From: an uncultured Bacteroidota bacterium
GTDB lineage: Bacteria > Bacteroidota > Bacteroidia > Chitinophagales > Chitinophagaceae
Assembly (NCBI GenBank): GCA_903829015.1
Contig: CAIKOJ010000051.1
Location: 62,001 to 126,000, forward strand
Reading direction: 5' to 3'
DNA: 64,000 nt
The notes under the pieces are model-generated. The model had not been told where the DNA came from and ran no database searches. It worked only from the letters and a program-made list of their open reading frames with translations. How positions within the stretch are numbered: position 1 is the stretch's first letter; each line of letters opens with the position of its first letter. Position numbers and translations under genes: made by a program. Positions 1 through 64,000 of this stretch are shown in pieces.

Positions 1-1113
1 ATCCCAACAGTGCACTGTGGTATCCGGCAGAATGGTTTGCAGCGCTTTGTACACAATGCCATGTGTGCTATCGTGCGTTGCGGGCAGTGATTCATTTTCC
101 AGCAAACTGAGCAGATCAGATTTACCCACATTTGAGTTGCCTAAAAAAAGCATCTTGGCCTCGCGAATCAAAACCAAGGCATTTTTTTCCTGGTTCAGCA
201 GCCATGTGCGTACTTGCGGCCAGCCTGCGTCCAGTGTTTCAGGAGGAATTGTGTTTGTTACTGGGTTACCTTCAATTTCTACTTGTGCCAAAAAACTGAG
301 CGAGATAATCGGTTGAATGTCCTGTATTTGGTTGCCGGCAAGGGAGAGCTTTTCTAGATTACTTAGCGAACTGATAGGTTTTATATCCTGTATTTGGTTG
401 TGGTGTAGGTATAGCTCACTAAGGTTACTGAGCGAACTAATGGGTTCGATGTCTTGTATTTGATTGTTATATAGGTATAGATTTTTGAGGTTACTGAGAG
501 AACTGACGGGATTAATGTTTTGTATTTGGTTATTGTGAAGGTATAGTGATCTGAGAGTTGTGAGCGATTTGATAGGATTAATGTCAATTATAAAGTTATT
601 GCCAAGGAAGAGTGTAGTTAGGTTATTGAGCGAGCTGATTGGGTCGATGTTTATTAGTTGGTTATTGTAAATATAAAGTTGCTTGAGGTTACGGAGTTTG
701 CTGAGCGGATTTATGTCTTTTATCTTGTTCTGGCCAAGGTCTAATAAAGTAAGGTTATTAAGTGAACCGATAGCCTCGATATCCTGTATTTGGTTATCGA
801 ATAATTCTAATACAGTGAGACCACTAAGTGAGCTGATTGGCCAGATATCTCGTATTTGGTTATCGACAAGGTATAGTTCTTTTAGGTTACTGAGTGAACT
901 AATTGTATGGATGTCTCGTAAATGATTGTTACTTAACGTTAATTTATTAAGGTCTTTCAGCTGGCCAATTAACGATAGGTCACTGAGAAAGGCATCTGTC
1001 ACCTCCAGTTCTGTAACTGTCCCGTTTTCACCTGTTTCGAACAGTATTTTGTCTGTAGGTATACCAGCCTTTACCAGCGGTATCAGCTCTTCGGGGAATT
1101 GTTTTTTTGCCAT
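1..1113 (-). CDS. ROCO-family protein: leucine-rich repeats plus Roc GTPase, 3' end outside window
   Basis: The reverse strand is open from an ATG at 1113 to the window edge, giving 371 residues without a stop. Residues 1-51 form a cap. Residues 52-271 are ten consecutive 22-residue leucine-rich repeats of the type LxxLxxLYLxxNQIQDIxPISS. Residues 272-291 are a degenerate last repeat. A small-GTPase start follows: the P-loop GNSNVGKS at 325-332, a switch-I-like THGI near 350, and a WD at the very end, which would open the Roc G3 motif WDFxGQ. This order, LRR then Roc, is that of bacterial ROCO proteins, where a COR dimerisation domain normally follows; that part lies outside the window. No signal peptide is visible, so the protein is probably cytoplasmic. 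The cellular role of bacterial ROCO proteins is mostly unknown. A VapC toxin gene lies 156 nt upstream. Confidence 0.85.
   Translation of the reverse strand, partial: MAKKQFPEELIPLVKAGIPTDKILFETGENGTVTELEVTDAFLSDLSLIGQLKDLNKLTLSNNHLRDIHTISSLSNLKELYLVDNQIRDIWPISSLSGLTVLELFDNQIQDIEAIGSLNNLTLLDLGQNKIKDINPLSKLRNLKQLYIYNNQLINIDPISSLNNLTTLFLGNNFIIDINPIKSLTTLRSLYLHNNQIQNINPVSSLSNLKNLYLYNNQIQDIEPISSLSNLSELYLHHNQIQDIKPISSLSNLEKLSLAGNQIQDIQPIISLSFLAQVEIEGNPVTNTIPPETLDAGWPQVRTWLLNQEKNALVLIREAKMLFLGNSNVGKSDLLSLLENESLPATHDSTHGIVYKALQTILPDTTVHCWD
301..960 (-). repeat. Ten in-frame 66-bp units encoding leucine-rich repeats
   Basis: Ten consecutive 66-bp units encode the 22-residue LRRs of the ROCO gene. 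Units near the middle (for example residues 206-227 and 228-249) are still very similar at DNA level, which suggests recent unit duplication or homogenisation. The outer units are more diverged. The array is exactly in frame. Confidence 0.85.
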
Positions 1114-1269
1114 GGCAGTGAGTTAGGGTTATAAATATAAGATGATTTTTTGTAGTGTCGGTGCAACCAGTATTACCATCAGGTAAAACTTTATGGTGGA
1201 AAGTTGATAGATACTTGCACCGTGGAAAAGACTTGCTATTGAAAATATGTCTTTACTAAAAACGAATGA

Positions 1270-1689
1270 TCAGAATGTCATTCCTCCCCGCTTAGGCTTT
1301 ATATTGTGCGGCACTATTTTTAATTCAGGGATGTACTTGTAGTCCTTAATATTCATCGTAATAAACGCAATGTCGTAAGTAATGGCGGAGGCGGCATTAA
1401 GCATATCCGGGATACTGCATTTATGGCTCAAGAAAAACCGCTCAAATAACTGCCCGAAATAATGGCTTACAGTTTCATCTAAATGTAGTGTTGGAAATTT
1501 ATTTAGTTCACGGTTTAATTTGGTCAAATGCGTCTTACTTCTTGCGCCCTGCTGGATTTCAGCCCGTGTAACAGATGTGATTATAAGGTTCTCAATTCCG
1601 ATACTTTCTAAAAACTTAATCATTTCAATATTATTATTGAAGTACTCAATGATAATATCGGTATCGCACAGAACTATTTCCTTTTCCAT
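1270..1689 (-). CDS. vapC: VapC-like PIN-domain ribonuclease toxin
   Basis: This is a 139-residue single-domain PIN protein, the usual size of a VapC toxin. The conserved acidic residues can be placed: D9 in LCDTDII, E44 in RAEIQQGA, D95 in IPDMLNAA, and N113/D116 in the late MNIKDY motif. PIN toxins are Mg2+-dependent RNases that typically cut tRNA or rRNA. The start ATG at 1689 lies inside the 3' end of the small upstream gene (1674-1844), so the two genes overlap by 16 nt. This is the classic arrangement of an antitoxin-toxin pair with coupled translation. The RNA target cannot be read from sequence. Confidence 0.85.
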   Translation of the reverse strand: MEKEIVLCDTDIIIEYFNNNIEMIKFLESIGIENLIITSVTRAEIQQGARSKTHLTKLNRELNKFPTLHLDETVSHYFGQLFERFFLSHKCSIPDMLNAASAITYDIAFITMNIKDYKYIPELKIVPHNIKPKRGGMTF

Positions 1690-1844
1690 GCTTTTTCCCT
1701 CAGGGTCTTGAGCGAGATATCCATTCCTTCAAATAGGCCAGCTCCTTTTTCAAAATCGGCAACGTTCTTAAAACCGGTAGGACCAACTTTTTCCCGGAGT
1801 GCCGCTTGTAATTTTGGAGTGGTTTTTTTAGTCGTTGTTTTCAT
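1674..1844 (-). CDS. Small antitoxin partner of the VapC-like toxin
   Basis: A 56-residue reverse-strand gene from ATG 1844 to TAG 1674. The basic N-terminus begins MKTTTKKTTPK. A central stretch contains ADFEKGAGLFEGMD, and the C-terminus is charged (TLREKAWKRK). Its end overlaps the start of the PIN toxin gene by 16 nt. No AbrB or RHH fold could be identified by eye. The call rests on position, size and overlap: VapC genes are nearly always preceded by such a short antitoxin gene. The GAGLFEG segment would be a reasonable toxin-binding tail, but that is inference. Autoregulation from a promoter upstream of 1844 would be expected. Confidence 0.65.
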   Translation of the reverse strand: MKTTTKKTTPKLQAALREKVGPTGFKNVADFEKGAGLFEGMDISLKTLREKAWKRK

Positions 1845-1958
1845 CAATCAAATATACAAAAGATTTCACTCCAATTCTGCCGTTCCCCTGTACCCTTTAC
1901 AGGGTTACTAATGAATACAGTATTTTCTATACCTTCACAGCCTTAAATAATTTGATAC

Positions 1959-3248
1959 ATGAAATACCTGCCAATATCTTCAAAACTATATGAGCTCAAC
2001 AGGGCGCGGTTCATTAAAAAAATGAAACCTAATTCTGTGGCTATTTTTCCATGTAGTCCGGTTTTCCCTAAAAGCGGCGACGGGCTGTATGGCTACAAAC
2101 CTGATGCCGATGTGCTCTGGCTATCAGGTGTAACACAGGAAAAGACCATTGTGGTACTCTACCCCGATAACCCGGACAAGAACATGCGCGAAGTGCTGGT
2201 GCTGCTGAAACCAAACGAACTGCTGGAAAAATGGGTGGGCCACAAACTGCGTAAAGACGAGGCTACAGCACTGTCTGGCATAAAGAATGTGCAGTGGCTG
2301 GATGGCTTTGATGCCATGATACAGGTAATGATGAATACTGCAGATACGGTGTACCTCAATACCAATGAGCACAACCGCCTGGATACTGAGCTGCTGCGCA
2401 CTGATCTGGAGTTTGTTCATGATTTTATGAAGAAGTATCCTATCCATCATTACGAGCGTGCTGCACGTATTATTAAAGAACTGCGCAGTGTAAAGACAAA
2501 GGAAGAGATAGAGATCACGAAGGTAGCCGTGGACATTACTCACAAGGCGCTGAGCCGTGTGCTCAAGTTCTTAAAGCCTGGTGTGATGGAGTATGAAATT
2601 GAGGCAGAGATTACGCATGAGTTTCTGCGGAACCGCGCTACGGGCCATGCCTATGGCTGCATATTGGCCAGTGGCGACCGTGCCCGCACACTGCACTACG
2701 AAGAGAACAATCAGGAGTGCAAAAGCGGTGAGCTGATACTGATGGACTTTGGCGCAGAGTACGGCAACTACAATGCCGATCTTACCCGCACTGTGCCGGT
2801 GAATGGTAAATTCACGAAGCGGCAGAAGGAGGTGTACAACGCCTGTCTGGCGGTGCATAACCACGGCAAGAAGATACTTAAGCCCGGCATCCATTTTCAG
2901 GACTATGTAAAAAGCATTAATGCAGAGATGGAGAAACAACTCCTGAACATTGGCCTGATCACAAAGAACGATATCAAGAATCAGGATCCCGAAAATCCTG
3001 CTTTCAGGAAATACTTCTACCATGGTGTTACCCACTTTCTGGGCATAGTAGTGCACGATGTAGGCTCTTATATGGATACCGTAAAAGAGGGTCAGCTCTA
3101 TACCATAGAGCCGGGTATCTATATTGAAGAAGAGCAAATGGGTATCCGTATTGAAAACAATATATGGACCACCAAATCCGGCAACATAGACCTGTTCAAA
3201 AACATACCGATAACAGTGGAAGAGATTGAAGCAGCGATGAAGAAATAG
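1959..3248 (+). CDS. pepP: Xaa-Pro aminopeptidase (M24B, aminopeptidase P)
   Basis: This 429-residue protein has the aminopeptidase P N-terminal domain (about 1-135, including the GYKPDADVLWLSG motif) and a C-terminal pita-bread metallopeptidase domain (about 175-429). All five di-metal ligands of clan MG are visible: D263 in MDFGAEYG, D274 in NADLTRT, H359 in GVTHFLG, E384 in IEPGIYI and E399 in IRIENN. The enzyme removes N-terminal residues preceding proline and is cytoplasmic, with no signal peptide. Its length matches the E. coli-type enzyme. It stands alone on the plus strand, with a short untranslated stretch before the barrel gene at 3374. Confidence 0.93.
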   Translation: MKYLPISSKLYELNRARFIKKMKPNSVAIFPCSPVFPKSGDGLYGYKPDADVLWLSGVTQEKTIVVLYPDNPDKNMREVLVLLKPNELLEKWVGHKLRKDEATALSGIKNVQWLDGFDAMIQVMMNTADTVYLNTNEHNRLDTELLRTDLEFVHDFMKKYPIHHYERAARIIKELRSVKTKEEIEITKVAVDITHKALSRVLKFLKPGVMEYEIEAEITHEFLRNRATGHAYGCILASGDRARTLHYEENNQECKSGELILMDFGAEYGNYNADLTRTVPVNGKFTKRQKEVYNACLAVHNHGKKILKPGIHFQDYVKSINAEMEKQLLNIGLITKNDIKNQDPENPAFRKYFYHGVTHFLGIVVHDVGSYMDTVKEGQLYTIEPGIYIEEEQMGIRIENNIWTTKSGNIDLFKNIPITVEEIEAAMKK

Positions 3249-3348
3249 TTTACAAAGTTTGTTTAGCAAAGGGAAAGTGCGAAAGTGCTTTCCCTTCTTG
3301 TTTTTATAAGTATTTGCAATCGGCGGACCAATCATTTTAAACTAATCC

Positions 3349-3356
3349 TATATTTG
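3349..3356 (+). promoter_or_regulatory. Bacteroidota -7 element TATATTTG
   Basis: TATATTTG matches the TAnnTTTG -7 consensus of Bacteroidota sigma-A promoters and ends 17 nt before the ATG of the barrel gene at 3374. No clear -33 TTTG is seen at the usual spacing of about 19 nt, so only the -7 half is supported. Confidence 0.5.
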
Positions 3357-3373
3357 CGTATCAAACAGCCTCT

Positions 3374-4303
3374 ATGAAAAAGATATCATTGTTAGTGTTT
3401 TGCTGCGCCTTTGCAACCATGACCATGGCGCAGGGTGTTTTTTTTAATGCTGGCCTGGGTTATGCATTTCCGGTAGCGGGTCAGTCGCTCGATGGGGCCG
3501 GTACTCCATACAATGGCTCCCTCAACAATACATCGCAGACATACAGCATTAAAAGCGCTTCTTTCTCATCTGGCATGCAGGCAAAAGTGGGTTTCGGATA
3601 CATGGCCAACAAGAACGTAGGTATACTGCTCGATGCGAGCATAGGCCTGCTCACAAAGAAATACAAAGCGAACATAGATGGCGTTACTTTCGGGTCGGGC
3701 AGCAGTACTTATCCCGGCAGTATTACTTTAGAACAGCAGGCTATTCTACCCATGATCATTATGCCATCACTGGTGATGCAGTCTGAAGGGAAAAAATGGG
3801 GCGTTTACTCCCGTTTTGGTCTGGCACTGCCACTCAATACACATATCTTGCTCGACCAGATTCAGACCAATGCCCCCGGTACCGGCGCTATATCGGTAGA
3901 TGATTTTACGATGACCATTAAGAGTAGCTTTTCACTGGGCTTTACCGGGGCCGCAGGTGTTAAATACAAGATCAGCGACAGGCTTAGTTTGTGGGGAGAG
4001 TTGAGTGGCTTATCACTTTCGGTGTATATCAAAAAGAGCGAGCTAACAGGAATCACTCACAACGGGAAAAGCTACCCCACATCTGCTGTATCGGGAAACA
4101 AAGTAGTGAACTACAGCAAAAGTGTAACTGTAGATAGCACCGGTGCCAACCTGCCAGCCTATTCTATACCGTTCAGTAATATGGGTATCAATTTCGGTAT
4201 CTCATTGTCATTGGGCAGGCATTCACACCGCGGCAATGCAGAAGCTACAAAACCAGGAAAAGCTGGTAAGTCTGAAAGACCAAAACCATCCAGATTCAAA
4301 TAG
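3374..4303 (+). CDS. Outer-membrane beta-barrel protein, function unknown
   Basis: A 309-residue protein with a clear signal peptide (MKKISLLVFCCAFATMTMAQ, cleavage near residue 19-20). Alternating hydrophobic and polar strands with glycine and aromatic residues follow, typical of a porin-like outer-membrane barrel (for example AGLGYAFPVAG, VGFGYMANKNVGIL, ISLSLGRH near the end). The last 25 residues are basic and proline-rich (KPGKAGKSERPKPSRFK), an unusual tail for a barrel, where the C-terminal strand normally ends the protein. A TATATTTG promoter element lies just upstream. No pathway is suggested by the neighbours: pepP is upstream and the convergent DUF4293 gene starts 5 nt beyond its stop. 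Confidence 0.7.
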   Translation: MKKISLLVFCCAFATMTMAQGVFFNAGLGYAFPVAGQSLDGAGTPYNGSLNNTSQTYSIKSASFSSGMQAKVGFGYMANKNVGILLDASIGLLTKKYKANIDGVTFGSGSSTYPGSITLEQQAILPMIIMPSLVMQSEGKKWGVYSRFGLALPLNTHILLDQIQTNAPGTGAISVDDFTMTIKSSFSLGFTGAAGVKYKISDRLSLWGELSGLSLSVYIKKSELTGITHNGKSYPTSAVSGNKVVNYSKSVTVDSTGANLPAYSIPFSNMGINFGISLSLGRHSHRGNAEATKPGKAGKSERPKPSRFK

Positions 4304-4308
4304 GGGTA

Positions 4309-4737
4309 CTATCTGAGTCTGTCGGTAGACTTTACCAATTTGTCATCTTTGCGAATGCCAAGAATAGCCATGAACAAAAATACTATTGCTACAACAGGCA
4401 GTACCGAACCGATCCAGTAACTATCGCTGGCTGGTACTGAATTGAGATTCTTTGTTCTCTGCAGTGCCATGGTTATGAAGCCGGCAATTGAAATAATAGC
4501 AAACACAGACATAGTTATCTGGCGCTTCCGGTTACGAAACATAAAGATGGTTACCAATGGCAGCATGGTCATTACCAGGGCAATCAGTAATGTTGGGAAA
4601 TGATCGCTCACTCTGATCTGTGCTGGTGTATCAATACCGTTTACAATTGCATGGTATCTGTACAGGTCAAAATAAAATACACCGGCATTGAGCAGGGCGG
4701 CAATAAAAAGCCAGATCGATTGTTTACGCTGTATCAT
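4309..4737 (-). CDS. DUF4293 family inner-membrane protein
   Basis: A 142-residue protein starting MIQRKQSIWLFIAALLN, the characteristic opening of the Bacteroidota-specific DUF4293 family. Four hydrophobic segments can be seen (about 8-22, 47-66, 75-90 and 108-125), so it is an integral inner-membrane protein. Function is unknown. It lies 7 nt downstream of serS on the same strand and is probably cotranscribed with it. Its 3' end faces the barrel gene. Confidence 0.8.
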   Translation of the reverse strand: MIQRKQSIWLFIAALLNAGVFYFDLYRYHAIVNGIDTPAQIRVSDHFPTLLIALVMTMLPLVTIFMFRNRKRQITMSVFAIISIAGFITMALQRTKNLNSVPASDSYWIGSVLPVVAIVFLFMAILGIRKDDKLVKSTDRLR

Positions 4738-4744
4738 GATTTAA

Positions 4745-6016
4745 TTAACTGATTGTTTTCTTTCCAAAATAGGGAACCAATGCGTCGGGGATATTTATGC
4801 CATCAGGTGTCTGGTGATTTTCCAACAGACAGGCAATGATACGTGGCAGAGCCAGTGAACTACCATTGAGGGAGTGTACCAATTGGGTTTTGCCGCTGCC
4901 GTCTTTAAACCTTGCTTTCATACGGTTGGTCTGGAATGTCTCGAAGTTAGATACGGAGCTAACTTCCAGCCAGCGTTCCTGTGCAGCACTGTATACCTCA
5001 AAATCGTAGGTAAGCGCAGAAGAGAAACTCATGTCTCCGCCACAGAGCCGCAGTATGCGGTATTGCAATCCGAGTGACTGCAGCAGGCGCTCAACGTGGT
5101 TGACCATTTCCTCCAGCACTTCATAGCTGTTTGCGGGGTTTACGAGCTGTACCACTTCAACTTTATCAAACTGGTGTACCCTGTTCAGCCCGCGCACGTC
5201 CTTGCCATATGAGCCAGCCTCCCTGCGGAAACATGGTGAGTAGGCAGTCAATTTTACCGGCATTTCAGATTCAGGTATGATCACGTCGCGGTACATATTT
5301 GTAACCGGTACCTCTGCAGTGGGTATCAGGTAAAAACCATCTTCCGATGCATAGTACATCTGCCCTTCTTTGTCGGGCAGCTGCGTAGTGCCGTATGCCG
5401 AAGCTTCATTAACCATAAAAGGGGGACATACTTCTTTATAACCTGCCTCTGTATTATAATTCAGGAAGTAGTTAATGAGTGCACGCTGCAATCTGGCTCC
5501 CTGGCCAGTAAACACCGGGAAACCTGCGCCGGTGATCTTTGTGCCCAGTTCAAAATCTATGAGGCTGTATTTGGCGGCTAGCTCCCAGTGGGGTAGCTTT
5601 TGTGCGCTCAGATCGGGAGTGCTGCCACCGGAGCGCACTACTTCATTCTCTTCGGGGGTTTTACCAAATGGCACGCTGCTGTGAGGCATGTTGGGCAGCT
5701 GCACCAATGTATCATGTTGTTCTTTTTCGAGAGCAGCAAGAACCTCAGCAACTTCGCGGGCGCGTTCTTTGTTTTGAGCCACTACCAGCTTCATCTCTTC
5801 CGCTTTTTCTTTCTCCCCCTTAGCCATTAACTGGCCTATATTTTTTGATGCGCTGTTTACAGATGCCGCGAGGTTATCGTTCTCCACCTGCAGCGCACGG
5901 CGGCGCTCATCGATGTCTATGATCTTATCAACAAGGTCCAGGTCTTTGAAATTCTTTTTCTTCAGCCCTTCCAGTATTAATTCCTTATTCGTTCTGAATA
6001 ATTGTATAGGTAACAT
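4745..6016 (-). CDS. serS: Seryl-tRNA synthetase
   Basis: A 423-residue class II aminoacyl-tRNA synthetase that charges tRNA-Ser (and tRNA-Sec where present). Residues about 1-110 form the coiled-coil tRNA-binding arm, with heptad-like charged sequence (RRRALQVENDNLAASV). The catalytic core carries motif 2 (SPCFRREAGSYG...QFDKVE) and motif 3 (GSSLALPRIIACLLENHQ). The segment TAEVPVTNMYRD is the serine-binding TxE loop. Length is normal. The start ATG at 6016 is supported by the standard MLPIQLFR opening. DUF4293 follows directly on the same strand. Confidence 0.97.
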   Translation of the reverse strand: MLPIQLFRTNKELILEGLKKKNFKDLDLVDKIIDIDERRRALQVENDNLAASVNSASKNIGQLMAKGEKEKAEEMKLVVAQNKERAREVAEVLAALEKEQHDTLVQLPNMPHSSVPFGKTPEENEVVRSGGSTPDLSAQKLPHWELAAKYSLIDFELGTKITGAGFPVFTGQGARLQRALINYFLNYNTEAGYKEVCPPFMVNEASAYGTTQLPDKEGQMYYASEDGFYLIPTAEVPVTNMYRDVIIPESEMPVKLTAYSPCFRREAGSYGKDVRGLNRVHQFDKVEVVQLVNPANSYEVLEEMVNHVERLLQSLGLQYRILRLCGGDMSFSSALTYDFEVYSAAQERWLEVSSVSNFETFQTNRMKARFKDGSGKTQLVHSLNGSSLALPRIIACLLENHQTPDGINIPDALVPYFGKKTIS

Positions 6017-6110
6017 AAATGATTAAATATAATTATTGGCAAAGATAAACTTAATGGGCTAAATGAAGGGTAATCTGATAATCCAACGATGTGGCTGACT
6101 GCTCAGGCTT

Positions 6111-6140
6111 GCGAGATTCCTTCTTTCGTCGGAATGACGA
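6111..6140. repeat. Dispersed intergenic repeat, copy 1
   Basis: The segment GAGATTCCTT...CGTCGGAATGACG lies between gltX and serS. It is similar to a second segment at 51965-51995 (GAGATTTCTC...CGTCGAAATGACG). Such GAGATT...AATGACG elements are scattered in intergenic DNA of many Bacteroidota genomes. Origin and function are unknown. Confidence 0.55.
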
Positions 6141-6153
6141 ATATCTATTGAGC

Positions 6154-7677
6154 TTATCCTAACACCCTTTTTACCCTCTTGACCGTCTCTTCCATACCTA
6201 TCACTTCAGCAATTGCAAATACTCCGGGGCCGTACTTGCCACCTACCAGCATGATGCGCAACGGTAGCAGCACGTCTCCTTTTTTCAGATTGTGTTTAGG
6301 CATGAGTTCGTTGAAGCTGTTTTCAAGGGTGTCGTGTGTCCATGTTGGGAGAGTGCCAAGTGCGGCAACCCAGTCTGTAAAGAACTGCTGTTTCTGGTCG
6401 TTCCAGCCTTTGCGCATGGTTTCTTCTTCCTTGATCTCAGGTGTGGCGAAGAAGAAATGCCCCTGTGCCCAAAAATCAGGCAGGAGGGTGCAGCGATCTT
6501 TGATAAGGCTTACAATTAGTCGTAAGTCATAAGTCGTAAGTCGTGAGTCAACGGTTTTTAATCCTTCTTCGATGTATGGTTTTACCAGTTCTGCAAGTGT
6601 AGCATCATCTGTCCGCTGTATGTATTGTTGGTTGAACCACTTGGCTTTTTCGAAATCAAATTTTGCACCGCCTTTGTGTACTCTTTCTATAGAGAATTTA
6701 TGCACCAGTTCATCAAGCGAAAAGAGCTCCTGTTCGCTGCCGCTGTTCCAGCCAAGCATGGCCAGCATATTTACAAATGCTTCAGGCAGGAAGCCCATTT
6801 CTTTAAAACCTTTTGTGGTCTCGCCAGTCTTTGGGTCCAGCCAGTTCATGGCAAATACCGGGAAGCCGAGGCGGTCGCCATCGCGCTTACTCAGTTTGCC
6901 GTTGCCATCGGGTTTGAGTATCAGCGGCAGGTGTGCCCATAGCGGCATATGGTCTTTCCAGCCCAGGTATTCCCAAAGCAATACATGTACGGGTGCGCTG
7001 GGCAGCCATTCTTCACCTCTGAATGCGTGTGTGATCTTCATCAGGTAATCGTCTACTACCATAGCCAGGTGGTAGGTAGGCATACCGTCCGCTTTCAGCA
7101 GCACCTTGTCATCAGACTGTGAGCTATCGAACGACACCTCGCCTCTGATCATGTCATGGAGCGTAATGGTCTGATGCTCGGGCATTTTTATCCTTACCAC
7201 ATATGGTGTTCCGGCGGCTATTTTTGCATTTACCTGCTCGGGAGTGAGTGTTAGTGAATTCACCATTAAACCACGGGTACGGCTGTCGTATTGTGCGTGG
7301 CTGTGCTCATCAATGCGGTGATCCTTCCGCATTTTCTCAATTTCTTCGGCGGTATCAAATGCTATATATGCGTTGCCTGATGCCAGTAGTTTCTCGGCAT
7401 ACTCACGGTAGAGGCTTTTGCGCTCGCTTTGGCGGTAGGGTGCATAAGGCCCGCCTTTCTCCGGACTCTCATCAGGGATCAGTCCGCACCATTTGAGACA
7501 GTCCATAATATATTGCTCAGCACCTTCCACATAGCGGGTCTGGTCGGTATCTTCAATACGCAGCACAAAGTCACCGCCATTGGCTTTGGCAAAAAGGTAA
7601 TTATATAAAACAGTGCGGACACCACCCAGATGCAGGCCACCTGTTGGGCTTGGAGCAAAACGTACACGGACTTTCAT
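6154..7677 (-). CDS. gltX: Glutamyl-tRNA synthetase
   Basis: A 507-residue class I synthetase that attaches glutamate to tRNA-Glu. The HIGH-type signature is APSPTGGLHLGG (8-19) and the KMSKS-type loop is KLSKRDGD (261-268). IEDTDQTR (41-48) and FRGEEWLPS (219-227) are further family motifs. The C-terminal anticodon-binding region (about 330-507) is shorter and more diverged. An odd point is residues 375-388 (TVDSRLTTYDLRLI), which are encoded by a 7-bp tandem repeat, apparently an in-frame insertion on a surface segment. The ATG at 7677 fits the MKVRVRFAPSPTG opening of the family. Confidence 0.96.
   Translation of the reverse strand: MKVRVRFAPSPTGGLHLGGVRTVLYNYLFAKANGGDFVLRIEDTDQTRYVEGAEQYIMDCLKWCGLIPDESPEKGGPYAPYRQSERKSLYREYAEKLLASGNAYIAFDTAEEIEKMRKDHRIDEHSHAQYDSRTRGLMVNSLTLTPEQVNAKIAAGTPYVVRIKMPEHQTITLHDMIRGEVSFDSSQSDDKVLLKADGMPTYHLAMVVDDYLMKITHAFRGEEWLPSAPVHVLLWEYLGWKDHMPLWAHLPLILKPDGNGKLSKRDGDRLGFPVFAMNWLDPKTGETTKGFKEMGFLPEAFVNMLAMLGWNSGSEQELFSLDELVHKFSIERVHKGGAKFDFEKAKWFNQQYIQRTDDATLAELVKPYIEEGLKTVDSRLTTYDLRLIVSLIKDRCTLLPDFWAQGHFFFATPEIKEEETMRKGWNDQKQQFFTDWVAALGTLPTWTHDTLENSFNELMPKHNLKKGDVLLPLRIMLVGGKYGPGVFAIAEVIGMEETVKRVKRVLG
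6518..6552. repeat. Five 7-bp tandem units inside gltX
   Basis: On the plus strand five units follow each other: agtcgta, agtcata, agtcgta, agtcgtg, agtcaac. They are translated on the minus strand as DSRLTTYDLRL within the glutamyl-tRNA synthetase. The 7-bp period is out of step with the codon period, yet the frame stays open. Similar AGTCGTA-type arrays are mostly intergenic in Bacteroidota, so a coding copy is notable. Confidence 0.8.
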
Positions 7678-7840
7678 GGGGCGAAATTACTGATTAGTGT
7701 TTATTATTTGGAGGTAAGAAAAGGGATCAGAAAGGATTATCGGGACGAATTGGAAATAAAAGATACCGGCCGGGTGCCGTGGGAGCCTGGTACAAAAGCA
7801 TGTGCAACGGTTTTATTATATTGCGTCGAAATTCAGGAAA

Positions 7841-8617
7841 ATGGAGAAACGGCTGGTTTTTGATATTGGTATGCATATAGGGCAGGATTCAAGGTATTAT
7901 CTTGAGGAGGGGTTTAGAGTAATTGCAGTAGAAGCCAATCCGTTTTTAGCAGAAGCTAATGCCATCAAATTTAAAAAGTATATTGATGACGGTTCGCTTA
8001 CTATCCTGAATGTGGGCATATCTGAGAAAGAAGGTGTTCTGCCATTCTATATCAACAAAAAGACCTCTGAATGGAGTTCATTTGATCTGGAGCTGGGCAG
8101 AAGGAACAACACTCCGTATGAAGTAAAAAACATCAGTTGTGTGACCACCGCTAGCCTGTTTGAAAAGTATGGTACACCGTACTATCTTAAAGTAGATATT
8201 GAAGGGCTGGATTATTTATGTATCAATGATCTGCCACCAACTAACAGCCCCAAAAACGTAAAATACGCATCGTGCGAAGCCACGGATATTTCACTGCTGG
8301 ATACGCTTTACAGGAAAGGTTATACCAAATTCAAGCTGATCCATCAGGGGTTCAATTTTACGCCGATCAATCTGAGCCTGGAGAAAAATCCGTTGTTTCC
8401 GGTGTTCCTTAACGTTTACACAGGGTTAAGGCTGAAGCTGAGAAGTATACTTCCTCAGAGGTTTCAATACAGCTCATCGGGGCCGATACCTGAGCATACG
8501 AAAGGCGACTGGATGACCTATGAACAAACGAAAGAATTGTATAACGCTTTCTACCATGGTCCAACAGGGCAAGCACTCAACGCTAAAAGCTGGTTCGATT
8601 TTCAGGCTACTTTTTGA
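7841..8617 (+). CDS. FkbM family SAM-dependent methyltransferase
   Basis: A 258-residue protein with a Rossmann methyltransferase fold. The SAM-binding start is FDIGMHIGQDSRYYL (about 6-20), followed by the acidic strand end AVEANPFLAEAN and the later YLKVDIEGLDY, which together define FkbM-type O-methyltransferases. The start was set at ATG 7841, preceded by AGGAAA, because the upstream 13 codons add nothing recognisable. The C-terminal 60 residues are less conserved. Members usually methylate hydroxyls on polysaccharides or secondary metabolites. No glycan cluster is adjacent, so the substrate is unknown. A hairpin terminator follows. Confidence 0.8.
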   Translation: MEKRLVFDIGMHIGQDSRYYLEEGFRVIAVEANPFLAEANAIKFKKYIDDGSLTILNVGISEKEGVLPFYINKKTSEWSSFDLELGRRNNTPYEVKNISCVTTASLFEKYGTPYYLKVDIEGLDYLCINDLPPTNSPKNVKYASCEATDISLLDTLYRKGYTKFKLIHQGFNFTPINLSLEKNPLFPVFLNVYTGLRLKLRSILPQRFQYSSSGPIPEHTKGDWMTYEQTKELYNAFYHGPTGQALNAKSWFDFQATF

Positions 8618-8654
8618 TGCCTGTCTTGCTTTCAATTAAATGATTTACCGTAAA

Positions 8655-8679
8655 ATAGCCGCCCAAAATGAGCGGCTAT
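8655..8679. terminator. Bidirectional hairpin terminator between FkbM gene and tig
   Basis: ATAGCCGC (8655-8662) pairs with GCGGCTAT (8672-8679) around a 9-nt loop. It is flanked by A-rich sequence on the left and TATTTTA on the right, so it can serve the two convergent genes. Confidence 0.7.
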
Positions 8680-8725
8680 ATATTTTATGTTTCCCTTAAA
8701 CTTCCCCGGTTAACGGAGTTGAAAA

Positions 8726-10111
8726 TTAATGGTGGTGGTGATGAGTAGCGTGAGCATCAGCCAGCTTAAAGAATTCTTCTTCACCTATCTCCTTGTCTTC
8801 GACATGGAACTGAGTTTCCAGGAAGCTGAACAACTTACCAAACAGCAGACGGCGGTAAGTTTCATCCATCATTTTCTGGTCTTTCTGGATCTTGGCCATA
8901 TAGCTATCCATCCATGGGGTATCGCCTTCATCATCCGGTCCGAGGCCAAAGTATGCCAGTACCCTTGTTTTGATATCGCCGTTTACTTCTTCTGCAGTTA
9001 CATTGATGTTGTTTTCGATCATCAACTTGTCGGAAATAAGCTGCCAGCGAAGCTGATGCTCAAAGGAACCATATTCTTTTTCTACATCATCTGCCGACCT
9101 TGGCTGCTCGCCGCCTTCGCGCATCCAGCGTTTCAGGAACGGAACCGGGAGGTGAATGTTGGTAGAATGTACCAGTAATTCATAGATCTCATTCTGCAGG
9201 CGCTCGTTGGTGATCCGGTTAAATTCTTTGCTCAGTTCTGCACTGATCTTTTCTTTGAAATCGGTGTCGTTGGTTACCTCTATGTTAGGGAATACCTGTG
9301 CGAATAATTCCGGTCCTAGTTCCTGAGGAATGAGCAAACCCACTTTTGTAATAGTGAGTTTGTAATGCTGACCGGCGGCTGAAACATCAGTTTTCAGCGG
9401 ATCTTTCATGAAACCAGCAAGTTCTTCTTCCGTGCAAATGTCTTTAGGGACAAACACGATAGTATCTTCCGGTTTTTTACCCATCAACATTTCTTTCAGT
9501 TTGGCGGGCATTTTTTCGAGCACTTCGGTATCATCGAGCTTCTCGGTGCCTTCTGCAACATTGCCATCGGCATCACAAACCTCGAAAGATGAATAGATCA
9601 GATCTTCTTTGTTGGTAACAGTATCCTGAGACTCTACTTTGCCGTAGCGACGCTTGATGCGCTCCAGCTCGTCTTCCATCATCTTATCCGAAACCGTGAT
9701 TTTGTAGCGGGTGAGGTGCGCTTTGTTCTTTACAGCATCTACTTCAAAATCAGGCTTTAGTCCCACTTCGAAAGAGAAGTCAACATCGGCTGGTGCGTTC
9801 ATGTCCAGTTGAATTCTGCTGCTGTCGGGCATGATCATAGGCTGGGCAAAAATGGCCAGCTTGTGCTCCTTCATATAGTCTTCGAGCTGTTTGCCGGCGG
9901 CACGAACCACCTCTTCATTAAATATTGACGGGCCATGCATTTTGCGCAGCATACCTGCCGGTACCATGCCTTTACGGAAACCAGGTACGTTGGCAGTTTT
10001 AGCGTATTGTTTCAAGGTCTTGTCGAACGACGGCATATAGTCGTCTTTCGATAATTTGACTGTTAATTTATCATGAAGTGTTCCAATATTCTCACGGGTT
10101 ACCGTAGCCAT
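8726..10111 (-). CDS. tig: Trigger factor, ribosome-bound chaperone, with polyhistidine C-terminus
   Basis: A 461-residue homologue of trigger factor, which binds at the ribosomal exit tunnel and shields nascent chains. The ribosome-docking signature GFRKGMVP is at 44-51. A middle segment (about 150-260) takes the place of the FKBP-type PPIase domain but is diverged and lacks an obvious FKBP active site. The rest is the helical chaperone cradle (for example LPVPFLKRWMREG). ATG 10111 was chosen because MATVTRENIG matches the family opening; the frame can extend upstream only through a TTG. The protein ends HATHHHHH, a natural histidine run that could bind metal, as in SlyD. Neighbours give no further clue. 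Confidence 0.9.
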   Translation of the reverse strand: MATVTRENIGTLHDKLTVKLSKDDYMPSFDKTLKQYAKTANVPGFRKGMVPAGMLRKMHGPSIFNEEVVRAAGKQLEDYMKEHKLAIFAQPMIMPDSSRIQLDMNAPADVDFSFEVGLKPDFEVDAVKNKAHLTRYKITVSDKMMEDELERIKRRYGKVESQDTVTNKEDLIYSSFEVCDADGNVAEGTEKLDDTEVLEKMPAKLKEMLMGKKPEDTIVFVPKDICTEEELAGFMKDPLKTDVSAAGQHYKLTITKVGLLIPQELGPELFAQVFPNIEVTNDTDFKEKISAELSKEFNRITNERLQNEIYELLVHSTNIHLPVPFLKRWMREGGEQPRSADDVEKEYGSFEHQLRWQLISDKLMIENNINVTAEEVNGDIKTRVLAYFGLGPDDEGDTPWMDSYMAKIQKDQKMMDETYRRLLFGKLFSFLETQFHVEDKEIGEEEFFKLADAHATHHHHH

Positions 10112-10922
10112 AATTATATTATTTTTAATTTTAAAGGGGTGCAAAGATACGAAATGCCATTTGAGAATGAGAGAACCGGGAAGAATAAATTACGATCAGG
10201 ATTTTCGGGATTCGGGGATTTTCAGGATGTATTTTTGAAACTTTACTTCCGTATCCGCTTCCGGAATTGCGGGAAAACTTCCGGTTTCTTCCTGCACCGG
10301 AAGCGATCGGAAATTTGTAATTATATGATAATCAATTTATTGTAAACAGAATTGCGGGTCAGACCTCTCCCGAGCTGCGCTCTTTTACTTGGTTTCCCTC
10401 CGAAAGGCGGGAGAGATCGAGTCAGTCCCTTAGGGCGCATTTTTTTACCACAAGGGAAGCAAAGGCAATTCACAAACTACACAAAGCACCGACTATGTAT
10501 ATTGCGCATGAAATTTTCCAACTTTTCTTAAAAAATGCCTGTTTTTGATAAGTGGTTGATAATCAAAGAATAACCGCAAGATTGTGGATAAGAATTTCCC
10601 ATTTCTTTCCCATTTTCTTCCCATGTAACTTTAGTGTTTTTTTAATGTATTGTTGCCTCCTATGGAAATTGGATGAAAATTTTTGATAAAAGTCCTGCTA
10701 CCGATTGACTAAATTTTGGCAGACCTACCTAAAAATACAGAGACAATGCGAAGTGGCAAAATTGAAAATCTGTGACGGGACTTATACGGCCTATGACAGG
10801 ACATAGCGGGCCTGTGATAGAAAAAACTTGTCTTAGTGACATTCTAAGACGCGCGGAGTAGCAGTTAAGTAAATAGTAACAAAACTTTAATTTTTATTTA
10901 CTGTATTCTAAATTGGTTAGAG
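10112..10922. other. Gene-poor intergenic stretch of about 0.8 kb
   Basis: No convincing gene on either strand. It holds GC-richer pieces around 10355-10445 (CCTCTCCCGAGC..., GGCGGGAGAGATCG) that look like degraded dispersed repeat sequence. AT-rich pieces follow around 10540-10680. The segment 10745-10865 is of more balanced composition (GACGGGACTTATACGGCC) and could carry a structured RNA, but no known family was recognised. Confidence 0.5.
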
Positions 10923-10930
10923 TACTTTTG
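10923..10930 (+). promoter_or_regulatory. Bacteroidota -7 element TACTTTTG
   Basis: TACTTTTG fits the TAnnTTTG consensus. It would start a leader of roughly 65-70 nt in front of the J-domain gene at 11005, containing the hairpin at 10961-10976. No clear -33 TTTG is present at normal spacing. Confidence 0.45.
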
Positions 10931-10960
10931 CGCGAACTGATATATAATATTATATGTTAG

Positions 10961-10976
10961 ATCGCCAGGTGGCGAT
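10961..10976 (+). promoter_or_regulatory. Terminator-like hairpin in the leader of the J-domain gene
   Basis: ATCGCC, loop AGGT, GGCGAT, then TTTTATTT. It is a perfect 6-bp stem followed by a T-rich run, located between a -7 promoter element and the ATG at 11005. It may be an attenuator or simply a terminator for upstream transcription. The same ATCGCC/GGCGAT core recurs in the terminator after the gene (11481-11501). Confidence 0.5.
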
Positions 10977-11004
10977 TTTATTTAAGAAGAATTGTAAAAT
11001 AGAT

Positions 11005-11454
11005 ATGAAAAAAATTATTGGATACAGGAAATTATTGGGCGTAACCGGGAATGCTGATCTACAGGAATTGAAAACTGTATACCGTAATCTGATGAAAAAC
11101 TGGCACCCTGATAAGTTTCAGGAGAGCGATGAACAGAAAGAGGAAGCAGAAAAGAAGAGCAAACACATAATTGAAGCATACCATTTTCTGGTGAGCATAG
11201 CACCTGAAACCCGGAATCTGACTTTAGCTGAGTACACACTAACCACTACCACCAGTGGTATTGTAGACTTCGATTATAAAGACGAGACTTTGTTTATGAA
11301 GTTTGTTGATGGCACCAGCTATGAATATTTTGGTGTACCGAAACCCATTTATATAAAACTGGTTAACGCACCTGCTCCGGCAAGGTTTGCACGCAGGCAT
11401 ATTTTTAACTCTTACCCATACAGGGTGTCGGCTAAAGTGCTGGAGCCAGCATAA
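11005..11454 (+). CDS. J-domain protein fused to a KTSC domain
   Basis: A 149-residue protein. Residues about 4-65 are a DnaJ-type J domain with the catalytic HPD triad at 34-36 (NWHPDKF), which stimulates Hsp70 ATPase. Residues about 84-139 (SGIVDFDYKDETLFMKF, YEYFGVP, ARRHIFNSYPYR) match the short KTSC domain, thought to be linked with RNA or lysyl-tRNA-synthetase-like contexts. The start is ATG 11005; an ATG at 10954 in the same frame lies before the leader hairpin and would encode part of it, so it was rejected. The gene is monocistronic, with a terminator directly behind it. The partner Hsp70 and the client are unknown. Confidence 0.75.
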   Translation: MKKIIGYRKLLGVTGNADLQELKTVYRNLMKNWHPDKFQESDEQKEEAEKKSKHIIEAYHFLVSIAPETRNLTLAEYTLTTTTSGIVDFDYKDETLFMKFVDGTSYEYFGVPKPIYIKLVNAPAPARFARRHIFNSYPYRVSAKVLEPA

Positions 11455-11480
11455 ACGATAAGTTTGCGCTAGAAACATTT

Positions 11481-11501
11481 AAATCGCCTTATGGGCGATT
11501 T
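11481..11501 (+). terminator. Intrinsic terminator after the J-domain gene
   Basis: AAATCGCC (11481-11488), loop TTATG, GGCGATTT (11494-11501), followed by TTTTGTTTAT. It has an 8-bp stem with a U-rich tail. Confidence 0.8.
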
Positions 11502-11684
11502 TTTGTTTATTTGGAGGGTTAAGCTGTTGCTTCTTCCGGGTTAAAGTGTAGGAGAAAACAAAACTCACCCAAAAATGAGAATTTCGCTTATACTACATAA
11601 ATCAACAGAAAACATTAATTTCGCCGACTTGCCGGAGGGTGTGTAATATTTTAAATTCCGGCATGTAAGAAAGCAGGGCAGGGC

Positions 11685-12014
11685 ATGAAGATACTGACGT
11701 ACAAATGGCTCATTCTGGGACTTGGTATCTTGTTTGAGGTGCTGGGAACTGTTTGTATGAAGTATGCCGAAGGGTTTACCAGGTTGGTGCCTTCGATATT
11801 AGTGTTTCTTTTTTACGGACTGGCACTTGCAGCGCTGGTTTTTGTGCTGGAGAAAATGGAAGTAAGTATCGCCTATGCTATCTGGGCAGGCTCAGGTACG
11901 GCACTAATTGCAATGTTGGGTATCATTTGGTTTAAAGAACCGATAAGTGTGGCAAAAGTGGTTTCGATAGGCCTGATAATATTGGGTATACTGGGTCTGG
12001 AACTTTTTGATTAA
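11685..12014 (+). CDS. SMR-family (EmrE-like) small multidrug/cation exporter
   Basis: A 109-residue four-helix inner-membrane protein of the small multidrug resistance family. The essential membrane glutamate is E18 in GILFEVLGTVCMKYAEG, and the family motif AYAIWAGSGTA is present in helix 3. SMR proteins work as antiparallel dimers that exchange protons for cationic drugs, guanidinium or polyamines. The type-specific residues do not decide between Gdx and Qac subtypes by eye. The next gene (SDR reductase) begins 23 nt downstream, so the two are probably cotranscribed. Confidence 0.9.
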   Translation: MKILTYKWLILGLGILFEVLGTVCMKYAEGFTRLVPSILVFLFYGLALAALVFVLEKMEVSIAYAIWAGSGTALIAMLGIIWFKEPISVAKVVSIGLIILGILGLELFD

Positions 12015-12037
12015 AATTTTAAGAGGATACGTAAGAG

Positions 12038-13201
12038 ATGAATATATTTTTAACCGGAGCTACCGGTCTTGTAGGGGGAGAATTGTTGGTCAGGCTTTCG
12101 AAACGAACGGATGTCGATAAGATATATTGCCTCATAAGGGCGAAGTCGGCGGAGGATGCTGATGCGCGTATCCAGAAGGTTTTTAATATTCATGAAGACC
12201 AATATCAGCAGGGAAAAGTAATACCTGTGATAGGTAATCTGTTTGACGAACAACTCACCCAGCAGTTGATAGATAATCAGCAACTGCTGGATGTTAATAC
12301 GGTTATTCATTCGGCTGCAAATACTTCTTTCTCAAGAGTAAATGACAAGCTGGTAGAAGAAGCGAACATAGGCGGACTTGAAAAAGTACTGATGTGGGCT
12401 AAAACACTGCCTGCGTTGAACACCTTCCTTTATATAGGCACTGCGACGATCTGCGGCAAGGATAATAAGCACCGTATAGTGCTGGAAAGTGAATCGCCTG
12501 ATACCAATGTGAACCACATTGTAAAGTATACCTATACCAAGATGAAGGGCGAGATGCTGATACATGAGCATCTGCCTGATGAGAAAATATTCATTGCACG
12601 CCCATCGATTATAATGGGTGACAGCAGGGCGATCATCCCACGGTCTCCGGTTATATTGTGGGCAATGGCCACGATTAACCATCTGAGACTGATGCCGGTC
12701 AATGAGTTTTCGAAACTGGATATTGTGCCGATGGATTATACAGCAAAGGCGATCATAGGACTGTTGTTTGCAAAGCGTAAATACCATACTTACCATATAT
12801 CAGCGGGCGTAAAGGCTGCAACCACGGCCAATCAACTCGCAAAAACGCTGGCTGATCATTTTGAAGATCTGCCTCCGTTTAAGTTCATAGACAAGTCGAT
12901 GCTGAAGCAGATAAAGCTGTGGACAAAAGGCAAACTGCACGACGACAGTGATCTTTATCAGTACCAGACCTACCTGGATTATTGGGAAGAGGTTTTTGAA
13001 GGAAAGGGCAATCTGAGGATGCTGTTTACTGGTCTTGACCCTTACCTTGAATTCATGGAGCTGGGTCAGATATTTGACAACAGCAGACTGCTGGAGGACC
13101 TGCCGGAAATAGGCAATTCGGAACCGGCGCATGAGTACATTGCCAAGTCGATGCATTTTGTGGCAAAGCTGGACATACTGGAAGGTGCTATAGATCCGTA
13201 A
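12038..13201 (+). CDS. Thioester-reductase-like SDR (NAD(P)-dependent, extended)
   Basis: A 387-residue extended short-chain dehydrogenase of the male-sterility/thioester-reductase type. The nucleotide-binding motif is GATGLVGG at 7-14, and the catalytic YxxxK is YTYTK near residue 167-171. RPSIIMGDSR resembles the usual RPSIV motif that follows. Such domains reduce acyl thioesters (acyl-CoA or acyl-ACP) to aldehydes or alcohols. Here the domain stands alone, with no adenylation or carrier domain. The C-terminal 100 residues are helical and unassigned. It follows an SMR exporter and precedes proline dehydrogenase by 62 nt. Confidence 0.75.
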   Translation: MNIFLTGATGLVGGELLVRLSKRTDVDKIYCLIRAKSAEDADARIQKVFNIHEDQYQQGKVIPVIGNLFDEQLTQQLIDNQQLLDVNTVIHSAANTSFSRVNDKLVEEANIGGLEKVLMWAKTLPALNTFLYIGTATICGKDNKHRIVLESESPDTNVNHIVKYTYTKMKGEMLIHEHLPDEKIFIARPSIIMGDSRAIIPRSPVILWAMATINHLRLMPVNEFSKLDIVPMDYTAKAIIGLLFAKRKYHTYHISAGVKAATTANQLAKTLADHFEDLPPFKFIDKSMLKQIKLWTKGKLHDDSDLYQYQTYLDYWEEVFEGKGNLRMLFTGLDPYLEFMELGQIFDNSRLLEDLPEIGNSEPAHEYIAKSMHFVAKLDILEGAIDP

Positions 13202-13263
13202 CTCCTTCCTTCTTTTTCCGAGGGTACATTTTATTGCAGTATACACAAGAATAAAGAGCGTTT

Positions 13264-14439
13264 ATGAAACCGGAATTTGATAACACGGAAATTGCGTTTA
13301 GATACCGAACAAACAAAGAACTCAAAAAAGCACATTTTCTTTTTTCGTTTATGGCATCGCCTTTGCTTACTAAGCTGGGAATAGGTGCGGCGCAGTTATC
13401 AATGAAGTGGCATTTGCCGGTGAAGGGGTTGCTTAAAAGCACCATATTCAGTCAGTTTTGCGGCGGGGAGACCCTTGAAGAAACGGCGGCAACAGCAGAC
13501 AATATCAGCAAGTATAATGTAGATACCATACTTGATTATGGAGTGGAAGGTAAGGAGGGTGATGCAGAGTTTGACAAAGCTGTGCCTGAGTTTGTAAAAG
13601 CAGTGAAGTATGCTGCGTCTCAAAAACACATTCCCTTTATCAGTCTGAAAGTAACCGGTTTTGCAAGATTTGGTTTGCTTGAGAAAATGAATGCCAATCA
13701 AACTCTGAGCAGCGAAGAAACGGCGGAGTGGAGCAGAGTGACAAAACGTATAGATGAGATTTGCGGCGTCGCAGCCGAAAGAAATGTAATGGTGCTGATA
13801 GATGCCGAAGAAACCTGGATCATAGAGCCCTGCAATCAGCTGGCGGAGGCAATGATGGAAAAGTATAACAAGAAACAGGTTGTAGTATTTAATACTTATC
13901 AGTTTTATTGCCACGGCACTTTGCCCTACCTGAAAAATTCTATTGAAGAGGCTGCGAAGAAAGGGTACCTGCTTGGTGCGAAACTGGTGCGTGGTGCCTA
14001 TATGGAAAAAGAACGAGCCCGGGCTGCTGCCATGAATTATCAGGATCCTATACAACCAGATAAAGGCAGCACCGACAGGGATTATGACGCAGGGGTTATG
14101 CTTTGCTTGAAAAACCTGGATAAGCTGGCAGTATTTATTGGTACGCACAACGAAAAAAGTTGTGCGGCAGCGGTTGAATACATGGAGCAAAACGGCATAG
14201 AACCCAAGAATCCGAGGGTGTTCTTTTCTCAGCTTTATGGTATGAGCGACAACATATCTTTTAATATTGCGAATGCCGGATACCACGTATCGAAGTACCT
14301 GCCCTATGGACCCGTGAAGGATGTGATACCCTACCTGATGCGCCGTGCACAGGAGAATACATCGGTTGCAGGGCAAACTAGCCGTGAGCTGCTACTGATA
14401 CAAAAAGAAATGAAGCGTAGGCAGTTGTTGAAGGGCTAA
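13264..14439 (+). CDS. putA-like (PRODH): Proline dehydrogenase
   Basis: A 391-residue monofunctional proline dehydrogenase: an FAD-dependent (beta/alpha)8 barrel that oxidises proline to pyrroline-5-carboxylate and passes electrons to the quinone pool. Recognisable pieces are SLKVTGFARFG, VLIDAEETW, VFNTYQFYCHGT, the substrate/FAD motif KLVRGAYMEKERARA, and the C-terminal YLPYGPVKDVIPYLMRRAQEN, which contributes the arginines that bind the proline carboxylate. The companion P5C dehydrogenase gene is not in this window. A hairpin terminator follows at 14474. Confidence 0.93.
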   Translation: MKPEFDNTEIAFRYRTNKELKKAHFLFSFMASPLLTKLGIGAAQLSMKWHLPVKGLLKSTIFSQFCGGETLEETAATADNISKYNVDTILDYGVEGKEGDAEFDKAVPEFVKAVKYAASQKHIPFISLKVTGFARFGLLEKMNANQTLSSEETAEWSRVTKRIDEICGVAAERNVMVLIDAEETWIIEPCNQLAEAMMEKYNKKQVVVFNTYQFYCHGTLPYLKNSIEEAAKKGYLLGAKLVRGAYMEKERARAAAMNYQDPIQPDKGSTDRDYDAGVMLCLKNLDKLAVFIGTHNEKSCAAAVEYMEQNGIEPKNPRVFFSQLYGMSDNISFNIANAGYHVSKYLPYGPVKDVIPYLMRRAQENTSVAGQTSRELLLIQKEMKRRQLLKG

Positions 14440-14473
14440 CCAACTCAAATACACTCTTAATTTACTCAATGAC

Positions 14474-14490
14474 GCGGTTGGTACAACCGC
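14474..14490 (+). terminator. Hairpin terminator after proline dehydrogenase
   Basis: GCGGTTG (14474-14480), loop GTA, CAACCGC (14484-14490), followed by TGTTTTATCG. It has a 7-bp stem and a modest U-rich tail. Confidence 0.5.
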
Positions 14491-14613
14491 TGTTTTATCG
14501 TTTGCGCACTGCTTGTCGGTTTGCTTTGTATGTTTGAAAAATACGTGTTTCACGGTATTTTGCTGCGATACGCTTGCTGTAGTTTTGTTCACTAATTCAT
14601 CAAAACCAAAAGA

Positions 14614-16452
14614 ATGATTATGAACAAGAGATCGGTAGGCAGAACTTTAGCTGTACTGTTGCTAAGTTGTGTGGTATACACGGCCAATTGCCAGGAGCAG
14701 ATACTGGAGAAAGACTATGAAATAAGCCGAAAGGCGAAAAAGGGATATCTGGGCAATGTGGAGAAAAAGGAAGATGGGAAGTTTGATATGATCTATATCC
14801 TCCCTAGTGGTGCCCGTAAAATAAAAACGGAAACATATCATTACGACAAAGACGCGAATCAGCTTGGCGTAGAAAGGGATGAAATGGAAATAGAGCGGGC
14901 CCACAGAAAATGGAAGTGGTTTACTTACCGTGGTGATTTTTTCCTAACAAATACGCTGACTGCATCTGTAAATCTTACCGGACAATTGGTGTTCAGAAAG
15001 AAGCTGGTAACAGCCAACTGGAACTGGTGGAGTGGTCGCTACGACAGGAATGTGAAAATGACCGATAAGGTAAAACCCAAAAGCGAAAGCGGAAGGTATT
15101 ATCGGTTTGTGGGCGGAGCGTATGAGGTGGAGCGCGACAGCAGTGTGCTGGTGCTGGCATTGCCTGCTACCGACGAAGCCAAATTTGGTGATCCTACGAA
15201 ATATGAACTGCTGAAGTGTGACAATATGGTAAACATTACAGTGGCAGCGCACCTGAACTTTCCATACGCTGTGCAGCCAGTGTTTAGCCAGCCAGTAGCT
15301 GACGACCAGATAAGTGAGTTGGCTAATGATGACGCACCACGTGACTGGGTAGTGATAATGGCACCGACAAGAATGAACAGCTCTAAAGACAACCGTGCTG
15401 AGGATCCGGCGGCATTCTATTATTTGCGTATATCGCCCGAAGGAACAGTAAAAGAAAATTTTGCGTTCAAAGCTCCAGCACCCGGCTTGCGTATACTACA
15501 GGCTTATGAGAAAGACGGAGCGGTGTTGCTTTATGGTATGAGTACCGGCAAGGAAGGCAGGTTTATAGATCAGGCGCTGGGCAACGTGCTGGTACCTACA
15601 ACCAGCGCAGACGAGAGTGAAAAACAAGCTGGTAATACAGATGAGAAGAAGGCATTTGGCGGTTTCTCGAAAATGGTAAATACTATGAGTGGTAAGGAGG
15701 ATGTGGGTATTACGCAGGAGAAAGTAGATGATATGCTGGATGAAAAGAAGTACACGCACTTTGCTTTTATGCGTATTGAAGGCGGAAAACTTGCGTGGGG
15801 CAACCTTACCGATATGGATGAAGTAAACGATAAAGCAGTTGCAGCAGAAGGAATGAAAAGACCACTTAAGTTTGATGGTAATAAATTCACTGTAAACAAC
15901 CTGCAGTTTGTAAAAGACGGCAGCATGGTGCTTAGTATACAAGACTTTAAAAAAATAAAATCTAAGAAAACTGTAGCCAGCGATAAGATTTACAAGGGTA
16001 TGTATTTGATGCACTTTACTACCACCGGGCAGTTGATTCACAACTATACTGTGAACGTGGAGCAGCGCAGCAAACGTGGCTTCTTTAACAAAAGCCCAAT
16101 GACCGCTGATATGTTCCCTGCAACCAGTTTTGTATATGAGTCGGAAGCGGGAAAATTAAAATGGATCATGCATATTGTGAAAGCTATTGACCAAAGCTCA
16201 AGTACTTCTTACGATTATTTTGGAGGTACAAGCACTACTACCACTACTTATGATCCGCTATACTCAATTGAGTACGGAGGTATAGACCTGAAAGCCGGAA
16301 CAGCATCGGATTTCAAGACACTGGGAGAAGATGAGAAGAGGAAGTATTATTTGTACGAGAATCATAACACACTTCAAAATGGCAATATGCTGTACTTTTT
16401 CAGTGAGACATTGAGAGGAGACAAAATGCTCATTTCGAGAATAGATCTGTAA
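14614..16452 (+). CDS. Secreted protein of unknown function
   Basis: A 612-residue protein with a signal peptide (RTLAVLLLSCVVYTANCQE; the cysteine is followed by QE, so a lipoprotein cannot be excluded). No known domain was recognised. The body is beta-rich with repeated strand-turn patterns. Charged spacers occur around residues 325-370 (ADESEKQAGNTDEKKAFGG, VDDMLDEKKY). The last lines (ISRIDL) do not resemble a T9SS sorting tail. ATG 14614 and ATG 14620 are equally possible starts. A strong hairpin terminator follows at 16473. Confidence 0.75.
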   Translation: MIMNKRSVGRTLAVLLLSCVVYTANCQEQILEKDYEISRKAKKGYLGNVEKKEDGKFDMIYILPSGARKIKTETYHYDKDANQLGVERDEMEIERAHRKWKWFTYRGDFFLTNTLTASVNLTGQLVFRKKLVTANWNWWSGRYDRNVKMTDKVKPKSESGRYYRFVGGAYEVERDSSVLVLALPATDEAKFGDPTKYELLKCDNMVNITVAAHLNFPYAVQPVFSQPVADDQISELANDDAPRDWVVIMAPTRMNSSKDNRAEDPAAFYYLRISPEGTVKENFAFKAPAPGLRILQAYEKDGAVLLYGMSTGKEGRFIDQALGNVLVPTTSADESEKQAGNTDEKKAFGGFSKMVNTMSGKEDVGITQEKVDDMLDEKKYTHFAFMRIEGGKLAWGNLTDMDEVNDKAVAAEGMKRPLKFDGNKFTVNNLQFVKDGSMVLSIQDFKKIKSKKTVASDKIYKGMYLMHFTTTGQLIHNYTVNVEQRSKRGFFNKSPMTADMFPATSFVYESEAGKLKWIMHIVKAIDQSSSTSYDYFGGTSTTTTTYDPLYSIEYGGIDLKAGTASDFKTLGEDEKRKYYLYENHNTLQNGNMLYFFSETLRGDKMLISRIDL

Positions 16453-16472
16453 TAACTGAGATTGATAAAAAT

Positions 16473-16508
16473 AAAAACAGGCGTCGGGAAATCCGAACGC
16501 CTGTTTTT
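16473..16508. terminator. Strong bidirectional terminator
   Basis: AAAAACAGGCGT (16473-16484) pairs with ACGCCTGTTTTT (16497-16508), with an additional CGG/CCG pairing inside the loop. It has A- and T-tracts on either side and serves the convergent genes at 14614-16452 and 16550-16933. Confidence 0.85.
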
Positions 16509-16549
16509 AATTAAATCGAGTAATTGAAAGGACTTAAAAAGTGCTGTAA

Positions 16550-16933
16550 TTACATTAATGGGGATGCAAAATGGTAGAAAGCCTTTTTGAGTTCACTCAA
16601 TGTTCTTTCTTCGGCCAAGTAACGTTTGCCCAGCTCTTCGTGCTGCTCAAATAATACTCCGTCAATATACCCGGCTCCGGAGTTCAGAAATTCTCTACCA
16701 GCAAGTTTTACGTTTGCCTGAATGTCGTGCGACAGTTTATGAATATTTTCAGTTTGGATGTCGAACTGACTTTCAAAATGACCGATTTCCTTTTGGACAT
16801 CTTTGCCATTGTTTTTGCCGGCAATTTCTGTTAGCCTGGTTTTAAGTATATTAACTTCTTCTCTATAAAAGTCTAATCCGCGCAACCAGTCGGTATGTGC
16901 GTTACTCATATGCGTGATGCTTACTTTGTTCAT
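16550..16933 (-). CDS. Small helical protein of unknown function
   Basis: A 127-residue, mostly helical and charged cytoplasmic protein (DWLRGLDFYREEVNILKTRL; a long coiled-coil-like middle; HEELGKRYLAEERTLSELKK near the end). It has no signal peptide. The scattered histidines and glutamates could suggest a four-helix bundle, but no hemerythrin or ferritin ligand pattern can be assigned. The function is unknown. It lies downstream of an AT-rich 364-nt region and ends at a shared terminator. Confidence 0.6.
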   Translation of the reverse strand: MNKVSITHMSNAHTDWLRGLDFYREEVNILKTRLTEIAGKNNGKDVQKEIGHFESQFDIQTENIHKLSHDIQANVKLAGREFLNSGAGYIDGVLFEQHEELGKRYLAEERTLSELKKAFYHFASPLM

Positions 16934-17297
16934 GCTTTTTAGTTTTAATTACTGCGAAGATGGAAAAGCATAGACGGAAAAACGATGATCAGTGTCATGA
17001 AAAAATATGATACAACCTGTTAATAAGCACAAAATTTATTGCATATAAAAATATTATTTTATATTGTATGCCGTGCAAACGAATTTGATTTTTATTTAAG
17101 ATAAAATAAGAGAGGGTTGTTTTGGGGAAAAGGTGTGGGTACTGAAGATTATTAACCCAAAGTTGAAAAATAAATAATATATATGTTGCTGAATATTGTT
17201 TTGCAGAAAATTTAACGTAACTTTCGGTTGCTAACGCATTTTTTAGTATGTTTACCATCCATTTGGTGAAATTGATTCTTTATTTAAGGTAAGGCTC
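16934..17297. other. AT-rich divergent intergenic region before the adhesin gene
   Basis: 364 nt without a gene, strongly AT-rich, containing the promoters of the small helical protein (left) and of the giant adhesin (right). Near-matches to the -7 element exist (TAACTTTC at 17218), but none has good -33 spacing. Confidence 0.5.
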
Positions 17298-20200
17298 ATG
17301 AAAAAAATTTATTTACAGTCAATAACGGGTTTTATAACGTTTGCTAAAGACGGTATAAGATCTTTTAAGTTATTCCTTATAGCTTTAACTCTATCATGTT
17401 TTTGCTCCTCAACTCAAGCACAGGTTGTTATAACGCCTGCCAATGATACTTTGGTTTGTTCGCGCACGGCTGTTACCGGCACGGCGCCGGTGTGCACGAA
17501 TTTGGGTTCGATGATCATAACTGAAACACTGAACGGTGACTTTGCTTTAGGTGCAGATCAGATCATTTTGAACACACCTGCCAACTGGCAATTTTGTGTG
17601 GGCGCCCCAGTGGTGATGACGGCTTCAGGCGGTGGAGATATTTCTGGCCCGATTACTTTTTCATACACAGGATCGACTTCATTGACAATCAATTTTTCGA
17701 CTAGTGGCGGTGCTTTGCCAGATCAGATAACGATTACGGGTTTGCAGGTGCAGCCTACTCTTACTACTGCTGCTCCGGGAAATATTTTTTGTTCAGGTTT
17801 AACGGGTGTTATAGGGATAGCTCCTGGTGTTATAGGTACTAGTTTTGGAAGACTGGCGTGTATTCCATTGCCTATAACCGGTACAACAAGTATATGTGTA
17901 GGGGATTGTAAAATCTGGACATCAAGCCCAGGTGTAACATGGACTACAGCTAATGCGGGAATTGCTTCAGTAAATTCTAGTGGTACAGTGTGTGGTGTAA
18001 GTGCGGGATCAACGACTATAACAGCAACACTATCGGGATGTATAGTAACGCAGAATGTATCTGTGATTGCAGGCCCCGCACCTATTACAGGTGCGCATAC
18101 CATGTGTGCATGGTTTGATACGATGACAGTGCGTGATGCCACACTGGGTGGCTTGTTTAGTGCCTGGGGCTTAACAGTTGCAAACGTAGGACCAGGTACT
18201 GGTTTTGTACATTCACAGGCACCGGGCGTTGATACAATTTTTTACACCAGCCCATCGGGTTGTGTTGCGAAAGTGATAGTGACAGTTAATCCATTGCCCG
18301 GACCATTTGGTGTAGCGCCATTTCAGGTATGCGTAGGGTCTTCACGTGTTTTTCACTGCCCTCCCGGCCCCAATTCATTTACCGTAGTGCCTATTACCGG
18401 TGCCGCTTCTGTAACGTCGCTCGGTGGTGACTCTGTAAATTTTACCGGCAGCGGAGTTGGAACAGTAAAAGTTGTTGCGACGTCCACCATCACGGGTTGT
18501 AAAACAGATACTACATTTACCATCAATCCTATTCCGGCACCTGTTACCGGTACACTGGAAATATGTGAATTGCAGTCGACTACATTGATCGATTCTCCGG
18601 CAGGTGGCACATGGACGATCAGTGGCGGAGCTGCTACAATTGCTTCTACATCCATTATCGGAACAAGGACGTTCTGCACAATAGCTGGCAATGCGCCGGC
18701 ACCTTATACAACAGTAGTTACTTACACACTACCTACAGGCTGTGCTACAATTGCTACGCTGACTGTGGATGCGTTGCCTGCACCAATATCGGGTTTGCAC
18801 GCGCTTTGTGTAGGCGATTCGATAACTCTTACTGATGCTTCGCCGGGAGGTACATGGGTATCGACCAATACTTCGGTTGCGGTAATTGGTTCGAGTTCGG
18901 GAGTGCTTACGGGAGTGGGAACAGGTGGCATTGACACCATAATATACACGATCAATCCGGGAGGATGTACTGCGATGTTTATTGTAACAGTCAATCCTTT
19001 GCCGTCACCAATTTTCGGAACTGACCATGTATGTGTTGGATCATCTGCTCCTGAGAGTGCCTCTCCATCGGGGGGTGTATGGTCTGCTACTCCAAGTACT
19101 ATTGGTATAATAGATGTAGTGGGAACCATCACAGGCGTATCTCCGGGAGTGGTAACAATATGCTATACTTTAGGAACCGGATGCGCAACGTGCAAAGATG
19201 TAACCGTTGATCCGTTGCCGGCGCCGATAGTAGGACCTGATACTTTATGTGTTACCAATACAATACATCTTACAGATGCCACACCGGGTGGTTTCTGGAC
19301 CAGCCTTGACACAACATATTTGACTATTGATTCGCTGGGGAATGCAACAGGTATGGCAGCCACCTCAACAGGTGTTACGGTTTTGTACACTGTAGGCAAC
19401 TGTTCGGTGTCGATGATAGTAACAGTAAATCCATACCCCTATCCAATACACGGACCCGTAGGTGTATGTATGTCTGATACGATATACTTAACAGATTCGT
19501 TGCCGGGAGGTATTTGGGTTTCAAATAACCCATCGGTAGCGAGCATTGATTCTTTCTCAGGAATGGTGATAGGCCTGTCGGCAGGATCTGTAATAATCAG
19601 TTACTTCTCCAATCATGGATGTGGAGTCGCCTATCCGCTGGATGTATATACAAAGGCGCCAATCACCGGCCCTGATAATGTATGCGTGGGTCAGACGATT
19701 ACTTTGTGTGATACTGCTGCTGGTGGAGGATGGACCCATACCAATCCGTCTGTTGATGCGCTTACTACTTTGACAGGTTGTGTTGATGTACTGGGTATAG
19801 GTCCAGGCCCTGCCATCGATACGATTGTATACACAATGGGTACTGGTTGCCGATCGACGAAAGTAATAACTATCAATCCTATATCGCCGATATTTGGTGT
19901 TTCGTCATCTGTATGTGTGGGATTCACAGATAGTGTATGGGATGCGACACCGGGCGGTACCTGGATCAGTAGTGATACTACGAAGGCAACGATCAGCTCG
20001 ACCGGATTTATTACTACATTGGATACCGGTGTTGTTGTTATTACCTACTTGATGCCTACGGGATGTCAGGCGACGTTTGTATTATTTATCAATCCAAATC
20101 CGGGGCCGATCAATGTAGGGCCGGGCAGATTGTGTGCAGGTGATTCGTTATTGCTTTCTAATGTAGATACGCCCGGAGTATGGATCGCCGTGCCACCAGC

Positions 20201-22502
20201 AGTAGCCACTATTGGTGCATCTACCGGATTGCTGCATGGAGTAAGTGGCGGCGTTGCTATTGTATCTTACTTCTTAAGTACGGGCTGTTATGCGGTAGCG
20301 CAGGTAACAGTTGATCCGATAGGACCCATTACCGGACCTAACCAGGTTTGTGTAAATGACTCAATTATTTTGGTAGACACGTTTGGTGCAAGTCTGGGTA
20401 CGTTTACGAGCAGTAATAATTCTATTGCCACCGTACATGCCACTACCGGAAAGGTACATGGTATATCGGCAGGTGTTGATACTATATATTATACGTTGCC
20501 AACGGGTTGTTCTGCTTATTATGTTATTACAGTTAATCCGCTGCCAGGCTTTATAGCAGGACCGGATAGTGTGTGCCAGCTTGACTCGATCACATTGACG
20601 AATGTAGTACCAGGTGGAGTATGGACGAGCAGTAATGGAGCTGTTGCTACCATAGGGTCTACATCGGGTGTGCTTTACGGAAACACTCCGGGTGTTGTAA
20701 CAATAACCTATATGTTGGCTACGGGTTGTTATATGACCAAATTAGTCACGGTGAATCTTACACCAGGACCAATTGCGGGCATAACTCATGTGTGCCTTGG
20801 CCGACAAATAACTTTGACCGACCCAACACCGGGTGGTATATGGACCAGCAGCAATCCTGGAATACCTATAACATCTGGCGGTGTAGTTTCGGGTGATTCG
20901 CTGGACACAACTATTATTACCTATACGCTGCCAATAGGTGGATGTACGGCAAAAACAATTGTGACGGTGAATCCGATACCTACAATATCCATTATTGAAG
21001 CACCGTTGGCCATCAAGTGTAAATATGCTACGCAGACACTTACAGCAACCGGAGCTGGTGCGGGAGGTATATATCGCTGGTCGCCGGCAACCGGGCTTAC
21101 CAGTACGGTAGGTGCATTAGTGATATGTAGTGCTACGGTAACCACTACTTACACCGTAACTGGAACCACGATCTGGGGTTGCGATACCTCAACCACTATA
21201 ACTGTGGTGGTAGATGACTCGCTTGACCACTTGATGATAGTGGGTAAGGATAATATTTGTGAGGGTGAATGTGATACGCTGATGGCATCGGGACGGGCAC
21301 ATACTTTCTTTAACTGGCATCCGGCATCCGGGCTTTCATGTACTATTTGTGATACGGTTTCGGCCTGCCCAACCAGGACGACTCAGTACTGGGCTGTAGC
21401 CATAGATGATATTGGCTGTAAAGACTCAGTATCGTTTACCGTAAATGTGAGGCCACTTCCGTTGCTGCACGTAAACCCTAGTCCGACGATAGTGTGCCGT
21501 GGCAGACCGCTGCAGTTGAAGGTGGGCAGTAATACTACAGATTCGACTACCGATGTTTATTCATGGGCACCTAATCTGTTTATATCTTGTGATACCTGTG
21601 ACAACCCGATACTTATAGATACTGCTAACATAGTTTATCGTGTGATAGGCACATCGGAATATGGTTGTTTTGACTCATTGAACATAAAAGTGTCTGTGCT
21701 GGATACTAACAGAAATACCATCAGTAATGATACGGATATCTGTTATGGTACGAGCGCAATGCTGGTGGCAACGAGCCATAGTGTGTTTAGTAATCTGGAC
21801 ATACCTACATTTAAGTGGTTCCCTGTTTGGGGACTAAGTTCGCCAGATAGTGCTGCGACATTTGCGAACCCAAGCTCTACTGTGACTTACTCTGTAGCAA
21901 TACATGAAAACGCCTGCTGGGATGATACATTGTCTGTAACAGTGAGGGTACAGCCATACCCGTCGGTATTTGTAACGGCTAATGCAACAACCAATATTGT
22001 GGCAGGAACACCTGTGCAGCTAACGGCATCGGCTACCAATACGCCAATACAGTTGTACTTGTGGACACCCGGAGGAACATTGACGTGCGACAGCTGTTTC
22101 AATCCGGTGGCAACGCCTACTGTAAACACAACGTATACAGTGACGGTGACCTCAATTTACGGGTGTATATCAACCGATACTATTTCGCTTAGCTTGTACT
22201 GCGACAACAGTCAGGTGTTTATACCGAATACGTTTACACCAAACGGAGACGGGGCGAATGACCTGTTCTATGTAAGTGGTAAAGGTATTAAGGTCATCAC
22301 GCTGATGCAGGTATTTAACCGCTGGGGCCAAATGGTGTTTGAAGCACACAACATACCACCGAATGCTCCGGGAGCAGGGTGGGACGGTACTTTTAAAGGA
22401 CTGGTGCTGGCGCCTGACGTATATGTGTATATAGTGAAGGCGCAATGTGATCTGGGTACGACAACGTATTCGTATACGGGAGACGTATCAATAGTGAAGT
22501 AA
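17298..22502 (+). CDS. Giant T9SS-secreted repeat adhesin with gliding-motility-type C-terminal domain
   Basis: A 1734-residue secreted protein. The signal peptide ends near residue 41 (CSSTQAQ). From about 192 to 1225 there are 14 Ig-like/BIG2-like repeats of roughly 74 residues. Each opens with PITGxxxVCVGxxITLxD, continues PGGxWTSSN, and closes with YxxxxGCxxxxxVTVNPLP, so every unit has a paired cysteine. More diverged Ig-like domains with CDTCDNP-type motifs follow. The last 100 residues (VFIPNTFTPNGDGANDLFYV, FNRWGQMVFE) are the type B (gliding-motility-associated) T9SS sorting domain. A PorP/SprF gene follows 29 nt later, the usual partner for SprB-like adhesins. It should be exported through the outer membrane and act at the cell surface. 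Confidence 0.92.
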   Translation: MKKIYLQSITGFITFAKDGIRSFKLFLIALTLSCFCSSTQAQVVITPANDTLVCSRTAVTGTAPVCTNLGSMIITETLNGDFALGADQIILNTPANWQFCVGAPVVMTASGGGDISGPITFSYTGSTSLTINFSTSGGALPDQITITGLQVQPTLTTAAPGNIFCSGLTGVIGIAPGVIGTSFGRLACIPLPITGTTSICVGDCKIWTSSPGVTWTTANAGIASVNSSGTVCGVSAGSTTITATLSGCIVTQNVSVIAGPAPITGAHTMCAWFDTMTVRDATLGGLFSAWGLTVANVGPGTGFVHSQAPGVDTIFYTSPSGCVAKVIVTVNPLPGPFGVAPFQVCVGSSRVFHCPPGPNSFTVVPITGAASVTSLGGDSVNFTGSGVGTVKVVATSTITGCKTDTTFTINPIPAPVTGTLEICELQSTTLIDSPAGGTWTISGGAATIASTSIIGTRTFCTIAGNAPAPYTTVVTYTLPTGCATIATLTVDALPAPISGLHALCVGDSITLTDASPGGTWVSTNTSVAVIGSSSGVLTGVGTGGIDTIIYTINPGGCTAMFIVTVNPLPSPIFGTDHVCVGSSAPESASPSGGVWSATPSTIGIIDVVGTITGVSPGVVTICYTLGTGCATCKDVTVDPLPAPIVGPDTLCVTNTIHLTDATPGGFWTSLDTTYLTIDSLGNATGMAATSTGVTVLYTVGNCSVSMIVTVNPYPYPIHGPVGVCMSDTIYLTDSLPGGIWVSNNPSVASIDSFSGMVIGLSAGSVIISYFSNHGCGVAYPLDVYTKAPITGPDNVCVGQTITLCDTAAGGGWTHTNPSVDALTTLTGCVDVLGIGPGPAIDTIVYTMGTGCRSTKVITINPISPIFGVSSSVCVGFTDSVWDATPGGTWISSDTTKATISSTGFITTLDTGVVVITYLMPTGCQATFVLFINPNPGPINVGPGRLCAGDSLLLSNVDTPGVWIAVPPAVATIGASTGLLHGVSGGVAIVSYFLSTGCYAVAQVTVDPIGPITGPNQVCVNDSIILVDTFGASLGTFTSSNNSIATVHATTGKVHGISAGVDTIYYTLPTGCSAYYVITVNPLPGFIAGPDSVCQLDSITLTNVVPGGVWTSSNGAVATIGSTSGVLYGNTPGVVTITYMLATGCYMTKLVTVNLTPGPIAGITHVCLGRQITLTDPTPGGIWTSSNPGIPITSGGVVSGDSLDTTIITYTLPIGGCTAKTIVTVNPIPTISIIEAPLAIKCKYATQTLTATGAGAGGIYRWSPATGLTSTVGALVICSATVTTTYTVTGTTIWGCDTSTTITVVVDDSLDHLMIVGKDNICEGECDTLMASGRAHTFFNWHPASGLSCTICDTVSACPTRTTQYWAVAIDDIGCKDSVSFTVNVRPLPLLHVNPSPTIVCRGRPLQLKVGSNTTDSTTDVYSWAPNLFISCDTCDNPILIDTANIVYRVIGTSEYGCFDSLNIKVSVLDTNRNTISNDTDICYGTSAMLVATSHSVFSNLDIPTFKWFPVWGLSSPDSAATFANPSSTVTYSVAIHENACWDDTLSVTVRVQPYPSVFVTANATTNIVAGTPVQLTASATNTPIQLYLWTPGGTLTCDSCFNPVATPTVNTTYTVTVTSIYGCISTDTISLSLYCDNSQVFIPNTFTPNGDGANDLFYVSGKGIKVITLMQVFNRWGQMVFEAHNIPPNAPGAGWDGTFKGLVLAPDVYVYIVKAQCDLGTTTYSYTGDVSIVK
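17870..20980 (+). repeat. Fourteen ~220-bp repeats encoding Ig-like adhesin domains
   Basis: About 14 head-to-tail units of roughly 220 bp inside the adhesin gene. They are clearly related at protein level (VTVNPLP boundaries) but considerably diverged at DNA level, so this array is older than, for example, the LRR array at 301-960. The exact borders are approximate. Confidence 0.75.
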
Positions 22503-22531
22503 AGAATTAGTTAAGTGTTAAAACATTTAAG

Positions 22532-23605
22532 ATGAAAAGACTTTTAAATATACTTTCTGCGGGACTGATGCTTGGATTGAGCATCAATGCCAGTGCGCAG
22601 GATATACATTTTTCTCAGTTTTGGGAGAATGAGATTTTTCATAATCCAGCGCTAACGGGTGTATTCAGCGGCGAATATAAAGTAGGTCTTGATTACAGAA
22701 GCCAGTGGGGTTCTATTGCTACTCCGTTCAATACAGTGATGCTATCGGGACAAACGAGGATACTGGTGGCACGCGAAGTAGGCGACTACATCAGTATAGG
22801 GCTGGCATATACGCATGATAAGGCTGGTACGATCAATTTCACCAGTAACCAAATCTATCCGGCAATAGCTTATAACAAAGCACTTGAAGACCAGCACAAC
22901 ACTTATTTATCGGTAGGGTTTACGGCAGGATACATCAGCCGGTCTGTAGACATGAGCCTGATGACTTTCAGCAGTCAATATCTGAATAGCAGCTACAGTG
23001 CAAATAATCCGTCGGGCGAAACATATGTGTACAAAGGGCTGCATAACTACGATGTAGGAGCAGGGGTGAGCCTGAACAGCTCGCTGGACTTGCAGAGCAG
23101 ATCAAATTATTATCTGGGTGTGGCTGCATACCATATTAACAGCCCTACTGAAATTTTTAACGGTGGAACTGTATTAGTGAAACTACCTATTAAATGGGAA
23201 CTGAACGGTGGTATCCACTTGCCGCTCAACGACCAATTCAGTTTTACGGCGCATGCCAATTATTGTGTGCAAAAGCCTTACTCTGAATTTATTTTTGGCG
23301 GGCTGATAACCTGGAAAGCACTACAGGTAGCACTGCCAAGTATTTTCTCTTTCCATTTTGGTGTGCTTTGCCGTTATGAGGATGCTATTATACCTACATT
23401 CAAGTTTGATTACAAGAATACATCGCTTGGATTCTCTTATGATATCAACAACTCACAGCTTTCTTCTTCAGCCGGTTCTGCTGCAAGTGCATCGGAAATC
23501 ACGCTGTATGTAAAAGGCTTGTATAATCACCGTAAGAACCCAAGGGACCCAATGATGTGTCCAAGGTTTGATGATGATCCCAATCCGGGGAATACTTTCC
23601 GCTAA
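22532..23605 (+). CDS. PorP/SprF family type IX secretion outer-membrane protein
   Basis: A 357-residue protein with signal peptide MKRLLNILSAGLMLGLSINASAQ. The diagnostic PorP/SprF opening follows (DIHFSQFWENEIFHNPALTGVF, then YKVGLDYRSQWGSI), and the rest alternates in barrel strands. In Flavobacterium johnsoniae SprF is needed to place the adhesin SprB on the cell surface. PorP/SprF paralogues commonly sit directly downstream of a cargo with a type B C-terminal domain, as here (29 nt after the 1734-residue adhesin). The role is therefore outer-membrane anchoring or maturation of that adhesin. A strong terminator follows. Confidence 0.92.
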   Translation: MKRLLNILSAGLMLGLSINASAQDIHFSQFWENEIFHNPALTGVFSGEYKVGLDYRSQWGSIATPFNTVMLSGQTRILVAREVGDYISIGLAYTHDKAGTINFTSNQIYPAIAYNKALEDQHNTYLSVGFTAGYISRSVDMSLMTFSSQYLNSSYSANNPSGETYVYKGLHNYDVGAGVSLNSSLDLQSRSNYYLGVAAYHINSPTEIFNGGTVLVKLPIKWELNGGIHLPLNDQFSFTAHANYCVQKPYSEFIFGGLITWKALQVALPSIFSFHFGVLCRYEDAIIPTFKFDYKNTSLGFSYDINNSQLSSSAGSAASASEITLYVKGLYNHRKNPRDPMMCPRFDDDPNPGNTFR

Positions 23606-23623
23606 AACTGAAACTATCAGATA

Positions 23624-23654
23624 TTATAAAAGCGCCCATGTGGCGCTTTTATAA
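23624..23654 (+). terminator. Strong intrinsic terminator after PorP/SprF gene
   Basis: TTATAAAAGCGCC (23624-23636), loop CATGT, GGCGCTTTTATAA (23642-23654). It has a perfect 13-bp stem with T-tract character and closes the adhesin-PorP/SprF transcription unit. Confidence 0.88.
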
Positions 23655-24533
23655 TTATCCAACTTTGCAACAGAAATTTGTATTGTATCCACAGTTATTG
23701 TTGATAAACTCTGCCCCAAAAGGGAGGTGTTATTACATTTTGCGAGGAGTTACTTACTTGTAACCCATGAGCAAGTAGTTTGGTATATTGAATTACTTAA
23801 GCACTCTGCCTGTAAACAGGTGCAGCTAGCTGTACCAGTGTATTTTGAATATGGTTTTTAACTATGCGGTTTCGTGATAATGCGAATGTTGCGCTTAGGA
23901 ATGTCTGCAGATCTGTCTGCATTGGGTTTTCAAGGATTTTAAGAGCCTTGTTTTTGCTGAAGTAAATTACTGCTCTGTTTTTCATAACGTTAGTTTCTTA
24001 TGGTAATACAAAAGCTGTGCCAAAGATTTTTTGCCGGTTATAGAACGCTGTTAATATTTGCTGCTTTAACAAATAATTGCGGGTTTTGAATTACTGAAAT
24101 GTGGTTGGCGGCGATGGAATAAATCAGGGAAGGGGTGGTTTTTTCATTTTTTATTGTAATGTGCAAAAAACCCTACCTAGCGGTAGGCAGGCCGATTCTC
24201 CAAAAATGGGATAAAGTGGAGGAATTGAGAGGAAAACTGGCAGTAAAGGGAGGTGTTATTTGATTTGCGATTAACAAGTGTTGGGCTATGAAAACCGACG
24301 CTTAGGGGGAGTTTGCAACCTGCTGGGGTAACCGTTTAAAAGGAATAAACAACGGCTAAAGAGCCAGGACTCAGTTAGTAGTCATCAAATTGGATAATAT
24401 CTGATTTCAGCATCCATTTGGTTTTATTTGGGCAGGGTCGTTATTTCATATTTTGTTTTGATGCATAATGCGCTGTGCGCTTTGTTTTTCAGAGATTATT
24501 CTGTATTTTTCCAGTGAATTTAACATAACTAAA
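23655..24533. other. Intergenic region, mostly non-coding
   Basis: About 880 nt between two T9SS-related genes. It contains one doubtful minus-strand reading frame (23797-23985), a small hairpin repeat CCTACC/GGTAGG at 24172-24187 followed by CAGGC, and AT-rich promoter-like sequence before 24534. No RNA family was recognised. Confidence 0.45.
23797..23985 (-). CDS. Possible small basic protein, unverified
   Basis: A 62-codon reading frame from ATG 23985 (MKNRAVIYFSKNKALKILEN...) to TAA 23797. It is basic and shows no domain. It lies alone in an otherwise non-coding region, and the codons look plausible, but there is no operon or homology support. It may be spurious. Confidence 0.3.
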   Translation of the reverse strand: MKNRAVIYFSKNKALKILENPMQTDLQTFLSATFALSRNRIVKNHIQNTLVQLAAPVYRQSA

Positions 24534-26300
24534 ATGAGTATTGGAAATATTTCCTTACATCAGATGGGTTTGAGTAAAATGTTTAAGTCATTCAGTATGT
24601 TTTCCGCAGTGATTGCGTGTGGCATATTGTTGCCGTCTTATTCTTCAATGGCTCATCCTACTGCAGGTACTGCACCTAATTTCGTGAATGGCGCTACACA
24701 GAGTTTAAGTGTGTGCATGAGCAGCACATTTAATTCGCTGAATACAAAGCTGACCGTAAATGATCCGGATCTGGGAGACGTGGAAACATGGGCTATAGTG
24801 GCTGCCCCTTTGCATGGTACATTAAATGGCTTTAGTATCACTGCCGCTTCGACAGGAGGTACCGTTACACCAACAGGCTTATCATACACACCTACAGCAG
24901 GATATACCGGAGCAGATAGTTTTTCTGTGCAGGTGAATGATGGTGCAAGCAGTGCTTTTACGACTATTGTTGTGAATGTAAAACCAATACCATCGTTGAG
25001 CAGCGATCTGAGGCCTGCCGGTATTTGCGGCAACAGTGTTTTTCATTACACACCTACAAGCATTTCATCGGGAGCAACGTTTTCGTGGAGCCGCGCTTTT
25101 GTGCCGGGCATAACTAATGCGGCAGCAAGCGGAACAGGTGACCCAGCTGAAACACTGGTAAATGCTACCTACTACACGCTAGCAGTAACTTATGTATACA
25201 CCACCTATGCAGGTGGCTGTAGCAGAAGCCAGAATGTAGTGGTGGATGTGACGCCAGCACCATCGTTGTCTTCTGCACTTGCAGATACGGCGTGCAATGG
25301 ATCGGCATATACTTATGCACCCACCAGCTCTACCGGCGGTGTTACCTATTCGTGGAAGAGGGCACCAGTAGCGGGCGTAACACCAGACAGTTCTAACGGA
25401 ACAGGCGGTATCAATGAAGTACTTACATCGAGCCTTACCACACCAGCTAATGTTGTGTATTCGTATTCGCTGAATGCTAATGGTTGTACGTCAGTGCAGA
25501 ATTTAACTGTTACGATCGTTAATCAGGCTCCGCTTGCAACGATCAGTACTAATGCGCCGTCTACGGTTTGTAACGGGACACAGTTTCAGAATTTTGGAGC
25601 GAGTATAGCACCGCCAGCGGGAGTATCGTATACCTGGAGTGCTATTAATGCTGATATTTATTCGGTGGGCAGCAGCCAGCAGTTCTGTCTGGTAAACTTT
25701 AATCATTCGGGAGATGCCTATGTGACACTTTCAATAAGGGGTGCAGGCAATCAGTGCAAGGGTGGCAATACATACAAGGTAACTGTGGGTACCGGGTCGA
25801 ACAGCTCGGCAAACATTCTTTACTACAACGACCAGTTTATTTACCTGGATAATACGCAGGAGAAATACCAATGGGGATATGATGATGCTGCAACACTGGA
25901 CTCAAATATAATTGAAGGAGCAACCTTCCAGAGCTATCCAACATCTACTCCGGATCTGATACATCATTACTACTGGGTAATGACCACAAAGCAGGGTTGT
26001 ACGCAGAAGACGTACTTTAACGGACCACTGCATGTAATTAATGCTCCGGTGCAAACAGCTGACGGAATTGTAGTTTACCCTAATCCGGCAACGGGAGTGC
26101 TGAACGCTGACCTAAGCGTGATGCAGGGTGCAACTGCACAACTGACTATAATGGATATGATGGGCAGGAAGTTAATGACCAAGGAGTCGAACGAAAAAAC
26201 CGTGCGGTTTGATATTACAGAGTTGCCAAACGGTTGTTACATGTTCAACTGCTACCGCAACGGACAAAGAGTAAGCACTACCAGATTTATTAAGAACTAA
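24534..26300 (+). CDS. T9SS-secreted Ig-like protein with type A C-terminal sorting domain
   Basis: A protein of about 588 residues from ATG 24534; ATGs at 24564 and 24579 are alternative starts, and the true signal peptide begins near MFKSFSMFSAVIACGILLPS. It contains a cadherin/Ig-like tandem segment (LSYTPTAGYTGADSFSVQVNDG) and PKD/Ig-like domains with YSWKRAPVAGV repeats. The last 75 residues (VVYPNPATGVLNADLS...MDMMGRKLM...LPNGCYMFNCYRNGQ) are the type A T9SS sorting domain. It should be secreted and attached to the cell surface or released. The OmpA-like gene starts 24 nt after it, suggesting one operon. Confidence 0.85.
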   Translation: MSIGNISLHQMGLSKMFKSFSMFSAVIACGILLPSYSSMAHPTAGTAPNFVNGATQSLSVCMSSTFNSLNTKLTVNDPDLGDVETWAIVAAPLHGTLNGFSITAASTGGTVTPTGLSYTPTAGYTGADSFSVQVNDGASSAFTTIVVNVKPIPSLSSDLRPAGICGNSVFHYTPTSISSGATFSWSRAFVPGITNAAASGTGDPAETLVNATYYTLAVTYVYTTYAGGCSRSQNVVVDVTPAPSLSSALADTACNGSAYTYAPTSSTGGVTYSWKRAPVAGVTPDSSNGTGGINEVLTSSLTTPANVVYSYSLNANGCTSVQNLTVTIVNQAPLATISTNAPSTVCNGTQFQNFGASIAPPAGVSYTWSAINADIYSVGSSQQFCLVNFNHSGDAYVTLSIRGAGNQCKGGNTYKVTVGTGSNSSANILYYNDQFIYLDNTQEKYQWGYDDAATLDSNIIEGATFQSYPTSTPDLIHHYYWVMTTKQGCTQKTYFNGPLHVINAPVQTADGIVVYPNPATGVLNADLSVMQGATAQLTIMDMMGRKLMTKESNEKTVRFDITELPNGCYMFNCYRNGQRVSTTRFIKN

Positions 26301-26324
26301 GAAAGGAATTGTAAAATATTATTG

Positions 26325-27815
26325 ATGAAAAAAGTATTGTTATTATTGATCATCGCAGGTGCAGCATTGCAGGCGCAGGCACAGAACATAGCACCAGAGC
26401 ATGACTATGTGCCGGGCAAAAAGCCTAAGAAGGTATGTGGCGCAGATGCCAACTTTACCGGCTGGGTAATAGACCTGAACGCTACCGGTGGAGCTTTGAT
26501 GCAGGATATTGCAACCGGCAATCAGGTAGCGAAATATAAGAATGCTGTGAACTCAAAAGTGAGCGAACCAAAATTCGAAACAGGAATGTCTCGCGGACTG
26601 GATCTGCAGGTGGGATATTTTTTCAGTAAATGCCGTCATTTTGGTGTAGGTACGGGAGTGTATGGTATGTACCAACAGGCTGATCTGTTAATGGACAGAT
26701 TTCATGTGGAATACAAGTCGACCGATAATTTCGGAAACACATTCAGGCAGTTGACCACCAGCAACGGAAAGGTGAAGGAGTCGGTTAAAACATACAGCGT
26801 TAATATTCCACTGCTTTTGAAATACCGTACCAGATTCTGTGAAAAAATGGGCTTTACAGTTGATGCGGGATTGCTGATCAATGTGATGGAGAAAAACGAC
26901 TACGAAGTTGATGCTAATTTTAATTATGAAGCCGTCTATAAATATACGGGTACGCAGGGTAATGTGACTCCGGTATATGATAATGCAACAGTGCCTGATG
27001 CCAGTGACCTGATCATCACCAAAAGCAATTATGCAGCTGACCATGGAACCGGCAACATTCAGAACTACTTCAACACACTGCATGCTGACGGATATAATGT
27101 GGGACTTGGTGTAAGACCAGGTGTAAATAAAGGAAGTGTTTCTTATGATCCTTCTATAGGTTTTTTACTTCGTCCGGCAGCTAGTTTTTATCTGAGAGAA
27201 AATGTATCCCTTAATCTGGGTCTTGTGTACAGTTACCAGGAATTCAGAAATAAGGATAACGCAGGCTATATGCTTACGAACAAAACAGGATCGTATAACT
27301 CGATGCTGAATAACGTGACCAAAAACCAAAGCCATGTGCTGGGAGTAAGTATAGGATTCAGGTATAACTTTAATAAATGCGGTCATTCTTGCTGTGAAAA
27401 AGCACCAATGCCAGAAGAGGAAGAAGACGATGTTGCATCGCCGGTTGTAGTAGTTGAAGAACCAGCTGAGCCACCAGTAAGTATTACTGCGCCGATCTTA
27501 TTTGATGTAAACAAGGCAGATATAAAATCTCAGGCGTACCCAATACTTGAAGAAGCGGTAAAGGAAATGACCGCTGATGAAAAAGCTCTGCTGACCATCA
27601 ATGGCTATACTGATAATACTGGTTCTAATTGGTACAACAAATTGCTTTCAAAAAGGCGTGCTGTAGCGGTTAAAAACTACCTTACTAAAAAAGGTGTGAA
27701 ACAGCACTCAATGAAGACAGTAGGACACGGCAAGAAAGACCCTGCTGCTACCAACAGCACACCTGAGGGTCGTGCAGAAAACCGCAGGGTGATATTGCAG
27801 AAGTCGGGGAAGTAG
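26325..27815 (+). CDS. OmpA-family outer-membrane protein with peptidoglycan-binding domain
   Basis: A 496-residue protein with signal peptide KKVLLLLIIAGAALQAQAQN. Residues about 30-360 form an outer-membrane barrel (YFFSKCRHFGVGTGVYG; SHVLGVSIGFRYNF). An acidic linker EEEEDDVAS follows. The OmpA C-terminal domain spans about 385-496: ILFDVNKADIKSQAYPILEE, NGYTDNTGSNWYNKLLSKRRA, GRAENRRV. This domain binds peptidoglycan and ties the outer membrane to the wall. ATG 26325 is used; the frame also offers a TTG one codon before. It lies 24 nt after the T9SS type A gene. Confidence 0.9.
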   Translation: MKKVLLLLIIAGAALQAQAQNIAPEHDYVPGKKPKKVCGADANFTGWVIDLNATGGALMQDIATGNQVAKYKNAVNSKVSEPKFETGMSRGLDLQVGYFFSKCRHFGVGTGVYGMYQQADLLMDRFHVEYKSTDNFGNTFRQLTTSNGKVKESVKTYSVNIPLLLKYRTRFCEKMGFTVDAGLLINVMEKNDYEVDANFNYEAVYKYTGTQGNVTPVYDNATVPDASDLIITKSNYAADHGTGNIQNYFNTLHADGYNVGLGVRPGVNKGSVSYDPSIGFLLRPAASFYLRENVSLNLGLVYSYQEFRNKDNAGYMLTNKTGSYNSMLNNVTKNQSHVLGVSIGFRYNFNKCGHSCCEKAPMPEEEEDDVASPVVVVEEPAEPPVSITAPILFDVNKADIKSQAYPILEEAVKEMTADEKALLTINGYTDNTGSNWYNKLLSKRRAVAVKNYLTKKGVKQHSMKTVGHGKKDPAATNSTPEGRAENRRVILQKSGK

Positions 27816-27880
27816 GGCGTAAGTGAGGAGTCCTGACTGAGTGACCCCTAAAGCAAAGGTTTACTTTGTCGTTATGACTT

Positions 27881-29089
27881 ATGGAACGGAACCTATTGAA
27901 GCATCGCGGAGTATTACCTGTAATTGTAACTTCTCAGTTTTTTTGTACCAGCCTTTGGTTTGCGGGCAATGCTGTAGTGCCTGATTTAATCAAGGTATTT
28001 GGGTTGCCTCCTCATTTTTTGGGTTATCTCACTAGTTGCGTACAACTTGGTTTTATTTCGGGTACGCTGGTATTTGCAATACTATCGGTTGCCGACAGGT
28101 TTTCACCATCGAAGGTGTTTTTTGTAAGTGCGATTATCGCAGCTTCCTGTAATTCAGGTGTAGTGGTTTGCGATATTTCTGTTCCTGCAATTTTACTGTT
28201 GCGTTTCCTGACCGGATTTTTTCTGGCTGGGATCTATCCAGTTGGTATGAAGATCGTTGCCGACCATTATGAGCAGCCAGGCAGATCGCTGGGTTTTTTG
28301 GTGGGGGCGCTGGTATTAGGGACGGCCTTACCACACCTGCTGAAAAATATCGGTACTCACTTTTCTTATGAATATGTATTTGCGGTTACTTCGGTGCTCG
28401 CTTTGGCAGGCGGTATGGCGGTGTTTTTTATGGTGCCAGATGGACCATTCAGAAAAAAAGGGCAGCGACTTAGCTTTTCGGCATTTAGGGGTTCATTTAG
28501 AAACACGGAGTTGAAGGCTGCGGCCTTTGGGTACTTTGGGCATATGTGGGAGTTGTATACCTTCTGGGCATTTGTACCGGTAATGTTTGCGACTTATAAC
28601 GTCCGATATCCGGATGGACACATCAATACACCATTGTACTCTTTTCTCATTATTGCATCGGGTGCATTGTCTTGCGCAGGTGGCGGTATTCTGTCAAGAA
28701 AGTTTGGTGTGAAAAGGACAGCTGTAGTGTGCCTTTCGCTATCTGGTATCTGCTGCATGGTGTCCCCGTTGTTTTTGTTTGTTCCTAATGCATCTCATCT
28801 ACTCGCATTCTTATTCATTTGGGGTATGGCAGTGGTTGCAGATTCGCCTATGTTTTCGACATTAGTGGCTCAACATGCGCCGATAGCATCAAGAGGCACT
28901 ACACTGACGCTGGTAAACTGTATAGGGTTTTCAATCACCATCGTTAGTATTCAGTTGCTCAACACATATACAGCAACCATTGACCCACGATATATTTATA
29001 TGCTGCTGGGTGTGGGACCTGTGCTTGGATTACTGGCGTTGTATAGATACAGATCAGGCAAAGTGGGTTCAAGCCCAATTTCGCAATAG
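27881..29089 (+). CDS. MFS transporter
   Basis: A 402-residue major facilitator superfamily protein with about 12 hydrophobic helices. The first-half signature lies in ISVPAILLLRFLTGFFLAGIYPVGMKIVADHYEQPGRSLGF. The loop between helices 6 and 7 (FRKKGQRLSFSAFRGSFRN) is short and basic. Its general look is that of CynX/NarK-like or drug/anion porters, but the substrate cannot be told. It is inner-membrane. It stands alone between the OmpA gene and the convergent M13 peptidase. Confidence 0.85.
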   Translation: MERNLLKHRGVLPVIVTSQFFCTSLWFAGNAVVPDLIKVFGLPPHFLGYLTSCVQLGFISGTLVFAILSVADRFSPSKVFFVSAIIAASCNSGVVVCDISVPAILLLRFLTGFFLAGIYPVGMKIVADHYEQPGRSLGFLVGALVLGTALPHLLKNIGTHFSYEYVFAVTSVLALAGGMAVFFMVPDGPFRKKGQRLSFSAFRGSFRNTELKAAAFGYFGHMWELYTFWAFVPVMFATYNVRYPDGHINTPLYSFLIIASGALSCAGGGILSRKFGVKRTAVVCLSLSGICCMVSPLFLFVPNASHLLAFLFIWGMAVVADSPMFSTLVAQHAPIASRGTTLTLVNCIGFSITIVSIQLLNTYTATIDPRYIYMLLGVGPVLGLLALYRYRSGKVGSSPISQ

Positions 29090-29130
29090 GGTAGGTTGCC
29101 AAATACTGCCGGTTGTTCTAAAATACCGGA

Positions 29131-31167
29131 CTACCAAAGATGCACCCGCGAGCTGTCTGCCAGGTACATTTTGTCGCCGGGCTTAATGCCGAAAGCCTCA
29201 TAAAATTCGGGGACATTCGGGAATGGACCGTTCACACGGTATTTTGCGGGCGAGTGTACATCAGTGAGTAGCTGTGTGGCAATGCGCTCCTGACGGATTG
29301 ACATCATCCAGCCAAGTGAGTAGCCCAGGAAGAAACGCTGCACCGGTGTAAGGCCGCCTATCTTGTCGCCCTTTTTGTAAGCCTCTGTAAGTTTGAAAGC
29401 ATCGAGGCCAATGAGTATGCCGCCCAGGTCAGCAAGGTTTTCGCCAAGGGTAGCTTTGCCATTAATATGCATGTTATCCAACGGCACCATTTTATTGAAC
29501 TGCTGTACCAGCACATCGGCACGCTTCATAAACTGCACGGTATCATTTACAGACCACCACTGGCAAAGGTTGCCATTTTCATCGTACTTGCGGCCTTCAT
29601 CGTCAAAGCCGTGAGTGATCTCGTGACCAACGGTTGAAGCCGCTGTGTAGCCATAAACCAATGCGTCATCCAGTTCGGCATCGCGGAAGCCCGGAACGGT
29701 CATCATAGCTGCAGGCAGTACGATTTCGTTGTTGCTTTGGTTGTAGTAAGCGTTGTACGTTTGAGGTGTCATATCCCACTCTGTACGATCGACCGGTTTG
29801 CCCAGCTTTTCTACATTGTGGTTGTTCCACCATTGGTTAGCGCGCATCATATTCAGTACAAGCGGACCACGGTCTATCTTTAGTGCAGAGAAGTCTTTCC
29901 AATGCTCGGGATAGCCAACCTTCTTGCTAATTGCCATGAGCTTGTGGATGGCTTTTTGCTTAGTGCTATCGCACATCCAGGTAAGTTTTTCGATACGGGC
30001 TTTGTAGGCATTGCGAACGTTTTCGACCAAGTGGTTGTACCTAGATTTTGCTACGGTATCAAAGTACTCCGTTACGAAAAGTTTGCCTAATTCTTCGCCA
30101 ATGGCGCCTTCTTCGGCATCAAGCGCCCGACGCCAGCGAGGGTGTTGCTCCTGCGCACCACGGATGGTTTTTGAGTAGAAATCGAACCGAGCTTCGGCAA
30201 ACGGTTTGCTGAGGTATTCGGCAAATGTGACTACAAGGTGAAACACCATGTAGTCTTTGATAGTCTGGATATCGGTGGATGCAATCAGCTGATCGAGTGT
30301 TTTGTAGAATTCGGGTTGGCCTACAATCACGCTATCTACATGTTGCACGCCCATTTGGGCCAGATATTTGGGCCACTCTATGCCGGGAGATAATGAGCGA
30401 AGATTGCTGATCGCAAATTTGTTGTAGTTGGTATACGGATCGCGCAGGTCTTCGAGTTTGCGGGAAGATTTGGCGAGCTTTGTTTCAAGCGCAAGTATAC
30501 CCTCTGCTTTTTTGGCAGCTTGAAGGCTGTCGGTGCCTATAAGGCGGAACACCCTGGCAATATATGCCGGGTACAGACTGCGGATCTTCGCTGTACGAGC
30601 ATCTGTATTAAAGTAATAATCGCGATTAGGCATACCCAGTCCTCCCTGAGAGAGGAAGAACGCCTGAACATCGCTGTGCTTGGGGTCTTGTGATACGCCT
30701 TCATCGAACAAAATGTTAGCGCCGTAGGTATGCATGTGAGCGGCCTGAGCCATCACATCTTCCTTTGTTTTCATTGCGGCAATGGCATCGAGTTCGGGTT
30801 GTAAAGGTTTGATGCCGTTTTGCTCTATGGATGCAGTATCCATAGCACTGAACCAGAAATCGCCGATGCGCTGGCCAGGGCCGGTTTTTTCGGCCTTTGT
30901 CAGGGCGTCTTCGTTTATTTTGCGCAGCTTCACATACAGTTCTTTCTGAACCAGCTCGCCAATACCCCAGTTAGTTTCATCGGCAGGTATAGGATTCTTT
31001 TTCAGCCAGCCACCGTTTGCGTACTCAAAAAAGTCGTCATTAGGTCTGACGGTAGTATCGAGATTGCTCTGCAACAGATCTGCCTTGGTATTTTCTTTAG
31101 TTGAAGGTTGGCTGCAAGCGGTAATGAGGCTCAATGCAACGAAGGTGGAGACGAATCTTTTGGCCAT
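29131..31167 (-). CDS. M13 (neprilysin-like) zinc endopeptidase lipoprotein
   Basis: A 678-residue protein of peptidase family M13. The N-terminus has a lipoprotein signal with lipobox LITAC (about residue 14-18), so it is probably anchored to the periplasmic face of a membrane. The zinc site is HEITH (515-519), followed by GFDDEGRKYDENGN, with the third ligand E574 in GENLADLGG. The substrate-binding motif NAYYNQSNNEIVLPAAMM is typical. Length fits the family (650-700). It cuts short oligopeptides. It lies downstream of the DUF4397 lipoprotein gene, separated by a terminator. Confidence 0.94.
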   Translation of the reverse strand: MAKRFVSTFVALSLITACSQPSTKENTKADLLQSNLDTTVRPNDDFFEYANGGWLKKNPIPADETNWGIGELVQKELYVKLRKINEDALTKAEKTGPGQRIGDFWFSAMDTASIEQNGIKPLQPELDAIAAMKTKEDVMAQAAHMHTYGANILFDEGVSQDPKHSDVQAFFLSQGGLGMPNRDYYFNTDARTAKIRSLYPAYIARVFRLIGTDSLQAAKKAEGILALETKLAKSSRKLEDLRDPYTNYNKFAISNLRSLSPGIEWPKYLAQMGVQHVDSVIVGQPEFYKTLDQLIASTDIQTIKDYMVFHLVVTFAEYLSKPFAEARFDFYSKTIRGAQEQHPRWRRALDAEEGAIGEELGKLFVTEYFDTVAKSRYNHLVENVRNAYKARIEKLTWMCDSTKQKAIHKLMAISKKVGYPEHWKDFSALKIDRGPLVLNMMRANQWWNNHNVEKLGKPVDRTEWDMTPQTYNAYYNQSNNEIVLPAAMMTVPGFRDAELDDALVYGYTAASTVGHEITHGFDDEGRKYDENGNLCQWWSVNDTVQFMKRADVLVQQFNKMVPLDNMHINGKATLGENLADLGGILIGLDAFKLTEAYKKGDKIGGLTPVQRFFLGYSLGWMMSIRQERIATQLLTDVHSPAKYRVNGPFPNVPEFYEAFGIKPGDKMYLADSSRVHLW

Positions 31168-31238
31168 AAAAACAAATTAGAAGCCAAAAGTACCACGTTT
31201 TGCGGTGATTCTATACCCTTGTAGGGGGTATAAAAAAA

Positions 31239-31269
31239 CAGTCCATTATTCAGAAAGAATAATGGACTG
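31239..31269 (-). terminator. Intrinsic terminator after the DUF4397 gene
   Basis: CAGTCCATTATT (31239-31250), loop CAGAAAG, AATAATGGACTG (31258-31269). It has a perfect 12-bp stem. Read on the minus strand it is followed by TTTTTTTATA, an ideal U-tract. Confidence 0.88.
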
Positions 31270-31289
31270 CAATAACCGGAAAAAATCAA

Positions 31290-31973
31290 TTAATTGTTGT
31301 TGATGAACTTAAGCCCCAGGGCTGTGCTGCCGGTACCCACAGAGATACCGGTAAGCATAATGGTGTATATCTTACCTGCGGCGAATGTCTGGTTGACTAA
31401 TGTGGCCAGTTTTGTAGGATTGGCGGGATCCTGAAACAATACAGTAGCGCCTGTTTGTGCGGCTACCGGATAAAAGGAAGTGATCATTCCGTAGCCAACA
31501 TTGGTAGCAACACTGGTAGCGCCGATGTAACAATTTTCATTCAGCGTATCTCCGCTAAGGTTCACAAAGCGCACCTTAGCAAAACCTGCAGCAGGAGCAG
31601 TCATATCGTCGGTAGCAAAAATAAAAGCCGGTTTTGTGAAAATACCGCCCGCATACACCGAGTAATAGGAAGACGCTGTGAGGCTCACAGTCTGGCTAAC
31701 CAAGGGAGTGATCAAACCGGAAGTATTGATAGACCATGCCATGGATACAGCACCTTCGTTAATTGACTGGTATGGACTATAGTTAAGAAAGCCAAGAGCT
31801 GAAGCTCCGGGGATGCTTGCACCATTTGCAGTGACCTGCGTTAATCCGGCACCGGTACAGCCGTTCACAAACATCACATTAGCTGTAATAGAAGGAGATG
31901 ACGAGCTTTTATGACAAGCACCGAAAAACAATGAAGCAGAAACTGCTGACAATAAAAAGAGAACTTTTTTCAT
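31290..31973 (-). CDS. DUF4397 lipoprotein
   Basis: A 227-residue protein with lipobox FFGACHKSSSS (signal MKKVLFLLSAVSASLFFGAC). It carries two related beta-sandwich segments of the DUF4397 type (NVMFVNGCTGAGLTQVTANG; AKVRFVNLSGDTLNENCYIG), a family common in secreted Bacteroidota proteins. Its function is unknown and it probably acts at the cell envelope. ATG 31973 was chosen over an upstream TTG. It has its own terminator at 31239 and an untranslated 125-nt gap to the histidine kinase gene upstream. Confidence 0.8.
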   Translation of the reverse strand: MKKVLFLLSAVSASLFFGACHKSSSSPSITANVMFVNGCTGAGLTQVTANGASIPGASALGFLNYSPYQSINEGAVSMAWSINTSGLITPLVSQTVSLTASSYYSVYAGGIFTKPAFIFATDDMTAPAAGFAKVRFVNLSGDTLNENCYIGATSVATNVGYGMITSFYPVAAQTGATVLFQDPANPTKLATLVNQTFAAGKIYTIMLTGISVGTGSTALGLKFINNN

Positions 31974-32097
31974 ATGCAATATTAATTTATAGAAATTATG
32001 AGTTTAAATCAATTTCAGTATAGCAATAACAACAATCGTGCCTTGATATCGTTGGCAATGTTAAAAGAATGAAAGTTACAAAATGAATTCAGGATCA

Positions 32098-33225
32098 TCA
32101 AGCTTTAGATTTCACGGAAAAATAAAAAGTTGCACCTTTTCCTTTTTCGCTTTCAACCCAGATATCACCACCATTCTGAACTGCAAATTCTTTACAAAGC
32201 ATCAAACCTATTCCATGCCCTTTTTCGTTGTCAGTACCTTTCTGACTCTTAAGTGAATAGAAAAGCTTTGAGATGTTCTCTCTGTCGATACCGATACCTG
32301 AGTCTTTGACAGAAAATACAGTGAAGCCCTTTAAAGCAGAGGTATCTGCGTAAATATCTATTGTGCCATTCTGGAAAGTATATTTCAGCGCATTGGCAAG
32401 TAAGTTTCTGATAATAAAATCGAAGAGTGAAGGATCGGAGTAAACATGCAGTTCGGCAGGAGTGTGGTCGGTGATCGTAATATTCTTTTCGGCCGCTTTG
32501 ATCTTACGAAGGTCTATGCCCTCTTTGATATACCCTTTTGGCTTCATGTCTATCTGGTGCAGACTGATACCTTTGACCAATGTTTGACCCCAGTACAGCA
32601 ATTTATCAAAGGTTTCAAGTGATGCCTTGGTTTGTTCCTTCAGGTTTTCAAGGATAAATTGTTTTTCGTCGGGCGTGGTATTTGGATCCTCGTAGATATC
32701 AATAATCGCCGGGATGCGCGCTATGGGACCCCTTAAGTCGTGCCCAATCACCGAAAGAAGTTTATCCTTCATGTTGTTAAGCTCTTCCAGATGACTCTGA
32801 TGCAGCAACATAATTTTATTCAGGTGTATAGTTTTTCTGTAGAAGTAAATAACGACCAACAATACCAGCAATAAACCAACTGCAGCAGTGACAAAAATAT
32901 TTCGCTCTAATCTAATTTCGTTGAGGCTATTTTCCTGCCCTTCTGAACGTAGGTTATCATTTAACAACGCCGTATTTGTTTGGGCACTGCTGTTGTCGCT
33001 TGCGCCTTCTGAAATAACAATCGAATTGTTTGTAGAATGCTGACCTAGGGCGGATGAGTTATCGTACCAGGATGGCAGGGCGAGCAACATTTGATCTATT
33101 GCAAAAATGCTACGCTGAAATGTTGTAAAAATTTCTGTATTACCTCCTTCAACAACATAGTGTTCTCTGGCCGTTACAGCCTGAGAAAAAAAGAGGAGTA
33201 AAATGAAAAAATTTAGTGTTTTCAT
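32098..33225 (-). CDS. Membrane sensor histidine kinase
   Basis: A 375-residue two-component sensor. It has a signal peptide (residues 1-19), a short periplasmic region of about 90 residues, one membrane helix (109-129), and a HisKA dimerisation domain with the phospho-acceptor H162 in VIGHDLRGPIAR. The HATPase_c domain follows, with N-box IIRNLLANALKYT, G1 VKDSGIGID and G2 GHGIGLMLCKEF. The sensing domain is too short for TPR or reg_prop modules and its ligand is unknown. No response regulator gene is adjacent, so it is an orphan kinase. It is divergent from bioB. Confidence 0.93.
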   Translation of the reverse strand: MKTLNFFILLLFFSQAVTAREHYVVEGGNTEIFTTFQRSIFAIDQMLLALPSWYDNSSALGQHSTNNSIVISEGASDNSSAQTNTALLNDNLRSEGQENSLNEIRLERNIFVTAAVGLLLVLLVVIYFYRKTIHLNKIMLLHQSHLEELNNMKDKLLSVIGHDLRGPIARIPAIIDIYEDPNTTPDEKQFILENLKEQTKASLETFDKLLYWGQTLVKGISLHQIDMKPKGYIKEGIDLRKIKAAEKNITITDHTPAELHVYSDPSLFDFIIRNLLANALKYTFQNGTIDIYADTSALKGFTVFSVKDSGIGIDRENISKLFYSLKSQKGTDNEKGHGIGLMLCKEFAVQNGGDIWVESEKGKGATFYFSVKSKA

Positions 33226-33427
33226 TGAAAGTAACTATACTGCTAAATATAGTAGCCGGAATTACCCGTTAAATATAGGAAATAAACATAAAATAGCGGT
33301 GTCAAATTTCGGTAACTGGTTGATTAATAGACACATGGAATATTATATACATTCAACGAAAAGCGTTTGACAGCCGAAAAATATAAACAATGAAGTTGTA
33401 GTTTCGCATTTTGAAACCAATAAAAAT

Positions 33428-34432
33428 ATGAGCGTAATACGCAATAACTGGAGTCGGGAGGAAATTAAGGGAATCTACGAAACGCCTTTGCTGGAGCTGA
33501 TCTTATCTGCGGCTGATGTACATAGAGCTCACCATAAATTTGGCGAAGTACAAATAAGCAGCCTGCTTTCCATAAAAACAGGAGGATGTTCGGAAGACTG
33601 CGGATACTGCCCTCAGGCAGCAAGGTATAATACAGGAGTAGGTGTGCAGGCACTGATGAAAGTAGATGAAGTTGTAAAGGCTGCCAAAAATGCCAAGGCG
33701 GGCGGAGCTTCGAGGTTTTGTATGGGGGCTGCCTGGAGGGAAGTACGTGATAACTCTGATTTTGACAGAGTACTGGATATGGTAAAAGAGGTGAATAAAC
33801 TGAATATGGAAGTTTGCTGTACGCTGGGTATGGTAAATGAATATCAGGCTAAAAGACTTGCTGAAGCAGGATTGTACGCATACAATCATAACGTTGATAC
33901 ATCTGAGGAACATTATGGTGATGTGATCACTACCCGCACATACGATGACCGGCTTAACACTCTTGAAAATGTGAGAAAGGCTGGAATTTCGGTTTGCAGC
34001 GGCGGAATAATAGGAATGGGTGAAACAGGTTCTGACAGAATAGCCATGCTACAAACGCTCGCTAATTTGCCGGAACACCCCGGATCTGTGCCTATTAATG
34101 CGTTAGTGCCGGTAACAGGTACGCCAATGGGAGAGAGGGGTAGGGTATCTTTTGATGAACTCGTGAGAATGATCGCCACTGCGCGCATATTGATGCCTAA
34201 TTCGGCAGTGAGGTTGTCGGCAGGACGGCTGGAACTTTCTATTGCCGAGCAGGCATTGTGTTTCATGGCAGGAGCCAACTCGATCTTTGCCGGAGACAAA
34301 TTGCTGACAACACCTAACCCTGCATACAATGCAGATATGGAGATGTTCGGTATTTTGGGACTTACTCCGAAAGAAGCATTTGCAGACGGGATTCCCGTCC
34401 AAAAGCAACTATTGCAGCATGAACAGGGTTGA
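33428..34432 (+). CDS. bioB: Biotin synthase
   Basis: A 334-residue radical-SAM enzyme that inserts sulphur into dethiobiotin, the last biotin step. The CxxxCxxC cluster motif is C54, C58, C61 in [33 protein letters not shown] and AGRLELS are further family motifs; the last of these holds the arginine (SAGR) that ligates the [2Fe-2S] cluster. The 3' end overlaps bioF by 14 nt, so translation is probably coupled. The gene is transcribed away from the histidine kinase. No BirA-type operator could be recognised in the 202-nt upstream gap. Confidence 0.97.
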
Positions 34433-35543
34433 GCAACTGCTGCAGCATAAATTAGCAGAACGAGCTAATGCCGGCAATCTCAGGCAACTGAGTTTGAATA
34501 AGGCATCGGTAGATTTTTACTCGAATGACTATCTGGGTTTAGCCACTTTGGGATATCAGACAGATGCTTCTAGCCACTCCAGTAGATATTTGATGTCGGG
34601 ATCAACCGGATCGCGGCTGTTGTCGGGGAACAGCCCGGAGGCAGAAGCATTGGAAAAAACAATAGCAGACTTCCACAGAGCTCAATCAGCACTGTTGTTT
34701 AACTCAGGTTATGACGCAAATACGGGATTGATTCCATGTATTACAGACAGGCACACAACGATACTATGCGATGAACTATGCCATGCCAGTATTTTAGATG
34801 GGATAAGGCTTAGCCAGAGCAGCAAGCGATACAAATTCAGGCATAATAATATTGAGGACCTGGCGAAGAAACTAAAGAAATTTCAAGACGGAACAGTGGT
34901 TGTAATTGTGGAGTCAGTTTATTCGATGGATGGGGATACTGCACCACTGGGTGAAATAACAACATTATGCAATGACCACAATGCACAGCTTATAGTTGAT
35001 GAAGCGCATGCAACCGGAGTGTTTGGAGAAAAAGGAGAAGGGTTAGTCTGTGCCATGGGTCTGGAAGACCGGGTATTTGCAAGGGTGCATACCTTTGGCA
35101 AGGCATTAGGTTGCCATGGAGCGGCGGTAGTGGGGAGCGATCTGCTAAAGCAATACCTGATCAATTTTGCAAGACCATTTATATATACGACGGCATTGCC
35201 GATGCACTCAGTCTGTGCAATAGACAATGCATACAGGTACCTTTCGTCAGCTGAGTTTAACAACCAATCATTGCGTGAATTGATCACGTATTTCAGGACA
35301 AAGATATTAAAGGCTGGAGGCAGCGGATGGCTGGACAGCGAGAGCGCCATACAGGCAATGATAATTGGTGATAATTTGCGGTGCCGGTCAATTGCCGGGA
35401 AAATACAGCACGCAGGTTTTCAAGTAAACCCAATATTATATCCTACGGTATCAAAAGGGTCGGAACGACTAAGAATATGCCTGCACACATTCAATACCAC
35501 CGAACAAATAGACGGGCTATTTGAAGTAATTGCTCAGGCGTAG
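34419..35543 (+). CDS. bioF: 8-amino-7-oxononanoate synthase
   Basis: A 374-residue alpha-oxoamine synthase that condenses pimeloyl thioester with alanine, the first ring-building step of biotin synthesis. The PLP lysine is K228 in [13 protein letters not shown], and the PLP-pyridine aspartate is D194 in VDEAHATG. The start ATG 34419 lies inside the bioB 3' end (14-nt overlap), and the protein from here matches the family opening ([20 protein letters not shown]). The frame can be extended upstream within bioB, which is not meaningful. It converges on the cyclase gene, with stops only 6 nt apart. Confidence 0.95.
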
Positions 35544-35549
35544 GCGTCA

Positions 35550-37082
35550 CTAAGAGACATAGTACATATCTATGCTTCCTTTGTTCTTCGCTTCTACTTT
35601 ACCCCTGTAAATACATGGGTATTTATCTTTGATGAGCTCGTAAGTGGACGCAGAGATATTAATTTTTCCTTCTTCGCTATTTTGTTCCATGCGTGCAGCA
35701 ATGTTCACGGTATCGCCCCAAATGTCGTAAGAAAATTTTCTCACCCCTACTATGCCTGCAACCACCTCACCGCTATTGATACCAATACGCATGCTGAAAG
35801 TGCCTTTTCCAAGTTCTTTCTTCCTTTTCAGCATAAATTCATTAATTTCCTTAGCCGCGGAAACAACATCCGCTGCATGATTGGGGTTGGCAATTGGCAG
35901 TCCGGAAACCGCCATATATGCGTCACCTACAGTTTTTATTTTTTCGATGTGGTACTTGCCAAGAATTCCGTCAAATGCCTTGAAACATACATGCAACTCA
36001 CCTACCAGTTGTTGCGGTGTCATAGATTCGGCGACCGAAGTAAAGCTTACAAAGTCGGTGAACAAGACAGTAACATTGTGAAAATGTTTTGCGTCGGCGA
36101 ATCCTTTTTCCATGAGTTCTTCAGCCACTTCCTGAGGGAGGATATTCAACAAAAGCTCTTCAGACCTTTTCTTCTCTTTTGTAAGGGCGAGATTGGACTT
36201 CTTCTGCATATGGAAGCTCCTGAAAATAAGAACGGAAATGACCACCATCGCTATTATTCCAAAGATGTAGAATATGCGTTCTTTTTTTCTTTGCTCCAGC
36301 AACTCGTTCGTCATTTTCAGTTCGTTTTCCTTCAAAGCCAGATTTGCAGCTTGCAAAGCTTTTTCTTCCTCAGCCACGTTCAATTGCTTTTCTTTTTCCT
36401 CGGCATAGGATTTTTCCATTGTAAGGTCGGTTTGCGTCTTCTGCAGTGCTTTATTTACATTGGCTTTTTCTTTTTCTGATTTAGAGAGGTTTTGATTGGT
36501 AGCATCGAGTTGCTGCTGATTTTGTGACAGTTTTTGATTTGACTCGTTCAGCTGCTGCTGGTATAGTTCCTGCTGCTTTTTAATAGAATCCAATCTCCTG
36601 GCATTTTCATACTCTATATTTTTCTTATCGAGATCATTGTTCTTTTTGGACGCAAAAATGCCATTATTCAGTTCAAGAATTTTCTTTTTTGTAACAACAA
36701 CATCGCCATACTTTCCGGCTTTAGATTGTGCGTTCTGCATAGTTTTGTAGGCCGCAATCATCTGGTCTTTATCGCCGGCATCCCTGGCTGCCTCAACAGA
36801 CTTATTTGCGTAGTCGATCGCTTTGTTAAGGTTTTCTTTTTTTTCTGCGGAGATATTGCTATTTGGTTGAATTTCGTCGCGTGAGAACCTGGCTATATTG
36901 AGGTATAGTCCGGCAATTGTGCCATAAGTATGCCCTAAAGTTTTCCTATCGCGCTGGCTACCTGCAGCCCTCAATTCATTGTCTAGTTTCTTTGAAAGTT
37001 CTGAAAAACTAACACCTTCATCCTGCGCCAGGAGGAACTGAGGAAGCAAAAGCAGAAAGGCTAAAAACAATGATTTGTTCAC
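35550..37082 (-). CDS. Membrane class III adenylate cyclase with periplasmic helical region
   Basis: From GTG 37082 the product has 510 residues. It has a signal peptide MNKSLFLAFLLLLPQFLLAQ, a TPR-like helical region (about 30-140) and a long glutamine-rich coiled coil (160-268). One membrane helix (270-287) and a class III cyclase domain (about 330-510) follow. Metal-binding D343 and D387 (VLFTDFVSFT, KTVGDAYM) are present. The specificity pair K383 and D453 (YDIWGD) points to ATP rather than GTP, and the catalytic N460/R464 are in place. The start is uncertain: the frame is open upstream via TTG, but the signal peptide begins at the GTG. It lies between the two biotin blocks on the opposite strand. 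Confidence 0.9.
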   Translation of the reverse strand: MNKSLFLAFLLLLPQFLLAQDEGVSFSELSKKLDNELRAAGSQRDRKTLGHTYGTIAGLYLNIARFSRDEIQPNSNISAEKKENLNKAIDYANKSVEAARDAGDKDQMIAAYKTMQNAQSKAGKYGDVVVTKKKILELNNGIFASKKNNDLDKKNIEYENARRLDSIKKQQELYQQQLNESNQKLSQNQQQLDATNQNLSKSEKEKANVNKALQKTQTDLTMEKSYAEEKEKQLNVAEEEKALQAANLALKENELKMTNELLEQRKKERIFYIFGIIAMVVISVLIFRSFHMQKKSNLALTKEKKRSEELLLNILPQEVAEELMEKGFADAKHFHNVTVLFTDFVSFTSVAESMTPQQLVGELHVCFKAFDGILGKYHIEKIKTVGDAYMAVSGLPIANPNHAADVVSAAKEINEFMLKRKKELGKGTFSMRIGINSGEVVAGIVGVRKFSYDIWGDTVNIAARMEQNSEEGKINISASTYELIKDKYPCIYRGKVEAKNKGSIDMYYVS

Positions 37083-37381
37083 GACAATAGTTGTTTTGAA
37101 AGTGATTATATATTTTGAGTAAATGCGAAGAAAATACAAAATTCTTATCTCGTTGTTATTAACAGCAATTATAATAAAAGTTAAGCAATATACCGTAAAT
37201 ATTAAATGATTTCAAATCAATATCCTATAGAATTCCAAATGCATAGATAAATATTAGTTATAACGTAAGTTGTGTGTCTTTTTGACTCGAATTTGATAAG
37301 CTGATTGCACATACATTTGCAATGATTTTAGAAAGATTAAAACGGTCTGTTGGTAACAGGAACCAAAGGAAGTAAATTCAG

Positions 37382-38008
37382 GTGCACAACTCCATTGCAA
37401 TAGCGGGTATTCATACGGGAATTGGGAAAACGATTGTTTCTGCAGTAATAGCAGAGGCTTTGGGGGCGGAATATTGGAAACCTGTACAAGCCGGGATCAA
37501 AGAAAGAGATGCTGATCTTTTGCGCGTATTGCTAACAAATGGCGAGCAACGGGTACACGAAGAGGCTGTACTGTTATCCCAACCGTTATCGCCGCATACT
37601 GCAGCTGCCGCTGACAAAGTAGTGATCGACTACAAGCAATTCATGTGGCCGAATACACAAAACAAACTGATCGTTGAAACTGCCGGTGGGATATTATCGC
37701 CGATGTACAATGATTGCACGATGGCTGATTTCATAACGCATTACAAACTGCCGACTCTGCTGGTTTCGTTAAACTATCTAGGCAGCATCAACCATACTTT
37801 GATGACCATTGAAGTAATGAAAAGCCGGGGCATACAATTACTTGGTATTATTATGAACGGGCTGGAGAATGAATCTTCGGAATCGTTTATAACTGAATCC
37901 AGCCGGGTGCCTATTTTGGCGCGAATACCATTTATCAAAGAGTTGAATAATGAAGCAGTGAAGAGAACAGCCTTACAATTGAAACCAATATTATCTAAAT
38001 TACTTTGA
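37382..38008 (+). CDS. bioD: Dethiobiotin synthetase
   Basis: A 208-residue P-loop enzyme that closes the ureido ring of dethiobiotin with ATP and CO2. The P-loop GIHTGIGKT is at 9-17, and the second motif is VETAGGILSP (family VEGAGG). It starts with GTG at 37382, preceded by AAAGGA, because no ATG lies before the P-loop. Its stop is 4 nt before the bioA ATG, so the two are cotranscribed. The 299-nt region before it is shared with the divergent cyclase gene. Confidence 0.95.
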   Translation: MHNSIAIAGIHTGIGKTIVSAVIAEALGAEYWKPVQAGIKERDADLLRVLLTNGEQRVHEEAVLLSQPLSPHTAAAADKVVIDYKQFMWPNTQNKLIVETAGGILSPMYNDCTMADFITHYKLPTLLVSLNYLGSINHTLMTIEVMKSRGIQLLGIIMNGLENESSESFITESSRVPILARIPFIKELNNEAVKRTALQLKPILSKLL

Positions 38009-38012
38009 ACAG

Positions 38013-39284
38013 ATGCCAACAATAAGGGAACGAGATAGTAAAGTAGTGTGGCATCCGTATACACCCATGAAGACCTGGCCTGAGGCTATAGCGATCGTAA
38101 AAGGGGAAGGATTATACCTGATAGATGAAGACGGGAAGAAATACATGGATGCTATTTCATCGTGGTGGGTGAATCTGCATGGGCATGCAAACCAATATAT
38201 AGCTCAAAAAGTGAGTGAGCAGGCAGCTGCACTGGAGCATTGCATATTTGCGGGATTCACACATGAACCCGCTGTGCGTCTTGCAGAACGATTGCTTCAT
38301 ATTTTGCCAGAGGGAATGGAGAAAATATTTTATTCTGACAACGGATCTACTGCGGTGGAAGTAGCCATAAAAATGTCGTTGCAGTATTGGAGTAACAAAG
38401 GAGTTAATAAAAAGAAACTCGTGGCACTGCAGCATGCCTATCATGGCGATACGTTCGGAGCCATGTCGGTAAGTGAAAGAAGTATTTTTACGGAGGCATT
38501 TAAGGAACAGTTATTTGACGTGGCGTTTATACCCTTCCCGGTTATAGGAAATGAAAGGAATAGTTTGGATGAGTTAGAGCGACAGTTGCTGACTGGTGAT
38601 GTGGCGGCCCTTATTGTTGAGCCGCTGGTGCAGGGCGCATCGGGCATGAATATGTACAGCCCTGAAATATTGGAAGGATTATTTGAGCTATGCAGGAAAT
38701 ATAATGCGCTTATTATAGCTGACGAAGTAATGACCGGATTTGGAAGAACAGGACCACTGTTTGCGTGTGGGCATATTTCTGTGTCACCAGATATCGTTTG
38801 TTTATCGAAAGGACTTACAGGTGGTGCTATGCCACTGGGGGTTACTGCCTGCACAAAAGATGTTTTTAATGCGTTTTATGACGACGACCGCATGAAAATG
38901 CTTTACCACGGTCATTCGTTTACTGCAAACCCTACAATTTGTGCCGCAGCACTTGCAAGTCTCGACCTTCTATTGACAGATGACTGTGCCGCGAGCAGGT
39001 TGCGAATTGCTGCATCGCATGCAGCGTTTGCCTCGGAAATAGATGGTCACAGGATGGTGGCTGCGGTAAGGCAAACAGGCACTATCATTGCACTGGAACT
39101 GATGACGCATGAAAGTTCTTATCACCACTCACTGAGAGATACGCTGTATAAGTTCTTTCTGGACAAAGGGATTATCATGAGGCCATTGGGTAATATTATT
39201 TACGTTCTTCCTCCGTATTGTATTACAAATGAAGAGCTGCAATACATTTATAGTTGCATAAGAGAATTGCTGGAAACGTTGTAG
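38013..39284 (+). CDS. bioA: Adenosylmethionine-8-amino-7-oxononanoate aminotransferase
   Basis: A 423-residue class III PLP aminotransferase that uses SAM as amino donor to make 7,8-diaminopelargonate. The opening WHPYTPMKTWPEA is typical of BioA. SSWWVNLHGHAN, the PLP aspartate D237 in IADEVMTGFGRTG and the PLP lysine K266 in LSKGLTGGAMPLG are visible. Start ATG 38013 is 4 nt after the bioD stop. The ferritin-like gene follows 32 nt downstream, in the same direction and probably in the same transcript. Confidence 0.97.
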   Translation: MPTIRERDSKVVWHPYTPMKTWPEAIAIVKGEGLYLIDEDGKKYMDAISSWWVNLHGHANQYIAQKVSEQAAALEHCIFAGFTHEPAVRLAERLLHILPEGMEKIFYSDNGSTAVEVAIKMSLQYWSNKGVNKKKLVALQHAYHGDTFGAMSVSERSIFTEAFKEQLFDVAFIPFPVIGNERNSLDELERQLLTGDVAALIVEPLVQGASGMNMYSPEILEGLFELCRKYNALIIADEVMTGFGRTGPLFACGHISVSPDIVCLSKGLTGGAMPLGVTACTKDVFNAFYDDDRMKMLYHGHSFTANPTICAAALASLDLLLTDDCAASRLRIAASHAAFASEIDGHRMVAAVRQTGTIIALELMTHESSYHHSLRDTLYKFFLDKGIIMRPLGNIIYVLPPYCITNEELQYIYSCIRELLETL

Positions 39285-39316
39285 TGCGTATGCAGGAAAT
39301 AAAATAATAAACATCA

Positions 39317-39940
39317 ATGACCGAAATAAGATTCAGAAAAATAATTGAGGAGATCGTTTCATCGGGTGAAGCGCATGCCAAGTGGCTGAACAGCTTATCA
39401 ATGATGGAAAATACGGGAGCCAGAAAGATATCGAAATATGAACACCCGATATATACAGGCATTATAGTACTGAAGCATGCCGCTGAGGAAGCGCGCCATG
39501 CCTATTATCTTAAGAAGCAAATAAGTAAGCTATCAAAAGAGGCTTGCCCGGATTTTTCACATCCTTATCTGCTGGCACCGGTTGAAAGCCATCATTACCT
39601 GAATATGCTTGACGTGGAAGCGTGCCGTTTCCTGAAGCGAAAACTAAATCTGGAAGGGAGGGCATTGAAACATGGTGCGTATCTGCTGGTGACATATTCA
39701 ATTGAGGTGAGGGCTGATATGCTTTATGGGATCTATCAGGAAGTGCTGACGAGCAAAGGATCGAAAGTAAATGTGAAATCTATTATTGCGGAAGAAGAAG
39801 GGCATCTGGAAGAAATGCAAAAGATGTTGGAAGTTTTCCATCCGGAATGGAGACAACTGGCCGATGAAATGTGTGCCAATGAACAAAGACTTTTTGAGCA
39901 TTGGGTAAGTGCAATTGGTAAAGAGTTGGGGATACAGTAG
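39317..39940 (+). CDS. Ferritin-like di-iron protein, last gene of the bioD-bioA unit
   Basis: A 207-residue all-helical cytoplasmic protein. The ligand set of a four-helix-bundle di-iron site can be read: E18 (helix 1), E58 and H61 in EEARHAYY, E130 in YSIEVRAD, and E160 and H163 in EEEGHLEEM. That is E, ExxH, E, ExxH, as in ferritin-like oxidases and MiaE/AurF-type oxygenases. The spacing differs from bacterioferritin, so storage is less likely than an oxygen-dependent reaction. It starts 32 nt after bioA in the same direction. This window holds no pimelate-forming gene (bioC/bioH), so a role in supplying the bioF substrate is conceivable, but that is inference. Its 3' end touches the convergent TPR gene. 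Confidence 0.75.
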   Translation: MTEIRFRKIIEEIVSSGEAHAKWLNSLSMMENTGARKISKYEHPIYTGIIVLKHAAEEARHAYYLKKQISKLSKEACPDFSHPYLLAPVESHHYLNMLDVEACRFLKRKLNLEGRALKHGAYLLVTYSIEVRADMLYGIYQEVLTSKGSKVNVKSIIAEEEGHLEEMQKMLEVFHPEWRQLADEMCANEQRLFEHWVSAIGKELGIQ

Positions 39941-39941
39941 T

Positions 39942-41432
39942 TTATTTTCCTTCCAGTCTGTTAATGCCTGCTTTGGCCTGCTGGTCAATTGAATTTTGAA
40001 AATCGTGGTAGGGCATCTGCAGGCACTCTTTGTAGCGTTGCATTGCAGGTGTAGGTTTATTGCTGCGCTCGTACATTTTCCCCATTTGCAACGCGGCTCT
40101 GGCAGCGAATTGTTCGTGTCGTTCTTTTCCGGTGTTGATTGTGTACTGATAATACTCTATAGCTTTCGAAAAGTTATCTGTTTCTTCGTAGATGCGGCCC
40201 ATCCTGAAGTAGTATTCGGCTTTGTCGGTGGGATTGCTGAGCACATTATTGTCAATTGTTGCAAGCGTTGAAAATGCTTTATTATAGTAACCAGCCTCGA
40301 TGAGCAATCTTGACCTTAATAGTATCTTGTTAGGCCATATGCCAGTCTCCACGAACTTTTGGGCCTGTTTGTCGGCATCTATCCTGGCCGTACCATTTTT
40401 GCTGATCTGACTACGGCAATATGAAGCCTTGCTGAGATCACCAGCCAGGTACCAGATCAACGACATTCTCTGCCAGCAATCTTTTATGTATAGGTCGCTT
40501 TTATTTTTTTTCAGGTAGCTGTTGAAATAATAAGCGGACGCCGTATCGCATTGGTTATAAAGCGCACAGCCCATTTGGTAGTCGAAGACGGGATACAATC
40601 CGAACGAGGCGTCGACTGAAGCAACTTTGAGTATTTGAATGGCCTCGTCTGACTTTCTGAGATCAAGTGCGAGGTTGGCTTTCACATAGGTATTGAGTAG
40701 GTTGTTGTTTGTGGAGAAGCTTTTGCTGTTGAGGAAATCCCATACTTCTTTTTGCTCCGGTAACAGGTAGAAGCGGGTATAAAGAGCATACAACACGGTT
40801 TCGGCATAAAAAGGGTCGTTGTTGTTGTGTGATCCAATAAACGCATTCAGTTTGCCGGTGCCATTTCTTACATTGCCTTTCATGCCAAAAATGGAAGCCA
40901 ACCATTTGTAGTTGCCGGGAAGTGAGCCTACGACCGCCTCTTCAAGACCGAAGAAGGTGTTGTTGTATTCGAATTGAGGAAATAATTTCTGGTTTTCCTT
41001 TAGCAGAGCAAAGGACTTACGGAAATAGTTGGCGGTATTATACTGCTCGCCAAACCGCATATTGATGATAGCCCAGTGCAGGTAAACGCCTGCTTTACAG
41101 AACCGGTACCAGGGAGAAGACTGATCGCCTTTATCGAGGAGGTCGATATGCTCGCTGAGGTGGTCTGCCCGTTGTTTTAAATCAGACTTGCTGCAGTTGA
41201 GCAAGAGGAGGATACAATCTTCGTAATCTGAGATATATACTGCCAACAGATTGTATGGGTCGGCTTTTATCTCATTGAGCAGGCAGGAGCGCGCATCTGC
41301 AATGTGCAGAGATAGGTAGTGCTGATATGCCTTTCTGCAATTTTCGGTATAGGTGTAGTGATAATCAGGTGCTGAAGCGCTACACCTGATGACGCAGAAT
41401 ACAAACAAAATTGCCAGCAGGTATCGCTTCAT
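39942..41432 (-). CDS. Secreted or periplasmic TPR protein
   Basis: A 496-residue protein with signal peptide MKRYLLAILFVFCVIRCSASA. The C-terminal third has clear TPR-like helices (AEYYFRMGRIYEETDNFSKAIEYYQY; RAALQMGKMYERSNKPTPAMQRYKECL). The N-terminal part is also helical repeat. Typical partners are other envelope proteins, but nothing specific is suggested. Its stop lies 1 nt after that of the ferritin-like gene on the other strand. It is followed upstream by lysC on the same strand (45-nt gap). Confidence 0.78.
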   Translation of the reverse strand: MKRYLLAILFVFCVIRCSASAPDYHYTYTENCRKAYQHYLSLHIADARSCLLNEIKADPYNLLAVYISDYEDCILLLLNCSKSDLKQRADHLSEHIDLLDKGDQSSPWYRFCKAGVYLHWAIINMRFGEQYNTANYFRKSFALLKENQKLFPQFEYNNTFFGLEEAVVGSLPGNYKWLASIFGMKGNVRNGTGKLNAFIGSHNNNDPFYAETVLYALYTRFYLLPEQKEVWDFLNSKSFSTNNNLLNTYVKANLALDLRKSDEAIQILKVASVDASFGLYPVFDYQMGCALYNQCDTASAYYFNSYLKKNKSDLYIKDCWQRMSLIWYLAGDLSKASYCRSQISKNGTARIDADKQAQKFVETGIWPNKILLRSRLLIEAGYYNKAFSTLATIDNNVLSNPTDKAEYYFRMGRIYEETDNFSKAIEYYQYTINTGKERHEQFAARAALQMGKMYERSNKPTPAMQRYKECLQMPYHDFQNSIDQQAKAGINRLEGK

Positions 41433-41476
41433 GGCCTAAAGTTAAGCATGTGATCAGAACTAAGCGCTGCACTTAT

Positions 41477-42742
41477 TTATTTCATCACCACCTGAAGGGT
41501 CTTACGAGTTTCCTGACGAAGCAAGATCTGTTTGTTTTTTGTGAGTTCCTGAACAGATGCAGTATTGAAATGACGGATGGTAAGGATATGTACATTTTCA
41601 TTAAGCGCAACCTTGTAGTCTTTGCTGAGTGCTTTTTTCAGTGCCGCTATTTTATCTTCTCTGTTATCGATACAGGCAACGAAGCTAATGGCCGCATTCT
41701 GTATGAGGTTGATCTTCACTTTCAGGTCGTGAAAAATACTGTATATTTTGCTCAGGTTATCTTCGGTAATGAATGAGAAATCTTTGGTAGTGACCTGAAT
41801 CAATACCTGTTTGTCTTTAAGTACAATGAGGGGCGGGTAGTTAGTGGCATCTGCATCGGCTTTAATTACAGAGCCGGGCAGTGATCTGTCGAAGAAGCAT
41901 TTTACGTAAAGAGGGATGTTGGCATTCTGTAACGGCTTAATGGTTTTAGGGTGAATGATCTGTGCACCGTAAAAGGCCATTTCAATTACTTCGTTATAGG
42001 ATATAGCGTCGATCTTTACTGTGTTAGGGAATAGTTTTGGATCTGCGTTCTGGAGGCCTGCCACATCTTTCCAAATGGTTACTGACTCCATCCCTAGCAT
42101 AGCAGCAAGAATGGCTGCGGTATAATCGGAGCCCTCGCGGCCCAATGTTACAGATTTTCCACCCTGTGTTGAGCCTATGAATCCCTGAGTAACTACTACT
42201 TTTCCGCGTTTTAATTCACGACCGATAATAGTCTGGGCATCCAATTTGGTGTGGTTCCAGTCGACTACCGCATCGCGGTATGTATCATCGGTTAGTACTA
42301 CTTTCCTGATATCGACCCAAAGATTCGAAACTTTATTTTGGTCGAGGAAAACGGAGAACATGCGCGATGAGAGCAATTCGCCCATACATACAATCTGGTC
42401 GTATGAGTAATCATAACGGTTGGGATCAACGTTGTTCACAGCCCGTTCAAGTTCCGTAAAATGGGTATTCAATGCCTGCTCTGCAACTACGTAGTGTGTA
42501 TCGTCTAACAGAGCTTTGGCAAATTCCAGATGCTGCTGTTCAAGGGTTTTGGTGGCAACAAGTGCATCTTCGTTCTTACCCCTGCAGGCCAGATTCACAA
42601 TATTCTCGAGTGCATTGGTTGTTTTACCCAACGCAGACAATACAAGCAGTAGTGGTTTGGCTTCATCATTAATTATTGGCAATAAGGCAGCCATTCTACC
42701 TGCATCGGCTATAGATGCACCCCCGAATTTAAAAACACGCAT
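41477..42742 (-). CDS. lysC: Aspartate kinase, monofunctional
   Basis: A 421-residue aspartokinase, the first step of the lysine/threonine/methionine pathway. The opening MRVFKFGGASI contains the KFGG motif. The aspartate-binding QGFIGSTQGGKSVTLGREGSDYTA and WKDVAGLQNADPK are typical. The C-terminal 120 residues contain ACT domains (VLIQVTTKDFSFITEDNLSKIYSIF; LIQNAAISF) for allosteric control. There is no homoserine dehydrogenase extension. Neighbours are unrelated to amino-acid synthesis. Confidence 0.93.
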   Translation of the reverse strand: MRVFKFGGASIADAGRMAALLPIINDEAKPLLLVLSALGKTTNALENIVNLACRGKNEDALVATKTLEQQHLEFAKALLDDTHYVVAEQALNTHFTELERAVNNVDPNRYDYSYDQIVCMGELLSSRMFSVFLDQNKVSNLWVDIRKVVLTDDTYRDAVVDWNHTKLDAQTIIGRELKRGKVVVTQGFIGSTQGGKSVTLGREGSDYTAAILAAMLGMESVTIWKDVAGLQNADPKLFPNTVKIDAISYNEVIEMAFYGAQIIHPKTIKPLQNANIPLYVKCFFDRSLPGSVIKADADATNYPPLIVLKDKQVLIQVTTKDFSFITEDNLSKIYSIFHDLKVKINLIQNAAISFVACIDNREDKIAALKKALSKDYKVALNENVHILTIRHFNTASVQELTKNKQILLRQETRKTLQVVMK

Positions 42743-42880
42743 AAAATCTTAAAACAAAAATTTAAATTAAAAACAGAGGGTAAAGATAATTTGTAAATCT
42801 GCAATCAGGTGACAAACAGTAAGAAAAAGAGATGCAAAAAAGTGCTTCTTCACTATTTCTCTTTGAAGTTACTGCGTTCA

Positions 42881-44740
42881 TTAAATCACCTTCTTACCCC
42901 TCATAGCATCCTTCAATGCTGCATCCATTACCCGCTCAGCGAAAGGCCTGGACATATCGTTCAACACTTCAGTTGCATTATGTATCCGGTCTTTGTCTTT
43001 GGCATTGATGGCATCGCGCAGTAACTGAATATAGCTTTTGGTTGAAGATATCTCTTCTTCTGTGAGGGCCTCCTTGTGCTTAGTAATGAATTTCTCGGTC
43101 GTATCTATCATTTGTTGCGCCTCGGTGGCGGCCTCTACCAATGCACGTGTTTTAATATCGTCTTTGGCGTGGGTGAGTGAATCCATGAGCATGTTCTCCA
43201 CTTCTTCATCAGTAAGTCCGTATTGAGGTTTCACATCTATGCTCTGCGCTACGCCACTGCGTAACTCGGTAGCGCTTACTTTCAGGATACCGTCGGCATC
43301 GATTAGGAAGGTAACTTCTACTTTTGGTAAGCCTGCAGGCATGCCGGGAATACCAGAGAGGTTGAATTCTGATAGCTTACGGTTGTCTTTTACCAGATCA
43401 CGCTCGCCCTGATAAACGGAAATGCGCATACTGCTTTGTCCGTCTTTTTGTGTGGTGTACTGCCGGCCTACTTTAGAAGGTATCTTAGAGTTTCGGGGAA
43501 GGAGCACGTCCATCAGCCCACCCATTGTTTCAATGCCCAAGGAAAGTGGCGTTACATCCAGCAAGAGCATTTCAGTGTTGTTGCCAGCAAGTATATCAGC
43601 TTGCACGGCAGCACCTAGTGCTACTACTTCATCAGGATTTAAATTATCGTACACATCACGTCCAAAAAACTTCTTTACGCTTTCTTTTACGAGTGGCACC
43701 CTGGTTGAGCCACCCACCATAATCACTGCATCGATTTGCTCAGATTTTAGTCCGGCATCGCGCAATGAGTTTCCGCAGGCAGTGATAGTGCGGTCGATGA
43801 GCGGTTGTATCAATTCGTTGAATTGCTCTCTGGTAAGGGCAACAGGGTGGTCGCCAATGGTGCCTTCAAAGGTTTCGTTATCAGAAAGATGGACTTTTGC
43901 AGATTCTGCTGTGATCCTGAATTGCTGGGCAAGTGATTTGAAAGTACTTAGTTCGTTGTCGGTAATTCCAAGTTGTCGCTGCCAGTGTTTTACAATGGCA
44001 TTGTCCATGTCGTCGCCACCCAGGTAGGTATCTCCGTTTGTAGACAACACTTCAAAAATGCCGTTGTGGAGGGTAAGTATAGAGATATCGAATGTTCCGC
44101 CACCGAGGTCATAAACCGCTATGGTTTTCTCTTCGTTGCTCTTTACACCAAGTCCGTACGCCAGACTTGCCGCAGTGGGCTCGTTGATGATACGCAATAC
44201 ATCGAGACCAGCGAGCCTGCCGGCATCGCGTGTAGCCTGCCGCTGCGCATCGTTGAAATAGGCAGGAACAGTAATTACTGCCTTGCTGATTCCTGTTTTT
44301 AATATATGCTCTGCCCTCTTCTTTAACTCTTTTAGTATATAAGATGATAGCTCGATAGGTGAGTAAAAGGTGTCGCCCACTTTAATTTTTACCAGCGCAT
44401 CGGTGTTATCGTCGATGATATTGTATGCGAAAAAGCCTGTGTCGTTGCGCACGTCGTTGTACGACTTGCCCATGAGGCGTTTTACAGAATATATGGTGCG
44501 TTCAGGCTGTGCTATCAACAATTCTTTTGCAGGGTTGCCTACAGTGGCGTTGCCAAATTCATCGAAATGAACAATAGACGGAACAAGGGCCAGCCCGTCA
44601 ACATCTTTCAATGCAATGGGTAAGTGGGTATCTCCCCGCACAATGGCGATAAGACTATTGGTGGTACCCAAATCTATACCTACTATAATTTCCTCCTGTT
44701 GTATACTGCCAGTAACTAAATTAATGGCCACCTTACCCAT
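42881..44740 (-). CDS. hscA: HscA-type Hsp70 chaperone
   Basis: A 619-residue Hsp70. The actin-like ATPase has phosphate-1 GIDLGTTNS, connect-1 and phosphate-2 [13 protein letters not shown], and adenosine motif [13 protein letters not shown]. The substrate-binding domain is shorter than in DnaK. The N-terminal extension [16 protein letters not shown] before the ATPase is characteristic of HscA, which assists Fe-S cluster assembly on IscU. No hscB or isc genes are adjacent, so the assignment rests on sequence style. A role as partner of the J-domain protein at 11005 is untested. Confidence 0.82.
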
Positions 44741-44908
44741 ATAATGATTTTATAATTGAGGTGCAAAGGTATGTGATAAAGGCATTATCAAAGTTTGCCG
44801 ACGTAAATAGCTCTATAGTGTTTACTGATAATATACATTAGATGAATTTCTACCTGTTAAGATGATATTGAACTGTTTTTATGTGCAATAGAAAATGTGT
44901 ATTATTGT

Positions 44909-45430
44909 ATGCGGCAAACATCTTTTATGTATAGAGTTTTGATACCGGGATTGATCCTGACCAGTGTTTTATTTAGTTCCTGCGGTTTTTATGAACACCG
45001 GGAAAGGCAGGTACTATTTAATGAAGTTGCTGCTACGAATGACACTTTGGATAAGTTGGTGCGTGGATGGCATCAGACTTTGGAAAAAGCGGTGATCACA
45101 AAGAATTTTTCAACGCTGGGCAGTGAGCGTATTAAAATTGGACAATTTATCAGCAGGAGGAGATCGCTGATTGCCAATTTGGAGTTGCCACCCGATGCAC
45201 ACACGCTCAGAGAAAGTGAGGATGTTTTTCTTACCGCACAATCTGTTATGGTTACCGATATCTACCCTCGCTTTGAATCTTTTAATGACCTCACCCCAAG
45301 AGATACGATACAAGCAAGACGTAAACTTGTAGCAGCCGATCAGGATACAGAACTTGCCTGGAAGCTAACGATCAAAAAATCGCTGGAAGCTTTTGCAATA
45401 AAAAACAAACTTAAGAGTTCTAAGAAATAG
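44909..45430 (+). CDS. Small lipoprotein, unknown function
   Basis: A lipoprotein of about 173 residues, lipobox LFSSCGFY. ATG 44909 or 44927 (MYRVLIPGLILTS) are both possible starts. The mature part is helical and charged, with no known domain. It lies 66 nt upstream of the secreted protein at 45497, in the same direction, so they may be coexpressed. Confidence 0.6.
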   Translation: MRQTSFMYRVLIPGLILTSVLFSSCGFYEHRERQVLFNEVAATNDTLDKLVRGWHQTLEKAVITKNFSTLGSERIKIGQFISRRRSLIANLELPPDAHTLRESEDVFLTAQSVMVTDIYPRFESFNDLTPRDTIQARRKLVAADQDTELAWKLTIKKSLEAFAIKNKLKSSKK

Positions 45431-45496
45431 CGCACCGGCACTTGTGATCCCTTTTTGCTCCGGAGACTGAAAATTTGAAATACCAAGACATCTTGT

Positions 45497-46366
45497 ATGA
45501 AAAAATATTTTTCAGTACTTATAGCACTTTTATTGCCGCTTGTATTGCAGGCAAGCAAGCGCACCATGAATATGACCGACGCGATTAAGGGTCATTTTGT
45601 AAAAATGACAGCTGTCAACTTTAAAGGAGGATTTACCGGTACATCCGTAAGGCTATCAGTTGCCAACCTCAAAAAAGACTCCCTTGACCTTACGGTAGAT
45701 CTAGGTATTATATTAAAACCGGAGGATTCAAGCTATCAGCCAATGGTACTTGCCGGAGAAGAGAATCTTGTGCTGGAACCTAATCAGAAAGGATCGGTGG
45801 ATGTGGAGGTGTTTTGCGGGAACAGTCCGCTGCACTGCCCTAAAAAGGATTTGCGGTACACCTACTGGAAGAAAGGCAGCAATGAACTGATCAGTGTGCT
45901 CACCTATATCCATAATCACAGACTGTATGACTATCTTGGGCAGTCGGCAGTATGGACGATAACCAATATGCACAATGCTGGAGCGGTGTATGACCAGAGC
46001 AGGGATTCATTGTCGAAGAAACTGATAGATACCATTTGTGCGGTAACACATAGGGCAAAACCTGATTATTATACAATAACGGCGCAGAACGAGGTGCCGG
46101 GTCAGACAGCTTATACTGCAAAGACGATGAAAATCGTAGCGCAGTTCGATGTATTACTGAAGGGTTCAGCGATACTTACTTTAGGTGTATTTGATGAGAG
46201 AGAACATATGATAGAAGCTATTTTTGAGCGAAAGCGTTTCGAAAAAGGTATGCACCAAGTCGAAGCGAATTTTAACGCAGAGGCCTATGGAGCCGGAAAG
46301 TTTAAAATAAGACTTATGGACTCTGAACGAGTACTACAGGAGAAAAAAGTGGTAGCTGAAGAATAG
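45497..46366 (+). CDS. Secreted protein of unknown function
   Basis: A 289-residue protein with signal peptide MKKYFSVLIALLLPLVLQA. The body is beta-strand rich (FTGTSVRLSVANLKKDSLDL; VLKGSAILTLGVFDE), perhaps one or two sandwich domains. A motif FCGNSPLHCPKKD has two cysteines. No T9SS tail is present. It ends 3 nt before the convergent small lipoprotein gene. Confidence 0.65.
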   Translation: MKKYFSVLIALLLPLVLQASKRTMNMTDAIKGHFVKMTAVNFKGGFTGTSVRLSVANLKKDSLDLTVDLGIILKPEDSSYQPMVLAGEENLVLEPNQKGSVDVEVFCGNSPLHCPKKDLRYTYWKKGSNELISVLTYIHNHRLYDYLGQSAVWTITNMHNAGAVYDQSRDSLSKKLIDTICAVTHRAKPDYYTITAQNEVPGQTAYTAKTMKIVAQFDVLLKGSAILTLGVFDEREHMIEAIFERKRFEKGMHQVEANFNAEAYGAGKFKIRLMDSERVLQEKKVVAEE

Positions 46367-46369
46367 TGG

Positions 46370-46597
46370 TCAATATCTGAAATGCCCTCTGTATGGATGC
46401 GGCCGCATGCCGTACTTGTGCCGGCCCCAGTACATTCGTTTCACATTCATGTGGCGCTCACGCCCCCAGTGGCGGCTAAAACGACCAGATGGATGCCATG
46501 ATTTATAAGTAGTACCCGAGGCATAGCGCATCTGGCAACCGCTGCCAAACACCAGCAATATCAGCACAGCCAATGAAAAGAATACCTTGTTGAACAT
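46370..46597 (-). CDS. Short lipoprotein with Arg/His/Tyr-rich tail
   Basis: A 75-residue protein from ATG 46597: signal MFNKVFFSLAVLILLVFGSGC with lipobox GSGC, then a short mature part very rich in Arg, His, Gly, Tyr and Trp (HPSGRFSRHWGRERH; YWGRHKYGMRPHPYRGHFRY). The function is unknown. The histidines could bind metal. The longer frame upstream (ATG 46648) places the signal peptide too far inside and was rejected. Confidence 0.6.
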   Translation of the reverse strand: MFNKVFFSLAVLILLVFGSGCQMRYASGTTYKSWHPSGRFSRHWGRERHMNVKRMYWGRHKYGMRPHPYRGHFRY

Positions 46598-46701
46598 AAA
46601 GGGACTAAGATAATCCGTGTGATAAAAAGGCCGAAGTAAATCGGGCAAATAATATCAGCGAATTACAACGCCGCTACCTATCTGCCCGATGACTACTAAC
46701 T

Positions 46702-47292
46702 TTATTCTTCAGTTTTTTTCTTACGTGCAGTTTTTTTGGCTGGCTTTTCAGCTTCACCATCAGCGGCAGGTTCTTCAGTCGTTTCTGCCTTTTTCTTTTT
46801 AGCTGCTTTTTTAGGTTTTTCTTCTGTAGCGGTATTCTCTTCCGCAACAGGAGCTTCTGCGGCAACTGTTTCAGTTTCTGCAGGAGTTTCCTCTACAGGC
46901 TCTTCAAAGCGAAGCAGGTCGTTTGCTTTAAGCAGTTCAAACCACTTCAGCATCTTTTTCATGTCGCTCACATAAACGCGGTCGTCATCAAATTCGGGGA
47001 AGATGCTCTTAAAATATGATTTTATTCCTTTGTCGTCTGTAGTTTTTGGATCAGCCGGTGTAACTGTAGCTGCGCTATCCAACATCTTTTTAAATACCTC
47101 CTGCAAACGAACGTTTTCGCCTGTAGTATACACTTCAATACTTTCAAGAGGGGTTACATTGTGCTGGCGAGCCGAGATAAACTTGGTAGTTTTATCAGCA
47201 ACGTTGCGCACGATGGCGCCATCACTTTTAGTGGTTAACAACTGGTAGAGTCCGCCAAGACCTGTAACTGCAACTATTTCTCTGTATTCCAT
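46702..47292 (-). CDS. DUF5606 protein with lysine-rich C-terminal tail
   Basis: A 196-residue protein. Residues 1-130 match the Bacteroidota-restricted DUF5606 family (REIVAVTGLGGLYQLL, TKFISARQHN, SIEVYTTGENVRL). Residues about 130-196 are an acidic then strongly basic low-complexity tail (AAKKKKAET; KPAKKTARKKK) like those of histone-H1-type or nucleic-acid-binding tails. It is probably cytoplasmic. ATG 47292 was chosen because the family begins with a short MxxREI-type segment; an in-frame upstream start adds 18 unrelated residues. Confidence 0.75.
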   Translation of the reverse strand: MEYREIVAVTGLGGLYQLLTTKSDGAIVRNVADKTTKFISARQHNVTPLESIEVYTTGENVRLQEVFKKMLDSAATVTPADPKTTDDKGIKSYFKSIFPEFDDDRVYVSDMKKMLKWFELLKANDLLRFEEPVEETPAETETVAAEAPVAEENTATEEKPKKAAKKKKAETTEEPAADGEAEKPAKKTARKKKTEE

Positions 47293-47429
47293 AATCTTAT
47301 TTAGAAGGGGAGCAAAAATATACTTTTTAGGGTAATTAACTGTCATTTTTTGACTGAATATTAATTGCGTTTATTTTTATTTGAATATATTTTATGTTAA
47401 AAAGGGGATAAAGAGGATGTTTAGATGTA

Positions 47430-47459
47430 TTTGGGGGGATTAAGTTTATTATATATTTG
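47430..47459 (+). promoter_or_regulatory. Near-ideal Bacteroidota promoter of dcd
   Basis: -33 element TTTG at 47430-47433, 18-nt spacer, -7 element TATATTTG at 47452-47459. The ATG of dcd is at 47464, only 4 nt beyond the -7 box, so the mRNA would be leaderless or nearly so. Confidence 0.75.
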
Positions 47460-47463
47460 CTCC

Positions 47464-48000
47464 ATGATTCTTTCTGATTCGCGCATACTTGAAGAAATAG
47501 AAAAAGGTACGATCGTTATTGAACCGTTTGACAGGGCCAACCTGGGTTCTAATTCTTATGATGTAAGGTTGGGCAAATACCTTGCTGTCTATAACGATGA
47601 AATGCTGGATGCCCGCAAACATAATCTGATCAGCCACTTTGAAATACCTGAAGAGGGTTATGTATTGCTGCCAGGTACCTTGTATCTGGGTGTGACGGAG
47701 GAATATACCGAGACACATGCGCATATCCCTTTTCTTGAGGGTAAGTCATCGACCGGAAGACTGGGCATTAATATACATGCTACGGCAGGTAAAGGAGATG
47801 TAGGGTTCTGCAATGCTTGGACGCTGGAGATATCTTGCATACAGAAAGTACGCGTTTATGCCGGTATGCCGATAGGACAGCTTATTTACTTTGCCGCAGA
47901 AGGTGATGTGATCAATAAGTACAACAAAAAAGATGGTGCCAAGTACAACGGCAGAACCAACAAGCCTGTTGAGAGCATGATGTGGAAGAATAAGTTCTAA
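47464..48000 (+). CDS. dcd: dCTP deaminase
   Basis: A 178-residue trimeric dUTPase-fold enzyme that deaminates dCTP to dUTP (or dUMP in bifunctional forms). Motifs include RANLGSNSYDVRLG, FLEGKSSTGRLGI (the catalytic glutamate lies in this HIPFLEGKSS segment), and CNAWTLEISC. The start was set at ATG 47464: the longer frame to 47425 would overlap the promoter. Its 3' end lies 4 nt from the convergent LEA-type lipoprotein gene. Confidence 0.95.
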   Translation: MILSDSRILEEIEKGTIVIEPFDRANLGSNSYDVRLGKYLAVYNDEMLDARKHNLISHFEIPEEGYVLLPGTLYLGVTEEYTETHAHIPFLEGKSSTGRLGINIHATAGKGDVGFCNAWTLEISCIQKVRVYAGMPIGQLIYFAAEGDVINKYNKKDGAKYNGRTNKPVESMMWKNKF

Positions 48001-48004
48001 TCAG

Positions 48005-48463
48005 CTACCATTTTATTCCGGAAAGAATATCCTGATTGCATTCGTAATTGACCGGTACGGTTAAGTATGTGCCTCTGCGGCCGGCCTTTACTGTGCCTGT
48101 GAGTTTTATTTTCATATCGCTGCCCAGCAGTAATCCCAGAGCATTACTCAACACGTTTTTCAGATCCACGTCCATTAAGACAGGAAGTGAGCAGGTATCG
48201 AGTTTATTAATTGTCTGTTTACCATCTACTTTCATTTTACCAAGCGGTTTTCCGTTCAGGGTAACAGCAATATCTGCTTGTTTTAGTTTCACGGCATAGC
48301 GGTTGGGGTTATACAACCTGATGTCCATAGAGAGCGTAGTTTGCTTCACACCCACCTGTTGAAGTTTCAGGTGCTCGACGTTTTTGTATTCGAGCATGCG
48401 AGGTGCTTTGCAAGCGGAAAAACAGGCAAGCAAGACCAGCAGAAATATTGTTGTCTTATTCAT
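48005..48463 (-). CDS. LEA14-like (LEA type 2) lipoprotein
   Basis: A 152-residue lipoprotein (signal MNKTTIFLLVLLACFSAC). The mature part is a single fibronectin-like LEA type 2 domain (LSMDIRLYNPNRYAVKLKQADIAVTLNG; PVLMDVDLKNVL). These periplasm-facing domains are linked to stress tolerance, with no enzyme activity known. It stands alone. Confidence 0.75.
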   Translation of the reverse strand: MNKTTIFLLVLLACFSACKAPRMLEYKNVEHLKLQQVGVKQTTLSMDIRLYNPNRYAVKLKQADIAVTLNGKPLGKMKVDGKQTINKLDTCSLPVLMDVDLKNVLSNALGLLLGSDMKIKLTGTVKAGRRGTYLTVPVNYECNQDILSGIKW

Positions 48464-48501
48464 AATGCAAACGTAAAATGACTAAGCAAAAAAACAATCC
48501 A

Positions 48502-48519
48502 TGTTTTCGGGCGAAAACA
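48502..48519 (-). terminator. Hairpin, possible transketolase terminator
   Basis: TGTTTTCG, GG, CGAAAACA: a perfect inverted repeat. Read on the minus strand it is followed, after about 7 nt, by TTTTTTT. The distance to the T-run is larger than ideal, so this is only a possible terminator for the gene at 48696. Confidence 0.4.
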
Positions 48520-48695
48520 CAAACGTTTCAGCACCCTGATAATTTTTTATGAACGCACGAGGGAACCAGACTATTATGTCCCAACGTCGAAATCACATAA
48601 TAATTTTCCGTTTCAATGTCTTTTTATTATGTTTTTTTGCCGTTTTGAGATGTTTTAAGCCAAACGACGGCACTATGTAGCTACAGATAATAAGG

Positions 48696-49664
48696 TTAAC
48701 CCTTTTTCCTTGCTAGTGCTTTTTCTGCGGCTTCTACAATGTGTTCTTTGGTAAGGCCATATTTATCAAGCAATTGTTTTGGTGTACCACTTTCGCCGAA
48801 AGTATCCATTACTGCTACATACTCGTGTGGTGCAGGACACTCGCGGGAAGCAACATTAGCGATACTGTCGCCAAGACCGCCGTTGATCTGGTGCTCTTCG
48901 GCAGTGACGATACAGCCTGTTTTTTTGATGGATGCGATTACCGCAGCTTCATCGAGTGGCTTGATGGTGTGAATATTGATCAGATCTACCGAAATACCTT
49001 TTTCAGCCAGTATTTTGGCCGCTTCTACCGCCAGCCAAACCATGTGGCCACATGCGAATATTGAAACGTCGGTACCCTCGGCTAATACCTGAGCTTTGCC
49101 GATTTCGAAATTCTGGTCTTCTGCTGTAAAATTCGCCCATTTGGGTCTGCCGAAACGCAGGTACACAGGACCTTCGTGGTCGGCGATGGCAATGGTTGCC
49201 GCTTTGGTCTGATTATAATCGCAAGGAACGATTACAGTCATGCCCGGGAGCATTTTCATCATACCTATATCTTCGAGTACCTGGTGAGTAGCACCGTCTT
49301 CGCCGAGCGTAAGTCCGGCATGAGAAGCACATATTTTCACATTTTTGCCGCTGTAGGCCACACTCTGGCGAATCTGGTCGTATACGCGGGACGTGGAAAA
49401 GTTGGCAAAAGTAGTGGTATAAGGAACCTTGCCGCCAATAGTAAGACCGGCGGCTACACCGATCATATTGGCTTCTGCGATACCGCACTGAATGAAGCGA
49501 TCCGGAAATTCTTTCATAAATCCGTTGAGTTTCAAAGAGCCTGCAAGGTCGGCGGTGAGCGCTACCACATTAGGGTTGCGGCGACCAGCTTCCAGGATTC
49601 CATCTCCGAAACCACCACGGGTTTCCTTTTCGTTGAGTGCTACGATATCGTTGAGTGTTGGCAT
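48696..49664 (-). CDS. Transketolase C-terminal half (split transketolase subunit)
   Basis: A 322-residue protein corresponding to the Pyr and C-terminal domains of transketolase (family annotated transketolase C-terminal subunit). The TPP-pyrimidine region carries CGIAEANMIGVAAGLT, with the catalytic glutamate in this CGIAEAN motif, and CASHAGLTLGEDGATHQ. The C-terminal domain has VTAEEHQINGGLGD. The partner N-terminal half, usually the adjacent gene in split systems, is not next to it nor elsewhere in this window. It acts in the non-oxidative pentose phosphate pathway. Confidence 0.9.
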   Translation of the reverse strand: MPTLNDIVALNEKETRGGFGDGILEAGRRNPNVVALTADLAGSLKLNGFMKEFPDRFIQCGIAEANMIGVAAGLTIGGKVPYTTTFANFSTSRVYDQIRQSVAYSGKNVKICASHAGLTLGEDGATHQVLEDIGMMKMLPGMTVIVPCDYNQTKAATIAIADHEGPVYLRFGRPKWANFTAEDQNFEIGKAQVLAEGTDVSIFACGHMVWLAVEAAKILAEKGISVDLINIHTIKPLDEAAVIASIKKTGCIVTAEEHQINGGLGDSIANVASRECPAPHEYVAVMDTFGESGTPKQLLDKYGLTKEHIVEAAEKALARKKG

Positions 49665-49766
49665 AAGTTGAAAATGAACGGCGGGCTAAAAATTGCTATT
49701 CGCCGGCAAAAATACATTTATAGTGTTGTGAAAAATATTTTTGTGTAGAAATTTGTATACAGGTAA

Positions 49767-49997
49767 TCAACATCCCCTTATTAATTTCATACTTACCTCA
49801 GCAGTATATGACTTAGATGTTCCATTCAAATGGTTTTCCCTTATCCGATAAAACTTATCCAATGTTGCTTCATGGTATTTCTCACTACCAGTTTCAGGAA
49901 TTTTATCTTTCACCAAAACATAAATAGCATTAAGGTGCTTTTCATCTGCCACATTGATGTATTCATGCAACCGCTCCCTTAATAGTTCTAGTTCCAT
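49767..49997 (-). CDS. Antitoxin-like small protein, no toxin partner seen
   Basis: A 76-residue protein. The opening LRERLHEYINVADEKHLNAIYVLVKDK and the ending HLNGTSKSYTAEVSMKLI resemble Bacteroidota addiction-module antitoxins of the ParE/RelE-type pairs, whose C-terminus has a SKSYTxEE motif. The normal gene for a RelE/ParE-type toxin downstream is missing; only a 102-nt gap to the transketolase gene follows. It may be a solitary antitoxin. Confidence 0.5.
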   Translation of the reverse strand: MELELLRERLHEYINVADEKHLNAIYVLVKDKIPETGSEKYHEATLDKFYRIRENHLNGTSKSYTAEVSMKLIRGC

Positions 49998-50061
49998 AAC
50001 CCGAATTTGATAACAAATTTAAACAATTTAGGATAGATAGCGGTAATTGTAACAACAATGT

Positions 50062-50400
50062 TCACTTTGTCAATACATACCCCCAATCTTTCAGCCAGGC
50101 TACGATTTTGTCTTTGTAGTCGCCCTGAATAATGATATAGCCGTCTTTAACACTGCCGCCGGTGCCGCATTTAGTCTTCAACTGCTTGGCAAGGACTTCC
50201 ATATCATCTATAGTGCCTACGAAACAATCTACTAGTGTAACTACTTTGCCTGCACGTTGTTTTGTATCCAGTTTCACCCTAAGTTTTTGCTTTTCTTTAG
50301 GTAGGGTCTCAGCGTTTTCATCAGCCGGAAAATCATTGAAGAAATCCTTGTTGGTGGAATAGGCGAGGCCATCGGGGCGGGATGAGTTTTTTTTGGACAT
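50062..50400 (-). CDS. SUI1/eIF1-like translation initiation factor (YciH type)
   Basis: A 112-residue protein. Residues about 40-112 form a SUI1 domain (KLRVKLDTKQRAGKVVTLVDCF, KQLKTKCGTGGSVKDGYIIIQGDY). Bacterial YciH homologues act on initiation fidelity at the ribosome. The N-terminal 35 residues are a disordered acidic leader. It may be coexpressed with the downstream antitoxin-like gene (64-nt gap). Confidence 0.85.
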   Translation of the reverse strand: MSKKNSSRPDGLAYSTNKDFFNDFPADENAETLPKEKQKLRVKLDTKQRAGKVVTLVDCFVGTIDDMEVLAKQLKTKCGTGGSVKDGYIIIQGDYKDKIVAWLKDWGYVLTK

Positions 50401-50451
50401 GGCAGTATGTTAGTAATAATATGTCAAAAGTAAAAAGGAACGGGCATATAT

Positions 50452-51150
50452 CTAATCGACGCCGAAATCTTTCACAAATGATTTTTCCGGCGAAATTTCA
50501 GTTGCATCAATGCCGAGCTTTTCTATCAGAATATTATTGATCACCATTTCCATTTCCCTCCTGTAACCACCCACATTATTTATATATACATAATTCAATT
50601 GCAAGACTCTAAGCGTTAGGTCGCGCATAGTGTAACAAGGAATGGCAATTCGAAGCCAACTGAACAAAGGAGAGCTTAACCTGATCAGCAATAGGGCGGC
50701 AATTACAGCAAAAAAATACATAAGTAGGCCAATTCCGAATTGATTGACATAAAACGAAGCCAACCAAATCATTAAACTAATCACCATTGATGATATCACT
50801 AACAAAACAATGGTAACCGATCGTGGAAACACCAATGGCGGCAATTTCAGCGACAATCGTCCTTCAAGCAATTTCCAAACTTTTCTTCTATTTTGCTTCG
50901 GTACAATGTCTTCTGTTAGTGAGACAGGCGAGATTACTTCTTCGAACAGGAATTCATTCTTCAAACAGGCCCGGAGTTTGTAAAACAGAGTTTGCGTGCG
51001 ACACCTAGGGGTATTGTCCTGCTTTATAAGGTCCCATACGACATCATACATTTGACCTACAGTGCTGGTTTGTTCCGCAATTTTGGACGGAATATTAATA
51101 CCGAAAGTATTCTCTATCTCTACGAGTAATTCTACGCTATCGAGACCCAT
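50452..51150 (-). CDS. Membrane protein with acyl-carrier-protein-like halves at both ends
   Basis: A 232-residue protein. Residues 1-45 resemble helices 2-4 of an acyl carrier protein, beginning MGLDSVELLVEIENTFGI, with S5 in the DS motif where phosphopantetheine attaches. Residues about 110-130 and 138-155 are membrane helices. Residues 209-232 resemble the first helix and loop of an ACP (IEKLGIDATEISPEKSF) and end exactly at DFGVD, just before the serine of a normal DS motif. The order is thus that of a circularly permuted or two-half ACP joined by a membrane domain. Function is unknown. The divergent CoA-transferase genes start 85 nt away. Confidence 0.65.
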   Translation of the reverse strand: MGLDSVELLVEIENTFGINIPSKIAEQTSTVGQMYDVVWDLIKQDNTPRCRTQTLFYKLRACLKNEFLFEEVISPVSLTEDIVPKQNRRKVWKLLEGRLSLKLPPLVFPRSVTIVLLVISSMVISLMIWLASFYVNQFGIGLLMYFFAVIAALLLIRLSSPLFSWLRIAIPCYTMRDLTLRVLQLNYVYINNVGGYRREMEMVINNILIEKLGIDATEISPEKSFVKDFGVD

Positions 51151-51235
51151 ATGATTCTATCTGAAATAACTTATCCCCTAAACCAAATATCAAATTATCA
51201 ACTTATCCACTAATTTAGCACTCAAATTCCAATCA

Positions 51236-51934
51236 ATGAAGAAAGTTTTTGCAGGGGCTGATGAGGCCATACATGATATACCATCGGGTGCCACGTTGAT
51301 GCTTGGTGGTTTTGGGCTATGCGGCATCCCTGAAAATTGTATAGCGGCTATTGTAAAAAAGGGTATCAATAATCTAACGTGTATCTCTAATAATGCAGGG
51401 GTCGATGATTTTGGTATCGGGCTGATGCTGCAGCAGAGGCAGGTGAAGAAAATGATCTCGTCGTATGTGGGAGAGAATGCAGAGTTTGAACGCCAGATGC
51501 TTTCGGGTGAACTGGAAGTAGAAATGGTACCACAGGGTACGCTTGCTACACGCTGCATGGCTGCGGGATATGGCATGCCTGCTGTTTTCCTGCTGGCAGG
51601 TATTGGTACGGAAGTAGCCGAAGGAAAAGAAGTTCGCAATTTCAACGGGAAGGATTATCTGATGGAATATGCCTTCGACTCTGATTTTGCGATTGTCAAA
51701 GCCTGGAAAGGGGATACGCAGGGCAATTTGATATTTAATGGTACTGCCCGCAATTTCAGTCCGTTGATGGCAATGGCCGGAAAGATAACTATTGCTGAAG
51801 TAGAGCATCTGGTTCCGGTAGGCGAACTGGATCCGAACAGCATACACGTACCAGGTATTTATGTGCACAGGATATTTGAAGGTAAAAATTACGAGAAGCG
51901 GATCGAGCAACGAACGGTGAGAAAAAAGGGCTAA
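51236..51934 (+). CDS. scoA: 3-oxoacid CoA-transferase, subunit A
   Basis: A 232-residue alpha subunit of a SCOT/acetoacetate CoA-transferase. The opening KKVFAGADEAIHDIPSGATLMLGGFGLCGIPEN contains the GGFGLCG CoA-binding motif. IGTEVAEGKEV and RNFNGKDYLMEYAF are typical. It transfers CoA from succinyl- or acetyl-CoA to 3-oxoacids. Subunit B follows after 83 nt. Confidence 0.94.
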   Translation: MKKVFAGADEAIHDIPSGATLMLGGFGLCGIPENCIAAIVKKGINNLTCISNNAGVDDFGIGLMLQQRQVKKMISSYVGENAEFERQMLSGELEVEMVPQGTLATRCMAAGYGMPAVFLLAGIGTEVAEGKEVRNFNGKDYLMEYAFDSDFAIVKAWKGDTQGNLIFNGTARNFSPLMAMAGKITIAEVEHLVPVGELDPNSIHVPGIYVHRIFEGKNYEKRIEQRTVRKKG

Positions 51935-51964
51935 GTAGCACAATTAACTTTCGCAACTAAATTT

Positions 51965-51995
51965 CAGGAGATTTCTCCTATCGTCGAAATGACGG
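51965..51995. repeat. Dispersed intergenic repeat, copy 2
   Basis: GAGATTTCTCCTA...CGTCGAAATGACGG lies in the 83-nt spacer between scoA and scoB. It is related to the segment at 6111-6140 in the serS-gltX gap (GAGATTCCTT...CGTCGGAATGACG). Confidence 0.55.
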
Positions 51996-52017
51996 AACAG
52001 TCTTCAACTTTTTTAAA

Positions 52018-52674
52018 ATGGGTTTAAATAAAGAACAAATAGCAAGGCGCATAGCGCAGGAACTGAAGGACGGGTTTTATGTGAACTTGGGCATTGGTAT
52101 ACCTACACTTGTGGCGAATTATATACCTGAAGGTGTGGACGTGGTGCTGCAAAGTGAAAACGGGCTGCTGGGCATGGGGCCTTTCCCGTTTGAAGGGGAG
52201 GAAGACGCGGACCTGATCAATGCGGGCAAGCAGACAATTACCACTATACCCGGTTCGGCGTTTTTTGATAGTGCCATGAGCTTTGGTATGATACGTGCCG
52301 GCAAAGTAGACCTTACGGTGCTGGGCGCCATGGAGGTAGCCGACAACGGTGATATTGCCAACTGGAAAATACCGGGTAAAATGGTGAAAGGCATGGGCGG
52401 TGCTATGGATCTGGTGGCGGCTGCAAAAAACATTATTGTAGCTATGCAGCATACTAATCCAAAGGGTGAAAGTAAGTTGCTGCCTAAGTGCACATTGCCT
52501 ATTACGGGAATAAAGTGTGTGAGGAAGGTGGTGACCGATCTGGGTGTGTTTGATATTACCGATGAAGGCTTTAAACTGCTGGAATATGCACCGGGTGTAA
52601 CTGTAGACGAAATAAAAGCCAAAACAGCAGGCAGGCTGGTGATAGCTGACGATGTGAAGGAGATAACTGTGTAA
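52018..52674 (+). CDS. scoB: 3-oxoacid CoA-transferase, subunit B
   Basis: A 218-residue beta subunit. The opening LNKEQIARRIAQELKDGFYVNLGIGIPTLVANYIPEGVDV is typical. The catalytic glutamate that forms the CoA thioester is E47 in QSENGLLGMGP. KGMGGAMDLVAAAKNIIVAMQHTNP follows. Both subunits form the alpha2beta2 transferase. Confidence 0.95.
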   Translation: MGLNKEQIARRIAQELKDGFYVNLGIGIPTLVANYIPEGVDVVLQSENGLLGMGPFPFEGEEDADLINAGKQTITTIPGSAFFDSAMSFGMIRAGKVDLTVLGAMEVADNGDIANWKIPGKMVKGMGGAMDLVAAAKNIIVAMQHTNPKGESKLLPKCTLPITGIKCVRKVVTDLGVFDITDEGFKLLEYAPGVTVDEIKAKTAGRLVIADDVKEITV

Positions 52675-52684
52675 ACCCTAAACC

Positions 52685-52710
52685 CCTGCCCGCGCAGATG
52701 CTTCGGCAGG
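52685..52710. repeat. Short hairpin repeat of the GGCAGGCAGGC type
   Basis: CCTGCC (52685-52690) pairs with GGCAGG (52705-52710) and is followed by CAGGCCTGAAGGGC. A related element, CCTACC/GGTAGG followed by CAGGC, lies at 24172-24187. These look like copies of a small dispersed palindromic repeat. Confidence 0.4.
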
Positions 52711-52740
52711 CAGGCCTGAAGGGCTTTCTTATAGCGAGTA

Positions 52741-53118
52741 ATGACCGAAGAGACTAATATTACTATATACCATAACGGTGAGTGCAGTAAATGCCGTAGC
52801 GCACTGGAAATAATGCAGGAGCAGCATATTCCGCATGAAGTAAGGTGGTATCTGGCAGATCCGTTAAGTGAGGAAGAACTGACTGCGTTGCTTAAAAAAC
52901 TGGGTTTGGAGCCGTCGGCGCTGGTTCGAAAAAGTGAACCATTATACAAACAACAATTTGAAGGTAAAAATATTGCAGAAACGGAATGGCTGAAGATACT
53001 TGCCGCCAATCCGATCCTAATAGAGCGTCCCATCATTGAAAAGGGTAATAAAGCATTGATTGCCCGCCCACCTGAAAGATTATATGATATCGTTGGGAAT
53101 ACCGTTTCGGGGGGTTAG
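52741..53118 (+). CDS. ArsC-family protein (glutaredoxin-fold arsenate reductase-like)
   Basis: A 125-residue ArsC/Spx-fold protein. The active cysteine is C15 in HNGECSKCRSALEIM; a second cysteine C18 makes a CxxC pair, unlike classic ArsC (CSKSR). The family arginine loop is represented by ERPIIEKG. It may reduce arsenate with glutaredoxin or act as a thiol regulator. Arsenic-resistance genes are not adjacent. Confidence 0.78.
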   Translation: MTEETNITIYHNGECSKCRSALEIMQEQHIPHEVRWYLADPLSEEELTALLKKLGLEPSALVRKSEPLYKQQFEGKNIAETEWLKILAANPILIERPIIEKGNKALIARPPERLYDIVGNTVSGG

Positions 53119-53167
53119 GCTTAAAAAGACTAACTTTATTTTGTCAACGTTACATAACCAACATTAG

Positions 53168-54469
53168 ATGAGGTATTTTCTGGCAGCGCTTTTATTGATA
53201 GTGGGGTTTACCTCGCTGGCAGGTAAGCGCCGTTATCGTGGGGAGCCGAGGTCGGAAGTAGGGTTAATGAACAATGTGGTAGGCTGCCTGAGTCACAAAG
53301 ACTCAACCGGTTATTTTTATCTCTTCCCACCGTTTGACAGTCTTTGGGCACTGGTTATGCACCCGCCCGACAGATCGCCTGAGGCATTGAGGGATTTGAA
53401 CCATTTAAAGGAACACCCTAAGTCGTTACTGCAGTTCGACCCGATGTATAATCACCAGATAATGGCCAGGTTTTTGAACATTCTGATGAAGGGTGAAGAC
53501 TCTGGTATTCACTGGGATAATGTAGTTATACAGCGGTATGAACTGAGTAGAATGGTGCCCAACAGGGAGTTGATAGGATACAGCAGGATAGTGCCGGAGC
53601 GGTTCAAAGGCTATCTATTTGTGAGGGACATAGTGGGTAGGCTTACGTTTTGTATTACCATTACTGAAATTCAGAAAATTAACGGGTATTTTTTTGGAGG
53701 GCAGGTGTTGAATATGCTGGAAGCTTCAACGATCGAGCAGTATCTTAAGAAAGAAGTGGAAGAGCAAAAGTATTTTGACTGGCTGGCAAAAAGCAGGCAG
53801 GTGGATAGCGCAAAGAGCGATTCGGTTAAGAACGGATTACTGGATACGAGTTCGGTTACCCTTGATTCAGCTATAATCAAAAGGCAGGCGCTGCTGGGTG
53901 TAAGCCTGATAGAGGACGATAGTTTCAAAGGGCGGCGGGAGGTTGTGGACAGACGATACTACGAGGGCAAATTTGATGAAGAAATTCCAGTAAAACTTTT
54001 CGTGCGGTACATGAAAGATCTGCGAACAGGCAAGATAAATGCGTATGACGGGCTATACAAGTTTGGCGACCAGGTTAGTTATGTATTGCTGCATATTGTA
54101 AGGAGCGACGATGGGAAATGGACTATGGAAGACGACCCACCGATAGGTACTATGGAACTTGAGTTGAAAAACAGAGTGTATACGGGCTCCTGGACAAACA
54201 ATGACAATCAGACGGGTTATGATGTGGAACTGAAGCAAACGGACATTACAGCAGGTAAGCTGATGCAGCTTGAAAAAATACTGGATCTAGGCCTATCGGG
54301 CAGAGTAGATGAAGCCAGTGTGGGGAATAAAAGCAAGAAGGATAAAGCAGATAAGAACACCAAAGGCAATGATGATGATAAGGAAGATGACAAACCTGTA
54401 AAGAAAGAAGAAGCCAAACAGGACGATAAACCCAAGAAGCGGGTTAGGTCGACAAATGACGACGAATAA
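53168..54469 (+). CDS. Secreted protein of unknown function with charged tail
   Basis: A 433-residue protein with signal peptide MRYFLAALLLIVGFTSLAG. No known domain was recognised. The body is mixed alpha/beta; residues about 385-433 are a Lys/Asp/Glu low-complexity tail (KDKADKNTKGNDDDKEDDKP). It lies upstream of the MoxR-like gene by 71 nt in the same direction, but there is no evident functional link. Confidence 0.65.
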   Translation: MRYFLAALLLIVGFTSLAGKRRYRGEPRSEVGLMNNVVGCLSHKDSTGYFYLFPPFDSLWALVMHPPDRSPEALRDLNHLKEHPKSLLQFDPMYNHQIMARFLNILMKGEDSGIHWDNVVIQRYELSRMVPNRELIGYSRIVPERFKGYLFVRDIVGRLTFCITITEIQKINGYFFGGQVLNMLEASTIEQYLKKEVEEQKYFDWLAKSRQVDSAKSDSVKNGLLDTSSVTLDSAIIKRQALLGVSLIEDDSFKGRREVVDRRYYEGKFDEEIPVKLFVRYMKDLRTGKINAYDGLYKFGDQVSYVLLHIVRSDDGKWTMEDDPPIGTMELELKNRVYTGSWTNNDNQTGYDVELKQTDITAGKLMQLEKILDLGLSGRVDEASVGNKSKKDKADKNTKGNDDDKEDDKPVKKEEAKQDDKPKKRVRSTNDDE

Positions 54470-54540
54470 ATTGTTATGAATTGAAGAGGTGCGGAATTAT
54501 AGATAAAAAATAACGAAGTTTAGGCCAGAAAACAGAATTA

Positions 54541-56076
54541 ATGCAGCAAATGAACAAACCGACGATAAGTACTTTTGGAGCACTGAAAAAGTCAGGATAT
54601 ACACCAAAGAAGATTAAAGATGAAGTGCGGGGCAACCTGATACAATTTATCAGTGAAAAGCAAAGTCCGTTTCAGACGATACTTGGGTATGAGGATACCG
54701 TAATACCTGATGTGGAGCGGGCGATTCTATCCCGGCACAACATATTGTTTCTGGGACTGCGTGGGCAAGCGAAAACACGTATGGCCCGTGAAATGGTGAA
54801 TCTACTTGATGAGTGGATACCAGTTATAGCCGGCAGTGAGATCAATGACGATCCGTTTGCACCAATATCGCACTACGCGAGGCGGTTGCTTGAGGTAAAT
54901 GGTGATGAAACACCAATAGGCTGGATACACAGGAGTGAGCGGTATGGTGAGAAACTAGCTACGCCTGATGTTTCGGTTGCCGACTTGATCGGGGACATTG
55001 ATCCGATTAAAGCGGCCAATCTCAGGCTTAGTTTCGCTGATGAGCAAGTGCTGCATTATGGTATCATCCCAAGGTCGCACAGAAGTATTTTTGTGATCAA
55101 TGAATTACCTGATCTGCAGGCCAGAATACAGGTTTCACTGTTCAATATTCTGCAGGAAGGAGATATTCAGATCCGTGGCTTTAAGCTCATGCTCCCGTTA
55201 GATATCCTTTTCATATTTACTGCTAATCCGGAAGATTATACCAACAGGGGAAGTATAGTAACGCCATTAAAAGATCGTATCGAAAGCCAGATCATTACAC
55301 ACTATCCAAAAACGATTGAGGTTTCAAGAGCTATTACTGAGCAGGAAGCCAAACTATTACCAGAGCAGGCGCAAAGGGTAGAAGTACCCGAGCTCTGCCG
55401 GCAACTGATCGAACAAATTGCCATGGAGGCACGCAAAAGTGAGTATGTGGATCAGAAGAGTGGAGTTTCTGCGAGGCTCACTATCTCGGCATTTGAAAAT
55501 CTGGTGAGTACTGCCGAACTACGTGCGCTGCAGAACGGTCAAAGTACAACGGTGGTAAGGATCGCTGATTTTGTGGGGGTTGTGCCATCGATTACCGGGA
55601 AAATAGAACTGGTATATGAGGGGGAGCAGGAAGGGCCACTCACTGTTGCCCACAGACTGCTTGGGCAGGCTATCAGATCACTGTTTGCCCTGTATTTCCC
55701 CGACCCTCAGTCGTTTAAGAAAGGCCGCGATAATTCTGGATCAGGAGCCATTGGTAAGACGAAACACAAGCCAAACCCCTACCAGCCGGTTATAGATTGG
55801 TTTGGCAAAGGAAACGACCTCTCGGTGCTGCAGGGTGATACGCCGGAGGTTTATATTGCTAAATTGTATATGGTTGATGGTTTATACGCCGCTGTCAAAC
55901 AATATTATCCGAATGCAGATGAGTCGCAGGCAGGATTGCTTATGGAGTTTCTGCTGCACGGGTTGTCTGAATTTTCGCTAATCAGCAAAAAGGGAGTTGA
56001 AAAGGGGGGATATGCGTTTGCCGACATGTTGGGCAGCATGCTGAATATGAATTTTAGCGAGGAAGACGAAGCCTGA
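54541..56076 (+). CDS. MoxR-like AAA+ ATPase
   Basis: A 511-residue AAA+ protein related to MoxR and magnesium-chelatase ChlI. Walker A is GLRGQAKT (72-79), with alanine in place of the usual third glycine. Walker B is IFVINELPD (183-191), the form with asparagine-glutamate found in this subfamily. The sensor segment FTANPEDYTNRG follows. MoxR ATPases usually act with a VWA-domain protein in metal insertion or remodelling. No such gene is next to it here. Confidence 0.85.
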   Translation: MQQMNKPTISTFGALKKSGYTPKKIKDEVRGNLIQFISEKQSPFQTILGYEDTVIPDVERAILSRHNILFLGLRGQAKTRMAREMVNLLDEWIPVIAGSEINDDPFAPISHYARRLLEVNGDETPIGWIHRSERYGEKLATPDVSVADLIGDIDPIKAANLRLSFADEQVLHYGIIPRSHRSIFVINELPDLQARIQVSLFNILQEGDIQIRGFKLMLPLDILFIFTANPEDYTNRGSIVTPLKDRIESQIITHYPKTIEVSRAITEQEAKLLPEQAQRVEVPELCRQLIEQIAMEARKSEYVDQKSGVSARLTISAFENLVSTAELRALQNGQSTTVVRIADFVGVVPSITGKIELVYEGEQEGPLTVAHRLLGQAIRSLFALYFPDPQSFKKGRDNSGSGAIGKTKHKPNPYQPVIDWFGKGNDLSVLQGDTPEVYIAKLYMVDGLYAAVKQYYPNADESQAGLLMEFLLHGLSEFSLISKKGVEKGGYAFADMLGSMLNMNFSEEDEA

Positions 56077-56170
56077 TAAGGCAATTTAAAGGGGTTTGCG
56101 CCTCAATAGATAGGTATTTTTAGAAAAAATACTTAGATTTGAAACTAATTTTAAAAAAATTGCTCCCAGT

Positions 56171-56893
56171 ATGAAGGCATTATTACTTACAGCCGTCAGT
56201 GTTTTGGCATGTGTAAACTCGATGTTTGCACAGAATTTACCTCCGGATTATTTGTGGGAAGTAGGCATAAATGCTGGTTATAGCAACATGGTGCGACCAA
56301 CCGGACCGGCTGAGTCGTATCAAGGCAATCGTACCAAGGGCGAGCGCGACTATTCTATCCGGTTGAACTATTATGCCAGCGAACATTGGATGTTGAATTT
56401 TGATGCGGGTACCAGACATTGGGCAACTTACGGTAGCGTGCAGATCAACGACCAGATGGGGCAGCAGCTGAAAACGAGAGATGTAACTTTTGTGATGGCT
56501 GACCATGCTGTTGATGAATCAGTTGGTATCAATTATGTGATTCCATTTTATACCAGGTACAATAATTTTAACCGTGCAAATCTTTACTTCGGTGTGATGG
56601 TGGGCCTGATGCAAACGATTAATGATGGGTCGATTGGCTACAGCAAGTACAACCAAGCCCCTGATTCTACGTTGATGTATATGTCGAAGTATAACTATAA
56701 TGCAGGTAACGGATACAATGTAGGCATACAATTAGGTTACACATGGTACATCATTCCACGGTTAGGGCTCAACATTGATCTGGGTGTAAGGTATGCACAC
56801 ATCAAGACAAATGACAGCCGCTACGGGTCTGAAAACTCTAAGTACTATCTGCTTTATTTTCCTGAAACCATTGGTTTAAGGTGGAGGTTTTAA
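56171..56893 (+). CDS. Outer-membrane beta-barrel protein
   Basis: A 240-residue protein with signal peptide MKALLLTAVSVLACVNSMFAQ. Barrel-like strands follow, rich in aromatic and glycine residues (EVGINAGYSNM; LNFDAGTRHWATYG; YNVGIQLGYTWYIIPRLGLNIDLGVRYAH), and the protein ends GLRWRF, a typical terminal aromatic of outer-membrane barrels. No specific function can be assigned. Confidence 0.7.
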   Translation: MKALLLTAVSVLACVNSMFAQNLPPDYLWEVGINAGYSNMVRPTGPAESYQGNRTKGERDYSIRLNYYASEHWMLNFDAGTRHWATYGSVQINDQMGQQLKTRDVTFVMADHAVDESVGINYVIPFYTRYNNFNRANLYFGVMVGLMQTINDGSIGYSKYNQAPDSTLMYMSKYNYNAGNGYNVGIQLGYTWYIIPRLGLNIDLGVRYAHIKTNDSRYGSENSKYYLLYFPETIGLRWRF

Positions 56894-57024
56894 TCCAAAC
56901 GGGAATTAACAACATACTTTAGGAATATTGTTTTCTGAGCTGTTCAACAATACGTTGCTTAACGGTTCACGAGGAGTATTTTGTTTCCAATCTGTTATTG
57001 TCTGGTACCTGCTTTCTTTTTTAT

Positions 57025-57032
57025 TACATTTG
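57025..57032 (+). promoter_or_regulatory. -7 element TACATTTG before the M28 peptidase gene
   Basis: TACATTTG fits TAnnTTTG and is followed after 5 nt by the ATG at 57038. The nearest -33-type TTG (56998-57000) is 24 nt away, a longer spacing than ideal. The short leader resembles that of dcd. Confidence 0.5.
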
Positions 57033-57037
57033 CGCAA

Positions 57038-58714
57038 ATGTTTTTTATGTTTTCGAGGTTTTCCACGTTTGTGTTTTCTATTGCTTTGTGCGTAGTATGT
57101 TCTCCGGTTGTGGCTCAGAAAAAGGCTGACCAGATGATGATCATGCAACTGAAAAATGATATTGGCTATCTGGCCTCAGATGAGTTAGAAGGCAGGCGAA
57201 CCGGAACGATGGGGGAGGGTATAGCAGCAGACTACATAGTACGCAGGTATAAGGATCTGGGCGTTGCGCCCTACAAAGGTCAATACATATATCCGTTTCA
57301 TTTTGTGTACGGGAAAGAGTTATCAATGGCCACGCAGTTGAGGCTGAATGGTATGTTGTTACAGTTAGGTCATGATGCTTTTCCTCTGCCTTTCAGTCCG
57401 AATAAATCAATTGCAGGAGACCTTATACCAGAGGCAAATGAGCAGGGCGGAATTTGGTTGGTGCCTTTGTACAAAGATCAGGAAGAGTCGAACAATGCTC
57501 ATTTTGAGGCAGAAAAATTCATGTATGATCGCACCAGAGAACTGGAAAAAAAAGGTGCATCGGGCGTAATATTTTATGATGGATTTGGGGGTAAATGGCC
57601 GCCTTCATTTAATAAGCAATCAACTTTTGAGGCAACCGGCATACCAGCAATTTTTCTGAGTAACGATGCGTATCAAAAACACATTGTTGGTACATCGTCC
57701 AAAGGTGGTATACCGGTATCAATGGAGATTGTAATTGGCAAAACTGAGCGCATCGGTCACAACATTGCCGGGTTTATAGATAACGGCGCGAAGTATACAG
57801 TGATCGTTGGTGCTCACTACGATCATCTGGGCTATGGCGAAGACGGTAACAGTCTGTTTGCCAATGCCGTTAAAGAACATCAGATACACCATGGTGCCGA
57901 CGACAATGCCAGCGGAACAGCGGCAGTTTTGCAGGTAGCTGCGTGGGTAAAAAACAACCACAAAAAGGCCAGGAACTTCAACTACCTGTTTTTGAATTTT
58001 TCAGGTGAAGAGTTAGGACTGTATGGTTCGAAAGCATTTGTGAAAGAGCATAAAATAGACAGTACGCAGCATGCCTATATGATCAACATGGACATGGTAG
58101 GTCGCTTGAATGACAGTACCCATGCACTGGAACTTGGTGGCGTGGGAACATCGCCGGCATGGAGCGATGTGGCTACAATGGCTGGTAAAGAATTTAAACT
58201 TGTTATTGATAGTTCGGGCCAGGGGCCATCTGATCATACCAGTTTTTACAATGCCGGATTACCTGTATTGTTTCTATTCACTTTACAGCACCATGATTAC
58301 CACAAACCTACAGATATAGCTGAGCGGATCAATTATGCAGGAGAGGCGCAGATCATCAAATATGTGGAGCAAATAATTGCCAAAGAAGACAAGGCGAAAG
58401 TGAAACCTTTATATACACAGACAAAACAAAAATCACCGGGTGCCACACCGTTTAAAGTAACTCTTGGCATAATGCCTGACTATAGTTATCAGGAAGGAGG
58501 TGTGAGAATTGATGGTGTAAGCGAAAACCGTCCCGCTGCAAAAGCAGGACTGAAACAGGGAGACATCATTATCAAGTTGGGACCTATAGATGTGAAAAGT
58601 ATGCAGAGCTATATGGAAGCTCTGGGTAAATTCAAGCCCGGTGATAAAACAGAAGTGATCTTTATGCGCAACGGCAAACAAATGTCTTTGCCAATAGAAC
58701 TGATGGGTAAGTAG
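57038..58714 (+). CDS. M28 family zinc peptidase with C-terminal PDZ domain
   Basis: About 558 residues from ATG 57038 (ATG 57047 is also possible): signal peptide FSTFVFSIALCVVCSPVVAQ. A middle segment resembles a PA domain. The M28 catalytic region has GAHYDHLGYG (zinc H and bridging region), HHGADDNASGTA (metal D), SGEELGLYGS (catalytic/metal E), NMDMVGRL (metal D) and GPSDHTSFY (metal H). The C-terminal 80 residues (EGGVRIDGVSENRPAAKAGLKQGDIIIKLG) are a PDZ domain that can bind C-termini. It probably acts as a periplasmic or outer-surface aminopeptidase. The upstream frame to 56981 lacks a signal and was not used. Confidence 0.9.
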   Translation: MFFMFSRFSTFVFSIALCVVCSPVVAQKKADQMMIMQLKNDIGYLASDELEGRRTGTMGEGIAADYIVRRYKDLGVAPYKGQYIYPFHFVYGKELSMATQLRLNGMLLQLGHDAFPLPFSPNKSIAGDLIPEANEQGGIWLVPLYKDQEESNNAHFEAEKFMYDRTRELEKKGASGVIFYDGFGGKWPPSFNKQSTFEATGIPAIFLSNDAYQKHIVGTSSKGGIPVSMEIVIGKTERIGHNIAGFIDNGAKYTVIVGAHYDHLGYGEDGNSLFANAVKEHQIHHGADDNASGTAAVLQVAAWVKNNHKKARNFNYLFLNFSGEELGLYGSKAFVKEHKIDSTQHAYMINMDMVGRLNDSTHALELGGVGTSPAWSDVATMAGKEFKLVIDSSGQGPSDHTSFYNAGLPVLFLFTLQHHDYHKPTDIAERINYAGEAQIIKYVEQIIAKEDKAKVKPLYTQTKQKSPGATPFKVTLGIMPDYSYQEGGVRIDGVSENRPAAKAGLKQGDIIIKLGPIDVKSMQSYMEALGKFKPGDKTEVIFMRNGKQMSLPIELMGK

Positions 58715-58741
58715 AAAATACAAATGGGTTGGCCTTCTAAA

Positions 58742-59008
58742 TCAGGCATGCCGTAACGGTCCGCTTGTAACACTGCGCACATCACTGTTCGTTTCTTTTT
58801 CAGGTACAGACCTGAAAAATACATCCCATAAAACTGAACTAACGCCGAAGCCTTTGTCGGGGCATTTGTAATGATGCAAATGGTGATTACGCCACAGCGC
58901 TTTCAGGAACCTGGGAGGAGCATAAGCATGTATTGCGAAATGCATACTGCCATAAATAAGATAGCCGAAGATAAAGCCCGGGAAAAAACCAAGGGAATTC
59001 CAATCCAT
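58742..59008 (-). pseudogene. Fatty-acid hydroxylase/sterol desaturase, C-terminal part (second frame)
   Basis: An 88-codon segment (MDWNSLGFFPGFIFGY..., HFAIHAY, NHHLHHYKC, GFGVSSVLWDVFF) carrying the last two histidine boxes of the di-iron FA_hydroxylase fold. It lies in the +1/-1 frame relative to the N-terminal part at 59008-59403. The two meet at TAATG: the stop TAA of the first overlaps the ATG of this one by one base. Without the first part it lacks the other histidine boxes and cannot be a complete enzyme. Homology therefore demands joining of both parts. Confidence 0.75.
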
Positions 59009-59403
59009 TATAGCGTAAAAAAAAACAGGAAGAAAATGCTGGCGATAATGATACTTGGTACTGGGGGCATAAATAAACGCTCTTTATCTCTTGGGTATTC
59101 ATGGTGCACACCATGGATTGCATAAACGATTTTTTTGCCCCGGCTGGTTTCGGCTAAATAGTGAAAAAGAAATCTGTGTATTGAATATTCGAACAGTGTC
59201 CATGTAAACAGGCCTGCGAGAAATAAACCTGATTCGGTGAGCACAGGAATGTCTTTGTAAACGTTACCGTAATAAAGTGTGAGAATAATTACGGGGAAGT
59301 ATAGGGAATAAATGACCACCGGATGAGTTTTTGTCATCATCTCGATATAGTCATTTCGAAAAAGGCGTGCCTGCCCCTTGTTCTTGATCTTATCAAAATT
59401 CAC
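59008..59403 (-). pseudogene. Fatty-acid hydroxylase/sterol desaturase, N-terminal part (ends in frameshift)
   Basis: A 131-codon segment (MNFDKIKNKGQARLFRN...) with membrane helices and the first histidine boxes HRFLFH and HGVHHEYPRD, ending FFLFFFTL and stop just after a run of nine T (minus strand). Skipping one base in the T9 run would continue into FYAIMDWNSLGF, i.e. the second part. Together they give a normal-length FA_hydroxylase family enzyme (about 218 residues), a membrane di-iron enzyme that hydroxylates lipid acyl chains or carotenoids. A sequencing indel, a real frameshift, transcriptional slippage or reinitiation could each explain it. Confidence 0.75.
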
Positions 59404-59441
59404 GGCAATACAAAAGTAGGGAATTTGGGAAAAACAGAAAA

Positions 59442-61817
59442 TCAGTCTGTTAATTTTATGACATCGTTGTCATCTTCTCCCATGAGGAATGCGGCAGCAT
59501 TATTTTTCTTTTCAATCACTTTGTCCATCCAAAGCAGCAGTGCCGGCAGTAGTGTAAGGTTGGTGACCATGGCCAGGAATAAGGTAATAGAGGTAAGGTA
59601 GCCCAGAGATTTTGTACCATCGAACTGAGAAAGAATAAATACGCTGAAACCGGCAATCAAAATCAGTGAGGTATAAATAATGCTGAGGCCGGTATCGTGT
59701 ATAGTACGGCGAACGGTGTCCGCAATACTGTCGTCGTGCCTGGCGAGTTCCTGCTTGAAATTGACCAGAAATCTGATAGTTACGTCGATGGTTATACCTA
59801 ACGCCACAGAGAACACAAGTACGGTTGAGGGTTTTATTCTAATACCCATCCAACCCATTAATCCTGCTGTGATGAGCAACGGCACAATATTTACTACAAT
59901 TGAAATAAGCAGTATTCTCCATGAGCGGAACAGTGCGATCATACAACCGAAAATGATCAGGAAAGCCAGCAAAAGGCTGTCGCGAAGACTGTTGACAATG
60001 AACTTACTACCCTCAAGGAATGTGATACTGGTGCCGGTATAGGTGACTGTGTACTTTGTGCTGTCGAATAACCGGTTTACCTCTGGGCGGATACTATCGA
60101 GCAGTGCAGGAAGGCGTCTGGAACCGACATCAGCCATACTTACGCTGATCCTGGCTTTCTGCTTCGTACTGTCAATAAACGAATGCAATAACCTGCTGAA
60201 CATGGAATTGTTATCGCCTTTGTTTGTTCTGAGGTAAGGCATTACGAAAGCCGCCTGAAGCATATCGCCCGGAACTTCGTAATTTGAAGAATCGCCTCCG
60301 AAATAAGCCTGATTAGCAAATTTTATACCTTCAGTAATAGCAAGCGGGCGACCTATCTCGGGAAAAGTCTGGAGGAACTTTGTAACTTTTTCCATCTTGC
60401 CCAATACATCGAGCGAGAGAACGCCGTTTTTCTTTCTGGTATCCAGCACAATTTCCAACGGCATCACACCTCTGAAGTTCCTTTCAAAGAATTTGAGATC
60501 CTGCGAAACTTTATCAGACTTTGGTAAGTCGTCCACGATATGAGCATCGTTCCTAAGACGCAATAGACCAACTACTGATAAAACGCATATAGCGATTGTG
60601 AAGCCGTAAATCCAGCCGCGGTGACTGAAAACCCAGTTGGTGATATTAGTAAGTAATTTGTTGATCCAGCCACTTTCAAGATATTTTGTGTGCCTTACAT
60701 TGGGTGGAGGCAGGAAGCTAAAGAAAGCAGGGATGAACACCAGCGAAATGAAGAACAGCGCGAGGATGTTGATGCCTGCTACAAGTCCGAATTCTTTGAG
60801 CAATACGCTTTTTGTAAAGAAGAATACACCAAAGCCGATGGCGGCAGTAAGGTTGGTAAAGAAAGTTACGATCCCCATCCTGTCCACCATTCTGAGCAGG
60901 GACTTCATTTTATTGGGATTGCGGTAGTACTCGTAATGGTATCTGTTGAGCAGGTACACACAGTTGGGTATACCGATCACTACAACCAGTGGTGGGATCA
61001 AAGCAGTAAGGATAGTGATCTTGTAGCCCAGTAAGAAAATTGTACCCATAGACCATACTACACCGGTGGCTACCACCAACATTGAAGCCAGCACAGCAGT
61101 GAACGAACGGAAGAAAAATACAAGGATAACCGCAGTGAGGATGAAAGAAACGATAAGGAATAATTTCATTTCAGACTGCACCTTCATGGCCATTTCAGTG
61201 CGAATGAGGGGCAACCCGGAATAGTGTATTTCAGTAGCGTGTTTTTTGGCAAATGCATCTCCCAGTTCTAGTATCCGGGTGATCACTGCGGCTCTTTTCT
61301 CTGAATTGAGTACAGTTTTCTCAATCCGAACTGCCATCAGATAGGCGTTTGATTCAGGGTTGTACAGGAAGTTTTTATAAAAGGGCAGACTTTGAAACTC
61401 TAACCTGAAACTATCGATGTTGACAATTGGTCGCTCAGCTGCAAGCGGCAGTACTTTTAGTTTTTGTGTGGCAGTATCTTTTACAAGTGTAATGGCACCG
61501 GGTATACTCAGCACATTTTCAACTGCCTCTACTGAGTCGATATCAGCAGTAAGTTTAGCATAGTCGTTAAAGAAATCCTTGTTAAAGAAATCTTTTGTCT
61601 GTACACCAATTACCATCAGGTTACCATCCTCTCCAAATTGTTTTCGGAACGCCTGATATTCAATGAATTTTGGGTTATCAACCGGTACTGCGCTGGTGAA
61701 TTCGTAACTGATCTTCACCTTGGCAGCATAGTATCCCATAATGCCGGTACTCGCCAGCAGGATAATAAGCAGAGCGATCCGGAACTTAATTATGAAAGCG
61801 GCGATACTATGCCACAT
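59442..61817 (-). CDS. MMPL/RND-superfamily lipid-type exporter
   Basis: A 791-residue protein with two repeats of the RND MMPL type. Each has one N-terminal helix (residues 12-30; second near 405-425), a periplasmic porter domain, and a five-helix membrane block (for example LFLIVSFILTAVILVFFFRSF; SLLLAFLIIFGCMIALFRSWRILL). The conserved sequences GIPNCVYLLNRYHYE and ALGITIDVTIRFLVNF are the proton-relay helix-4 type segments. Such proteins move lipids, hopanoids or hydrophobic compounds across the inner membrane. The neighbouring split fatty-acid hydroxylase (38 nt downstream) would fit a lipid link. Confidence 0.88.
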   Translation of the reverse strand: MWHSIAAFIIKFRIALLIILLASTGIMGYYAAKVKISYEFTSAVPVDNPKFIEYQAFRKQFGEDGNLMVIGVQTKDFFNKDFFNDYAKLTADIDSVEAVENVLSIPGAITLVKDTATQKLKVLPLAAERPIVNIDSFRLEFQSLPFYKNFLYNPESNAYLMAVRIEKTVLNSEKRAAVITRILELGDAFAKKHATEIHYSGLPLIRTEMAMKVQSEMKLFLIVSFILTAVILVFFFRSFTAVLASMLVVATGVVWSMGTIFLLGYKITILTALIPPLVVVIGIPNCVYLLNRYHYEYYRNPNKMKSLLRMVDRMGIVTFFTNLTAAIGFGVFFFTKSVLLKEFGLVAGINILALFFISLVFIPAFFSFLPPPNVRHTKYLESGWINKLLTNITNWVFSHRGWIYGFTIAICVLSVVGLLRLRNDAHIVDDLPKSDKVSQDLKFFERNFRGVMPLEIVLDTRKKNGVLSLDVLGKMEKVTKFLQTFPEIGRPLAITEGIKFANQAYFGGDSSNYEVPGDMLQAAFVMPYLRTNKGDNNSMFSRLLHSFIDSTKQKARISVSMADVGSRRLPALLDSIRPEVNRLFDSTKYTVTYTGTSITFLEGSKFIVNSLRDSLLLAFLIIFGCMIALFRSWRILLISIVVNIVPLLITAGLMGWMGIRIKPSTVLVFSVALGITIDVTIRFLVNFKQELARHDDSIADTVRRTIHDTGLSIIYTSLILIAGFSVFILSQFDGTKSLGYLTSITLFLAMVTNLTLLPALLLWMDKVIEKKNNAAAFLMGEDDNDVIKLTD

Positions 61818-61927
61818 GAATGAAGCAATTTATTTAACTGTTAAACGGGGGCAAAAGTAATAATAAAAAACCCCAAACCCATGGGAGAATGCATATTTTG
61901 GCTATTTGCGTTAATTCAAAATGAATA

Positions 61928-62689
61928 TTACTTTTTGCCTTTAGTGTTGTGACGTTTTAACCTCCCAGATCCCGGAGAGGAGTGCATATATCTGTAATCC
62001 TTATAACTGTTTCTTATCCACGACTTTAACTCAAGATCTGTAGCCTGCCGGGCAAAGGAGTAATCCATTTTGTATGTGTTCATAAACTGGGCAAGGCTAT
62101 CATCTTTGAGCATAGTTAGTGACGATACCAACGAGGGAGAATACCTGGAATCGATGTACTTCTGTTCCTGTTCCCTTTTGAAATTTTCTTTGAAGCGCTT
62201 ACTGTTTTTATAGCTCTTTGTGAAACGCTGTGCGAGAGAACTGATCAAACCATTGAATGAAATGCCACTTTCGAAGCTGATAGACGGTTTAGCCGGTTTT
62301 TGAGCAAGTTCGTGGCCATACAGAGCCACCATTTCAATGGAATCCTTCTGGTAGGGGGTTAGGTCCTTAAGCACGTACTCAGGCAGTTTTACGTTGATAG
62401 GCAGAAACTCTATGCGCAATGGAGCGTTGCTGCCAATGATTTTTTCGATTGTGTGGTATCCGGGGAAAGTGAATGATAGAATTTCACCGGTTCCTGCACG
62501 AATGACGAAATACCCCTGCTCGTCAGTCATAACGCTTCGCTGGGTAGATATGTTGATGACATTTACGGGAAATAAGGGCTTTTGCGATTCTCCATCAATA
62601 ACTACTCCTTTAATAGTCTGTGCCAGAGCAACAGGACCCAATAGTACCAATATCAATAAAATATGCCGCAAGTTGAGTGAATGTTGCAT
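61928..62689 (-). CDS. Carboxypeptidase-regulatory-like domain protein
   Basis: A 253-residue secreted or outer-membrane-associated protein from ATG 62689 with signal MQHSLNLRHILLILVLLGPVALAQ. Residues about 25-110 form a CarboxypepD_reg-like domain (TIKGVVIDGESQKPLFPVNVINISTQRSVMTDEQGYFVIRAG...), the same fold as the N-terminus of TonB-dependent receptors. The remainder is helical and basic. No receptor barrel follows. The frame extends upstream (ATG 62740), but only ATG 62689 puts the signal peptide at the N-terminus. Confidence 0.78.
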   Translation of the reverse strand: MQHSLNLRHILLILVLLGPVALAQTIKGVVIDGESQKPLFPVNVINISTQRSVMTDEQGYFVIRAGTGEILSFTFPGYHTIEKIIGSNAPLRIEFLPINVKLPEYVLKDLTPYQKDSIEMVALYGHELAQKPAKPSISFESGISFNGLISSLAQRFTKSYKNSKRFKENFKREQEQKYIDSRYSPSLVSSLTMLKDDSLAQFMNTYKMDYSFARQATDLELKSWIRNSYKDYRYMHSSPGSGRLKRHNTKGKK

Positions 62690-62755
62690 AAAACTAAAGA
62701 ATAATTCAGGGTGCGAAATACCGCACAACTGATTTGGCATTTATTTATGAATTCG

Positions 62756-64000
62756 TCATTCCAAGACGTAAGCTCCATTATTTGCTATGGAATGAATGTT
62801 TATGCCAGATGTTTGACCAAATCTGAGTATGTCGCGCTGCTTTTGTCTTGAATAAGTATTCCCAATGACAATCGTTTCGGGCGAGAATATTGTTTGCAGC
62901 TCTTGCAGATATGGAGAATTACTGAAGTTCAGAATCAGTTCGTCTACATGGAATTTACCCTGGCTGTGTATGTTCTGACTGAGTATCAGAACACTTTTGC
63001 CCCCTATATAAAATATTGTTCCGGAATCACAACCCGTTTTCCAGGCGTGCCGGTAGATGTGGTTTGCATTGGTGGCATAGTTTATCTTTTTCAGATCGCC
63101 GGTATCGGGGGTGAGCGTACAATAATTCTTTCCGTTTATCATTTCTATACGGTTCTGGCCGGCAATGTTGTACGCCACCAAACTTTTTTGATGCAGAGCG
63201 TGCCATTCATCAGCGTTAAGAAAGATCAGCAAAATCACTACCGAGCTTAAACCAACATACAACGCTGGTTTTTTCTTTTTCAGAAGAAATGAGGCGATAC
63301 CGGCTATTGCTATCCATGCTGCCAATAGTTCCAGCCCGGTGATCATCAGATAACGAAACGAGGTGGGATTTAGTTGCTGCAACCATACTACCATACGGTC
63401 GAATACTGAAACCAGAAATACAGTGATGATACCAAAGATCTTTGCTAAAAAAGGGACGAAACTAAATGCCAATACGGCTATACTCAGCACCAATACCAAA
63501 CTCATAAATAAATATGCTGCGGCATTAGCAACAATAAAAAGTAGCGGGAAAATATGAAAATAGTAAATGACCAGCGGAGCTACCAGCACCTCTGCCGCAA
63601 TGCTGGCGGCTATGGTTGCCCACAACAGTCGTATGATTTTATGAGAAGGAGCAAACCACCTATAAACAGGTTTATAGAACAATATCAGCGACAATACGGC
63701 AACAAACGACAATTGAAAACCTACTGAGAACAGCCACATAGGCTGTGCACACAGCAACACGAATGCGGTTGCAAATAACTGATTGAGACTGCTGTTGTTT
63801 TTCTGAAACATGATGCCAAAGGCGAGCAGCGAAAACATAACTGCCGCCCTCACTGCCGATGGAGACGACCCTGCCATAACTACATACAGCCATACAAGGG
63901 GCACAGCCAAAGCGTACTTAACCCATAAGTACCTGTTGTTTCTGAGCCACATGAGCAGGAATGAAATAACAAGGAAAAAAATGGCTACGTTGCCGCCGGA
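62756..64000 (-). CDS. comEC: ComEC/Rec2-family DNA-uptake channel, N-terminal end outside window
   Basis: The reverse strand is open from the window edge to the stop at 62756, 414 residues. The first visible residues SGGNVAIFFLVISFLL correspond to the conserved SG(L/N)HV-type motif of the ComEC competence domain. Many membrane helices follow (GSSPSAVRAAVMFSLLAFGI; CAQPMWLFSVGFQLSFVAVLSLILF, a ComEC hallmark). The C-terminal 150 residues are soluble and look like a degenerate beta-lactamase-like extension without HxHxDH. ComEC forms the inner-membrane channel for transforming DNA. The gene continues beyond position 64000. Confidence 0.88.
   Translation of the reverse strand, partial: SGGNVAIFFLVISFLLMWLRNNRYLWVKYALAVPLVWLYVVMAGSSPSAVRAAVMFSLLAFGIMFQKNNSSLNQLFATAFVLLCAQPMWLFSVGFQLSFVAVLSLILFYKPVYRWFAPSHKIIRLLWATIAASIAAEVLVAPLVIYYFHIFPLLFIVANAAAYLFMSLVLVLSIAVLAFSFVPFLAKIFGIITVFLVSVFDRMVVWLQQLNPTSFRYLMITGLELLAAWIAIAGIASFLLKKKKPALYVGLSSVVILLIFLNADEWHALHQKSLVAYNIAGQNRIEMINGKNYCTLTPDTGDLKKINYATNANHIYRHAWKTGCDSGTIFYIGGKSVLILSQNIHSQGKFHVDELILNFSNSPYLQELQTIFSPETIVIGNTYSRQKQRDILRFGQTSGINIHSIANNGAYVLE

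Follow-up and report, generated by a model that had tools for sequence, protein, structure and literature searches.

The open reading frame at positions 39317 to 39940 (+) is one of a group of biotin genes in the window, by which we mean the whole stretch of 64,000 nucleotides that was analysed. The genes of this region, and the basis on which each was assigned, are as follows.

33428 to 34432, + strand: bioB, biotin synthase (TIGR00433, 386.5 bits, cut-off 225)
34419 to 35543, + strand: bioF, KAPA synthase (best NCBIfam match bioF, below the cut-off at 341.5 against 426.45 bits)
35550 to 37139, - strand: opposite-strand gene of 529 codons between bioB-bioF and bioD-bioA-bioE (list of open reading frames)
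37382 to 38008, + strand: bioD, dethiobiotin synthase (TIGR00347, 115.4 bits, cut-off 83.3)
38013 to 39284, + strand: bioA, DAPA aminotransferase (TIGR00508, 551 bits, cut-off 405)
39317 to 39940, + strand: bioE, putative di-iron oxygenase of 207 amino acids with predicted ligands E31, E58, H61, E130, E160 and H163 (homologues, residues, predicted fold)
39942 to 41432, - strand: convergent gene 1 nt from the 3' end of bioE (list of open reading frames)

The stop codon of bioA ends at 39284 and bioE starts 32 nt further on in the same direction, as an earlier note on this DNA had described. The reading frame, with its ATG start and 207 codons for amino acids, is a genuine one in the window's list, and a chance open reading frame is ruled out by the 42 homologues that are 51-79% identical to its product. 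For the opposite-strand gene at 35550-37139 there was no NCBIfam match at E 1e-10; judged by eye from a motif, its product is presumably nucleotide-cyclase-like. Our genome collection yielded 498 relatives of bioE, of which 80 loci were kept, and with flanks of up to 6 kb a gene of this type was found at only one of them (L046), while a remnant of it is also seen in a decayed locus (L159, genome G032). Among the 17 bio-linked loci of at least 60% identity, 13 have the row bioB-bioF-bioD-bioA-bioE without the opposite-strand gene, and in three (L059, L076 and L100) a smaller part of the bio operon is visible. The upstream regions of bioB and bioD were found to share no exact words of 9-14 bases.

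The window protein does not match any Pfam or NCBIfam family over its cut-off. NCBIfam gave no matches, and those from Pfam were weak and below the cut-off (Rubrerythrin at 17.5 bits against 22.8, COQ7 and others), with P450 absent among them. One search of PDB sequences came back empty, and the sole match of another, a ribosomal protein at E 0.055, was read as chance.

A family for this protein is nevertheless suggested by the literature. BioE is a di-iron oxygenase, reported in 2025, which converts long-chain acyl-ACP or acyl-CoA to pimeloyl-ACP or pimeloyl-CoA, as set out in PMC12915131; that paper studies the enzymes of Elizabethkingia meningoseptica (EmBioE) and Chlamydia psittaci (CpBioE) and credits a PNAS 2025 paper (doi 10.1073/pnas.2501226122) with the discovery. 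It also states that BioE substitutes for BioC-BioH in E. coli and depends on six metal ligands, that each CpBioE molecule contains about two irons and that E. meningoseptica requires biotin once bioE is deleted. Chitinophagaceae are named there among several families with bioE, and the published search for the gene required identity above 40% across at least part of the protein exceeding 85% of EmBioE's length (PMC12915131). The earlier note had proposed, among several options, that a di-iron oxidase could make the pimeloyl precursor in the manner of BioI of Bacillus, which cleaves acyl-ACP and is itself a haem P450 of an unrelated protein family. This proposal coincides with the published activity of BioE, and the sequence, fold and context of the window protein all fit it, from which we infer its catalysis.

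Comparison of the residues named in that paper was informative. At an offset of +5, all 18 of the named EmBioE residues (the six ligands, and 12 others that belong to the tunnel or contact an inhibitor) are identical in the window protein. This match is one of published residue labels and spacing rather than of full-sequence alignment, and the residues that authors choose to name tend to be conserved ones. At an offset of -10, 15 of 17 named CpBioE residues are identical, the two mismatches being M30 and H195 in place of L40 and L205. In a control of 20,000 shuffles at 41 offsets each, the top score was 9 for EmBioE and 9 for CpBioE. We also built an alignment of 43 rows from the window protein and 42 homologues, which were chosen manually from loci L032-L125 so as to be diverse. 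Five of the ligands put forward in the earlier note, E58, H61, E130, E160 and H163, are invariant in 43/43 sequences. Its first ligand, E18, did not hold up, as position 18 is a glutamate in just 17 of the 43 whereas E31 is present in every one, and we therefore take E31 to be the first ligand. The successive distances between ligands are then 27, 3, 69, 30 and 3, which is the BioE pattern, the E31-E58 spacing of 27 residues being that of E26/E53 in EmBioE and E41/E68 in CpBioE in the published labels. Residues L27, Y122, I129 and L136 correspond to L22, Y117, I124 and L131 of EmBioE and are likewise found in all 43 sequences; alanine at any of these EmBioE tunnel residues is reported to abolish function (PMC12915131).

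The fold of the protein was predicted with AlphaFold2 from the 43-row alignment (mean pLDDT 94.7, pTM 0.91, eight helices), in line with the structure prediction proposed in the earlier note, and is a ferritin-like helical fold resembling aldehyde-deformylating oxygenase. With this model Foldseek found nothing at E <= 0.001, either in the PDB or among viral models, and the ranking was made with VIA-align on the top 1000 Foldseek chains. The best rows are two aldehyde-deformylating oxygenases, 8fhc (182 residues) and 5ux1 (176 residues), each with Z 16.4 at 2.6 A, with the tRNA hydroxylase MiaE (8afj; Z 15.7, 2.6 A over 174 residues) inside the tie margin, and sequence identity to the window protein in the top rows is 13-16%. 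Helical bundles score high in fold comparisons in general, and so the fold backs the BioE family without proving it.

The tie between these two enzymes is what might be expected if the window protein were some other di-iron hydroxylase or oxygenase, MiaE-like or aldehyde-deformylating, which had come to lie after bioA by chance. Against this, no MiaE or deformylating-oxygenase family appears among its Pfam and NCBIfam matches up to E = 1, and all 18 EmBioE residues are shared. Pfam contains a MiaE model, and the window protein differs from MiaE in the bio context of its gene as well. The aldehyde-deformylating oxygenases, also di-iron enzymes that use O2 and take a long hydrophobic chain, act on aldehydes and not at C7-C8 of acyl thioesters (PMC12915131).

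Genome context bears on the same question. In a phylum sample of 392 Bacteroidota genomes of at least 90% completeness, a profile search for bioE matched 15 genomes, all with an E of 2e-72 or lower, and none of the rest matched at 0.01. A single-sequence search (33 of 60 relatives matched, 0 of 23 genomes of other families) had pointed to a family limited to the genus and one neighbour, a view overturned by profile matches in three other families. The survey of neighbourhoods suggested in the earlier note bore out its expectation of a bio linkage: in each of the 14 genomes besides the window's own, bioE lies beside bioA or bioF, with bioA next upstream in four, bioF next downstream in nine and a convergent bioF in one. 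In the nine with bioE followed by bioF on the same strand, bioD follows bioF every time, and the bioE products at these loci share 51-56% identity with the window protein. Such constancy of bio neighbours outside the genus is hard to reconcile with chance placement. Among the 80 kept loci, the close ones are from Taibaiella, Flavipsychrobacter and Chitinophagaceae, and none of the 80 retained from the 498 relatives bears the name Elizabethkingia or Chlamydia. Bio genes are present in the fetched flanks at 46 of the 80, with bioA immediately upstream at 45, and gene order varies, being bioB-F-D-A-E in Taibaiella chishuiensis and bioE-F-D-B-A in Sphingobacterium faecium.

The occurrence of bioE follows that of the pathway. 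All 15 genomes with bioE have bioB, compared with 181 of the 392 overall. The earlier note had also suggested a survey for anti-correlation with bioC, and one was found: with the best six candidates scored per genome, a BioC match over the cut-off or of at least 126 bits occurs in none of the 15 bioE genomes, while 108 others reach 126 bits, 64 of them over the cut-off. This exclusion is significant among bioB-bearing genomes (Fisher p 7e-6) in a test that ignores kinship, and 103 of the 108 fall in two families. Partial BioC matches of 77-93 bits at E 1e-20 occur in 10 of the 15 bioE genomes, the window's own included; since all 60 relatives match BioC at E 1e-10 and none over the cut-off, we take these to be other methyltransferases.

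Within the genus, 30 of 35 genomes have bioE, bioA and bioB together. The exceptions are of several kinds. Two have bioE and bioB with no bioA match, namely G014 (65% complete) and G032, in which the locus is broken; in two, G025 (57% complete) and G029 (99%), bioE is missing while bioA and bioB are present; and G024 (98% complete) has none of the three. Fragments among the 32 bioE matches of the genus are limited to G023 and G032. In the G032 locus (L159, 3036-5596), bioB and bioF have one internal stop each, bioD and bioA are missing, and bioE has lost its first 148 codons and retains the last 59, which lie directly against what is left of the opposite-strand gene. These features suggest that a copy of the biotin locus seen in the window is decaying here; an assembly error is possible, and the two internal stops favour decay. 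Decay of bioE together with the bio locus is again unlike what a chance neighbour would be expected to show. Taking this with the evidence from residues, families and phylum-wide context, and allowing for the fold tie and for the frequent separation of bioE from bio genes within the genus, it seems very improbable that the protein is an unrelated di-iron enzyme. G029 counts against the BioE reading, as it has bioB, bioF, bioD and bioA but no bioE, BioW or BioC over the cut-off, and so bioE can be lost with the rest kept. In this genome an ordinary FabF over its cut-off and a gene judged by eye to be TetR-like lie convergent to bioA (L135, 6290-9997; L136, 5885-8653).

The window's own assembly, 92.6% complete, was searched for other routes to the pimeloyl moiety, the search covering BioC, BioW and P450. 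In the window the earlier note had seen no bioC, bioH or alternative, and it regarded a bioC plus a pimeloyl-ester hydrolase elsewhere in the genome, with no biotin phenotype on loss of the di-iron gene, as evidence against its proposal. The wider search gave the same picture: no BioC over the cut-off (best 76.6 bits against 184.95, over model positions 28-194 of 244), no P450 of the BioI type and no BioW, the last being absent from all 14 genomes searched for it, this one included.

For the phylum as a whole the position is more complex. Of the 181 bioB-bearing genomes, 71 lack both bioE and any BioC-like match of at least 126 bits, so that further routes to the pimeloyl moiety must exist in the phylum. 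We took the surroundings of bioB from 20 of these 71. In the seven stretches with bioA, five have a FabF-like beta-ketoacyl synthase in the biotin cluster, compared with 0 of the 13 others. These synthases are 41-65% identical to the L154 copy and lie as follows.

L151, 15307 to 16512: FabF-like synthase
L153, 11753 to 12913, - strand: FabF-like synthase
L154, 7077 to 8234: FabF-like synthase (152.6 bits against the FabF cut-off of 493.75)
L155, 13300 to 14322: FabF-like synthase
L157, 4842 to 6023: FabF-like synthase

In all loci examined, the only other matches to the L154 synthase are the ordinary FabF of L135 and a gene of L083, at 24-25% identity. The synthases of these clusters could be part of another pimeloyl route; a search of the literature on such a role found only the BioZ paper (PMC7645780). 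At L083 (2298-4222) the FabF-like gene, whose product shares 25% identity with the L154 synthase, begins some 75 nt downstream of an unlinked bioE on the same strand.

Several lines of evidence make it very probable that the gene at 39317-39940 codes for BioE and that this enzyme supplies the pimeloyl moiety for biotin synthesis in this bacterium: the shared residues, the fold prediction, the genome context, the co-occurrence with the pathway and the lack of a BioC over the cut-off, BioW or P450. By analogy with the homologues in PMC12915131 and from the conserved residues, its reaction can be inferred as follows. Two irons held on E31, E58, H61, E130, E160 and H163 in the helical bundle would activate O2, and a long acyl chain borne on ACP or CoA would enter a hydrophobic tunnel formed by L27, I38, Y94, L95, Y122, I129, L136, F193 and W196, with the omega end first if entry is as docking suggested in that paper. 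Oxidative cutting of the C7-C8 bond would then give pimeloyl-ACP or pimeloyl-CoA for transfer to BioF, and biotin would be built by BioF, BioA, BioD and BioB, all of which are coded within the same 6.6 kb.

The gene arrangement and its control differ between this system and those described. EmBioE resembles the window protein in all six ligands, 12 further named residues, the di-iron helical bundle and the bio neighbourhood, but its gene belongs to a bioEFD unit which, with a bioBA unit, is repressed by BioL (PMC12915131), whereas in the window bioE follows bioD-bioA, and bioB-bioF is split off. CpBioE comes from an organism for which the same paper reports no BioL. We identified no BioL linked to the window's bio genes. 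The sole GntR-domain gene over its cut-off in the genome (L134, 286-1725, - strand, contig C206) is not bio-linked and codes for a MocR-type protein of 479 amino acids whose best match, below the cut-off, is PdxR; it is a candidate for either BioL or PdxR.

It is within the window's own clade that bioE and the other bio genes are most often apart. Loci whose fetched flanks contain no bio genes make up 31 of the 48 at 60% identity or more, nine of these 31 having a flank of less than 3 kb on one side, against 3 of 32 below that identity, and a search of close relatives found bioA adjoining bioE at 7 of 30 same-genus loci with the window's own counted. Homologues scattered without bio genes had been regarded in the earlier note as evidence against a biotin role. 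As regards linkage such scatter does occur in the clade, yet 30 of the 32 bioE-bearing genomes of the genus retain bioA and bioB. One way to account for the unlinked loci is that the protein descends from a true BioE and has acquired a different or second role in the clade, such as the trimming of acyl chains for lipids, and the reported drain on long-chain fatty acids by excess EmBioE (PMC12915131) would be in keeping with this. We consider it highly unlikely, given that ligands and tunnel residues are unchanged even in the unlinked copies of the alignment, that nearly every genome with an unlinked copy keeps bioA and bioB, and that bioE adjoins bioA in the window. Rather less improbable, though still doubtful, is that in the Flavipsychrobacter-Taibaiella group BioE has separated from the bio operon and functions with no linked BioL repressor dedicated to it, even though unrestrained EmBioE is reported to drain long-chain lipids (PMC12915131). 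If this were true, the clade would use a tamer BioE, some other control or a second purpose for acyl-chain cutting.

Both the BioE family and its function are already published, as is its occurrence in Chitinophagaceae, and this protein is a further member. What is new here is the corrected first ligand, the data on co-occurrence and co-decay, and the separation of bioE from the operon inside a single genus. The presence of bioE with bioB, its lack of overlap with strong BioC matches and its decay jointly with the bio locus test BioE at the scale of genomes and independently of PMC12915131. A protein with no Pfam or NCBIfam family over the cut-off is now given a probable function, and its metal ligands are fixed.
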